Shown here one piece after another: positions 1-64,000 of a stretch of DNA of 64,000 nt; the first letter of the stretch is position 1; each line of letters begins with the position of its first letter. The DNA is from Bondarzewia mesenterica. Its lineage: Eukaryota; Basidiomycota; Agaricomycetes; Russulales; Bondarzewiaceae. Below the pieces are notes generated by a model that did no database searches, was not told where the DNA came from, and was given only the letters and a program-made list of their open reading frames with translations. Made by a program: the position numbers and the translations under genes. Location of the stretch: positions 1 to 64,000 of the forward strand of contig SGPL01000016.1 of assembly GCA_004802705.1 (NCBI GenBank), read 5' to 3'.

Positions 1-55
1 TATTCCTGCTGCGCCCGCAGCTCTTGCGCCAGCTTTTTTTGGCTCCGCCTTTTAT

Positions 56-1090
56 TTAAAAAAAATGGCGAAGCCGCGGGCTGGGGCTGCTTGCAGCACG
101 AGGCTGCGGCGCCCGCTCAAAAAAATTGTCAGACTCATCGGAGTCTTTAACACGTCTATGCCTCGACTCCTTCATCACAGGTTGCATATGAGAAGTACCT
201 CGAGAGATGTCCTCGACGACCCGATTTTGCTCAGCCCTTTGTTTCTCCTCCTGCGCCTTCTGAGCTTGGTACCTTTCCTCTGCTCTCCGCCTTTCCTCCC
301 TCTCTCTTCGTCGCTCTTCCTTCTGCCTGCGCCTCTCCTCTTCATATCGGACTTCTTGCTCCCGCCGTGCATCTTCCTTGCGCTGCTCTTCCCGCCGCCT
401 CTCCTCCTTCCTCTTCTCCTTCTCTCTGGCTCTCTCTTCTCTCTCCGCCTCCTTCGTTTTTTCCAAACCATTCTCCCTATGTTTGCTGGAGGACTTCTTT
501 GGCTCCTGGGATGGTGCAGGCCATGCGGACGATGCCTGCACAGTAGTTGATATGGCATTCGCAACAAGTGTAGCGTGCCCAGGATTCTGGGTTCGATGGC
601 GAGAGCCGTTCCCAAGTTCGTTAGCGGGACGAATCTTCTCAGTAGAAGAAGGAATTCTGTCTGCCGTTGAAGGCCTGTATTGATACGCTCGCGCATCATA
701 CGCAGACTCAAGGTTTCTGTGGGGACGTGATGCAGAAGATGTGGGCACGGCGTTAACATTACTGGAGGTCGTTACTTTGTGGGAAGATGCCGTAGGATAC
801 TGTGGATGCGATGGGAATTGCGAAGATGAAGGGTTGGCGTGCCGAGCTGGTTTACTCGAAGAATGAAGAGTGTTGTAATGGGCAGGCGGTGGAGGAGCAC
901 GGGAGTATGTATGCTCTTCGGAAACGTACCCACGTCCAGGATGCTGATGTTTTATATCCATTCTGGTGCCCGTGCGAGAGTCAGCAGGTGCTTGATGCGG
1001 AGTAGGCAATCTCTGTCGCGGACGGTCAGAGTCGTAGTCAAGGTGCACGTCGGGCTTCGGTTTCCATAATTTGTACTGGTTCATAGTCAA
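56..1090 (-). CDS. Basic, charged coiled-coil protein of unknown function (probably 3' partial)
   Basis: An open frame of 344 codons starts at the ATG ending at 1090. The first ~200 residues are low-complexity, rich in Ser, Pro, His and Arg (MTMNQYKLWKPKPDVHL at the start). Residues ~205-285 are an almost uninterrupted Glu/Arg/Lys stretch with many EER and RRE repeats, expected to form a long charged helix or coiled coil. The stop at 56-58 comes right after an A8 run (58-65 on the + strand). One extra base there would continue the frame to the window edge through another charged segment (RRSQKKLAQELRAQQE), so the true C-terminus is probably outside the window. No catalytic motif is visible. 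I do not recognise a family; a scaffold or RNA-binding role would be a guess. Confidence 0.6.
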   Translation of the reverse strand: MTMNQYKLWKPKPDVHLDYDSDRPRQRLPTPHQAPADSRTGTRMDIKHQHPGRGYVSEEHTYSRAPPPPAHYNTLHSSSKPARHANPSSSQFPSHPQYPTASSHKVTTSSNVNAVPTSSASRPHRNLESAYDARAYQYRPSTADRIPSSTEKIRPANELGNGSRHRTQNPGHATLVANAISTTVQASSAWPAPSQEPKKSSSKHRENGLEKTKEAEREERAREKEKRKEERRREEQRKEDARREQEVRYEEERRRQKEERRREREERRRAEERYQAQKAQEEKQRAEQNRVVEDISRGTSHMQPVMKESRHRRVKDSDESDNFFERAPQPRAASSPSPRLRHFF

Positions 1091-3059
1091 CAGACTAGCT
1101 TCGTTGAGTAAAAATCCCGGACTAGTGAGTCAACAGGTGATACAAGGGCGCAATGCCCAAGGCGAGTAGGCGTATTTAAATGAAAGGACACCAAGGACAC
1201 CGAGACAATTTTGTGGGACTAAGTGGGGGAAAGGGCAGGTGCTGGCTTGCAGGCATGAGGCGGGGTGAAGTTGCCCTTTCTGGACAGGCGCGTCCTCCGA
1301 GCGCACTTGTCACAACCGACTTTCAAACAAACTGATTCATCTCAGTACTACTTATCTCAAGTACCTCGTCGCAGGGTACCAAACTACGAGAGCTTCATAG
1401 ATGGATCACTCATGCTTTCGTCGAGTTGACTGAGCGGACAGCTACGTTTCGGTATTCTCGGTTTTGGAAAGCTCTGGTCTTGTTCTGCGAACACACCACA
1501 CCAGAACCCCATTATTTCCATTGAATCAGCTGCTGCGCGAGACATGATGCATATAATAGGGAAGAACAGACCATCGGAGTGGTGCAGTACTTGTTATTTG
1601 CATCGTATTTCATGGGAGGCTGGGGCTGATAAAGTTCGTAAGTGTTCCAACGCTGGAGAGAAGTATCACTTCAACGCCGCGTTCAAAGGAACTTTGCCAT
1701 CATGATGTTGGAATCGCACACGTACATACATAATCCCACAGAGATGTGAAAGGAAAAGGGTGCGTTACCAATTGGCAAAAAGGAATGGTGTGGGATGAGA
1801 AAGATCGCGAGCCTAATGCCAGTGCTGGGGGAGATATACCGAAACTCCAGATGCACTCAAAAATCCAGACTTAAGACTTGAAGATACTCCAACGAAACGT
1901 TACTGGTTGGATATCGACCACGCGGCTTCCGGGAGGAGGAAGAAGGAATGATCAGGATCCGAACTTAAGCATGGAAGCTTATGGATTGTATGGTTCAGAA
2001 CTTCAGATCAAGTTAGCACAGGGGCAAATCCTGGCGACACTTAGCGACACTTGTCACAGACAATGGGAGCCAGGAGGATAGATTAAAGTTAACAGAGAGT
2101 TCACAAACAAGATAACAAGAAGAGATAGGACACTAAGAGATGTTCGCCAAACGTGAGGAAGTGACAGACACGGAAAAAACGAGACCGTCAAAAGATCACA
2201 ACAGGCGCACCGAAGCAATTGGGGGACGCATCCCAACCTGCCCAACTTCAATACGAAGTGGACAGAAACCAACTCCAAACGGTATGATCTTACATGATTT
2301 TGACTCATTATCGACAGTAGACAGCGGAAAAGCTGGTGGAGGCAGAGCACCTCCCTGTCGAGACAATTTAAGGATCATGTAGGCAGTAGCGTAGTAGAAG
2401 AAGAAAAACTCAAGAGCAAGACAACTTCAGAACCAATTCAAATCAAGTATGAGTCGTCGTGTTGCATTAGCATTAAGTTAGATGCTGCGAGGAGAATGTT
2501 GGTACGATAGAACTGTCAAAGACTAGACTCAAAGTGCCGTCATGGCAGAAAATTTATAGCCTGGATTTAGAAGGATTACAAATACTGGTAATACAACTCT
2601 GATATTATATAATGCCAGTCCATCCTGCGATACGCATATTTGACGTGTCTAATGTTGGACATTGGAAAGTCATATATATAAAAGGAAAAAAATTAAACAC
2701 AGATATGAGGATGAGATTAGTCGAATTGAGTGAGCAAGGCGAGATGCCATTTTATGCTCAGAGTTACCTTGCAAGTTATCGTCTTCGTAAGTGCGCCACA
2801 GACTTATGCACCCGTTATGTACAAATGTAGACGGGCGGGACCGTATTGAAGGCCATCACCCTTGTATCAGTAAGCTCACGGCCTCCTTGTCATTTACTAT
2901 CGTCCTCCCTGAAGTCCTAATACCATTGGACAACGAGCGGTTGCCGTATATCACATCTTAACCCTCTAAGTATAACGGTTGACCATGGTGCGCCCACTCA
3001 GCTAAATCTCTTCTTCCTGTTATTGCTCATTATCCACTGCGCCTGCGTCATAGAGTGAC
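1091..3059. other. Intergenic region between divergent genes, no gene recognised
   Basis: About 2 kb separates the basic coiled-coil gene (-) from the deubiquitinase gene (+). Open frames here are short (up to 98 codons), low-complexity or unlike any family I know, and none joins others through plausible splice sites. Composition is AT-richer than in the neighbouring genes. It presumably holds both promoters; I cannot identify a specific element. Confidence 0.5.
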
Positions 3060-7372
<4,313 letters not shown>

Positions 7373-7608
7373 ACTTAGATAAGAAGGAATGCTTGTTGAT
7401 GTGTCGCGTTTGTGTTTTTCTACCCTACAGGACACCGTTGAATAGGGTCTCGCTCTCGACTGGTTTCGTAATCTCATTGTACTTTTGCGACCCACATTCT
7501 TTCGGAACTCTCAATTCTCATGATACAGGGAGGATGGGTATGAATAGCGGCACCCGATATGAAGAACACAAAGTAAAGAGAAAGAACGTATGTGCTGTGG
7601 CGTACGGG

Positions 7609-8510
7609 CTACTTCCTCTTCTTTGACTTTTTGGCCGACTAACGAATGAGTTTGAGCACTGCCGTAGAATTGGCATGGGATAAGGGATACGCACTTTGGA
7701 TGGTGTACGAGGAGAAGAGTTCGGAGTGGTGTGACCTTCCAAGTCACTTGAGATAATAGAATCTGCGCCTGCGCTGGGAGATGGCGCGAGTCCGTTAGAT
7801 GAAGGAGAGGCTGGAATCTTTCGTGGTGTGGGAGCTGGGCTTGCGGGTGGGGATAAAGGAGCGGCGACATGCTTTGCTTTCTTGCCGCCGCCATACTTGA
7901 GCTCTGGAATCCCGACAAGTGGGTCGATGATTTCACAGTACAGGAACCAACACGATACTTACCATTCTGAGTACGAGCGTGAGGAATGGACTCGAAGATT
8001 GAACGCGATTTTTCGTTTCCGATCATCTCGCCCGCGGATTGGAGGATGATTTGGCCCCAGCCCTCCACGAACGTGTTGGCTTCGAGGACAACCTCCATGA
8101 TCTCCGCCTCGAGCTCCTTCTCCGCCGCAAGGAGGCTGTTCCACAGGTCATCCCCTACCGAACCTTTCTGCAGAAGGTTTTGCAAGGCGGGTTTGTCTTC
8201 GCGGAGCCGCATGAAGCGAGTGATGTCCGTCATGGCTCGTCGGATGAGGGCGGCTTTCAGCAGTATTTCGGGAGTTGGGGGATCTGATTTCTGGAGAAGG
8301 CTGACATAGACATCGCGTTCAACGTGACGAGGGAAGTAGGGTTCAATCCGCTTGGCTGCATGGCGGTACGCGCGGCTGTAAATATTAGCTTTGCGTTAAG
8401 AAACGTGTGGGGGACGAACTTGCGGTGCGTTTCCTGTAATATCGACCAAATATGAAGAGACTTCCAAAGAGAATGACAACGTAGAGTACGGGGACCAAGA
8501 CAGATGCCAT
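7609..8510 (-). CDS. SEC66: Sec66-like subunit of the ER post-translational translocon (Sec62/63 complex)
   Basis: The start ATG ends at 8510 and gives MASVLVPVLYVVILFGSLFI, a single N-terminal membrane segment followed by basic residues (GRYYRKR), as in Sec66/Sec71. Downstream exons read PYFPRHVERDVYVSLLQK, EILLKAALIRRAMTDITRF, LLQKGSVGDDLWNSLLAAE and LEAEIMEVVLEANTFVEGW, all characteristic of Sec66. The C-terminal part after the conserved block is Pro/Ser-rich. A last short intron (donor GTGCGT, acceptor CGTTAG, about 55 nt) yields a lysine-rich end, SKSAKKSKKRK, before the stop at 7609. In yeast Sec66 helps the Sec61-Sec62-Sec63 complex import proteins after translation. The gene converges on the deubiquitinase, with 236 bp between stop codons. 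Confidence 0.88.
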
Positions 8511-8933
8511 GGCTGAGCCGTTGAAAGGATGAAGGCGTGGATGTGGAACGAAATGTGCTGGCACTCAAGTACGCGTGTCACGTTACTGCTCATCGACGCC
8601 GTGATATTTGCGTTTGTTTGCTGCGTGTTCTCGGGATGGAAGTCGTCGCTCGATCTGCGACTCCGTCACCCCGAGCGCGTCGGCGACTCGGATGGCGTGT
8701 GCGCGGTCACTGTGTCCGACGACAAAAATCCAAAAACTCCAGTGGCGTCTCAAATGCAAATCGCACTCCCAATCAATCCTTATTCACACAGCAGCAAGTC
8801 ATATTCAACTTGAATAAATACTGCATTCTCGGAACGAGAGTTGGGATTAATAAGTCCCGACAGTGATCATTCTCAAACCTGAACATCTGCCGGGTCGAGC
8901 GCTGTCGAGAATAATGGGCATGCTCGTCCACGT
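8511..8933. other. Upstream region of SEC66
   Basis: About 420 bp between the SEC66 start and the next possible exon on the same strand. Overlapping short frames run on the + strand, but none resembles a known protein or has convincing splice junctions. It should contain the SEC66 promoter; no TATA-like box stands out. Confidence 0.4.
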
Positions 8934-9231
8934 CTATCTCTTCCATACTTGTTAGTAGCGGATTCATTCAAGAGACAACTCACTGGGCATTTTGGTATCG
9001 CCTCCTGCTTGCCCTATTACGAATTCGCAATTCGTTCGCGCCTTTTCTTGAGGAGTGTTCGACGACGGCATGAAAGTCTCACTCCTCCGAGGCTCCAGAT
9101 GCGGATACAGCATGTGGAAAGATAAATAGCCTGGGAATTCTGCAATGTGAGCACGCCAAGCGCAACCAAGATATGCTGTAGAATTACTCACAGAATTGTG
9201 AATCCGCAAGCGCCTGAGAAACGGTGAGCAT
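8934..9231 (-). CDS. Possible small spliced gene of unknown function
   Basis: Three pieces on the minus strand can be joined by good splice sites. The first gives MLTVSQALADSQF from an ATG ending at 9231. An intron with donor GTGAGT leads to LSFHMLYPHLEPRRSETF and EKARTNCEFVIGQAGGDTK. A second GTGAGT intron leads to a short last exon ending PIWKR. The product would be about 66 residues. The frame also stays open upstream of the chosen ATG, so the true start may lie nearer 9400. I do not recognise the protein, and it could be chance. Transcript data would be needed to confirm it. Confidence 0.25.
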
Positions 9232-9905
9232 GTCATGCCGAGGAGACTCGCACGCATGAGTTTGCCAGTTATTCAAGACGAGTCCGCCGCAATCCTCCAC
9301 AGCATGTCGATGGACAAGCACCTTGGACAAGTTTCGGAACGGTCTGGCCGATTTGCATCAGGGGTACATACCTCATTTGTCATTCTACCGAACGGTCGTC
9401 ACATCCGTGCTCGTCCGCTCTCGCATCACAGGTTGCTGGGCGGTCATCAACACATCAGCGCATCAGCACTGAAAGGTACTTGCGGGGCTGTCTGGGGTGC
9501 GGGGAAAACCGTGCCGGCCGCGCATCAAAAGTGAATGGCGAAGAGCGAGAAAGTCGGGTTGGCTTTGCTACGGCCAATCCAACACAGTCCATGCTACTGC
9601 CCTTGGATCCAGACATGAGCAATAGATAGGTAGCTGTCACCGTGGTTGAATTAGCGCAAGCAATGCTAACGAGGAGCCGCTGCAAACGCACAGTACTGAC
9701 CCCTTCTGGTCCCAAACAGTTCAGAAAAAAGCGTCACTTGGTTTGGACTTGCTCCATAGATATTCCCTCTCGGCTTGAATATGGAGGTAAAGGAGAACGA
9801 TAGGCGGGTTGACCTGCCGTGACTGTCACTTTGAACCGGTTTTCATGTGTTTTACGGCATATATTTGCAAAATATCCGAAGACTGGGGTAGTCCGGGGCC
9901 CCGCA

Positions 9906-9911
9906 TATAAG
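9906..9911 (+). promoter_or_regulatory. TATA-like box of the citrate synthase gene
   Basis: TATAAG lies 63 bp upstream of the start codon, in an otherwise GC-rich stretch and followed by a pyrimidine-rich leader. Position and sequence suit a core promoter. No experimental support is available. Confidence 0.45.
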
Positions 9912-9973
9912 AGGACTTCTGTCGACTGTGCCTGCGACACTCCTCCTTTGCGTCTCCCTCCTGCTACCCAAAA

Positions 9974-12211
9974 ATGTTCCATCGCGCGGCAGCCAGCAAA
10001 TCTCTCTTGAGACACGCCGTTTCTGGCAGACGGCTTGCTTCCACCAAAGTATGTCACGTGTATCTCGTCGCAACCTGAGATTGACTAGGGGTTTTGTTGG
10101 CAGACTCTCAAGGAGGCTCTCCAAGAGGTCATCCCGGCCAAGCAGGAGCAGTTGAAGAGGATCGTGAGTTGATCTACAGTTGATACACCCATCCGCACTC
10201 TCTCTGAGATGTTATCCTATAGAAATCCGAGCACTCCCAGACAGTTGTCGGCGATGTCAAGGTGGAGAACATCATCGGTGGTATGCGGGGGTTGAAGTCG
10301 ATGCTCTGGGAGGCGTCTGTGCTCGACCCAAACGAGGTTCGTTCGGTCCGATTGCACTCGGGGATGTCATTCTCTAAAGCCCGCTCTTTCGCCGTGCACC
10401 GCAGGGTATTCGCTTCCACGGCTTGACCATCCCAGACTGCCAGAAGCAACTCCCGGCTGCGCCCGGAGGCAAAGAGATCATTGCCGAGAGCATGCTCTGG
10501 CTTCTCATGACGGGTAAATCCCCACCGAAGCCGAGGTGCGCCAGCTGTCGCAGGAGCTCGCGGAGAAGGGTGAATTGCCAGATTTCATCGTGAAATTGGT
10601 TGACTCGTGAGTAGCCTCCCCCTCCTTGATTGGAATGGAGACAGTCGCTGACCATGAAATAGGTTGCCCACTACGCTGCACCCCATGACCCAGCTTGGTA
10701 TCGGTGTGGCCGCGCTTAACCATGACAGCGCGTTCCAAAACGCCTACGAGAAGGGTATCAAGAAGAGCGATTACTGGACTTACACCCTTGAGGACTGCAT
10801 CAACCTCATCGCACGCCTCCCTGCCCTCGCTGCGCGGATCTACCGAAATGTGTACAACCCGGGCACGGAGCTGCGCGGGATCAGCAAAGACCTGGACCTT
10901 GTTGGCAATTATACTAACATGTTGGGGTACGGTAACAACAAGGATCTGACCGAGTATCTCCGCCTATACATCTCTATCCACGGCGACCACGAGGGCGGCA
11001 ATGCGTCCGCACATACAGCCCGTGAATACTTTTCTATCATCGATCTGTTTTGTGTGTGCTAATCTTGGCATGCTCGGCGTAGATTTGGTCGGTTCGACAC
11101 TCGCTGACCCATATATTTCCTACTCTGCTGCCCTATTCGCTCTGGCTGGCCCCCTTCACGGGTATGTCTGCCGTGCTAGGTTCCTTAGATATCCGGATTT
11201 GTTAACGCCTCCCTTCCCATCTCACTAGTCTTGCGAATCAGGAAGTTTTGAGATGGCAGCTCTCTATGCAGAAGGCTATGGGAGACAAGGCTTCACACGA
11301 TGACATCAAAGCATACCTCTGGAAAACTCTCAAGAGCGGTCAAGTCGTTCCTGGGTACGTTCATTAAAACCTTCTGGCCTAGCCTGGCCTTGATGTCCTT
11401 CGTTCGTTCAACTGGGAATCTAGATATGGCCACGGTGTATTGAGAAAGTCAGATCCTCGATTCATCGCGCTGCAGGAGTTCTGCGATACCCGCCCCGACC
11501 TCATGGCCAGCCCCATCATCAACCTCGTTAAGAAGGTAAATTCTATATGTCATCTCTTCTCAAGTCTTCCGCGAAGTGCTGACACATCTGGTATTTGTTA
11601 TAGACTTACGAGGTTGCTCCGGGAGTGTTGATGGAGCATGGCAAGGTCAGTGAAGCTCCTGTCTCGACCTGTGAGGTGGTCGTCATGCTCATTTTTGAAA
11701 TACAGACCAAAAACCCATGGCCCAACGTCGACGCCACGTCTGGTACGTGACACTCATACTCCATCTGACGAGTATAGCTTGATTAAACGCTTGGACAGGG
11801 TGTGTGCTGTACCACTATGGTCTCCGGGAGTTCAAGGTATCGTGACTACTCGAGAAGTGCTGCAATCTTTTCATGATTTACTGAGCGATTCATCTTTCAG
11901 TACTATACTGTCATCTTCGGTGTATCCAGAGGTAAGCGTTTGCCCATCATCATTTAATCTTGTGGTGATACTTACGCATTCCCTTGATCAGCTCTCGGCG
12001 CTCTGACCCAGCTTGTCTGGGCTCGTGGTAAGTATCTCTTTGCCACCGTAGTCGAGAATGTTCTAACCGCCATCGAAAAGCTCTCGGACTTCCTCTCGAG
12101 CGACCAAAGTGTAAGTTTCTGATACGTTTTGATGTATGTTGTTGTCTTACAATGTGTGTTTCCTTAGCTCTCTCCATGGACGTTCTCGAGAAAATCATCG
12201 AGTCCGCATGA
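9974..12211 (+). CDS. CIT1: Citrate synthase, mitochondrial
   Basis: This enzyme condenses acetyl-CoA and oxaloacetate to citrate, the first step of the TCA cycle. The N-terminus [20 protein letters not shown] is an Arg-rich amphipathic mitochondrial presequence. Conserved stretches follow in order: [57 protein letters not shown], the His-containing [16 protein letters not shown] and [33 protein letters not shown], and the C-terminal [20 protein letters not shown]. The splice junction at about 11024-11082 restores [14 protein letters not shown] exactly. One defect is visible. At about 10512-10520 the sequence reads GGGTAAATCCCC, where the family needs one more base to encode TGKIPTEAEV. As written the frame is lost there although flanking codons on both sides are well conserved. 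The gap is too small for an intron. Confidence 0.93.
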
Positions 12212-12780
12212 AGGGCTGGGCCGAATATTTTCGACGCCTACTGCACTCTGTCATCTTATTATAGCAGATTGTATATTATTATATCTGAGAGGAATGGAAT
12301 TGGAGCGTCTTGTATATTTCAATGCTGTATTTGTGAATACTGAGAAAAGGCTGGCATTCAACGTCAAGAATACAAAGGTATTCTGGTATATGATACTGGA
12401 CGTTATACGGAGTCGGACTGACCACCCGCGACGACGGAGCCTGCCGCACGTCAAGGTAGACTATGTACACATTAGAGGAACAGAAAGTCCGGGAAGCCAG
12501 CTGCAGTCGACTAGCAGACTGCCTTCATCAAGAACACCAAACTAAATACTACGTTGACCAACGGTTCAACACCATCGATGGTCGTAAAGCTTTCGTACAC
12601 AAAGAAAAGAATGAAGTAAGGGAAAGGAAAGGTAGGATACTGGTTGGGAAGAAAACGAAATGACCCTCGTGGTTGAACTTGGAGATATATGCATTGTTAT
12701 ACACACAGTCGCTTCGAGGTGACCAATTGATAATGCACGGGACACAGAGGATGCATAAATGCGCCACGACCGACGACGGA
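12212..12780. other. Intergenic region between convergent genes
   Basis: This 569 bp, AT-rich stretch between the citrate synthase stop and the stop of the Pro-rich unknown gene should hold both 3' UTRs and poly(A) sites. If the frame break at 12847-12853 is real, the neighbouring protein would extend down to 12566 instead. No other gene is supported. Confidence 0.45.
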
Positions 12781-14045
12781 TTAAAATCTCCGCATTGGTT
12801 GCTGTTGCTGTTGTGGTGGGGGTGGGCCACGAGGAGGGTAAGCGCCGGGGGGGACCATGGCCAGGAGGAGGCATCATGCCCGCGCGCGGTTGATTAGGTG
12901 GAAATCCTTGTGGAGGTGGGTATCCCTGTGGTGGGCGACCACCGGGTCCTGGCCCCTGCGTCGGCATCGGTCCTGGATGACCGTTCGGTGGGGGAGGCCC
13001 GCGGTGTTGTGGGCCAGGAGGAGGAGCGGGGCCAGGATCACGGAGTGAGACAGGCGCGCGTCCGCTTGGACCCGGGCCGGGTATAGGGGCGCCGTTGGGT
13101 ACAGGTGCTACGGCTGGAAGGGGAGGGTTCTTCTCGGCTGCTTTGATGATTTCGTCGCTGTACAGATATAGATCATTTAGCGCGGGTACGATGAGGGATG
13201 GCTAGATAATCGATTGCAGAGGGGGGGAGGCTGATAACGTACTCGAGCAAATTCAGTGCGGCGCAGAGGACGACCCACTCGACGCAGTCTTCGTTGCCCT
13301 CGCCGAGGGTCTGCCATACTGCTTTCTCCTCTGGCGTCTTGCCGGAGATAGTGATCCTCGTACCGCCGCCGTTGGGGCCTGGGGGATTCTTCTGAATTTT
13401 CCCGAATTCAATCCGTTTGGGAGGAATATTGTGCCCTGCATAGGCGAAGTAGAACATGCTCCAGAAGGCGGCATTAGGATTAGGTTTGGAGACTTGGAAA
13501 AGCGGGAGGTCGGGAGAGTCGGGAGAGGGCAGAGACAGTTTGTAGATGGGAGATATGACGCCGGTATTCGTGATGGACCATTTCAGGTTGCGTGAGGCTT
13601 CGCAGCGAACCACGCGTGCACCTCCCGGCGAATGTCCTGGGTCAGAAAGAGAGCTTTTACCGGGCGCATTGTTGTTGGATCGAGGCGGAAAAAGTTTGGC
13701 GACGCATAGGTCCCCTTGGGGTGATGGGGTGAGGAGATAGTTCTCAGAATTCTGGACCAAGGTGAGCAAGGCCGGCTGCGCAGTAATGTGAGGAACATAC
13801 GAAGTTGGTGTGCAAGTAAGAGTAGAGAATGTTTGAGGGTTGACCTAAAAGGAGGAAGCAATGCAATATGAGGGGGTACTCCAGGGTGACACATCTTCAA
13901 CATACCGTGTGGAGTGACAATCAAGGTAGGGAGGTGGTTGGGCAAGGGGGGGTGTGTAGGAGAAGTGTAAACTGCGTAAATAGCTGCGCACACAAGCGTT
14001 CACAAGGTTTCGGATGAAAAAAGACGGCAAACACATACCAGCCAT
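12781..14045 (-). CDS. Unknown protein with folded N-terminal part and Pro/Gly/Gln-rich tail
   Basis: The ATG ends at 14045, and the first exon is only 7 nt before a GTATGT donor. Spliced exons then give AIYAVYTSPTHPPLPNHLP, GQPSNILYSYLHTNF, NSENYLLTPSPQGDLCVAKL and a well-structured block from NLKWSITNTGVISPIYKLSL through FWSMFYFAYAGHNIPPKRIE to EDCVEWVVLCAALNLL. After an intron near 13160-13245 the tail (DEIIKAAEKNPPLP onward) is dominated by Pro and Gly. The tail frame breaks at a G7 run (12847-12853). With one base fewer it would continue to AYPPRGPPPPQQQQQPMRRF and stop at 12781; as written it runs on in another frame to 12566. The family is not recognised. The core has alternating hydrophobic strands, but I cannot name a fold. 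Confidence 0.6.
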
Positions 14046-14157
14046 GACAGGGAACGATCAGAGAGAGGATGAACGAGAGTCAGTGGTCGCGGGCAGAGGT
14101 GAGACGGGCTCGAGCACTTGATCCTGTTACTTGGTAGTATGCAGATGTGCTTGGTCT

Positions 14158-14165
14158 TATTTATA
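14158..14165 (-). promoter_or_regulatory. TATA-like box of the Pro-rich unknown gene
   Basis: On the minus strand this reads TATAAATA, 113 bp upstream of the assigned ATG. It sits in the 495 bp divergent promoter shared with the B56 gene. Confidence 0.4.
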
Positions 14166-14540
14166 TCAGCGGGCGCCTGCAACTGGACTCAACACAGTGC
14201 ATCACGAGGCACTGTCATCCGCAGAGAAAAATGACAGTTCCAGCAACTCTATCAGCGGCAGCTGTTACAGTAAATCAATTTCTTCTAGGCAAACGTCGAG
14301 ATTCTAGAAAGACGCACACAAGTTACGGCGAACCCTTTCTTCGAGACCGCCGTCGCGTGAATAGAGTGGTCTGTCACGATACGTCACAATGTCACATGCC
14401 GTTCACGCATTAACCATCGATCCAGTTTACGGCTGTCGACAGCCACCTCTTCACGACAGTCTACAGCCGCACCGTCTTACTCGCTCAGAAACGTCTAGGG
14501 GACTGTCTCGACACACCCCCTTCATTGTCGGTCGCTCATC

Positions 14541-17101
14541 ATGAAAAGTTTTAAGAAGACCTTGGTATTTATCGCCCACTTTCTTCCTCATATACATTTC
14601 CTCACATCTTGCCGCTATCAAGCTCAACAGGAAGGACTCGAGCTCGTCCAAGAATAAGGAATCCAAGACCACTTCCAGCTCAAATTCATCTTCCGCTTCC
14701 TCCACTCACACCGTCCCCCCTCCCAATACCTCGAAGCCCCTACCGCAGCCAGCGTCTTCGGCTGTCGCCAGTCTCTCCAATCTTGCCGGTAACAACAACA
14801 GCAATCACTCCTTGCCCTCCTCACAAAACTCTTCTCCTACCACTCGCTCCATCTCTCCGGCCAATTCCTCCGCAAGCAATGCAGATCGGAAATATTCCTA
14901 CCACGACAAGACCCAACCTGCCCCACCTATAGTCGTAGTTAGCGCGGAGGCAAGCAACGAACCCGTCACCCGTCCAGGCTATGCGTCTCCAGAAAGAATG
15001 AATCTTGGTCTTGAGCCCGGAGGTTCAGCTACGCCCCCCCCGCGCAGGTACCCTGAACCGCCTGCGGTCAGGTCCCAAGGACACAATCCCTATTGTTGGG
15101 AAACCTCCCCGGAAGCAAAGAAGCAGCCGCTTTGTCGTCACCGAGAAAGTGGAAATTGAGCGACTTCCACCCTTCCTGGGTGCGTTTCTCACATCATCTT
15201 GTAACATCGTTCCTGTAGTTGCTGATCCCTCTTCTCAGAAACACCGCCCAGCGAACGACCGCAGCTTTTCCTCAAGAAGCTGCACCAATGCCACGTGCTA
15301 TTCGATTTCAATGATGCAAGCTCAGAACTTAAGGGAAAGCAGATCAAAGCGCAGACCCTGCACGAGATGCTGGAATACATCACCACACAGCGCGGTGTTA
15401 TCACTGAGACCGTATACCCCGAGGTGGTCAAAATGGTGCGCACAGAATATTCCATATCAAACCCTATAGCATTGACCCCGGTATGATAGTTTGCAACCAA
15501 TTTGTTCCGATCCATACCTCCTCCTGTCAACCCCACGGGCGATGCTTTTGACCCTGAAGAGGACGAGCCGGTTCTCGAACTTGCCTGGCCGCATCTGAAG
15601 ATCGTATACGAATTTTTCCTTCGGTTTGTGGAAAGCCCCGATTTCAATACGAACCTTGCGAAGCGATATATCGACCAGAACTTCGTCCTCAACCTTCTTG
15701 AGCTCTTTGACTCGGAGGACCCAAGGGAACGCGACTTCCTCAAAACAACGTTGCATCGTATCTATGGCAAATTCCTTAATCTCCGTGCTCCCATCCGGCG
15801 CTCGATCAATAATGTCTTCTATCACTTTATCTACGAGACGGAACGACACAATGGTATCGCGGAGTTGCTAGAGATCTTGGGATCAATTATCAATGGCTTT
15901 GCTCTGCCGTTGAAAGAAGAGCACAAGGCTTTCCTCATGCGCGTCCTCATCCCACTGCATAAAGTCAAGAGTCTGTCGATGTATCATCCACAGCTGGCGT
16001 ACTGTGTCGTCCAGTTTTTGGAGAAGGATGGCTCTTTGGCAGAGGAGGTCGTGTTAGGCCTGCTCAAGTACTGGCCCAAGGTCAATTCGCCAAAAGAGGT
16101 CATGTTCCTGAGCGAGGTGGAAGAGATTCTCGATGTCATCGATTTTGGCGAGTTCCAGAAGATTCAGGTTCCTTTATTCCAGCAGCTGGCACGCTGTATC
16201 AACAGCCAGCACTTCCAGGTGGCCGAAAGGGCGCTGTATTATTGGAATAACGAGTATATTGTTAATTTGATGAGCGACAACATGGCGGTCATCCTGCCTA
16301 TCCTTTTCCCGGCCTTGTATCAAAACTCGAAATCTCACTGGAATCGGTGAGTACGCCGGATTTTTGTGCGGAGGTTCTTGACGTTCATCATAATGCACAG
16401 AACAATTCATGGCATGGTCTACAATGCACTCAAGTTATTCATGGAACTCAACCCGGATCTCTTTGCGGAGACCACGCAGCATTACAAGCAACGGAACATC
16501 GAGTGTGTTCAATTTTTTTTTCCTACATGTTGCCATCTCATCCGCCGTCTAGGGAACGGCAGCATGCTATTGAGAAATATGAAGCGTGGAAGAAACTTCG
16601 CGAGAAGGCTATTCAGAACGCAAATGGACATTTGCCAGAGGGCTTCGACGAGAGCGAGCCAATGCCGCCGCCACCGCCGCCTCTAGTGGACGATGCAGAC
16701 ATCATGGATCTTTCTCTCGAGTTGAACGCAGTGACTATCAACGGAGAGGTGCCGCACGATCTAGATGATAGTGGAATTGAGCGAGTGCCGATGGCAGATC
16801 CTGGATTGGATGTCAGTGCGATGCAGCAGCTGCACATGTTTGGCTGAGGGATTCACTGACGTGCGTTCCGTGCAGCGACCGTTACCAGAAGTTGGGGCCG
16901 AGTCACCTGTAGCTCAAGGACCGCATGTCCGCAGAAAAAGCGTCCTTCCAGGTTAGCTTCGATACCAATCTAGATGTGAATTTTGTTCAGAGTCTGATAC
17001 ATGCTGCCATTGGTGCGACAGTCGACCCTACAGTACTACGTGACCTTCAAGCGCACAAGAGCCTAGAAGACACGCTACATGGACCCGGCGGGCCAGCGTA
17101 A
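14541..17101 (+). CDS. RTS1: PP2A regulatory subunit B, B56 (B') family
   Basis: B56 subunits select substrates for protein phosphatase 2A by binding LxxIxE-type motifs. Yeast Rts1 and fission yeast Par1 act in stress response, cytokinesis and centromere cohesion. The first exon encodes only MKSFKKTL; splicing to the acceptor ATCAAG gives [15 protein letters not shown] and a ~130-residue Ser/Pro-rich disordered region. The core begins [18 protein letters not shown] and [14 protein letters not shown] and continues with helical-repeat blocks such as [40 protein letters not shown] and [18 protein letters not shown] stop at 16845-16847 (after MQQLHMFG) is avoided by an intron with donor GTCAGT at about 16811. 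The added exons read [20 protein letters not shown] and SLEDTLHG, matching the conserved C-terminal tail of animal B56 proteins, and stop at 17099-17101. Confidence 0.93.
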
Positions 17102-17586
17102 AGTCGGGCGGTCTCGGCGCGCAGGTTTGAGTTGAGGTCGGTTGAACTTTGCGGGCCCCGATCTGCAGACTGATTCACGATACATGGATCCTCTTTTTCT
17201 ACAAATTTGCTCCTTCGCTATCCGTCACACGATTATTCAGACCTCAGGCCCTTCTATTTTCATTTCTTTCTCATGGAGTCGATCTCTTCCGATGTGCAGG
17301 CAGCTATGACTGTCGTATAAGTACTTCGCGTCCTTTTCCCACCTTTTCTTCCTTTCTCCGGTATCGTAGAAAGCGTACATTTTCGTACATCATATTTTCA
17401 TACCTACCCAAATACCACGCTCCCTTGTTCTATTTGCCATATTCTGCCGTACGCACTCTTTGTTGTCGTTCTAGAAAATGCCCTTTGATGCGAGAGTGTG
17501 CGACTAATTTCGAGGATTTTGCCAAAGGGTAGCTCGAACGAGGAATGTGGCTGAGGGCTTACGTGATACTACGTCAGATGGTGGTG
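17102..17586. other. Intergenic region upstream of Hsp70
   Basis: About 485 bp between the B56 stop and the heat-shock element cluster. It is rich in pyrimidine tracts and short poly-T stretches. The 127-codon open frame at 17149-17532 is low-complexity and Phe/Ser/Leu-rich with no recognisable domain; I treat it as non-coding. Confidence 0.5.
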
Positions 17587-17630
17587 GAAAGGGTTGGAAG
17601 GTCTAGAGAAGGTCCTGGAAGGATGCAGAA
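17587..17630 (+). promoter_or_regulatory. Heat-shock element array (step-type) of the Hsp70 gene
   Basis: GAA triplets occur at 17587, 17597, 17608, 17618 and 17628, so five units repeat at 10-11 bp and the last three exactly at 10 bp. Heat-shock factor binds nGAAn units. Direct units separated by 5 bp are the step-type arrangement known from yeast promoters. The array ends 11 bp before the TATA box. Confidence 0.65.
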
Positions 17631-17640
17631 CAACAAGCCG

Positions 17641-17647
17641 TATAAAA
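17641..17647 (+). promoter_or_regulatory. TATA box of the Hsp70 gene
   Basis: TATAAAA lies 111 bp upstream of the Hsp70 start codon, directly after the GAA array and followed by a C/T-rich leader. This is the classic layout of a strongly inducible fungal promoter. Confidence 0.7.
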
Positions 17648-17751
17648 GATTGCGCAAGATACCGCCCCTGTCTTCACCTGTTTTGTGTTAACCTCAACAC
17701 CCTTCCCCTTCAATTATCCTTGATCCTTTTCTCGTCCAATCCCATCCATAA

Positions 17752-20107
<2,356 letters not shown>

Positions 20108-20683
20108 GGGTGTTCCTGATTCGTTGCTTGTCGTCGTGTTCTCGCATTATCTTCCTGTTGTTTTGTGGACTAAGCTTGTTACGATGATTAAAAGTAATGA
20201 CTCATGGTGTATGTTACGATATAGCATTGCATAGAACGAATCTGCTTTTTTTGTTTCTCTTTTCACCATTTCAGTGGCGGCTTATAGTCGGTTTTGACTG
20301 GGTGTTTTTATATCTGAGTTATCTTAGAACATCTCTCATAACAGCCGGGCTCACCGAACAGCGTGCAATGTATCTATCAACATTTCGGATCAAGCAGAAC
20401 TGATTCATCTTAATCATTCACCAGCTGACGAGGTGACGACGAATCCGAGAATGATGGCACGAAGGCAAACGGAAGAGGTGCGAGAAAACGCATTGCGAGC
20501 GCTCATTGAGAGCGAGGGCTCGACGGAGAGCGGGCTGCGAGGATTCGGTGAAGAACTCGGAGCTGGATAATTGAATTCTCTTAAACAAAAGTTAAAGGTT
20601 CCCAAATGTACACGAAGATGGAGTAGGACGGAGGACCACCGGTGAGGAATTGGACAGAACGTGAACCCAATCCTACCCAGCCC
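20108..20683. other. Intergenic region between convergent Hsp70 and PhoD genes
   Basis: This 576 bp stretch is T-rich just after the Hsp70 stop, as expected for a 3' UTR, and the second half would hold the PhoD 3' UTR. The small frames seen here have no protein-like features. Confidence 0.5.
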
Positions 20684-23600
20684 TTAATTTGTTCCGTTGC
20701 CAATGTTTCCATTACCACTAACGTTGCTCTTCAGGACACCTGCCTCGACCATTCCTCCGGCAACCGGACGAGTCAGCTTGTTGGCACCTGCAAAGGAAAC
20801 ATGAACGTTCCGTCGTCGTCAAGATAAACCAAATAACATTCAGGACTGACCGTTCTTGACAACGAACTGTGCACTTGCGAAGCCATCTAAGTTCGGAAAA
20901 CCTGGTAGCCAAACAAGTAAGCGCCCGTAAGGCACAGAAGCAAAGAGATGAGGCTGACTGATATTGTTCATGGCATAATACGTCGCCGTGAGCGTGGACG
21001 GGTTGATCGTTAGCGTGAAGAAACCGCGGTAGGACCCCTCGCTCCATTGCAGCTCCTCGTTGACGGCCACGTATACCTCTGAGATAGCATTGGCTGCGGC
21101 GGGCTGGATATTGGTTCCGAAGGAGGACCCGGATGTGACCGCCGTTCCAGCGAATTCGACGCCTATAGCGCCTTGTCCCGTTGTAGGATCGTACCTTGTT
21201 CCCATGCTGTCAGCTGGCGCTTCTGCTGTCGGAGGCAATGATGCCATTCTGGTCAACGAAAGCCTACCTAGTATCATTTGGATCTGCGGAGCAGGGTGCA
21301 AACGCGCTCAGAGAAGATCATCTGGCGCCACAGGAGACGCTGATGCAACTTACGGGCGAGATCAGATGCCCAGTTAGCGTGACTGTCTCCTGAAAGGATG
21401 ATGGTGTTGTCAATTTGATGCTGATATAGATGATCGAGGACTCGTTGTCGGTTTGCGCGATAACCATCCCAGGCGTCCTATGACCAGACATAATGAAGGT
21501 TTGCGTCAAGTTGTCAGCTTCGGAGCAACAGACATACCAAATCGTCTGTTGAGCGGAACCCCGAGGATCAAAATATAGCTTCAAGCGAGCATCAAAAGGA
21601 GAAAGCTTACAGGAGCCGGACTCATTCAACTGGGTGAACACGATTTGCTGACTGAGTAATAGATACCGACCCGTCAGCATCCAACAGCTCGGAGTGGTGT
21701 GGGTACTGTTAATTTTACCCTACAACGCGCCAAATGGCACCTCGGGATTTCGACTCGGAAAGGCTATCGAAGAACCCTTGATAACGCCATTAGAGACGTG
21801 GATCTTGACTCCTGGACAGAAGGATAAAATACATTTTTCTTGGGGGAAACCCATGAGGGAGCGATTGGGGAACGCCGCGATCGTGTTCACATCTTTGAAC
21901 CACAAAACAAAAGTGAGGAGGGTCCCTGAATGCGATCCAACTCACCATACTCACATTCTGTAATTTGCCAAGGATGATGTCAATGATTGATCTCCAAATA
22001 TCCAGAAGTATTCAACTCACCCGTGTTATAGTAAACCTGTCAGCTTTTATATGAGATTCAGACCACATAATCCATGAGAAAAAGCTCTTACGTCCGTGAG
22101 ATCACGATCATACTGGCCTGTGAATATCGTCGTCAGTATCTGTAGTCCATCAACAAATTTTAGGAAACGTACGAGTGTCAAGCATCGCCAAGTCCTATGC
22201 AAAAAGTTAGCCAGGGTCTCATCCGGTGCGCCGTGAGCGCTCACCAGAAGCTTTCCGATTTGAAAATTGCGCCAAATGCGAAGTTTGTCATCTGTGGCGA
22301 CCTGTCGGATGGGCATCCACTCATGGTACGCTCGGACAGCAGCTAATTTTCGATCGGTGAAGCAAGCACCGGAGGGGGAGAAAGAGCATCCAGTTGCCGT
22401 GTCATTGGAATCGGCTGTCCCCGCTTTCCATGAGTTGTCAGCGACCTGTTCGATTATCAACAAATGATTGGCAGGCCTTGGGCAGGCCTTCAGTGCTTCA
22501 GCTGTGCTGACTCACCTCGTGGTCGTCCTGGAATGGCCAAGAGTCTGTTATCGGAAAGAAAAAAGAGCTCGACATATCAACTTACCCTATCCAGCAATGT
22601 CAGGGTCGTGACAAAAAATCAGCTAAGGGAAATCTCAAAATCATGGTAACTTTACCAAACAGTGATCCATGGCGCGTTCTGGTGGGCAAATGAGAGACTC
22701 GTGTCTGTCCTGTACTGGTTCAGACGCTGGCGATAATCATGAATGGTTGCGAGTTCTCGTCCCAGGACTTGTCTCCCAATGCTTGCTCTATACCAGATAG
22801 TTGAGAGATATGCATCCAATGCGACGTAGGCAGAAAAAAAAATGCACCCATTCCCCAGAGATTCATAGATCTTCGGTGATGATCCCCGATGTCAGCAGTG
22901 GATGACAGTGGACAAGTGAGACCTGCGCATCACTCACGTAGTCCCCGAGATGGATAAATACGTCTGCGCTCGTGTTGTGAGCAGCGAAGCCGTAAGCGTT
23001 AAAGTAGCCTGGACGCCCGAGGTCACACCGCATTTTAGTCGAGCCGTATTTCATGAGCGCTGCGAGACGTGACGGCATGTACTGAGTTGAGCTCACCTGC
23101 TTGAAATTGTGAACAAGAAAACACAGCAAGGGTCAGATTTTTCCCTCCATTGACCTGATAAGCTGGTGCTGTTGGCTACTTTAGTTCATATATGACTGTA
23201 CACGGTTTCATAGATTGCGCACTATCTGGGCTTGGCAGGGTCCGCGTTGCGCCCGTGGGGCTAATGCTCGAAGGATTGGTGCAGTCAGCGAAGAAATACC
23301 AATATTTCGTGTCTGCTTTCAATCCCGTGGCTTCCACCTTCACTGTGAAATCGACATCGTACGATGTGAAGGCTTCTCCAGAGTCAACGGGTCGGCCTGA
23401 CAAAGAGGGAGAATTGAAGATCTCCCACGAGACGCAAACCGGAACACTCTGATCAGGTTGCGCTGCAGAGCCGTTCGCCATTGGGACAGCTCGGGTCCAA
23501 AGCAGGACGGATGTGTCGAACGGGTCACCCTTAGGGCATGTGTAGCAGAACTTCATGGGGATAATCTGGAACACTCACACTTGCGACTGCGTGATACAGT

Positions 23601-24052
23601 AAGTGTTGTTAACCAACCCGTAACTTTAATTAAATAGAGGCAAAAAGAAAAGTTAATCCTACCAGAGTGTGTGAAGTTCAGTCCTCCGCTCCATATGAAT
23701 GGGCTCTGTAAGATTTAGTAGTCAGGACACGCCACGGAGTAAGATGTTATAAATTACGAACATTGCTGAAGTCGGCACCATAGAACGTCGGATAGTGTTC
23801 ATCCTTGAACGTGCTTGCAGATATCACCTGTCTGCGAGCATTCCTGACATGTCGTTCATGTATTTCGCGTGTATCTCGTGAGAACTAATTCTCAGTGGAT
23901 TAACGGCCATTGAGTATGCACTGTAAAGGGAGGATGATCGTGCATACCTGCGGACGATCGTGGAAGGGCGAACGGTACACCAGATTGTGATCCAATAGCG
24001 TCATGGCAGAAACAGCAGAGCTGCACACCAGCAGCAAGAAGTTGAACTTCAT
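20684..24052 (-). CDS. phoD: Secreted PhoD-like alkaline phosphatase / phosphodiesterase with micro-exons
   Basis: A signal peptide (MKFNFLLLVCSSAVSA) begins at the ATG ending at 24052. Conserved PhoD blocks follow: GGLNFTHSVASGDPF, VLLWTRAVP, GYFNAYGFAAHNTSADVFIH joined to LGDYIYES, NAPWITVWDDHEVADNSW, DLAMLDTRQYDRDLTD, YYNTEYV, RSLMGFPQEKWFFDS, DLDAWDGYRANRQRV, IILSGDSHANW and HPNDTRYDPTTGQGAIGVEF. The metal-binding Asp/His of GDY, DDH and GDSHANW are all present. Several motifs form only after joining exons of 1-26 nt (23579-23586, 22586, 22516-22527, 22173-22194, 22092-22117, 22021-22036, 21955-21957, 21538-21545, 21268-21283), each between GT-AG introns of 49-76 nt. The junction near 23750 and the one near 23200 are uncertain. 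The tail ends NVSGNGNIGNGTN. Such enzymes hydrolyse phosphate mono- or diesters outside the cell using Ca/Fe; substrate not predicted. Confidence 0.88.
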
Positions 24053-24606
24053 CGTTTGTCGCACGGCGACTTATGAGGGCAGATTTGGCGCTTTTATATG
24101 GCAAGGAACTAAATTGTTTGCTCTCATGACCGGCGAGCGGCCCCAAGACCAAATCCTTCTGCCCATGGTGCGCGTAACATGATACCAATCGAAAATGCCA
24201 GTGCCTCTAAGAACTGCGGTAAAGCAATGGATATGTCAGTGAGTGGCGGGATTGACGGTGCACGTTCACCACAATGAACCGCTCATTGGATGTTGAAGTC
24301 GTTGTTCTGGCACATGCTCCAACAGAAAGCGGCAATGCAGATGTGCAGAGAAGACGATTCATGACTGTCTACAAACGTTCGAAGGCTGCACATGTAAATA
24401 TTCAGGATAACGAGACCGTGGACGGACGCCCACCGCTTTTGGCATCGATTTGGCCGCTTCAGCACCGAACAAATAACTTGGCCGCGGCCGCACTCGAGCA
24501 CATAGTCAGAAGACATGTCTCTATATGAGGCGATGTTCAATGAAATGGCTGTCCTCCCAAAACATCAGTACATATACCCTGACAACAGTATGGAACACAC
24601 CTTAGT
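24053..24606. other. Intergenic region between SPB4 3' end and PhoD start
   Basis: About 550 bp, holding the PhoD promoter at its left side and the SPB4 3' UTR at its right. The two overlapping frames of 84-85 codons on opposite strands have no recognisable features. Confidence 0.45.
24092..24098 (-). promoter_or_regulatory. TATA box of the PhoD gene
   Basis: TATAAAA on the minus strand, 40 bp upstream of the start codon. The short distance implies a brief 5' leader. Confidence 0.5.
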
Positions 24607-27120
24607 TCATAAACCGGCAAATTCCTGGTCGAACTCGTCCTGGGTGACACTACCCCTTTTCAGTTTCTTTGCCATCCGTTCCTCTCTCGCCAACTCTGCC
24701 CAATCCTCTTCAGCATCAACGGATGCCGCCCCCTGAATCTCCGCGCTCTCCGAAGCCGCAGATGCCTGTTGTGACTTCAACCACTTCCTCTTTCTGTCCC
24801 TTTTCTCCTTTCTCTTCTCGTTCTCCTCTTTCTTCACGATTTTGTTACTCCATGCAACGTATTTTGTCTTGTCTGCAGGGCGATGACGTCGTTCGAGTGT
24901 ATTTTCAGAGGCTGCGCCTTTAGCTTTAGCTTCGGCCAGCCGTTTAGCCTCTTGTGGCTTATCCGCATATGCATATAAGCCCCACTATAGCGAGAGGAGC
25001 AGAACGTGAGAGGAAGACATGCGAATGTTGCGAGATAGACTTACGTCGATATCTGCATCTTCCCAGGCGTCTTTATCTGAACCTTTCAATTCCGGCATCC
25101 GGGGTAACCGAAGCAAGCCATAGCTCTTAGCAACGGCAACAAGATCAAGGTCCTTTATACGGAAGATATAAGAAGCCTCATGCTTGCTGTATGCACGAAC
25201 AAAAGACACGAATGCTTTAGCTGCCTAGTAACAAGGGATCGTCAGGGCCAGTGCACTCGCTACTTGTATTGGTAACAGACTTACCTTATCATGCAGAGCA
25301 CGATCTTTCATGAGTTCACTGCGGATCTTGGACTGAAAATAAGACACCGCCTCGTCTTCGAACCGTGCCTCTCCCTCTTCGGATGGAGTACCATCCTCAA
25401 GGAAATATGGGCGTTCTCTCATAGGAATCTTTCGGACGGTTAAGAAATCTGAATGAGTGAGAGTTTAATATGAGCACGACAGCAATAGGCCCTATTTGAC
25501 GAGGACATGACTTACCGATATATTCTCGTTCTCGTCCTACAAGCAGAACCCAAGCTCTGCCACTTTTACCTGCACGTGCCGTACGTCCACAACGATGCGA
25601 GAAGGATTTTGTATCCGAAGGAGGGTCAAATTGTAGGACAACATCGACATCAGGAATGTCTAGCCCCCTGGCGGCGACGTCAGTGGCGAGGAGAATTGAG
25701 GGAGTAGATGGAGAACAGAGGCACGAAGCGAATGATGCCAGTGTCCGTGTCCGTGCTGAAGGTGTAAGATGACCGTGAAGTGAAAAGAAGTTGGTACCGG
25801 CTGGGAGGAAGATAGGGAGAACCTGACAATTCGGGTTTAAGATACGAGGAGTCATGGTATGTTAAACAACGTACACGATAGAAGTGGTCGACGGAAGCAC
25901 CAGTCGCGAAATAAATAATGAACCGAGCGGACTGATTCTGCGATGTCTCGTGAAAGACTATACGGGTAAGTTGTACAAGTTTCTCAGAAGGTCGGCAGAT
26001 GAGACTGAAAATCCTCAAGCTGCGGAAAGTGTATCGTTTCAGGTGGTACTCGAGCGATTAGATCGACCATAAACAGTGAGTATGAAAAATAATATGGACT
26101 GACTTAGCAGGTATTCTGCGCTCTTCTATGATGTGCGCACTGTCTTTTGTGCTGGAACCATGGTTCTGTGATTTTTTCGCCTGCACCTTGACAACAATCC
26201 TCGCAGGATTGCGCAGTCCAACCCTGACTAGCTCGGAGACGGCATCTGCGTCGGTCATCGTAGCGCTGAACAAGCCAGTTCTACGTTGTTTGGGTAGATG
26301 GGTTATGATCCGGGTAAGAGCCAGTTGAAAACCCAGATCAAGTAATCTTATCAAGTGGATTCAAGTCAGTGACATGAGATTCCAGCTGTTGCAACGACTC
26401 ATAGCATGATATACATACCGGTCTGCTTCGTCCAAAACTAGGACTTCTAGTTCCTTGACGCTCACGGCATTCTTGCCTTTTCCAAGCAAGAACTCTTCAA
26501 CGCGTCCAGGTGTGCCGATAACTATGTCCGCCCCGGTCAAAGAGAAGCGCTGAATATCCTGAGCAGGAGAGGATTGGGAAGAGGACACCAGAAGCAAGGG
26601 CGGGGGATATTCGGGAGCCGATTGAGGGCCAGGAGTGCCGGACGACTCTTCGAGGATCGTAGATGAAGGCTGCGAAGACAGAAAGAGAGTAAAAATTGAG
26701 TGGATTTGAGATGCTAATTCTCTACCGAAGGTATTCATCAGAAAATTGTCAGGAAGACAGACCGTGAAATGCACCTCGTGGGACTGATCACAAGCGCTCC
26801 AATCTCGTTTTTCCGTAATCGCTGCTCTCGCCGGATAAGACGCTCCAGAATGGGTATGACGAACGCCAGAGTCTTCCCGGATCCAGTCACAGCCTCCACC
26901 ACGACATCCTTATTTCTCATGAAGAGCGGGATAGCCGAGGCTTGAACGGGCGTCATCTGCGTGAGCCCCATGGATTGTATGACATCGAGACTATAACAAG
27001 AATAGCAGACCTATCAATGCATTCTCCTGATGTTTTTTAAGTAAATATGACTCACACCCACGAAGTTAATGGTATGGGAAGAGAGGACCATGAACCAGCA
27101 ATTGCAGTCGGATTGGACAT
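24607..27120 (-). CDS. SPB4: ATP-dependent rRNA helicase SPB4 (DEAD box, DDX55)
   Basis: SPB4 is a nucleolar helicase needed for 60S ribosomal subunit maturation. The ATG ending at 27120 starts [20 protein letters not shown]. Helicase motifs in order: Q motif [12 protein letters not shown], Walker [16 protein letters not shown] joined by splicing to ELASQI (Ia), [13 protein letters not shown] (Ib), VLVLDEADR (DEAD, II) spliced to [19 protein letters not shown] (III), [20 protein letters not shown] (V) and [17 protein letters not shown] (VI). After the core come [20 protein letters not shown] and [14 protein letters not shown], diagnostic of SPB4/DDX55 among DEAD-box proteins. The C-terminus is a Lys/Arg/Glu-rich helix ending [10 protein letters not shown]. 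Several 50-70 nt introns interrupt the gene. The region between motifs Ia and Ib carries a Ser/Pro-rich loop longer than usual. Confidence 0.93.
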
Positions 27121-29383
27121 CCTCGATGCGCAGGCCCTATTTTGAATGCAGATTTTGGTGAGCAAAAACTAGATTGAACGAGTAAGAAAGTAGCCCAATG
27201 ATCCAAGAGACGTACCGGTATTCGCTAGCAAGCGTGGTATGGTGGGTGTGCAAATGAGCAAGTTGGAAACACGGATTTCCCTCATTGCCCGCACGTGATA
27301 CAAACCCTTACCCGAATTTAGGGGTTTCTTTTTATCTCGATGAGAATATGCTGCATTCGCTCGGACAACGTTATCTCCCGCAGTCAGACCTTACAAACAA
27401 AGCAGAAGACAGTCGTTCTGCTTTATTAAGCGGACAACGTGCAAAAGGGATAAGTCGTTCTGGGATCAAGAGCACTTTAAGAGCTCAAAGGAATTTATGC
27501 GTGGGTACGACTTTACGATCAAGGTCGACCGCTCCGAAGCGTACTACCAGCTGCCAGCATGCTTCTGCTTCCATATTCCTGTGCAGTCAAGATCTGCTAT
27601 AGAGTGGCATGAACGCGATTCCAGCTAGTACTTCAATCGCAAGCCGCGAGGGTCGAGTTTGAATCATACTGCTCGGTTTGTTCTAGTATCCTGTGATGGA
27701 TGCTTCTGTATATACTTACGGCCTCACTTTCGCGATTTCGCAGCCTCCCAAGTTATGATTGTTGAGGTTTATACGGTTCAATATACTACGTTTCAGCTCG
27801 TCCCCCCCTAATAGAGGGTGCATCGACACAGCCGCTGCCGATGAAATTGTTGAGGCTACTGTACAAGTACGCGACTGGGAACTGACTCGGAACTGACAAA
27901 TTGCATCACGGTTATTACCAATCGGCCCGAGTCGTACAATTGGAATCAAGCTCTGCCAATCTGACGAGGTGAACATTGGGAAGCAGATCCGCGCAGGGCG
28001 GCGACGAAACCCTGACACTCCCTGACACCAGTACTGTCGATGCAACTCAGCGAATTTTCATTCTTCTCCGGGGATAACGTATTTATGGACACCGGACGGA
28101 TTTTACCGATCCATATTTTGTGATATTTGGGTCACAATCGCATCACGAGGACAGGATCCAATATGGCTGCTACCGCGAAGTTTTCAGACATGAGCTCGCC
28201 AGGCTGTCTGTGAATAACGTTCCCCCACGCAATGCCCGTTGTTGTTCTCTGTAAGTTGGTTGGCACAGCGAATTGAATTACAGGCGTGCCAGACGGTGCT
28301 TGCGGAATGTCTGAAGCACAGTGTCGTAGACGCCGAGACCGAAGACTTGGACTCGGATGAGACGCCCGCCTATCCTCCCAATGAAAAATTCAGAATGCAC
28401 TGCACTGGACTTTGACTGGACTCGAAGAAAGACGGATCAATAGCGCTAACGCCCCTAAGATGGCGTGGTGTGCGCGTGGCAGTGATTGCAACGGTTCCAC
28501 GGATATCCTGCCCAAATCCTGCTACATGTACTTACTAGTGGCTTCATCACATATGTCACTTTTGTCTCTGGAAGAGTAAGTTCTACACCAAATGATTATC
28601 AAGCCGTTTCATTGCAGTATGCAGTCGGTCAGATGGGTTTTCGCCAAGGTTCGGCAAACCTTCTAGTATGAGGGTTGTATCAAATAAACTCTTCCTTGCG
28701 CGTCAATTCAGATGGGCGTTCAGATGGGCATACACTGCCGTATTTGGTCGCGAACAGAAGTATCCAACGTGTTCAGAGAAGTCGAACAGAGTCGAACGCA
28801 TATATGGTTGTCACAGTGTGCCTGGCGTTTCCGGCGCGCGTGAATGCGGGCTTTATATGATCATCAAGCTGCCAGTACATATAAGATGGTGAATATCTCC
28901 GATACAACCATCAAAATCTTCGTTTCTGGACGGTTTGCCATCGACCCTCAGGCTCTCGACTCGACCACTGAAACAAAGGGGCCGATCGTCACATCTCCAA
29001 TCGAATCGGCGGAGGAGGCGTGGCCGAGTCCGAGTCCGATAGCAATTCGTCGCACACATTGAAGTTGTCGAAATACTGGCGGAGACTTGATCGGCAGCTG
29101 CGGCATTGACCGATCATGGATCTTGTACGCATGGCGTAGTCTACCAGTCAGCAATCGAGAATTCGTATTTGTTGACAACTTGCCCGGCGTGTGTAGACGT
29201 TGCCAACCGCCGAACGACGCTGCCAATTTGTGCACCATGCACCATCTTCGATCGAGGTACGCGTCTTGGTTCGTGGTTCATCGTCAGCATGCATTTTATG
29301 ACTAAGTATATGTATCCCCTCTTCTTCTCAATCTCATATCTCAGTCCTACTCTTCTGCCGGTAGCATCAAGTTTGTTCCCCCC
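27121..29383. other. Long intergenic region, no gene recognised
   Basis: Nearly 2.3 kb without a gene I can support, between divergent SPB4 and the Zn2Cys6 factor. Frames are at most 109 codons and look random. Very short tandem duplications occur (ttcagatgggc twice near 28710-28730), but no terminal inverted repeats, target-site duplications or transposase remnants are evident. It may include a long 5' UTR or regulatory region of the transcription factor. Confidence 0.45.
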
Positions 29384-32300
29384 ATGAACGTCAACTCTTT
29401 CCTTTCTGCTCATCCCAAAGGATCGTCGCGCGCTGTAGTGCCCAGTTCATCCTTCGCGTTCTCATTTCCTGTGAACTCTTCATCCACATCTAATCCCATC
29501 AGGAACGTGTCATCTCTTTATCAGAGTGATGACAGCGGGAGTGAAGATACCGCATCCAGATCTCGAGAGCTGAAAAGTCCGCCGTTCGTACATCCCGTTT
29601 ACTACTCTATCAGTGACAGAAGTCGATCTTCGTCGGTTTCTATAGGTCTGGCGCATGCACACATTGCAAGTCACTAAAGGTAACATCAGATCTTTGATCA
29701 CACTGACATCACTCAACAAAACCTGTCCCAAGGTTAAGTGCGAGTTCCTGCCAGGCCAGAGTACGTGCCGACGATGTTTGGCCGGCAAGCATGATTGTGC
29801 ACTTCGCGGTCGAAAAAAAGCGAAAGCCTGCGCCGTGAGTTTTTTTTCCCAAGTTGGTTGCCTTTTTGTCATCTTTCATCGACACTATCGATGTAGGTCC
29901 CATGAGGATCTACAGGACCGCTTCTACCAACAAGACCTCCAGATTCAATCACTGTTACACGACTTGGACAAGATGAAGATGGAGGAGAAGATCCGACAAT
30001 GGCTAGAAAGAGCTAAGTGTGAAAGACATGTCACCGATCAGCGGTGGGAAGATATAGGTATGTGGCAGCGGGAACCTCGTGTACATTTAGGTTTCAATAT
30101 ACGTCCGCGTTATAGAGCTCGCACCAGCACCGTATCATCTATCCGCCGAGGATGCACAAGTCGTCAGTGTCCTGAGGGTTCGTTCCCGAGCCAAAAAGGA
30201 TGAGAAAATGTCTCACCTTCCTTGTAAATCCTCTTTCATGATCTAACGATCCAAGAATCTTGACGAACTTTGTATTCTTACATCAGATCCTCAGGGTGGT
30301 ATTGCCGAGTTGACGCCACCCGATATTATTACTTATGCTGTGATTGCGCCTGAGGAAATCCCTGTACTGTTTCGCATGTATGTTGCATGACAGCTTTCAC
30401 TCTCTTGAGACTCTCATTCTCATTCTTTTAGATTTTTCGATAGGATCAATGTCAGCCTTCTTACTCCAGGCCGCGTCCATGACTCGACTGCTGACTATAG
30501 TTTGCTTCAGCCATTCTTTTCACTACTGGATCCCGAGCTTCATACCCCTTCAAGACTAATATGGTCATGCCCGTTTTTGTTCACTGTCAGTGAGTATCCC
30601 ACCATCCCACATGATCGAACAGGTCATCAAGCTATCTGGCCACAGTATGCGCCATTGCTTCGCGTTTTTACACTACACGACCCAATGTCTACATACTAGC
30701 GATGGAGTTCGCTCGTGATGCTGCTGGCAAAGCACTTGTTGATGGGTCGAAATCCGTTGACGTCTGTCAAGCTTATGTCCTGCTCGGTGTCTATCCTACG
30801 CCGGGGAAGAAATGGGTCAAAGATCGCAGCTGGTTGTTCATGGGCATCGGCATTCGGTGCGTTCGCAATCAGCAGTTTCTAGGGTCATGTCGTTTGATAA
30901 CGATGATTGATGCAGCATGGCCCTTGAGCTGGGCATCCATCTCCATCTTCCTCCTGATTTACCCGAACGGGAGCGATTGAATCGAACGAGGACTTGGCTC
31001 AACCTTTTCTGCGTCGACAGCGCTCATGCGAATATGTTTGGGAAGCAGCCTATGTCTATGCTGAACGACATCGTTTCTCGATCTTCATTCGACTGGTACC
31101 GTTCTTCACAGATGAACCTTCCGTACGACATACATCTGTGCGGATACGTCGACATCCTACTATTGATGACTGAGTTTCGAGACTTGGTTGGGCACGACAC
31201 TGCTGAGAGGGTTGCGAAGGTACTTGCTGAAAAATATGAGTGCTCTATTTGTTTCTAAGTCTACCTTGTCGGTGTAGGGATTGCACGTCATTCCCATCTG
31301 TCTTCAGTACGAGCAAAATTTGGCGAGGAAAATGCGTTTTTGGTCAGAGCGCTACTTACAAGATCCAAATAATTCTGGTTTGTTGTTTCGTATATTCTCA
31401 AGAGCCCAGCGTGCTCACAGACTTTTACATAGATGCAATGTGCAATTATCGTGGCAATACAACACAACTGTGCGTGACTTGTTCCCTGATAGAAGTACAA
31501 TTGCCCAATGCTATTCTTTATCCTCAGCATTGCGGCCTATCTCCGATTAGTGATTCTTGCAGTGGGCTTCCCATTCGCTGTGAAGAAGGGAATAGTGCGC
31601 GAAAGTCCTATTGTCCAGAAGGTGTGCTCTACCGTCGACCATCTGACGTGACAACTCATACTACGACATCAGTCAATCGAGGGTGCTTTCCTGGTCATTG
31701 ATATTGTCCTCAATCGCTTGTACCCGACAGGCATCCTTCGCTTTGCCATGGAGGTGCGCCCAGCCCACTGTCGACGGTTCATCGCCAGTTTTGACGTTCG
31801 TGTTTAGGCAAACTTTGTATACGTTGCATTCGCAGCTTCATTCCTTATCAATGTAGGTGTCAGCTCGGTACTTCAAACGCGGCGTGGTGCTGATCCAAAA
31901 TGTTTCAGCTCCTTCGACCAAAATTTCTCCCTCTACTGGATGAGGAGATCCATCGCAGCATAATCAAAGTCGTTCGACAACTTATCAACGTTCTTGGCTC
32001 GAAGCAGGTTGCCTTGGATGGACGACACACCCCTGCTCTCTATTCTAAGTTCTTATCGAACTTGCTCGAAAAGTATGACCACCAACCGGCCGTTACGGAG
32101 GGGCCAATGGAGTTCATACCCCAATTCGCCCCTCAGCGCCAACAGACTCCTCCATGCCTCTATTCCTGGCCGGATAATCCCAATCTCTCTGTTCCTATTA
32201 GTGAGGAGGTCGTCGAACGACCAGTGGGCACAATATGCCAGGCGTCGGGCGAAGTTGACATGGATTTCAGTCTGCAATTTTTCATGCACACCACTCAGGC

Positions 32301-32433
32301 TCAGTACTCCGATTCTCCGGCGGATCAAACTCTGTCGTCTACGTCCAACATGATGGAGACAGGGCTATGGGACGAAGGCATGGGCCAGGCATGGGCTTCG
32401 GGCGGTCCCTACTCTTCATACAGAGGATCATGA
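29384..32433 (+). CDS. Zn(2)-Cys(6) fungal transcription factor with fungal-specific middle homology region
   Basis: The DNA-binding domain is ACTHCKSLKVKCEF followed by GQSTCRRCLAGKHDC, a C-x2-C-x6-C-x8-C-x2-C-x6-C cluster, formed by splicing out about 29677-29732. A basic linker (RGRKKAKA) and a predicted coiled coil (QDRFYQQDLQIQSLLHDLDK) follow, the usual dimerisation element. Later exons contain the fungal_trans-type region: DPQGGIAELTPPDIITYAVI, VDVCQAYVLLGVYPTPGKKW, MALELGIHLHLPPDLPERER and RTWLNLFCVDSAHANMFGKQ. The stop is at 32433. General layout resembles Leu3/War1/PrtT-type regulators, but the target pathway is unknown. The start is uncertain: the ATG at 29384 opens a Ser-rich frame, and an intron must lie before the zinc cluster because the two are in different frames. 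Codon and exon quality decline between 31250 and 31900, where exact splicing is unclear. Confidence 0.78.
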
Positions 32434-32976
32434 CATTTATTTTTCCCCTATTTATTTTTACCGTCCTATTGCTTGTCGTCATATGTTGACTTGACTCTTG
32501 ATCAACGCTATCCTTCAAAACCCTCTGTTGCTTGCTTTTGGATCTCGCTTTGGTTCGTCTTAATTTCATGGATTATCGTTGGCAAGTGTATCGATCTATA
32601 ATACTCAATTTACTTCTCAATCCATGGCCTACGTCCTGATTGGCTATTGTATGCCTCACTGAAAGTTACCGTTGCAATGCCTGCTTAGAATGTGCTGTAA
32701 GTCAACTCGAGCAGCGTGGAGTTGTCATGTAATGATGTTGACGGGTGTATTCGAGATATCAAATATTGCTATTGTTCAGAGTTTGGAAATTGGTCTTAGC
32801 ACATAGCGGCGAAAGTCCGGGACAGGCCGCTGCCGGTGTTGAAGTCAGCCGTGGCTGTCCTTAACGGTGTCCATCCAACTGTTCATGTTCCAAGACATGT
32901 TTTAAAGCCGTTCTTCCCTACACACACGTCTCCAAACATCTATTTCTGTGTCGGACGCACCTTTTCACCTTCCTAC
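32434..32976. other. Intergenic region between the Zn2Cys6 gene and SOG2
   Basis: This 543 bp tandem spacer is AT-rich and contains the transcription factor 3' UTR and the SOG2 promoter. No gene or clear core promoter element is visible. Confidence 0.45.
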
Positions 32977-35900
32977 ATGGCCTTCTCTGAGGTTGATGCT
33001 ACTGCTGGACGTGCTTCACCTGGAACTTTACATCATCGAAGTCGACCATCGTCGCCGGTTTCTTCTACTTCCTTGAACCATGTTCATATTGCGGAAGCCT
33101 TGCTCAAATCTGAGGATGGTGGGGCTACCTTGGATCTGAGCCATAAGAACCTGACCGATGTTGGCGAATATGGCGCACATGAATTGGCTGTAATTGGACG
33201 CGAGGATAACCTGGAGGATGATAGTACAGTTCTCAGGTGAGTCTAGCAGTGCTGACGGCTCAATCCTGTTATGGGTTTTGTAGGGATCGTAAGGCATTTA
33301 TTGAAGTCTTCGCGTGTCAGGATCACTCTTGCGAACAATCGACTAGCGACACTTCCCATGGCTTTTGCAGTTCTATCTCGCCTTCGGTACCTAAACTTGA
33401 AGTGCAATTCCTTTACCGTGTTTCCTGAAGTGGTAAATTTCTGATAATCTCTGCTTCTCGAAATGATACTCATGAACGTCTTTTTTCAGTTGACCATAAT
33501 GCCGTCTTTGGAAATTCTAGACATTGGTCGGAATAAAATCAAACGGCTCCCTTCCCAACCAGGTTCCTTGGCCAATCTTCGAGTATGCTCACATCATCAT
33601 ACATGGATATGCACAACGTGATTGAGCTGCTACCAGGTTTTCTCCCTGTACAAGAACAAATTGACCAGGCTCCCAGCATACATGGTGCAATTCACGCGAC
33701 TCCACATCCTCAGAGTCGAGCAGAATCCTTTAGAGTGGCCTCCAAAGTCTGTCATGGAGGCTGGCTCTACCGAAAGTAATGCATCATCAAGAAATTGGAT
33801 AATGGGGCTGCAACAGTGGATGGCAGAAAATGGTACTTCATCGGAATATCGGAAATTGAGCGATGATTCCATCTTAATCAATGACCCTGCACGAGGGAGG
33901 TGAGTTTAAATTCACCGTGTTTTTCAACCCTTTCCCTTATCCTGCCCCGAGTGCGCCTAGAGACGATAGTCTCGACTATGACATACGTTCGCCGGACTAT
34001 GACCATGGCCAGACTCCTCATGCTCGTTCCTTTTCTGCCATGTCTGATCTGTCGGTGTACTCGGCGGACAAACCTGAAACGTCGGTTGGGCCCTTTGCGC
34101 TGTCGCCTCGTTTAGAACGTCCACCGCCTTTACATCTTGGTTCTCTTCCGCTGTCTGCTCCAAATGGCTCATCCGTATCCCCGTCGCGCTCGCCCGATTC
34201 CTACCTGCCGACTCCTGAAGAATCTGTCTCTTCAATGGATGACGAGACTTTCAAGTATTCCGTAGAAGCACAATCGCACGCACGCAACGCCTCGTATGCT
34301 GGATCCAATCGGAACGTTTCTCTATCGAGGCTCACAGGGAAGAAAAGCCTTCCCGAATTGAGGCCCGCTAGATTGCGACTCGATTCTGGCGCAGTAAACG
34401 CAGGCCTTCCCAGTGTTCCTCTAGGTGGGCAAGCTAATTTCAGAGCAATTTCAAAGGCCAACAAGTCCATGGATCAGTTTTCAATGCCTTCACCGATCTC
34501 CCAACGGCAGGACTCATCGGAGTCCGATACTTTCTCCATTCCTTCTCATACAGCCCGTCCCTTCGCCCAAGGTCCTGTGTCTGCATCGCCTACTTCTTTG
34601 GATCACCCTGTCCCGTCAATGGACGTCGAACGCAATTCCTATTTTCGTCGGTTTTCCACTATTCCATCATCCACGATTTCCAAAACTATTCCGACATCCC
34701 TTCTTAGCCTCGTGGATGCGGTTCGAGGTATTCTATTCGCCGTCTCTCAAGTCTATCAAACGCTTCAGCATTACACTGTTTACGCTATCGACGAACGTCT
34801 CTCTTCTGTTTTGCTTAAAGTACTCGATCCAGCTAGTAACTATATGACCCAACTCATCAATGCGCTGGACCGTTTTGATTCAATGAGTCGAAGAATGTTA
34901 CCGACTCCTGCGGTCTGTCGTGCAGTTATCGAGAGTTGCAAGGACAATGTCACTGTCTTTGGTAAGGCAGTTGGAGTGCTGGCTCTCCAACTGAAGGTCC
35001 TTGCCACTCGCGATGACGTACGGTACACGAGACAGATGCTGTTGGTCCTTTACGGTGCCACTGCCGAGATCTCCAATGCATGGCAGTCCATGACTCCCCA
35101 TATTGACGCCGTCGAGCCTCTACTCCGAGACCACCGTCCACCGCCGGTAGGCAAGCCACGGCCCAGCCAATCCTCGACCCATACTACTTTGGTCAACGCA
35201 TTGGATACATCCATATCTATACCTCCTATCGCTCCTGTCCTCGCTCCTCCACATACCCCTCGCTCACCGGCGCATAGCCCTGTAGGGAGGACTCACATCG
35301 CTCGCCGTCATGCAGGCTCTTTCAGTTCTAAAGATGTGGAGATTGGCAGATCTTTACCCTCCCACGTCGAACTTCCAAGCTTGCAAGGCGGATTAGCCGC
35401 CAGGACTGCCGTAGACATCGCCACTCCTCGAGCAGCGTTGCGTCAGGCTGGTTTCTTCGTTCCAATCACGACGACTGTCCCGACCCCTAACAAGCCATCA
35501 TCTAAGAGCTCGAAGCAGGCCTGGGATTCCCACTCTCGGCAAGGATCGCAAACATCGTTGCAGGGGTCGTCGTCTGGGTCGTCGCCGTCAATCTCGGGGC
35601 GGACGCCTATGTTTGAACCCCCCGCTGACCTGAGCACTCTTGTCGACAAACCAGCCATTGAGGCCATGTCGAAGGCGGTCGAGGCTGCTCCACCCGTCTG
35701 GGATATGCTGGACGCGATGCTGGCCGATCTCCCAGAGAATCGAGAGGAAATTGAAGAAAGCTTAGGCAAAGCGCAAGCAGTGACTCGTAATCTGAAGGAG
35801 GGCATAAGTAATATTCAAAGTGACGTGCAGGTGGACAGAAAGGACTTGAGAGACCATGCACGTCTCTTCGTCAAGGTATACTGCTCATTATTGTCATACT

Positions 35901-36343
35901 TCCTATGTCTGTACTCATCTATTCTCGCTAAGACCGTCGTTCAATTGTCGACTACAATTAAGACATACGGAAGTTCCCATCCTTTATCCTCCGTGTTGCG
36001 GAGCAACATGGTTACATTGACCAACGCAACAGAGGAATTCGTCATTCTCCTGCACGTTTCGTCGTTCTCTTCTCCCACCACCCCTCGTCCGTATTCGCCC
36101 ATGGTCAATGTCGCCATGCCGACAAATAACAATGCTCTCGGAACCGATGAAGGCCGACTGGGTGCGAGCCTCTCTCGGAGTCGCAGTGCTCAAGCAGTTG
36201 CAACAAAACCAAAGTCACCCATACCAACAAGGGAGCTACCCCACAGTGCACTGCCGAATCAGACATTTAAGATCTCGACCCCTCCACGTCGGATGAGGAG
36301 GGAGCTCTTGTTGGCCGCGGACGACGCGCTGGACGGGTATTAA
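32977..36343 (+). CDS. SOG2: SOG2-like leucine-rich-repeat protein of the RAM signalling network
   Basis: In yeast Sog2 binds the NDR kinase Cbk1/Kic1 module that controls polarised growth and cell separation. The start ATG at 32977 gives [20 protein letters not shown]. Leucine-rich repeats follow, starting with [20 protein letters not shown]. An intron (33239-33328) joins STVLR to [20 protein letters not shown] and [17 protein letters not shown]. Further repeats are [31 protein letters not shown] and [15 protein letters not shown]. The large last part, about 800 residues with one or no intron, is Ser/Pro-rich, then contains the conserved helical SOG2 domain ([60 protein letters not shown]). 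LRRs followed by this domain is the SOG2 architecture. The C-terminus [18 protein letters not shown] is acidic. Confidence 0.88.
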
Positions 36344-36644
36344 ACACCACAGTGCTACATTCTACCACATTCTTTCATCCTGCTCTTTTTTCGCTCTTTG
36401 TCTGTGTTCTCCTGGGTCTTTGACCCCGTAGCACTTATATTATTACCTGCGTACAGTCTGTCACATCGCAACTACCTATCCCACTTCGCTCTCCTAATAA
36501 CTAATCTTAGTTTTGTGGCATGTGAAGCCACTTTACACGATATGTCTTCATATCTGGTTGTCACAGTGTGTATATGGCATGATGGAAAATCATCAACGAG
36601 AAGAGACAAAAATGTGTTAATACGGTCGCCCCACTCCAAACCTT

Positions 36645-39327
36645 TCACCTGCTCTTGCCCTTGCCTACTCCCTCCGTCCCCATGCCTTCCCGATGCAATC
36701 TATCGCCCTCAGCATTCGCGAGGACCTTGTCTATCTCCGCCCTTATTTCTTGAAGATTAAGTTTTAGAGTCCTCGCATCTTCAAATTTCCTGTGAGCCTT
36801 GGCTTCCTCCACGAATGACTCGAGAAGCGCTTCCTGTTCCAACAGCGGTTGCAATACGTGGGCGAGCTGCGAGTCCGGGTCAATGATAGGCTTTTCATGA
36901 ACGGAGGCGGGTGAAGAGGTGGATTTCTTTGGTTTCGGAAGGGACTGTAAAACGAGGCCCCGTTACACTGCTGAAAAACTCTGAAAGAAATGAAGCGAAG
37001 AGGCCCACCTGAAGGGGGAACATATGCTTTTGTAAGAATATGCCCGCGCGTGTGAGGATCGAGGCTTGCACTCGATCCTGAGAGCTTCCTGGTCCAGGTG
37101 TTGGCAGCGTTCGTATTCGCTTCGCCAGCGAGTCGTACTGCCCGAATGCTTCCAAGAGGCGCTTCCTTGCGGCAGAGGCTTCAGCTGTTGGCTGGTCCTC
37201 ATGACTGGATTATTATCAGCAACAACCCAAATGATTCAGAGAGAAAGTAACACACTTCAATGACAACAACAGTTCCTGAAAAAGGGGCAAAGCATCTTCG
37301 ATTTCTTGCTCGAGGTTAATGAATGTCTCGTAGAGCTTGGCAAAAGTCGGTACGCGCACAGCCTCTTGACTATACTGTTGACGCCTTCACATTTATGGAG
37401 GATCGTCAGTTCAGAGAAGGAAGAATTAAAAAAAAGGTTTTGTAACATACTTGAGTATGGGGGCGCAATCTCGACAGATTCGCACACCTTTAAGAAATTT
37501 CTCCTCTTCACTGAGTTCTTCCTTCACTTTGCCCTTTCCCTGCGTCCCCACGCTACTTCGTTTTCGAACGCCGTAATCAACACCCTCACCCACTTCTTCT
37601 ATCTGACCTGACTTCGGGTCGGCAACGAAGAGCAGTGAGCATGTGATGGGGCGCTGGCCGCGTTTGACAGGGAGAGAACATATGATTCGACCGCAAAGTC
37701 GACAATGATGTTTACGGTTTGTTATTGGATGGAAAGATGTGCTAGGCCAGAGTTAACTCAAGAGATTGAGACGAAAATCAGGAAGAACAGCGTACGCGCA
37801 GAGCGGGCATTGAGATACATCAGCATCATTCTGCCATGGCGTAATAATTTGTTCCTGAGCTACGATACAGGTACCGCCAGTGAGAGGAAAAGTCAAATGA
37901 GCACCGCGCTCGTACCTCGAATATCCGCCTTACTTCCCGGCGTGACTTGGCTTTGTATCATTCCCTTCCACAAGTCCCCCGCGCCCATGTTCCTCAAGTC
38001 TTTGATATCAATATCAAAAAAGGACGACGACCTCCTTGCCGGTTGCGTTCTCGGATTAGCCCTCTTCTGCGCTTCCGCGCCAAAGTGCAGACTTATGAGC
38101 TTCTCCAGCCTGCGTTCGAGGCGCGTGCGCTCGACGCGGCCGACATCATGTAGAGCGCGTCGGGCAACGAGAAACTCGTCTGTGAGCGGACGGTAGACGC
38201 CTTTGGGTTGAAATCCGGGACGGTAAGGTGCGGTTGTACGGACGGAGGTATGAGTGTGAGGAAAGGGAGATGTGCTTGGGGAAGGAGGTGTGGATATCGT
38301 TGGTGTCATCGCTGGAGATGGTGACTTTGGTGGCGGTTGAGGTGGATGACCAAGGGAGGTTGTGCGTGTGTGTGGTTGAAAGGAATCGGCGTGTATGCGC
38401 TCATGACGGTGATGAACATCTCTGGATGGAAGAGGAACAGACGATGTGTGACCGTGCAGGCCAGAGGGGTTATTATGAATCCCCCCGCTCGCGGACGCTG
38501 CGCGGGAGACAGGTGATGACGAAAGAACGCTGCGCGGCCTCTCCTTCTGTGCTGGAGCTTGGTCAAGTTGTTGAGACATAAGAGATACTGTACGCGTATG
38601 AGTAGCATTGGGACGCAGAGGAGAAGGGGCTGATGGCGCAGGTTTATTTCGTAGCGGTACGTGACGGAACGTTGAGATTCTACGAATTGGCATGGTGGTA
38701 GCAGGTCTCGTTGAAGGCCCCGCACTGGACTCGGTTTGAGCAGCAGAGACCACGGGAGCGGCGGGAGTCGAGGCCGAGCTTGACGACGAAGTAGTCGAGG
38801 CGGGTATAGGAGACGGTGGAGAAGCAGGTGCAGAAATTGTTTGCGTAGCGGAAGCACTAACCGTAGGGACTAGGTGCACCGAGTCTATCGGCAGGTGCAG
38901 TGTCGGGTCGTGAATAAGTCCTCCCTTACCTACAGAACTGACGGGCGAAGCCTGCACTCTGACTGGCGTGGTACTAGATACGCTGTCGGTCACTTTCATG
39001 GCTGACATGTGGTTGGTGATAGGCGTCTCGATTGACGGAGATGCGTTGGACACGGTGTAGTGAGAGTTTCCATTTCGCAGCAAGTCGCGCCCTCTGAAGT
39101 CCTGACCGAGGGGGGACGTAGCGCCGTTGCGTATAGCGCCATTTACGATTGTGATTATACTTGAAGGGCGAGTGGGTGAGGGGGACGAATGCTGGTTCGA
39201 TAGATTGCGCGAATGTCTTTTGGACTACGGAAGATGGGTGTGACTGTTGAGCTTGAGGACAACCTGGCAGGCGCGCGTGCACACGTACCTTGTACGCTTG
39301 GTACGGGACGTATGGCGTTGTTTCCAT
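36645..39327 (-). CDS. PEP7: VAC1/PEP7-type FYVE protein (rabenosyn-5 homologue)
   Basis: This protein tethers Golgi-derived vesicles to endosomes by binding PI3P, Rab5/Vps21 and Vps45. The ATG ending at 39327 gives METTPYVPYQAYK. A GTACGT intron joins it to SKRHSRNLSNQHSSP and a long Ser/Thr/Pro-rich region. The conserved segment RPGFQPKGVYRPLTDEFLVA, then RVERTRLERRLEKLISLHFG, precedes a FYVE zinc finger whose first Cys pair is interrupted by an intron. It contains the R+HHC+xCG core NRKHHCRLCGRIIC and the closing GVRICRDCAP. The C-terminal part is a predicted helix with a rabenosyn Rab-binding character: LQPLLEQEALLESFVEEAKA and FEDARTLKLNLQEIRAEIDK. Order and motifs match fungal Vac1/Pep7. 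Confidence 0.88.
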
Positions 39328-39778
39328 GAATATCACCAGCAGTTGGATAGGTGCCCCTTGCGAATGTGAGGTCAGCAACGATAGTCTGGCGATGTAAGAG
39401 AGTTTCCGCTCTAACCTGATGGTCGCAGTGAGGTTAATGCTGGTCAATGATCACCTCAACTTTTGGTGCCGTGGCAAGGTTCTTGTAAGCTCGGAGCAAA
39501 GTTTCGTTGCAACCAAGGTCTCTTAGATGTTCGAATTGGAAATGTACTGGGAACAAGCTGGATGTGAGAGCTAGGAAGAAGACATTTGAACGGTGTAATA
39601 ATAACTTAGGTGGTGCACCCGATGAAATATCGCATCGCGGCACGGCGCGACCGGCGTGGTCAATGGGCGCCTATCGTGGTCTGGTCTGTACACTGTCTGT
39701 ACGATAAATAAAAGCAACCTCCTGCTCTCCACACTTCACCCACTGAACTCATTCTACGGTTGACGTTGAGCAGAGAAT
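39328..39778. other. Divergent promoter region of PEP7 and twinfilin
   Basis: This 451 bp is shared by two divergent genes. ATAAATAAAA at 39704-39713 lies 66-75 bp before the twinfilin ATG and could be its TATA element. No comparable box is obvious for PEP7. Confidence 0.4.
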
Positions 39779-41092
39779 ATGTCGGCGAAATCAGGAATCG
39801 GTATCTCAGAAGAATTGTCCTACGCCTTTTCCGACGCTGTGACCTCTGGCAACATTCGTTTCCTCAAGATCTCTATCCGCAATGGTCGATATCCGTCATT
39901 GTCCTCAGTGCACTCTCAATCTAATACTCTCGTCGAAACCTAGAATTGCTCTTTCCCGACGAATACCTTCCTCCTGTCGGCACCCTGGAAGCGGACTTTT
40001 GCAAACTGCAGGAGTTGCTGGAGGACCATGTACCAGCGTCTGTACTTGTCCGACTAGACGAGCCATCCTCACACTGGCTTGCCGTGCACTACGTGCCGGA
40101 TTCTGCCACTATTCGAGACAAGGTATGCTGCATGTTATTCACGACAGTCGTAACGCGGATTCTACCCGAAAATACAGATGCTCTACGCATTGACCCGCAA
40201 CTTGCTCACCAAGAACTTAGGATCTACTCATTTCGCGGACACTATCTTTGCGACGTCCAAAGACGACGTCACACCTGCGGCATACGCCGCGCACAAGCGG
40301 CATGTAGCTGCTGAGGCACCCATGAGCGCAAAGGAGAAAGAGATGGCCGATGTTCGGGAGGCTGAGCGGCAAGCAGGCGGCGGAGCGTACGAGGGAAGCA
40401 GAGGAAGGCAAAATCATATAGGCACAGGTGTCGGGTTGAACTGGACTGCTGAGGTCGAAGATGCTGTCAAGGATCTCGCAAGCAGCTCTAGAAATCGGCT
40501 TGTTGTCCTGGTATGTATTCGTCCAGTCTATCTGAGGATGTGCACTAATGCACCGTCTCATGACACCAGACCGTCGATCCTGCTACGGAGACGTTGATGT
40601 TATCTAATGCTATTGACTGTACTGTTGAGGAGCTGGGGGAGAAATTGTCACCGTCCGAGCCATGTAAGTACACCCCTTTCCTATAGTCCGAGGAGTTTCG
40701 CTCATCGATTGCGTTAGCATATGCTTTCTTTGCTTGGCCTCAAGAACCACCTTATACCGAAATTGGTTTGTGACTTCCTGAATATCTGGACCTTCATATA
40801 CTAATGCTCATGATAAGTGTTCATCTACTCCTGCCCCTCCACCTCGCCCGTCAAACACCGCATGCTCTATTCCTCTGGCTCATCCTCCGTGTATCAATCC
40901 GCCAAGCAGCTACTGCTCGGTGCCCGCGTCGCCTCGCGCAAGATAGAGACCTCTGATCCAAAGGAGTTGAACGCGGCATTCCTCCGCACAGAGCTGGGCA
41001 CCAGCAATGACGGAAGCCGCTCAGGGACGCCTGTGGTGGCTACAGAGACGAAAGCATTCGCTCGACCAAGAGGCCCAGCAAAGAGACGTTGA
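39779..41092 (+). CDS. TWF1: Twinfilin, actin-monomer binding protein with two ADF-H domains
   Basis: Twinfilin sequesters ADP-G-actin and caps barbed ends at cortical actin patches. The start MSAKSGIGISEELSYAFSDA begins the first ADF/cofilin domain, continuing SGNIRFLKISIRN and DHVPASVLVRLDEPSSHWLA. The second domain contains GVGLNWTAEVEDAVKDLASS, LVVLTVDPATETLMLSNAID and SYAFFAWPQ, then the actin-binding helix region VFIYSCPSTSPVKHRMLYSS and SVYQSAKQLLLGARVASRKI. The tail ATETKAFARPRGPAKRR is basic and matches the twinfilin C-terminal motif that binds capping protein and phosphoinositides. Five or more introns of 50-60 nt occur. Confidence 0.92.
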
Positions 41093-41501
41093 GCATGAGG
41101 CGCGTCGTACGTCGAGCGGAGTAGTTTGATGGATCTGTGTATTTTTACGATGGGAAATTGTAACGATGCAGCTGCCAGTGCAGAAAAACAAATGTTTTGA
41201 GCACTGCACTTTGTAGTACGGAACGGAGGCTAACGGAGGCCGATCTGTTCCCTTCTGTTCCGCACTGAGTGCCACGCGAAAAGTGTCGCGAGATCGAAAT
41301 GCTGCATTTAGGTTGCTTGCCTTTGCTTGCGGGGCCCCGGGTGTCCCTGGGTGCCCCATGTAGCAGCGGAGAAACTTTTTTCCGCTGTATGGTCTGAGAA
41401 TACTCTTTTAAGAGCGACTCAAATATTTTCATCTTTTACCCGTCCTTGACCTCCTTCGGCACCCTCATCATCACTCACCCGGTGGTCTGCAACAACTAGC
41501 C
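41093..41501. other. Spacer between twinfilin and first SCOT gene
   Basis: The 409 bp holds the twinfilin 3' UTR and the SCOT1 promoter. GC-rich 41320-41360 is followed by a pyrimidine-rich leader before the ATG. No gene is visible. Confidence 0.45.
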
Positions 41502-43636
41502 ATGTTGTCAAGGGCATTCGTCATGTCGGGCGCCCTCTGCGCCCACAAGTCAATTGTTGTTTCGTTCAGTGTGGCTGGCAGCGTGCGCATTCGTGCGTAT
41601 AGCACGCCTGCGGATTTGCCCGTGCCCAAGAAGAAAAAGGTGTTTGAATCTGTGGAAGAAGCTGTTAAGGACGTTAAGTCAGGAGACACGCTGTTGAGCG
41701 GAGGTACGCCAATCGTATTGCTGTTCGAGTGAATGGAGCAAGAACGTCAATCCGGAACTTATTCAATATACAGGGTTTGGATTGTGTGGTACACCAGGTA
41801 CATCTACAACGAATATCGAATACTTTGAGCGCCATGTTCTGATTTCTGTTATCAGACACATTGATTGGTGCGCTTACGAAACGACCGGAAGTCAATGATT
41901 TGACCGCAGTATCGAACAATTGTGGTGCGGGGGAGAATGGACTCGGTACGTGTTCCGGAGCCCGAGGTTCTGATATCCTAGTATCCACATACTGCAGGTA
42001 AATTGCTCCACAGCGGCCAGATAGACAAGATGGTTGCTTCCTACATCGGAGGGTAAGCGATCGCACGAAATGTGTATGTCTAACGGCTATCAGAATCGCA
42101 AGCTGGTTGTAGGAACAAACACTTCGAATCGCTGTACCTGCAAGGGAAGATCTCTCTTGAGCTTGTGCCGCAGGGCACGCTTGTCGAGCGCCTTCGAGCG
42201 CATGCTGCGGGCATACCCGCATTTTATACCCCGACGGGTGCATCTACTGCAGTAGAGACTGGGTTGATCCCCATCCGCTACAATGCCGGTGGAATGGCGA
42301 ACGGGGTCGCCATTCCGGGCAATAAGAAGGAAGTCAAAGATTTCAATGGGCGAAGATATGTGCTGGAACCATCTATTCCTGGAGACGTTGCGTTTGTGAG
42401 GGCGTGGAAGGTCGATGAAGTTGGCAACACGGTTTTCAGGTCAGTTGCATTTTCATTTTCCCTTGAACTTTCGGCAGGATTGAGGGTTGAAATGGCATTG
42501 GCCCCGTGCACGTTCAGATATACCGCGAATAATTTCAATACGACTATGGCCAAGAATGCGAAGATGACCATTGTTGAGGCAGAGAATATCGTGCCTGTTG
42601 GCTCCCTGTCACCGAATTCGATCCATCTTCCTGGCATCTATGTAAACCGTATCGTCCAAGCGACCGCACCAAAGCAGATTGAGATCACCACGCTCGCCCA
42701 GGGTCCCCTCCGGGAAAAAAGACACTGGTCAAACGGGTACCCTTGACATGCGGCACCGCATTGCACGGCGTGCTGCGAAGGAACTGAAGGATGGGTTCCA
42801 CGTCAACCTCGGCATCGGTATGCCTACACTGGTGCCCGAGTACTTACCACCTGGTGTGAGCGTCTGGTTACAAAGTGAGAACGGTATCCTCGGAATGGGC
42901 CCATACCCTACGTCAGAGCAACTCGATGCGTACGTGAGATGATCGCAATAGATAAAATTGAAAGCTCACGTCTATGTTCTCCATAGCGATATAATTAACG
43001 CGGGGAAGGAGACTGTCACTCTTCTTCCTGGTGCATCTGTCTTCGGTGAGTCCGGGGTTGCTCCGGGAAGAATGGGGGATTGGTTTTTATCTGCACACGT
43101 ACAGACTCTGGGGAATCTTTCGCCATGATTCGCGGGGGCCATATCGATGTCGCCATCCTCGGAGTAGGCCCTCCTATCTATCTTCTGACTACAAGAACAG
43201 CTCATGAATTGTCTTCTAGGCCATGCAAGTTTCACAAGCTGGCGATATCGCGAACTTCATGATCCCAGGAAAGCTCGTGAAAGGTACAGTTGCCAACCAT
43301 GGGACCTCCCTGTCGAACGCGTTTACTCATCAGAAATGTTTACAAGGCATCGGGGGAGCGATGGACCTAGTGTCTAACCCCGATAACACGAGGGTCATTG
43401 CCGTACTGGAGCACTGCGCCAAGGATGGGAGCCCGAAAATTCTGAGGGAGTGCTCGCTTCCGCTGACGGGAGCGCGGACCGTTAGTCAAATTATTACTGA
43501 ATTGGCGGCCTTCGACGTGGACCGCGAGAATGGCGAGCTCGAGCTGACGGACCTGGCTGAGGGAATTACGCTCGAGGAGGTCCAGGCAAAGACTGGTTGC
43601 ACATTCAAAGTGCGGGGCAGTCTGGGGAAGCTGTGA
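41502..43636 (+). CDS. Succinyl-CoA:3-ketoacid CoA transferase, mitochondrial, first tandem copy
   Basis: SCOT moves CoA from succinyl-CoA to acetoacetate and related acids in the mitochondrion. In fungi related enzymes also detoxify acyl-CoAs or use acetate. The N-terminus [17 protein letters not shown], continuing to the Arg-containing SVRIRAYS, is a likely presequence. The alpha half has [40 protein letters not shown] and [20 protein letters not shown]. The beta half has [20 protein letters not shown] and [17 protein letters not shown], with the catalytic Glu of SENG at 42877-42879, then [20 protein letters not shown] and [11 protein letters not shown]. In the linker between halves the frame breaks between 42700 and 42720 (ending in an A6 run): ITTLAQ and the following [20 protein letters not shown] are in different frames with no room for an intron. 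It is either a sequence error or an inactivating indel. Confidence 0.88.
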
Positions 43637-44097
43637 GGATGAGGGGAACGATGTGGGGTGAGAACTGGTGAGAAGCTCGTAGGCCCGTGTCCCGGATATT
43701 TACGCGTGCATGTCCAATGTCTGACTCTTCTGTTGTGCTGGTGATTCATGCGGAAATAGAGCGCTGCTGGAGGTTGGAGGGGCTGCCGGCCGAAGGCTCA
43801 ACTTTTTCTAGTCGCGGCATAGAGATTTGTAAGCAGGGAGCCGATAACGTCCGACAGCAAGTCGGAAAGAAGAGGTGAGTCTGGTTGAGCCGTCCCCGTA
43901 AAGCAACTTCGAAACCCCACTCAGGATCTCGATCTTCCTACGTCGGATGATGCTCATAATATAAAAGCCTGCGGAGCACCTTTCCGCTCCCCAGTTTTCG
44001 AACTGAACCAGAACTTTTACCCCTCTTTTTTTCTTTCTTTCTCTCCCATTTCTCTGACCACCACTTGACCACCACTCATCCACCGGTAGGAGGGAGA
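43637..44097. other. Spacer between the tandem SCOT genes
   Basis: A 461 bp spacer with the 3' UTR of the first copy and the promoter of the second. The C/T-rich leader (44010-44060) is typical of highly expressed fungal genes. Confidence 0.5.
43960..43967 (+). promoter_or_regulatory. TATA box of the second SCOT gene
   Basis: TATAAAAG lies 131 bp upstream of the start codon and just before a long pyrimidine-rich tract. The first copy lacks an equally good box, so the two may be regulated differently. Confidence 0.6.
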
Positions 44098-46169
44098 TGC
44101 TGGCCGTAAAAGCAGCCCGCGCTCCCCTATTTTGCAGGGTCCGCGTCACAGCGGTACCCTCTGTGTCTTATCTTTTCAGACCGTACTCCGTTGCAGCAGT
44201 GAAGGAGGCACCCAAGAGCAAAAAGGTTTGGGATTCCATCGATGATGCCGTCAAGGTAGTGAAATCGGGCGATATGATTCTTAGCGGTGGTAAGCGGTGA
44301 TAGTCCGTTTGTCAAGATGTCTCGTCATTCAAATGTGTATCGTCAAGGGTTTGGACTGTGCGGTATTCCGGAAACTTTGATTGGGGCGTTGTTGAAGAGG
44401 CCGGAGGTCACCAACTTGACCGCTGTCTCAAATAATGCTGGCGCCGGAGATCACGGTCTTTGTACGTCCCGATTTGACTGTTTGCAAGACGCCTGTCCTC
44501 ACCGTCTCAAAAGCACGGTTGCTGAAATCAAAACAGCTTGACAAGCTGATGATATCCTATCTCGGGGGGTGCGCCGTTTCGATTTTGTTTATGATTACTA
44601 TGAAATTAATTATTCTATTGATAGGAACAAGTATTTCGAGTCGATGTACCTCAAGGGTGAGGTCTCGCTAGAACTTGTTCCACAGGGCACATTGGTCGAA
44701 CGCATGCGGGCACATGCATCTGGTATTCCCGCGATTTACACCCCGACCGGAGCACACACCGCGGTTGAAACCGGAGATATTCCGATTCGCTTTAACGAGG
44801 GTGGAATGAAGAACGGTGTTAAGATTCCTGGGAACAAGAAGGAGAGTCGTGAGTTCAATGGCAAGCGTTACATCATGGAACCCGCTATCGCTGGCGACGT
44901 TGCATTCGTCCACGCGTGGAAAGCGGATGAGGCCGGCAATCTTATTTTCAAGTATGTTTTCTGTATGATTTCATCGGAACCGGGTGCTTATACCATTTTT
45001 TGATTACAAGGTATACTGCGAACAACTTCAACGCGATTATGGCAAGGAACGCGAAGATGACCATCGTTGAGGTTCGTCGCTCGAGTTTTCCCCCCCCTGC
45101 CTTCCAGCGGCTGATCTGGCAAATAGGCTGAGCATATCGTCCCCATCGGCGAGCTCGGCCCCAACGAGATTCACGTCCCCGGTATTTACGTCGATCGGAT
45201 AGTACAAGCCACGGAACCCAAGCTTATCGAAATCTTGCACCTCGCGCCCAGCAAGGACGAGCAGGCTACCCAAGCTCCTGCTGATCCGGCCAAGGACATT
45301 CGTCACAGGATCGCGAAACGCGCCGCAAAAGAGATCAAGGACGGTTACTACATTAACCTCGGTGTCGGCATGCCCACGCTTGTTCCGGAGCATCTCCCCG
45401 CTGGTGTTAAGGTCTGGCTTGAGAGCGAGAACGGTATCCTCGGCATGGGCCCATACCCAACGAAGGAACAGGTCGACCCGTAAGTTCCCTAGAATGCTTC
45501 GGCTTGAACGCTTTAGCTCACCTGTGACAAAAGTGATATTATCAACGCGGGCAAGGAGGCTTCGACTTTGTTGCCGGGTGCTTCGACTTTCGGTATGTGG
45601 AATAAGTTGCTGCGGTCGACCATATCGTTTACCCTATCTTTAGATTCCGCCGAGTCGTTCGCTATGATTCGGGGTGGTCACTTACACGTCGCGATCCTTG
45701 GTGTGAGTAAAACGGTGTAGATATCTCTTTCGCATTGTTAACGCCTTTCATTCTTAGGCTATGGAAGTCTCGCAAGCCGGTGATATCGCCAACTACATGG
45801 TTCCTGGCAAGCTGGTCAAGGGTAAGAAAAAACGGTTGTCGCAAATTGCTTTCTTTAGGTGTCTGAACATATTCTCCAGGTATTGGCGGTGCTATGGATC
45901 TCGTGTCCAGCCCCGAGGCGACGATGGTCATCGTCCTTATGCAACACTGTGCCAAGGACGGCAGCCCGAAGATTGTCAAGAAATGCTCTTTGCCTTTGAC
46001 GGGTGCCAGGGCTGTCAGCCAAATTATCACGGAGCTTGGTGTCTTCAACGTTGATCGCAAGGCTGGAGAGCTCGAGCTGATTGATTTGGCCGAGGGCGTC
46101 ACACTGGAGGAGATCAGGGCCAAAACGGATGCGGATTTTAAGGTCTCTGAGAAGCTCGGGCGCATGTGA
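44098..46169 (+). CDS. Succinyl-CoA:3-ketoacid CoA transferase, mitochondrial, second tandem copy
   Basis: This is a tandem paralogue of the preceding gene with an intact frame after splicing. The presequence is [20 protein letters not shown]. The alpha half contains [40 protein letters not shown] and [20 protein letters not shown]. The linker [20 protein letters not shown] leads into the beta half with [20 protein letters not shown] and [18 protein letters not shown]; the catalytic Glu codon is 45427-45429. [20 protein letters not shown] and [11 protein letters not shown] follow. The first intron (after LSGG) and the one after KLVKG are at the same codon and phase as in the first copy. The copy lacks the first gene's intron at GTP/DTL and has its own intron at IVE/AEH. 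Confidence 0.94.
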
Positions 46170-46444
46170 GGGTGCATGGACTAGACATGTAGTGGATAAT
46201 GTAATTTATACGCAGTCAGTAATCAAAGGAGAGCAGAGCATTTCATGACTATGTACATACCAATGGCGTTGTGGGGTACCAGAAAGATTGGAGATAAATT
46301 ATGTGGACCGGCTAGCGCCGGGAAGTGTACGGCGTGGATGCCAAAAGAGGGAGTAGGAGCGGAGAAGGGCCGCTGTGCGCGCAGGGCTCCTGCAAGTGGC
46401 CACCACAACTAACACCTTGACGCTGGCCTCCCGATATCCCAATA
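46170..46444. other. Spacer between second SCOT and KNR4
   Basis: The 275 bp spacer contains the SCOT 3' UTR and the KNR4 promoter. Nothing else is recognised. Confidence 0.4.
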
Positions 46445-48666
46445 ATGAGCTGGCTAGCATCGCTCTTTTCCTCAAAGTCTTCCAGTAACAGGAGGAGTCA
46501 GGCTCTAACACATACTCGGGACGCTTTCTCTCTCCCATCACACGTTTTTTCCTCCCATCACGACGCCTACAACGCAGACTCGCTCAGTACGCCGGACCCT
46601 GAATCTGCTATGAGCCCGACATACACATACCCACCGCAGTCGAATCGACCAGGCCAGTATGACTACGTGCCTACCGGGTACGCTTTGTTCCTCATTTTCG
46701 GTACCAACATCCTTTCTCATCTCGCATTCCCCCTCAAGACGATCCCGTCCGACCTCTTTGCTTCCCCTACACAACACTCCTCTCTCGCCACTACCACCAT
46801 ACCCTTCATTAGAACAAACTTGGAACCGTTTTCGCAATTGGCTCTCCAATGAGTACCCTGAACTCGGCGACACCCTCAATTATGGCATACTACCACAGGA
46901 CCTTGCTAACATAGAGATGCAGTTTGGTTTCGCGTTACCTCAGGCCGTCCGCGAGTCGTACCTTGTCGTCGATGGTCAAGAGGCCGAATCATCGGCAGGG
47001 TGCTCAGACGGTCTATTTTACGGTCTGACGCTACTTCCTCTGGAAGAGGTACTGGACGAATGGAGGTTCTGGAGGGAAGTTGATGATGACCCGAGCACTG
47101 GTGCCCATCCTAAGTTGCGGGAGGTCATGCAATCTCTTCCTCCAGGTTGGGTTCGAAGAGAATATTCACAGCGTGGTTGGATACCGCTCATCACGGACAA
47201 GGCGGGGAATTATGTAGGCGTTGACTTGAATCCTGCAGAGAGCGGCTCTGTCGGCCAAGTCATAGTCTTTGGACGTGATTTCGACACGAAGGTTGTTCTC
47301 TGGCGTGGGGAAGGCCCCGCTGGTTGGGCGCGGTGGTTGGCCAGTATCGTGGAAGAGTTTGAGAGCGGCGAGGGCTACGAGCTTGGCGGCGCTAATGAGA
47401 GTGAGGGCAGTGATGATGGCGTGGGCTATGAGAGCTACTTCTTTGATGGCACTGGACGCGGCTCTGGCGATGGGAATGGCGAGGCTGGAGCCGGTGGACT
47501 GCGCTTGTCGGGCGAGTACCGGGGTTGGAGTGTCTTCGAGGCGTGGGCGGATAAGAGTATCAGGAAATGGCACGAGGCGGGCTTGATTCCTGATACTGCG
47601 GCGCGACATGACAAGGGGAAGGTAAGGCAATTTATTTGATCCAATGAGGACAAGTATAACGACACTTTCTTTGTAGGCACGCGAGAGTTTAGGTCCCAAC
47701 GTTCTTGACTTCGCCAAGGCGACCGTGAACGGCACGGGTGCCGAAGTTCCTATTCCTGTCTTTGCGGACCTCAACGATGAGGATGTCAAACCCTTGCAGC
47801 CCCTCGAAGAGGTTGCAGAGCCCGTGGAAGCTGCGACGACCAGACAATCTTTGCCTACGATTTCCGTTACTAAACCTCCAGCGCCATTGCCGGTTGTGCT
47901 GCCCACGCAGAACGACATTCTACCATCCCCCACCAGCCCAGATTCAGGTACTTCATCGCCTATTGACCTGGAGAGTGCTCGTAGCCCCATGATGCGCGAA
48001 GTCGACGTTGAAATTCCACTGACAACATCAAGGGCACCGGTATCGCCGCTGCCTCCCGCTAGCGAGGAGCCTGCGGCTGCGCTTCAAGAGCCCGCTCTCG
48101 TTCCCTTACCTGTATCGCCTATCACATCACCGCCTCCCCCATCGACAGAGTCAATACCACCCCCAGCAGCGGCTGCGCCGCTCTCGGATATCACGGACTT
48201 ACTTGCCGATTCTGCCCCCAAGCTGGAAGCTACCCCCATACAACCGTCGCCTGTGACTCCTTCCCCGAAATTGACACCTCCACCCGAACCCGATGTAGAG
48301 CTCCCTCCGCAAGCGGAGAACGAGGCTGTCCTTGCGAACGGTGAGCAAGTGGCCGAGGAGCCTGCTCCAATTGAGGAACATCCTGATCCTGACACCACCA
48401 TTCGTCTTGTTGGTGGAGGAGGTCTCTCTGGAACGGCCGAAGAGTCCCATTCGACACCTGCTGTGGAGGAGGTGCATGTCGACGTCGCTGCCGACACTGA
48501 AAAGGCTGAAGTCGCATCTATCACCTCGCTCCAGTCGAATGACTCGCGAGCGTCTAAGAAGACCGGACAGCACGAGAAAAAGAAGAGCGTCTCCTCAGGA
48601 TTGAAGAAGTTTGGACACCTGGGCGGGGGCAAGCGGAAAAAGGACTTAGTCAAGGAGGCTGCGTGA
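46445..48666 (+). CDS. KNR4: KNR4/SMI1 homologue, cell-wall synthesis regulator
   Basis: Yeast Knr4/Smi1 coordinates cell-wall glucan synthesis with the Slt2 MAPK and calcineurin pathways. The start MSWLASLFSSKSSSNRRSQA opens a Ser-rich leader. After an intron ending TTCATTAG at about 46829, the SMI1/KNR4 domain reads TWNRFRNWLSNEYPELGDTL, NYGILPQDLANIEMQFGFAL, PQAVRESYLVVDGQEAESSA, GLFYGLTLLPLEEVLDEWRF and GWIPLITDKAGNYVGVDLNP. The last exon (47677 onward) is a long acidic Pro/Val/Ala/Glu-rich region, then a basic end KKSVSSGLKKFGHLGGGKRK. Folded SMI1 core flanked by disordered arms is typical of fungal Knr4. The donor of the first intron is my best choice (GTACCA), not certain. Confidence 0.88.
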
Positions 48667-49353
48667 CATTGCGACTTGGACGTGCATGGTGCGGTCGTGT
48701 TCTCGTGATTACCGGACACTATATTTTGCTTTGCTTTCAACTACCACATACTCGTACTACACTGCAGGTTAGCGTTAATACCTCCCCATGACTTTTGAGT
48801 CTTTCCTTCTGATACTTTCTGGTTTCTCGTCGTTCGTTCATTCACCCCTTCCTTCTGATTTTTCATGTACGATGCATCTTTACGTTCTCTTTCGGATACC
48901 CGCAATCACAGTCCATGATGCACTATGAATCGCGGAATATTGCTTTAGGTTGTTCTAAGTAGTCTCCCAATAGCAGGTTGTAGACACTTCCTTCGACCTT
49001 CGTAACTCAGGGTATCCGCATCTGATACGTTGATTATTCTTCCACAGGCAGCGCTGCAGGTAGTGGATACTCTACTTCAACCTGCATGCCTCCGGATATC
49101 TTCCAACGACAATTATGTAGCGACTTAGAGATTTCAAGGCGCCAACCAATCAGAGGAGATGTCCATATACGGCAACTAATCGACACTCGTACTCAAGGCT
49201 CTGCCGCACCTCTGCAGTCACCTGCGACTTAAACACTTTCCTCTCGACCCAGGTTTCTTGTTATTCTAGACAGTTCCCTGTATTTTTTGGTCTGAAAGCG
49301 TCCCTATACTCACTTCAATACCTTTTGAGCATCCTGCGGCGCCTTCACCAAAA
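48667..49353. other. Intergenic region between KNR4 and RLP24
   Basis: This 687 bp holds the KNR4 3' UTR and the RLP24 promoter. Many T/C tracts occur, but no gene-like frame and no clear TATA box. Confidence 0.45.
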
Positions 49354-50172
49354 ATGCGCATTGAGAAGTGCTACTTTTGTTCCAAAAGTGTCTACCCTGG
49401 CCATGGTATGTGGGATAGCCATGTTCGTCCAGCTGAGCTGATTTATCAAGTGACTCAGGATCGGCATTTGTGAGAAACGACGCCAAAGTATTCCGGTTCT
49501 GCACATCCAAGTGAGTTTATCGCCCTTTTCTACGAGCCGGATGGTCACTGACTTGTCTTCGGGCACCAGATGTCATAAGAACTTCAAGTCCGTCACTGCC
49601 TCTGGTTGTCATTTAAGTGCATTGATAGAATGTTCATGATTTCCAGGATGAAACGTAACCCACGGAAAGTGAGATGGACGAAGGCGTTTAGGAAAGCTGC
49701 TGGGAAGGAGATGACCATCGTGCGTCCCTCTTTTTTGTTCTCTAATGGCAGAATCTAATTCGTTTGGTCGTGATCTTGCGCAGGACTCGACAATCGATTT
49801 CGAGAAACGGAGAAATGTCCCTGTCCGTTACGACCGCGAGCTTGTCCAGACGACAATCAAGGCCATGAAACGGGTCGCAGAGATCAAGAAGAAGAGGGAG
49901 CATGCGTTCTGGAAAAACAGGTGCGCTTGCTTTCCTGCGCTATATCCTTATCGTTTAATATATCGACGCTTTTTATCTCCGTCAGGATGGTCGCAAGCCG
50001 AGACAAAGTACGTGCACACCGAAAGAAGACCATCGAGTCCGTCAAGTTGCTCCAGCCAACAACGGCCAGGAGTTCGAAGGAGAAGGTTTTGGAGAAGATC
50101 AAGGTGCCCGCAAAATCAAGGAGCGCCTTGGTGGCTGGAGAGGGGCGGTCAATGGGCATGGATATCGATTGA
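49354..50172 (+). CDS. RLP24: Ribosome biogenesis protein RLP24 (RPL24-like)
   Basis: Rlp24 is a placeholder for ribosomal protein eL24 on nuclear pre-60S particles and recruits the AAA-ATPase Drg1. The start [18 protein letters not shown] has the first Cys pair of the eL24 zinc-binding motif; [20 protein letters not shown] has the second. [20 protein letters not shown] and [20 protein letters not shown] follow, matching Rlp24 and its extended C-terminal part ([34 protein letters not shown]), which is absent from true eL24. Four or five introns are present, one as early as codon 18. Confidence 0.93.
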
Positions 50173-50438
50173 TGCCGCCATCAGCCATCTTACATTCGTG
50201 TTTATGCTCTCAGTTTTTTCTTTGTAATTGCGCTTTCAACATCTTATTCACAGCCAAAAGTTCATGAGGATGATTTGCCCGTAAGATCATGCAATACTAG
50301 GCCCCGAATATATATGCATAGAAACGAAACGAAGCAAATTGTAAAAAAAATGCGACAAGCGATACAACTACAAAAGATCATCGAAACCAATTGGGTCTAC
50401 GTGGTGTGTGGATAGTGCATGCAATAACGTGATTGACA

Positions 50439-53400
50439 TTAACGATGCTTGTACTTTGCCTCGTTCTCGATGCGAACATTAGGATCCATTGAATTATGGA
50501 GGCCCAGCAGGGCCTTGCTGACGGCTTCACTGGCACCGATCATGGGCTTCAAGACTGCAATGGGCACAGCCCTGATGACCGCACGAACGGGGCCCTAAAA
50601 ATATGTTAGACATTGCAACGGGATCATGACGTTCGACGCACCTCGTTGCCCGACCGTTCATACACCTCCATAGGAACTGCCAGAATAGTCTGTGCGGCAG
50701 AGTTAAGGTTCCGCCTCAAACTCGTGTACGCCGACTGGATGCCTTCTTTCACATCGATAGGTTGTTCAGCATATTTGCTGATAAGGTCCGCCGTCTCCCC
50801 ATCAGCCCATTCTTGACCAGCTTCTTCGTCGTCCCGGTCCAGCGGGCAAACTGGCACAGCCTCTGCAGTGACCGACTCGTTGAACTGACTCCCAAGGACA
50901 TTCTCGGCCTGTTCGAGGATGACCTGTGTCCCGGTCGCTAGCCGTGCACCTAGCTTTACGGCTTCCATTGCAGTCGTCTGTACGAAGGCCTTTGTTCCTT
51001 TCTGGACGCCTCGCACGACACGGCCGTCCTTGCGGTATTGAGCGATAGGTAGTAACACCAGATCTGCCACGCCGGACCCCACGTTCACCACAGAGCGTAT
51101 GGGAGACACACCAGAGATGACATCGGCTAGTTGTGTAGCTTTTACATCGGGTGTCCAAAGGTCGTTTAACATATCGAAGAACCGCGGCCAACCAGTGATC
51201 TGCAAATCGTCAGAAACGGACTCTGAAAGGATGCTGGTATACAACTTACTCCCGACAGCGTGATGTGTCGCAGTGTCATTTCGGCACCATCAAAATGGAA
51301 GAAATTCATGAGCTCAATGGTCCTACCCTCACGTAGAGCTCTGTAGTCCACGCGGCGTGGCTTGTAATCCAACTTGAGTCCAACTGGAAATACTTCTGCT
51401 TGCTCTGCAACGAACGGTGAGACGCTGATGTCTTGTGCGGTATCGGGAATAGGAGACGTACGGAAATAAATCTCGTTATTGGGTGAACCAGAAGGGGAAG
51501 GTGCATTAGAGTCTTTGAAACTGAAAAATTTCTTCAAAAAGTCTAAGGCGTCTTGATCGACGTGCAGCCGCAATGGAAGAAGCTTGGCCTATGATCATCA
51601 TCAGTCAGGGACCGAATCCAAGAAATGATCAACGCCTCCTTACACGTAGCCTGGCTTCTTCCGAAGGATTTCCCTGGACAGGGCGAACAGTACGTAGCTC
51701 TATGCGGACCATATTGGACCCTGTTTCTCGAATGTTGCCCCGAGAGTCTGAATGCAACGCCGAAAGGAATTTTCTCCATGTCGAAGTCTTCACATGATCA
51801 AAGATCTCAACGTCCTTGATCGTAGCAAAAATCCTGGACACAAGCTCCTCATCCGGTCGATACTGATCCACCTCTGCATCCAGCCCAAGCAAACGGAATT
51901 CAATGCTCGGACCCCTTGCTCTGGTAAGCCGTTGCCCGCTGATCCGAGTCGGTTTTGGTGCCGCCTTCCCATGAGACTGGGGTCTCAGCGACTGCCAAGA
52001 ACTTTGCGTTGCTGTCTCCACGTCTTCTTTCAGCTCTTCGTCGATGGCCGCTATGAGTGCCGCGGGCTCCAATTCGTCCAGATCCTGTTCAAGGCCGACG
52101 TAGACGGAATTGAAAAGGAGCGTGCTGGTCTCATCGACGTTCGGGTCGTACGTCTGACCACTCGCCACAAGCTGTCTGATCTTGGCCAGCCTTCGCTTCA
52201 TTTCTTTGATCTCGTTTTCAATAGTTCTGCGTGTTGAAGCCCAGTCGTAACCATCGTATAAGAAGAGAGTGACTCCTGCACGGTGGATTCGAATGCGGTC
52301 CTTGACTTCTCCGAGCCTACACAAGACAGTGAGCACAGGAGGATAGAGAGAAGGATCACAGGACTGACTGCGGAGCTTCTTCCGATACGGCTGGTAGGGT
52401 ATCAAGATAGTTCTCGACAATCCGAATACCTTCGGGGCGAAGCAACCTGATCGTCTCTCCTCCAACTTTGGAAATGAGACCTTGTCCTCCGGACATCGCA
52501 GCAGAGCTGTCTGGCAAGACGTCTCCCTCTGAGAAGTCTTCCAAGTCCTCATCGGCGAATTCACGGAGACCCGCCGCTGCGCCAAACGAGGAATCCAGAT
52601 ACTCAAGATTGGACGGAAGATCGTCATTGATCATGTCTGGCGCTGCTCCGACTTCAGGGAGTCTGTGGAAGGCCTGCTCATCTATCGACGCTGTGACAAC
52701 TTGTGAGAGAAATCAAAGCCGGTGCATATCAGTGCTTACCCATGAGCGCACGATGGGAATACGTCTGCGTCGAAATATTAGTCGGTTCCCTAACGGGCGG
52801 CGGCAGGGGCCTGGATACGTAGTGAGTTTTGAGAATCCTGATGAAGGTGTACAGACGGACGGTTCATCACTCTGTTTACTGAATGCAGTTCCAAAATCAC
52901 TGCCAAAGGCACCAAGCGCGGTCATGGTGTCTGCGCACATATGAAGCCGCAGGTCAACGCCGTTTACAGACACCTGCGAAAATTGTCAAAAGAACCGAGA
53001 TGGCTTTCAAAACAAAATACTGCGCCACCTCAGAACTAGAAGGCTCTCCGTTGACGAGCTTAACGAACAAACTTAAGTCCGCTATCTCAGCTAGCAGAGC
53101 GTATCCAGATCTCTGCGAGAACAAAAATTAGAATGTGTCCGTAAAAAATTGAAAATCTGGTTTTAACGACAAACCTTCCAAAACCTGATGCCTTTTGTTC
53201 CCATCAGGTTTTGACTGCTTATTTCCTCTTCGGCCGCCCGGTGATCATCCGTCAACAAGACCCCCAATGCTGGTACGGACAGGTTGAGACTCGTCTCCGT
53301 AGAGTCGCCGACTAGGTCCGTAGAAAATTCCAATTCGCCGATGTGAAGTGCCAGAGCGCCAGGATGCTTCGGGGCAAGCAGACGGACAGACCCATCCATA

Positions 53401-56400
53401 ATCTTGACGAAGACTCGGGTGCGCTCGCTAGGAACGACGGACTCAAATGCCTGAGAAGTCCATCAGCACACATGCAGCCAATGTAAGATATAGACGAGGA
53501 CGTACACCTGGTGGAGATTTTGCGAACCGTGCAAGGTCTGCTATCCATTGAAAATCGGGGACTAAATTGTAGAGGAAACCACACAGTGTCAGCCTCACAC
53601 GAGACTCCTTGGCTATGGACTCTGGGGCAACAAGGGAAGTGAAACGGATTTTCGCCAATGGTCTCGGACTGGACACCTAGATGGCGAACACCATTGGAAA
53701 ATAAAATAAAAGTATTATTGTTTAGGAAGAATGCGCACCAAGCTGCGAGGTGTGACTAGCGACAAAAATGGAGTGGAGGGGGAGCTGTGCCTATCCATGA
53801 TGTTCACGTCCATGACTGAGAGGGTCACGACCGTTTCATCCTGTCAGCTATGGTCAGAGAGTATTCATAAGTCCACATTAACGTGTTCACCTTTCCCTCT
53901 GGCTTCAATTCGATGAGAGCATCGACGTCGGACGCTAGAATGTCAAACGGTTGCGCAGGACCAAGCTTTCCGTCTGCTTCCTCCCGGGGAACCATCAGCC
54001 TCACAAAGACTAGTCGCGCAAAGGTCATAGTCAATATCAAATGCAAGACCAGATGGCTTTAAAGAAGGTCGTACCATCAGATACCGCGGCCTTAAGGATA
54101 GTCTCACTATTTGGCGTGTTGTTCTCGCCAACGCCGATGCTAAGATTAGACGCGCTATCTTTACTGCCGCGCGTTGGATTCACGAAGAACTTGCTCCCTA
54201 TGAGACTTGGATTCTGACTTGACGCCTTCTCAGTATCGTTGTCGCCTGAAAAAGCTGCCATCGATTGTTCTGTAATTTGCTGAACATCGTCAGCCCACAG
54301 CTGCAGACCGTCGAGGACTGGCTTTGACAAGTTGATGTGAACCGACGGAATATCAGCCGAAACAACCAGAGCACCCGTCTCCCTGGAGCCTCCAGACGGG
54401 CGTGTTGAAGGGCGTGTCCGCACCACTGTTAGACTAGCTGGACGACTCACGAGACCTGGAGATCGACTGCGGCTATGTTGATCATCTTCAACCGGTTCGG
54501 GGGAGGCAGACAATGATCCCAAGGACAAAAACACTCTAGCCTTTTCCTCTCCCACCAGCGACGATGCCATTACCACTCGCCGCCATTCTGCAGCCAACAG
54601 AAGGGTGGTATTGGCCTTGGAACGGTTTGTCGGTGGGGGAGAGGCCGTAACATTGATTCCGGCAAAACGTGCACTAGGTTGAGAGACGGAGGTGAGCGGG
54701 AGAGTAGAAAGGGTGATGCCATGGATATCCAAGATAAAGGCACCGGAGCGGGGGGAACGCGATAAAGGCGGTGGACACCGGACTTCCATCCTAACCATGG
54801 GAAACCTGACAGCAATCCTGATCTTATTGTCCTGATGCGCTCGAGATTTTGCCTGCATCACAATCAATCAACGTGCTGCTCTCATCGGAGCTCTGAGCAA
54901 CATACCTTGCGTTTGCCCCGCAAGACTGTAGCTGATGGCGGGGATTTGATGACGGGCTCCTTCTGCCGATAGTCCATCGACAAGTCTAAATCCTCAAGTA
55001 CCAATCTCTCCAGTCGTTTCCTCTCGTTCTCCCTCTCCCTCTCCTGTTCTCTCAACCGGAACGCACGCTGACTTCGGGGCGAAGCTGGAGGCGTAGGGTT
55101 CATGTCCTCATCGCTTTCTTCCTCGTCTTCATCAGAATCCCCTTGTCTTTGTCGAGAGACCGGCTCAGCACCTGCTTGTGAGCTGCCTGTCTGGCCCAAT
55201 AATTCGTCCACGAACATTAATGTCTCGCTAGCTCTCTTGTGATCGCCACTGCCCAAGGTCAGACCAAGGTCGAAGAAAAAGTGTAGAGGAGAGAAGTCCA
55301 CATTAACCGTGACGCCATCACTTTGTCCCATGCCCCTTTCGCTTCCGCCGTATACTGTTGACGACGCAAAGGTGACTTTGACTGCTATCGCTGGCTCGTG
55401 TGCCTTCGGCTCCATCGCGAACTCATGCATGAAACCCCCGGAAGGCGGAGACTTTCCAGGGGATGACGATAGGTGATGCACACTACCTGCCGACATTCTA
55501 TCTGATCGACGATCGCGCGAATGTTTCAATCGCCACAGAGAAAGTTTGGCATGGTTAGTACGATGTAACGGAGAAGTCCAATCGGAAACGTCGAATGTCG
55601 GAAGTGAGGGAGGTTGTTTGGACTGTTGTGGATGATCATGGTCAAGCGGGATTATACCGGGCGGAGACTGATGCTCAGTAATGTATTGAGTCGGCAAGTG
55701 AGGGTCGGTGATTAGGATTGGAACAACCACGTATTCCTGTGGGGTAGATGATGAGGTGGAAGATGGATCCGAAGTTGGAATCCGCAGATGGACAAGTCGG
55801 CGACAGTCAGGCTTATAGTGGTAGCAGTCAACGAAGTGGTTAAGTTCTTTGTAGCCGACCGGGACTGGCCCCTGGAAGAGCGACCACCGGTAGAACGCTT
55901 CGCCAGCGGAACAGCAGTTCGTGAGATAAAAGTAGAGACTGATGCTGATGCAGCAATCGTCTCCACTAGCATCCGAACGTAGCCATGTAAAAGTTTAGGG
56001 GGCACCAGGGGATGAGCAAAGAACGCATCCATGGCAGCGATGACTTCTCTACGAGTCCTCCGCTTCAATGGTTCGATAGAAGCTCCTGCTGTCGCCGAGA
56101 CTGATGGTAATAAGAGCAAGACTATGCCGCGAATTTGTAGAGTAGCGTCCATCTGGTCCAACATGGAAGACGTGGGAGCCGAAACTTCGGGATTGCTCGA
56201 AACCTTGGTATCACTCTTCTTGGTTGGAGATGGGGTTTGTCCAGAAACATGAGAGTCCAATGCACTTGCTATATCCAAGATACCACGGAGCTGACTCGCT
56301 CGGAGAGCGCATGCTATGACTCCGGTGGTAACAGAGATATTCAGATGTCCAGCGTTCTTGGATTTGCTCTCGGTAGGCTTGGATAAGTTGGACGGTCCAG

Positions 56401-57872
56401 CGCCAGGTGAGGAAGTTGCAGGGGAAGGCGCCGGTGGATCACGAACCAGCAGCGAGGTGGTCAACCTAATCACAATGGGCTCGGAAGCAAAAGAGACGAC
56501 GGTTTCCTCAAGCACTTCGGCCACCTCTGAATCCGCAAGGTCGATCTTCGGATAGGGAGGTAGAGATCGAGCTGGAGAGGATACCCTGACGACAGCTTCA
56601 CTGTCTCCCACAGGCTTTGGCGATGGTGTCCTATTGTGAGGTCCAGTATCCGCTTCAGTGTCGGATCCCTGTTCCTCCGGTATTGTTGAAATGGCACTTT
56701 GGAACATCGTGCTTGCAATAGTGCTGGCAGGTGAGATTGGCCGCGCAGCTGCAGGCGGTAGGGGCGGAAGCGTAGTAATCGACTGAGACATCATTGCTTG
56801 GGTTTCCTCATCGATGTCAGAGTCTGATTCAGCATATGATGATCCCGTAGGTGATGAAGTGAATGGATTCATTGGTGAATGCGAACGCTGACTAAGATGG
56901 AAAATGTTCGGAGGTTCATCATGAACGGGTGTCTCGTCAGACACTGTAGTGGGCGTCGAGGAGAAATAACGACGTGCGTGTTCGGCAGGGCGGAGATCAC
57001 AGTAGGAAAGGACAGCACCGGAGATAGAGATTGCGCGAGTCTCCCCTTGGACTTCGTCTGTACGAGCACCTGCGTTTGGGGTCGCCATATCCACAGCTAA
57101 TTCTTTGCCATAGGCAATCTCTGATACCTTGAAAGAGAAGCTAGAGTATCCGGGGTGTACCAGCGTAATACTAGTGTCCCTAGCGTCAAATTCAAAGCGA
57201 GACAGCAATCGCTCTATCATGGTAGCAAATATAGATACACCAGCAGGATCCATATCCGGTGAGATGTCCTCGTCTGCATTGATGAATGGATCAAGTCCGC
57301 CAGGAACATTATCTCGAGTGGAGATGATTGACGAATCAAGATCTGGACTGAAGGTTTCACGAAGAGTAGCTTCTTCTCCAGGGGTCAATTCGTGATGGAT
57401 GAATGATTCCGCAACGCTTACGACCGACTCCGCCAGATTGGCAGAGACTTTCGTGGGGTCGATAGCAGGCTTCGGGTCGAGGTGGAAGGTGAGATGAAGA
57501 GACTCAATTGACAGGCCAACATTGGCCGTCAGTGGATTAGGCCAAGGAATGCGTGCAGTGACCGATGATATAGAGCCGTCATGAAGTTGAATTGGCAGCC
57601 CTGCAAGATGTGAATTGATAGCCTTGGAGGGGTTAACTGTATAGTTCGGAGGAGACAGGAAGACCTACGTTATAATCCAGTTCCAAATCCCTAACTTGTA
57701 CGTAGCCCGAGCCGATCTGAGAGTCAATCTGCTGAATGTCGAGCTGTCCTGGCTTGAGGAGGTGGCCCAAAGACCGTTTCAGAACAAAGGATATGAACCT
57801 GCGTTGAATTCCGGAAGGCAAAGAAAAGTCAATCGAAGGCAGAGAGAGCCATGAAGGGGTCCACCAGGCCAT
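50439..57872 (-). CDS. ATG2: Autophagy-related protein 2 (lipid transfer protein ATG2)
   Basis: Atg2 bridges ER and phagophore and transfers phospholipids for autophagosome growth, working with Atg18 and Atg9. It is the largest gene here, about 2,200 codons. The ATG ending at 57872 gives [20 protein letters not shown], then the chorein_N block [20 protein letters not shown] and [20 protein letters not shown]. Near the 3' end the ATG2-type domain reads [20 protein letters not shown] and [15 protein letters not shown]. The C-terminal amphipathic region follows ([40 protein letters not shown]), ending [10 protein letters not shown]. Between them are long Ser/Pro/Glu-rich insertions, as in other fungal Atg2 proteins. 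At least a dozen short introns are present. The start codons of ATG2 and the esterase are only 248 bp apart. Confidence 0.93.
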
Positions 57873-58120
57873 AGTCACTGTGTTGAAGCTGCCTGCAGCC
57901 TGCCGAACACACACCAATTAGCAGCCTCAGCAGGCCGTTACCAGATTCAGACGTCACATCACCTGACCTTGCTTAACTTGCCAGCCGGCGGCATCACTAT
58001 AACGGGCCATTCAACTTCAACGTGCAACGATCATTAAGTTGTTCTTGATGCATCGATGAGTCTTCCGAGTCAAAGCTTCAATACTTAATACTACTGCCAT
58101 AGCTTGTACATACTACCGTT

Positions 58121-59271
58121 ATGGACCTCAAATCATCCTCTGACTTGCCAGCTGATCCAGCTATATTCTCATCGTCTACTACCCTCAGACTCGGGCCACA
58201 TTGGCCAGGACTCTCCGGATTGAGACATCTCATCGTTTTGTGCGTGTCACTTCATTTCCGCTCCAAGTATGCTTTGTACTGAGATCAGGCCGTTCGTAGT
58301 GGGGATTCCTATAGTGCAATTGGCTATGGACCCTTGGGCCCAAAACCGACTCCAAAGGAACCTTTGGGCTTGAAGTTTCCTGGCCTCACATACAATGAAC
58401 GCGACCTACCCAACTGGGTAGGCTACATCGTCTCGGCACGGTCCAATCTGTTGGTATATGACTACGCTGCTGGAGGCCAAAGGGTTTCTGGCGTCAGCAC
58501 ACAAGTCACTCGCCAATTCCTTCCTCTTGCTGGGCAGAAGCCAGAATGGGCACCATGGGGCGCGTCCGATTCTCTTTTCGGTAAATATCCATCCATGGCG
58601 TGTGTGTATTGGGACTTAAACTATCTAAATGGTCTCATAGTTACGTGGGTTGGCATAAATGACTGCGCGTGAGATGACTGTTTTCTTATCCCTTGATCTC
58701 GTTCGCTGATTGATGATGCATGTGCAGGTTTCTTTCCAGCTCGGAACCGAGCCTGGTCAAGGACGTCATCGAAGATCTATTCTCTTTACAGGAGAAATTG
58801 TACGAAGCAGGGGCCAGGAATTTCTTATACATCAACGTTCCCCCCATCAATCGCTCTCCGGCAGGTATGTTTGTACCATGCGATGGTCCACTGATCTGTG
58901 CTCAACATGAACTGGTATCAGTTCCGGCAACAAAGAGTGCTGACCCAAAGCACTCTGAGCCATACAAAATGTGGAATTATAATCTGATGGAAACAGCGAA
59001 GGAGTTTACCCTTTCGCATCCTGATATCACTGCCCTCGTATTCTCATCTTGGGATACTTTCAATCGTGTCCTTGACGATCCCGTGGCTTTTGGTTTCAAT
59101 GGAGACGATGGTAGAAAAAGGGGAGGAGGAATTTGGTATGATCATCTGCATCCGACGTCTAAGATGCACGGCATTATTGCCAAGGACGTCTCTGAGTTTT
59201 TAGCTAACGCACATCCAGTTGCTACTGATGAAAAAGCAGAAAGCAGCATGGACAGTATGGTCGGTGTCTGA
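58121..59271 (+). CDS. SGNH/GDSL esterase, fungal CE16-like
   Basis: This is an ester hydrolase of the SGNH superfamily. Exon 1 starts MDLKSSSDLPADPAIFSSST. Removing the intron with donor GTGCGT and acceptor CGTAG forms HLIVFGDSYSAIGYG, block I with the nucleophile Ser. AAGGQRVSG supplies the block II Gly region, TWVGIND the block III Asn, and WYDHLHPTSKMHGIIAKDV block V with Asp and His. All four SGNH residues are therefore present. YEAGARNFLYINVPPINRSP and KMWNYNLMETAKEFTLSHPD are typical of fungal CE16-like acetyl esterases. The N-terminus does not look like a cleavable signal peptide, so secretion is unclear. Substrate is unknown; acetylated oligosaccharide would be the family expectation. 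Confidence 0.85.
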
Positions 59272-59525
59272 ATACCCAAAGAGTACAAATTTATACCCCC
59301 TTCCATGTGTTATCCAGTGACAATGATAGGGTATCTGTACTGAACGGAGCTCTTCAACTGACATGCTTCAGTTGATTGAGTTTCCTGCCAGTCTTTCATG
59401 TCCGAGATTGAATTGCAAAAATACAGCGAACATGTGAGAATTCCTAGATATACAGCCCTATATGACCAACGAAATGAAGAGACTAAGAGACTTCTGTGTC
59501 AGAGTTGACTTGCATAATGTTCATT

Positions 59526-60851
59526 CATTCCACAACCAGTAGATGATTGTCGTCGGCCTTTGAATAAATAAGACCTTCGTCCAAGAGTGTCTCAATCGCA
59601 TTCCTATGACGCATGAATCAGGGCCACTTCAGTAGTCGGAACAAGCCCGGAACTACGCTTACGCAAAATCTTCGACCGATCTGTTCGGCCGCGCCAACCC
59701 CTTAACAATGAGAGCGACTGGCACACCTTCTGGGTGATCCGCTTTGTTGGCATGGATCTGGAGAAGTATCCCGCGCTGGAGAATGGTGAGATGGGAATAC
59801 GGGTCGCGTCGCCGGAAAGGCTGTACATTCCGTGTCGGGGATGGAGGCTCGGGCGATGGACTCGGAGAAGGCGATTCTGGTGGGATAGAGAGGTAGTCCG
59901 AATCATCGGAACCGGAACTAAGGTCGATGATCTGTGACTCGTCTTCCTCTACCGAAGTCGTCGCCTGTGGATGGCTATCCGTGTATAAGGAATTGATTGC
60001 AGATGGGTGCGCTTCGTGATGAAACTGCTGAGGTGCGGTGGGCTGCCATCCAGACTGAGTGGATGGCTCATGCTTGGTCATAGACGGCTGCTCCAATAAA
60101 TTTGCGACTTTCGTGTCAGCTCCGATGTCGAGATTGCCGGACAGATCGGCATCGACGACATTCGTTACTTCAATACCTGTTGCCGAACGGCTGCTACGAC
60201 TGAAAAGATTGATCGCACGCTGCCAGAGATTATAAGAATCAAAAGGGTTGGCAGAAAGCCGACATCTTAGATATAGTACTTACCGGTGGACCACGTTCAT
60301 AATGCAACGTGGCGAAAGCCGCCTCTAGCAGATGGAAGAAAGGCTCGTGCATATCATCGACACGTTGAATAGACGTGATTTCCATGTGGTTGACTTTGTT
60401 GAATTGCTTCAAGGTCCCCACGACACGCACATAGCAGTGGGGTCTGGGTTGAAGGCGATATCAAAAACCTGTTCAGTCATCAAAGAGAATAGAACCTTAT
60501 AGCAGAGCGACATAACATACGGGATTTCATCTAGCATGCGATCTTTTACATCCTGATTAAGATGGTCTTTGTCAACCCATCGGCGAGCTTCGATCCGCCC
60601 TTGGCTTCCGTCCTCTAGGTAATAAACCCAATTGAAATTATTATAAACATCATCCACGAGGGCGACATGGGCGACTGCTTTGACCTGGGAGCAAGACAGT
60701 AATTCAGTGGTTGCTGAGCGACTGTTAGAATAACTTCAAATACCCGATCAACTTCGATGCCTTCGATGGTGAACTTGGCTTCGCTATGAAGTCTCGTTGC
60801 CTTTAGCATCTGGAATACAGTAGCGGAACGAAGGCCCATCAATGGCTCCAT
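59526..60851 (-). CDS. Divergent RPA32-like single-strand DNA binding protein
   Basis: This is the second RPA2-type gene of a tandem pair. The visible start MEPLMGLRSATVFQMLKATR gives an OB-fold region: EAKFTIEGIEVDR, VKAVAHVALVDDVYNNFNWV, YYLEDGSQGRIEARRWVDKD, CYVRVVGTLKQFNKVNHMEI and FFHLLEAAFATLHYERGPP. These align by order with the neighbouring RPA32 gene but are clearly diverged. A Ser/Pro/Gln-rich linker of about 100 residues follows with a SUMO-interaction-like motif (IIDLSSGSDDSD, 59896-59931). The C-terminal winged helix reads LTILQRGILLQIHANKADHP, VPVALIVKGLARPNRSVEDF and NAIETLLDEGLIYSKADDNH, ending LLVVE. The Gly/Ser-rich phosphorylated N-terminus of canonical RPA32 is absent, though a small upstream exon could exist because an acceptor site (AATAATAG) precedes the ATG. 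A role as an alternative RPA subunit is inference. Confidence 0.78.
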
Positions 60852-61679
60852 CTATTATTGACAAAGTTCACATCATGCGGGATAAGTCCGATTTGAGATC
60901 ACAGCAATATCAGACAATCAAAAGCTCTCGTCTTTCCTTCATGAAGGTTCACTCACCATTCACTGAAAGTTATACTTCACTGGTAGATATTGAGTTTTGA
61001 TATGATGATATCAAGTCCTAATTGTCGTTTCGTTGTTGTTTGTGGGATGAAATCGTCACTGAAACTGTGATCACATTGCCGAGTCTGAGAAACAATCCAA
61101 AGATCACTCACCACCGCCGACTCAGATCAAGTATTACTGAAGAGGAGCCTAGATCGCACACAGAAGGAATACGCCGTATTCAAGTATGTAGTGATGAAGT
61201 CGTACAATATAGTACATGAAGAAATTGTGAAGATGATGGATCAATCGGCGCTGCGAGTGGTTCACACGTTCACGGACCGTCGGACTCAGCAATTCCACTC
61301 GAGTCGCGGAGTTTGTCACCGATCTCCCGTTCGGAACTGCCGAAATTCTAATCGTGGTTTCTGTATACAGCATAGCAGCAGCAGCACAGTACCCTTGCTT
61401 CAACTTATTTGTATCCACTTTTATTTAATTAATCAGGGCTGCTACTCTTACAACAGCCATTTTATGATTGTAATTGTCTATGAAATTTTCCGTGAGAGTT
61501 CCAGGGAGTTCCCCGCTTGCGGTTGGCAATTATCATCGCATTCTTGTTGTCAGTTTGCCCTTGTCTGTTTTGGTCACAGCAACCATTGACTGGACTCGTT
61601 AGGAGAAGTAGGTCACCAATGTAGTCGTAATACAGATACATGCAAGCTCGGAGTGATAAATAGACATTTTGATACACCT
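60852..61679. other. Spacer between the two RPA32-type genes
   Basis: The 828 bp is AT-rich and contains the promoter of the divergent copy and the 3' UTR of the canonical copy. Open frames of 65-132 codons here lack protein character and have no consistent splice sites. A short first exon of the divergent gene may be hidden in it. Confidence 0.4.
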
Positions 61680-62819
61680 TCAGACAGCGAGAGTAAAATG
61701 CATCTCATCCATTGTGGTGAAAATATGGCCCTCGTCCATGAGCTTCTCCAGCGCATCACTGTGTTTGGGAACAGCAGTCACCACTCACATTTTCCCAACA
61801 TGTAAAAGGACCACACACCTGATGGCGTTCACATCGGCGCCGACAGCCCGGGCAATTGCACTCACGTGGATACCTTCATCCTGCTGGGGCTGTTGGGACA
61901 TGTAGGTGACGATGCTGAGCTGAACCGGGGGAAGATTTGCCCATCGTTCATCCGCCACTACAGGATTCGGTTGTGCGGTATAGGCAGATGCAGCATGCCC
62001 TTGTCCTGCGGCAGTATTTTGGTTAACGGAAGAACCAGCCTGAGAGGGCTTTTAAAATCACGACCACGGTTAGAACTTACAGGCGCAGATGGATAAATGA
62101 TATCACGCACGGGTCCTCGATCAAACGTAAGAGTGATGGCCATGATCTCAGCAATGTGGAACCAGAGCTCATGCTCATGCCAATCTTTGATCGGTCGAAT
62201 GTGAACCGTATTGATGTAGCGCTTATTTCCGTAAGTTTTTAGAGTACCCGTCACTCGCACATAGCTTCCCTCGCTTTCGACAACGTCAGCCACACACAAC
62301 ACATAAATGCGAAGTCCGAACACACACGTTATGCCTTCAAAAGACTCTCCCTCTTGACCTGTGGAGTCAGACCAGAATCGGGCTTCCACTCGACCTGTCC
62401 CATCATCTACCCAATATACGCTGTTCGTTGTTTGCGTTTGAATCGTGATTACTCTGCCCACAATGGTCACCTGTTGGCTGGCATTGAAGAAGCACTTAAC
62501 AGGATTATTTAATAGCAACACACCTGCCCTATTTCAGTGTTATCTATCATCCAGTCTGCGTCTGTGTGAGCTTGTGTAGCTTTGTGAACTTGCATGATAC
62601 TGAGCGGACGTAGAGATTGAGCCAACGCTCTCTAATCAAATAGCCGCATCGCATGGTCAGAGCTATCTCTCCTTCAGGCAGTATTAATATACTCACTCGT
62701 GATGCACCCCCAGGGCTCCCGCTACTACTACCAAAAGGTGAACCTCCAGTCAGGTAACCTCCTCCCCCGCCCGTATTCCCATAATAGGGATTAGAGTCTC
62801 CGTCTAGCTCAAGCACCAT
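61680..62819 (-). CDS. RFA2: Replication protein A 32 kDa subunit (RFA2)
   Basis: This is the middle subunit of the RPA single-strand DNA binding complex used in replication, repair and recombination. The start MVLELDGDSNPYYGNTGGGG leads into the Gly/Ser-rich N-terminus (YLTGGSPFGSSSGSPGGASR), where checkpoint kinases phosphorylate RPA32 in other species. After two introns the OB fold reads DADWMIDNTEIGQ, QVTIVGRVITIQTQTTNSVY, WVDDGTGRVEARFWSDSTG and YVRVTGTLKTYGNKRYINTV. HELWFHIAEIMAITLTFDRG is the helix used for trimer formation. The C-terminal winged helix, which binds repair factors, contains LSIVTYMSQQPQQDEGIHVS, AIARAVGADVNAIRDALEKL and MDEGHIFTTMDEMHFTLAV. Complete. Confidence 0.93.
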
Positions 62820-63225
62820 GAGAACGGCTCTCTCAGGAGTACATCGATGATGACATACATTGGCTCATAACTATCTGAAGATTTTTGAGGTCGAGAAAGT
62901 GGAAGAGTAAAGGCGAGAAAGCAGTTGGGTAAGCGAGACGCGGCGCGCGTGTTCAAGTTATTGAAGTCGCTAGGACGCGACCGCGCACTTTGTCCGAGTT
63001 TGGCATTGCAGGGCATTGCCCTGTCACAGCGCGTCACGGGCTGACAATCACGCCTGTCAAATATTCAGCGTTTTCAACATTCGCATGTTCACAAATCGAA
63101 ACGATGAAGAACGAGAGGTGGTTGATTCCCCGGTCAATATCCCAACAACCTTGTGAGGGCTGCACATTAAGGACACATGTCCGCGCGTACATAAGTAATC
63201 TATGATCGTGGCATTCGTGAAGTTC
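62820..63225. other. Spacer between RFA2 and the right-edge gene
   Basis: The 406 bp contains the RFA2 promoter and the 3' UTR of the last gene. A cluster of CGCG-containing sequence at 62940-62990 resembles MluI-type (ACGCG) cell-cycle elements, but none is a perfect ACGCGT match. Confidence 0.35.
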
Positions 63226-64000
63226 TCATGCATGGTTCGTGCAGACACGCTTGATGCCCTTGCCTACGCCTTCAAGTACCTTTTTGCGGGCATCGGTGAC
63301 CTTTTTGGCAACATCTAGGATGTAGTCGTGGTTGATCTAAACAAAGGGTGTTGAATATTATAAGTGTACCCAAGAGAACACGAACTAACTTCGGAAGTGA
63401 CTTGAAGAGATTTGCACCCATCCACGAAAGCTTTGCGTTTATTAGCAGTGCCTTCGCTCTCGCTGATTATCAACAGCTGGGAGCTCATATCCTTCAGTAT
63501 CGAGATGGCCTCCACGCGAATACCTTTGAAGCTCTGGACTAATGCTCCAAGTTTGTGAACCTTCACGACAGTGGCATTTTTGAAGCGCAAGGTCTCGACA
63601 GTGAACAGAATCAGGGCCTGTGAAGAAGTGAATAGAGGTATCGTCAAAGATGTTCTACTGTAGCGCACTGACCTCCTGAGTGAGAGTGGCGACATGCAGA
63701 AGCTCATGTGGTGGACGTTTGGCCTCCACAAGCTCCTTGAAGCGGGCTTGCATATCTAATTGAAAAATGAGAAATAGCGCATGAGGGAGGAAGGCAGGTG
63801 AAACTCACGTTGGAAAAATGTGATCAACGACGCTGGGGGCTCCCGTACCGGCGGTGTGTCCTCAGGCTTTTTCGCATGACCATTCGCGTCGCCGTTGTCA
63901 GTAGGGAGCTCCAAGCCCTTAAGTGCATGCCCAGTTTTGAGCTCAGTCTGCTTAGCCGCTTCAGCGAGAACGGCAGAGGGCGGTGGCCGGGTGTGGTCAT
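63226..64000 (-). CDS. Unknown alpha-helical protein at the window edge
   Basis: The minus-strand ATG is formed by the last three bases of the window, so the start could also lie further right. The frame reads MTTPGHRPPPSAVLAEAAKQ, then a hydrophilic linker and VREPPASLITFFQ. After introns come ARFKELVEAKRPPHELLHVA and TLTQEALILFTVETLRFKNA, VVKVHKLGALVQSFKGIRVE, AISILKDMSSQLLIISESEG and NHDYILDVAKKVTDARKKVL, ending GKGIKRVCTNHA at the stop 63226-63228. It is mostly helical with heptad-like spacing and a basic end. No enzyme motif is visible and I do not recognise the family. A subunit of a larger complex is possible but unproven. Confidence 0.6.

Follow-up and report, generated by a model that had tools for sequence, protein, structure and literature searches.

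The window analysed in this study, a stretch of 64,000 nucleotides from the bracket fungus Bondarzewia mesenterica (Russulales; contig SGPL01000016.1), harbours a PhoD-type phosphatase gene on the minus strand at positions 20684-24052. From ATG to stop, the gene was modelled with 25 coding exons and 24 GT-AG introns, encoding 620 residues; exon 16 and the start of exon 23 were set from homologues. The protein predicted by this corrected model matched the Pfam families PhoD (PF09423; 349 bits, profile positions 1-342 of 343) and PhoD_N (PF16655; 77.5 bits). It also aligned with 2YEQ, a solved alkaline phosphatase D (E = 1.4e-75), with PWITVWDDHEVADN of the predicted protein opposite PWVVTWDDHEVEN. 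We take the 2YEQ chain to be from Bacillus. Both domains, together with the WDDHE motif, mark the putative product as a PhoD-type phosphatase, its activity likewise being predicted. The neighbouring frames of the window were ordinary fungal genes by Pfam, with matches to Sec66 (7511-8395, minus strand), PP2A B56 (15490-16350, plus strand), SOG2 (33878-36343, plus strand), SMI1/KNR4 (46614-47639, plus strand) and ATG2 (51629-52630, minus strand).

Five of the 25 exons of the PhoD gene are 12 nt or shorter (1, 3, 8, 8 and 12 nt). The two 8-nt exons, exon 4 (23579-23586, minus strand; TCGCAAGT) and exon 20 (21538-21545, minus strand; ACGATTTG), were placed from the sequence and the gene model. 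The 3-nt exon 16 (21955-21957, minus strand; AAT), which is flanked by introns of 63 and 62 nt, was placed from homologues and the model; the protein reads YYNTE^YVNT across it, and homologues read YYNTEFVNT or YYNTDYVNT at this position. Exon 16 is missing from the public models of several relatives (YYNTDVNT). The public model of the gene in B. mesenterica, EW146_g707 (P0007), shares long identical blocks with the predicted protein, lacks exons 8-10, keeps pieces of introns and wrongly lengthens exon 16. It has lost the W of WDDHE and the 51 residues preceding it, and its PhoD score is 175 bits, starting at profile position 92, compared to 349 bits for the corrected model. So badly broken a public model might suggest a pseudogene, in which a missing frame would be without meaning. 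However, the frame of 620 codons runs through all 25 exons without an internal stop, the PhoD domain is full, and the breaks in the public model stem from faulty annotation. The probability of a pseudogene is close to nil, and this reading was dropped.

The feature of main interest lies within the codons of the WDDHE motif. Exon 9 (22656-22787, minus strand, 132 nt) has the 3' end ATC ACT GTT TG (ATCACTGTTTG), which stops two bases into the Trp codon. It is followed on the same strand by intron A (intron 9; 22587-22655, 69 nt, GTAAAG...GGATAG), by a single G at position 22586 (exon 10), which is the third base of the TGG codon, and by intron B (intron 10; 22528-22585, 58 nt, GTAAGT...TTCCAG). 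Exon 11 (22516-22527, minus strand) consists of 12 nt, GACGACCACGAG, encodes DDHE and aligns to the WDDHE of 2YEQ; intron 11 (22446-22515, minus strand, 70 nt) separates it from GTCGCTGAC. At 22591-22580 the minus strand thus reads GATAG-G-GTAAGT, with one base between the 3' AG of one intron and the 5' GT of the next. A branch-like CTGAC is present in intron A, its A lying 13 nt from the 3' end, and a branch-like GATAAC is located in intron B. The boundaries of the exons, the lone G and the introns agreed to the base with those of the original prediction, as did the GT-AG ends and the two branch-like elements that it had named. In leave-one-out scoring of the sites of the PhoD gene, the donor and the acceptor of intron B ranked 2nd and 9th of 24, and those of intron A ranked 22nd and 23rd of 24. 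By this small model of 24 sites intron A is weak, which counts against the one-base exon.

An enumeration was carried out over positions 22720-22420, with the downstream 70-nt intron removed and HQNAPWITVWDDHEVADNSW as the target; it took in every single intron of 30 nt or more that has GT or GC and AG ends, as well as every pair of such introns. In this exhaustive enumeration no single GT/GC-AG intron restored WITVWDDHEVADN, and exactly one pair did, namely 22655-22587 with 22585-22528, which leaves the G at 22586 in between. No canonical splicing solution other than the one-nucleotide exon exists at the WDDHE junction. It had been proposed that the frame reads WDDHE only with the lone G, and that this is the metal-site motif of PhoD; the first point follows from the enumeration, with no one-intron and one two-intron canonical solution, and the second is upheld by the alignment to the W-D-D-H-E of the solved 2YEQ. 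GC-AG introns and other exon pairs were excluded by the same enumeration. A zero-length recursive splice site, with an AG directly followed by a GT, was also rejected, as one base intervenes and skipping of the G loses the frame.

When the intron ends were left free, two single blocks of 127 nt gave the peptide, and their ends were GT...CA or TA...AG, on which grounds a single non-canonical intron was set aside. The twin-intron arrangement that the original prediction had offered as an alternative meets the same difficulty. The two nearly back-to-back introns would be removed in succession, as in stwintrons (PMC5639578, PMC12403724). A stwintron, however, is removed as one contiguous block, for which the peptide would require GT...CA or TA...AG ends. 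Moreover, introns A and B each have their own complete donor and acceptor, no element of an external intron is interrupted, and the G is retained in the mRNA under the canonical solution. A nested stwintron, or a single intron with non-canonical ends, is therefore regarded as extremely improbable at this junction.

The other 22 introns of the gene are 49-88 nt in length (mean 62.7, SD 9.1). Introns A (69 nt) and B (58 nt) are typical of them, whereas one intron of 128 nt would exceed the mean of the others by about 7 SD. Such a single intron is what an error in the assembly would imply. If one base had been deleted, so that in the true sequence the intron is preceded by TTTGG, or GACGAC by an additional G, the region 22528-22656 would hold one ordinary intron of 128-129 nt. 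The GG run beside 22656 is a plausible place for such a deletion, the sequence comes from a single assembly, and the sites of intron A are weak. Apart from the length of the resulting intron, the well-placed AG-G-GT would then be due to chance. To evaluate this, the interior of the 128-nt stretch was dinucleotide-shuffled 20,000 times; both sites had to equal or surpass the weakest real sites of the gene, and both pieces had to be at least 45 nt long. An AG-G-GT of this quality was obtained in 0.06% of the shuffles and an AG-N-GT in 0.2%; the lone-G arrangement is more than chance.

The consequences of mis-splicing were deduced by translation. Omission of the G gave WTTTRSLTTH..., with a stop after residue 332, inside exon 12. 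Retention of intron A introduced a stop immediately after the Trp, and retention of intron B gave WVS followed by a stop. Skipping of the 12-nt exon alone kept the frame and deleted DDHE. As each of these events breaks either the frame or the motif, the mature enzyme would need the exact removal of both introns.

Three homologue searches were performed, with the first gene model (a 627-residue version), P0116 and P0073 as queries. The best 120 of 7983, 5773 and 4808 matches were retained, and together represented 141 different proteins; P0116 and P0073 are altered models themselves and may favour similar ones. The 141 proteins comprised 130 named models, from genome projects or UniRef, and 11 unnamed proteins on contigs of at most 9,722 bases. 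Among the matches listed, a clean WDDHE was present in 31 of the 130 named models, 73 were altered at the junction and 26 presented wider damage (a strict count, in which P0032, with WWDDHE, was entered as altered). All 11 unnamed proteins listed had a clean WDDHE, and the difference from the named models (11/11 versus 31/130) gave a Fisher p of 6e-7, which serves as a guide since related species are not independent. A loose count of the first search (best 120 of 7983) gave 8/8 intact unnamed proteins versus 31/112 intact named models, P0032 being among the 39 taken as intact. Six of the unnamed proteins (P0008, P0038, P0089, P0111, P0123 and P0127) are on contigs of 1,978-2,855 bases, which have no room for 24 introns, and these are therefore probably spliced transcripts or cDNA. 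The other five, on longer contigs, could be either cDNA or genomic. The 31 intact named models may represent genes from which an intron was lost, or models built on transcript evidence.

This survey bears on the assembly error considered above. At least 73 of the 130 related named models are altered at the same junction, and one and the same read error cannot recur across species and projects. The one-base sequence error that the original prediction had allowed for is thus very unlikely.

The alterations in the 73 models were of several kinds, all counted among the matches listed. In 24 models V and W only were lost (PWIT-DDHE or similar), as expected if a gene finder that could not place a single base used the GT of the Val codon as a donor, since GTTTG plus G amounts to 6 nt and the frame is kept. 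Thirteen models had lost six residues (PWITVADN, PWITVSDN or similar), equivalent to 18 nt, or 5 + 1 + 12. Nine had gained exactly one residue between W and DDHE (C, C, Y, Y, Y, L, Q, W and W), as expected for a splice site moved by four bases, one plus three. Two or more residues were gained in 16 models. All seven of the inserts of at least 15 residues ended in Q beside DDHE and six of the seven began with V, which is what read-through of intron B (GT...CAG) would give; this pattern by itself is no proof of intron A. The VW was kept in 11 models and followed by other residues, with no DDHE. Among the 26 listed models with wider damage, nine (P0052, P0056, P0057, P0060, P0062, P0096, P0108, P0115 and P0117) still presented PWI beside a changed junction; in the remaining 17 the upstream exon was missing or garbled, or the region was absent.

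Two models may preserve traces of the missing base. The model of Lactarius indigo reads PWITVW-TIMRQ-VSDN, in which, by back-translation, TIMR looks like the product of GACGATCATGAG with the frame shifted by one base behind ...TTTG. The Agrocybe pediades model P0130 reads TMDHGL-DDHE, in which TMDHGL looks like an out-of-frame reading of the end of the upstream exon, ...ACCATGGATCACGGTTTG, with DDHE attached directly. Judged from these protein sequences, the two look like mirror images of each other, each a trace of a direct join that omits the G. A complete TGG at the end of the upstream exon would, in addition, allow an in-frame skip giving PWITVW-VADN. Such a product, with VW kept and a clean skip of DDHE to VADN, was found in none of the 130 named models among the matches listed, also under a wider pattern, which counts against a complete TGG in these genes.

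It might be argued that the lone G is real in B. mesenterica and that the altered models of relatives reflect ordinary errors near the 12-nt DDHE exon, in which case the one-base exon may be recent and local. The indels of the first search (best 120 of 7983) give this argument some substance, as the other micro-exons attract them too: the junctions of the 3-nt exon had indels in 72 and 71 of the 120 models, those of the second 8-nt exon in 39 and 30, and those of the first 8-nt exon in 23 and 22. Indels were also collected by apparently length-variable stretches, at residues 107-116 and 486-492, the latter holding intron 22 and presenting indels in 105 of the 120 models. The one-base exon, with indels in 79/120, was a peak and not the highest one; the median over all positions was 3/120. 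It stands out because conservation of the motif extends to 2YEQ and because the changes so often sum to one missing base. The 31 intact named models among the 130 listed would also be compatible with a recent and local exon. Mistakes confined to the DDHE exon, however, would hardly account for the 24 listed models in which VW only is lost and DDHE kept, for the 13 in which VW is lost together with DDHE, or for the lack of the in-frame skip among the 130. In addition, the models that have lost VW belong to the Russulales (Gloeopeniophorella), Agaricales (Moniliophthora), Polyporales (Trametes versicolor) and Hymenochaetales (Coniferiporia, two different proteins). A recent and local exon is decidedly unlikely on this evidence. 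The model of Neolentinus (Gloeophyllales) carries an insert at the junction.

Position 22586 is very probably a real one-nucleotide exon, and the G would be included in the actual mRNA. Judged from the protein models, it is also quite probable that the exon is common to several orders of Agaricomycetes; the distribution of the altered models suggests at least the Russulales, Agaricales, Polyporales and Hymenochaetales. This suggests a feature of several orders, where a lone case had been seen in the original prediction, and a one-letter exon that may be old and widely missed in annotation. The practical cost is considerable, as 99 of the 130 named models among the matches listed, including EW146_g707, misread the active-site motif, and structures, alignments and ecological surveys that use these faulty phosphatase models inherit the error.

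One-nucleotide exons are of a kind already known. In the literature found, proven nuclear examples were reported from two plant genes and one Fusarium gene family. In CYP621A of Fusarium, a G exon within AGGGT is documented by RNA reads, and that report describes it as the second known case and the first from a fungal gene (PMC12940212). The PhoD gene of B. mesenterica resembles it closely: both are fungal nuclear genes with a lone G in AG-G-GT within a conserved protein motif, the combined intronic stretch is more than twice the usual intron length, and nearly all public models of CYP621A are likewise reported to be wrong at the motif (PMC12940212). The Fusarium exon is described from a single ascomycete genus, with 20 orthologues listed, and is the central base of a Gly codon in PKG (PMC12940212). 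That of B. mesenterica is in a basidiomycete, provides the last base of a Trp codon within a metal-site motif and apparently extends over several orders. Splicing was confirmed by RNA reads for CYP621A (PMC12940212), whereas the Bondarzewia exon is known here from sequence. In Arabidopsis APC11 a one-base exon, A333 in a 422-nt intronic stretch, was proven experimentally (PMC4674806). The one-base exons of APC11 and VPS55 are reported to be well conserved in land plants and missing from reference annotations, and in some plants VPS55 transcripts with and without the exon occur (PMC8831610). Exons of this size are reported to escape read mapping under default settings (PMC8831610). These are plant genes and different ones, but there too one base is needed for the frame and was missed by annotation, and it is conserved in a large clade (PMC4674806, PMC8831610), as the Bondarzewia exon may be, so that they provide a precedent for deep conservation combined with missed annotation.

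Stwintrons share with the arrangement proposed for Bondarzewia two short U2 introns that are removed consecutively by intron definition, and a single G can decide the frame in them as well. They differ in that a splice element of the external intron is interrupted by the internal intron and, as described, no base in between is retained (PMC5639578, PMC12403724), whereas introns A and B of the PhoD gene are each complete and the proposed mRNA retains the G. One retained base between two introns is likewise reported for fungal mitochondria, where the introns are of group II and not spliceosomal (PMC12308204), and for placozoan cox1, which is also organellar (PMC5436844). No nuclear one-base exon in a basidiomycete was named in the titles and abstract openings of the literature found, which was largely open-access. 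What is unusual in the present case is the likely age of the exon, its breadth and its place in an active-site motif. Single-nucleotide exons probe the lower limit of the spliceosome, and a basidiomycete, metal-site case spread over several orders would offer a natural series on the origin and persistence of such exons.

We propose that 22586 acts as a constitutive one-nucleotide coding exon. The two separate short introns, A and B, would be recognised by intron definition and both removed, so that the lone G completes the Trp codon of the metal-site motif W-D-D-H-E as its third base. The AG of intron A at the same time forms positions -3 and -2 of the donor of intron B, and binding of U1 to B should compete with the second step of A. 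As the two sites sharing this AG could not be fully bound at once, removal would have to be stepwise. Removal of B first is somewhat preferred, a view that we hold loosely, because B has the stronger sites and those of A are among the weakest.

For Fusarium, loss of a base followed by rescue through a cryptic AGGGT was proposed (PMC12940212), and a gain of intron A by the same route would fit the PhoD gene equally well. In a more far-reaching scenario, the exon would predate the divergence of the main Agaricomycete orders and would have persisted as an obligate splicing checkpoint, through which the phosphatase could be tuned, for example to phosphate supply, by unproductive splicing. Such tuning would be feasible because skipping of the G, or retention of A or B, brings a stop no more than a few dozen codons later and far ahead of many of the remaining junctions. 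We consider this scenario rather unlikely as a whole.

The 33.1-Mb genome was scanned for the motif CTGAC/CTAAC N4-26 AGGGTRAGT, with the reversed pattern as a control. The motif was not enriched, with 9 + 5 = 14 sites compared to 30 (16 + 14) for the reversed pattern. No convincing one-base exon was present in the frames around 12 of the 13 other motif sites, which took in one of the two overlapping C64 loci, in a narrow search judged by eye. An origin of introns A and B as duplicates of each other was not supported, as 5.5% of shuffles attained their local alignment score. Apart from this gene, the genome gave a single PhoD match, a distant paralogue on contig C13, which is not a direct orthologue. 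In this paralogue (G000:C13:9500-16500, about 3820-3690, minus strand) a single exon carries TACGACGACCACGAG uninterrupted, the W position being unsplit. The stretch contains scattered N, and by eye an intron is located directly after the DDHE codons, in the same place as intron 11 of the PhoD gene.
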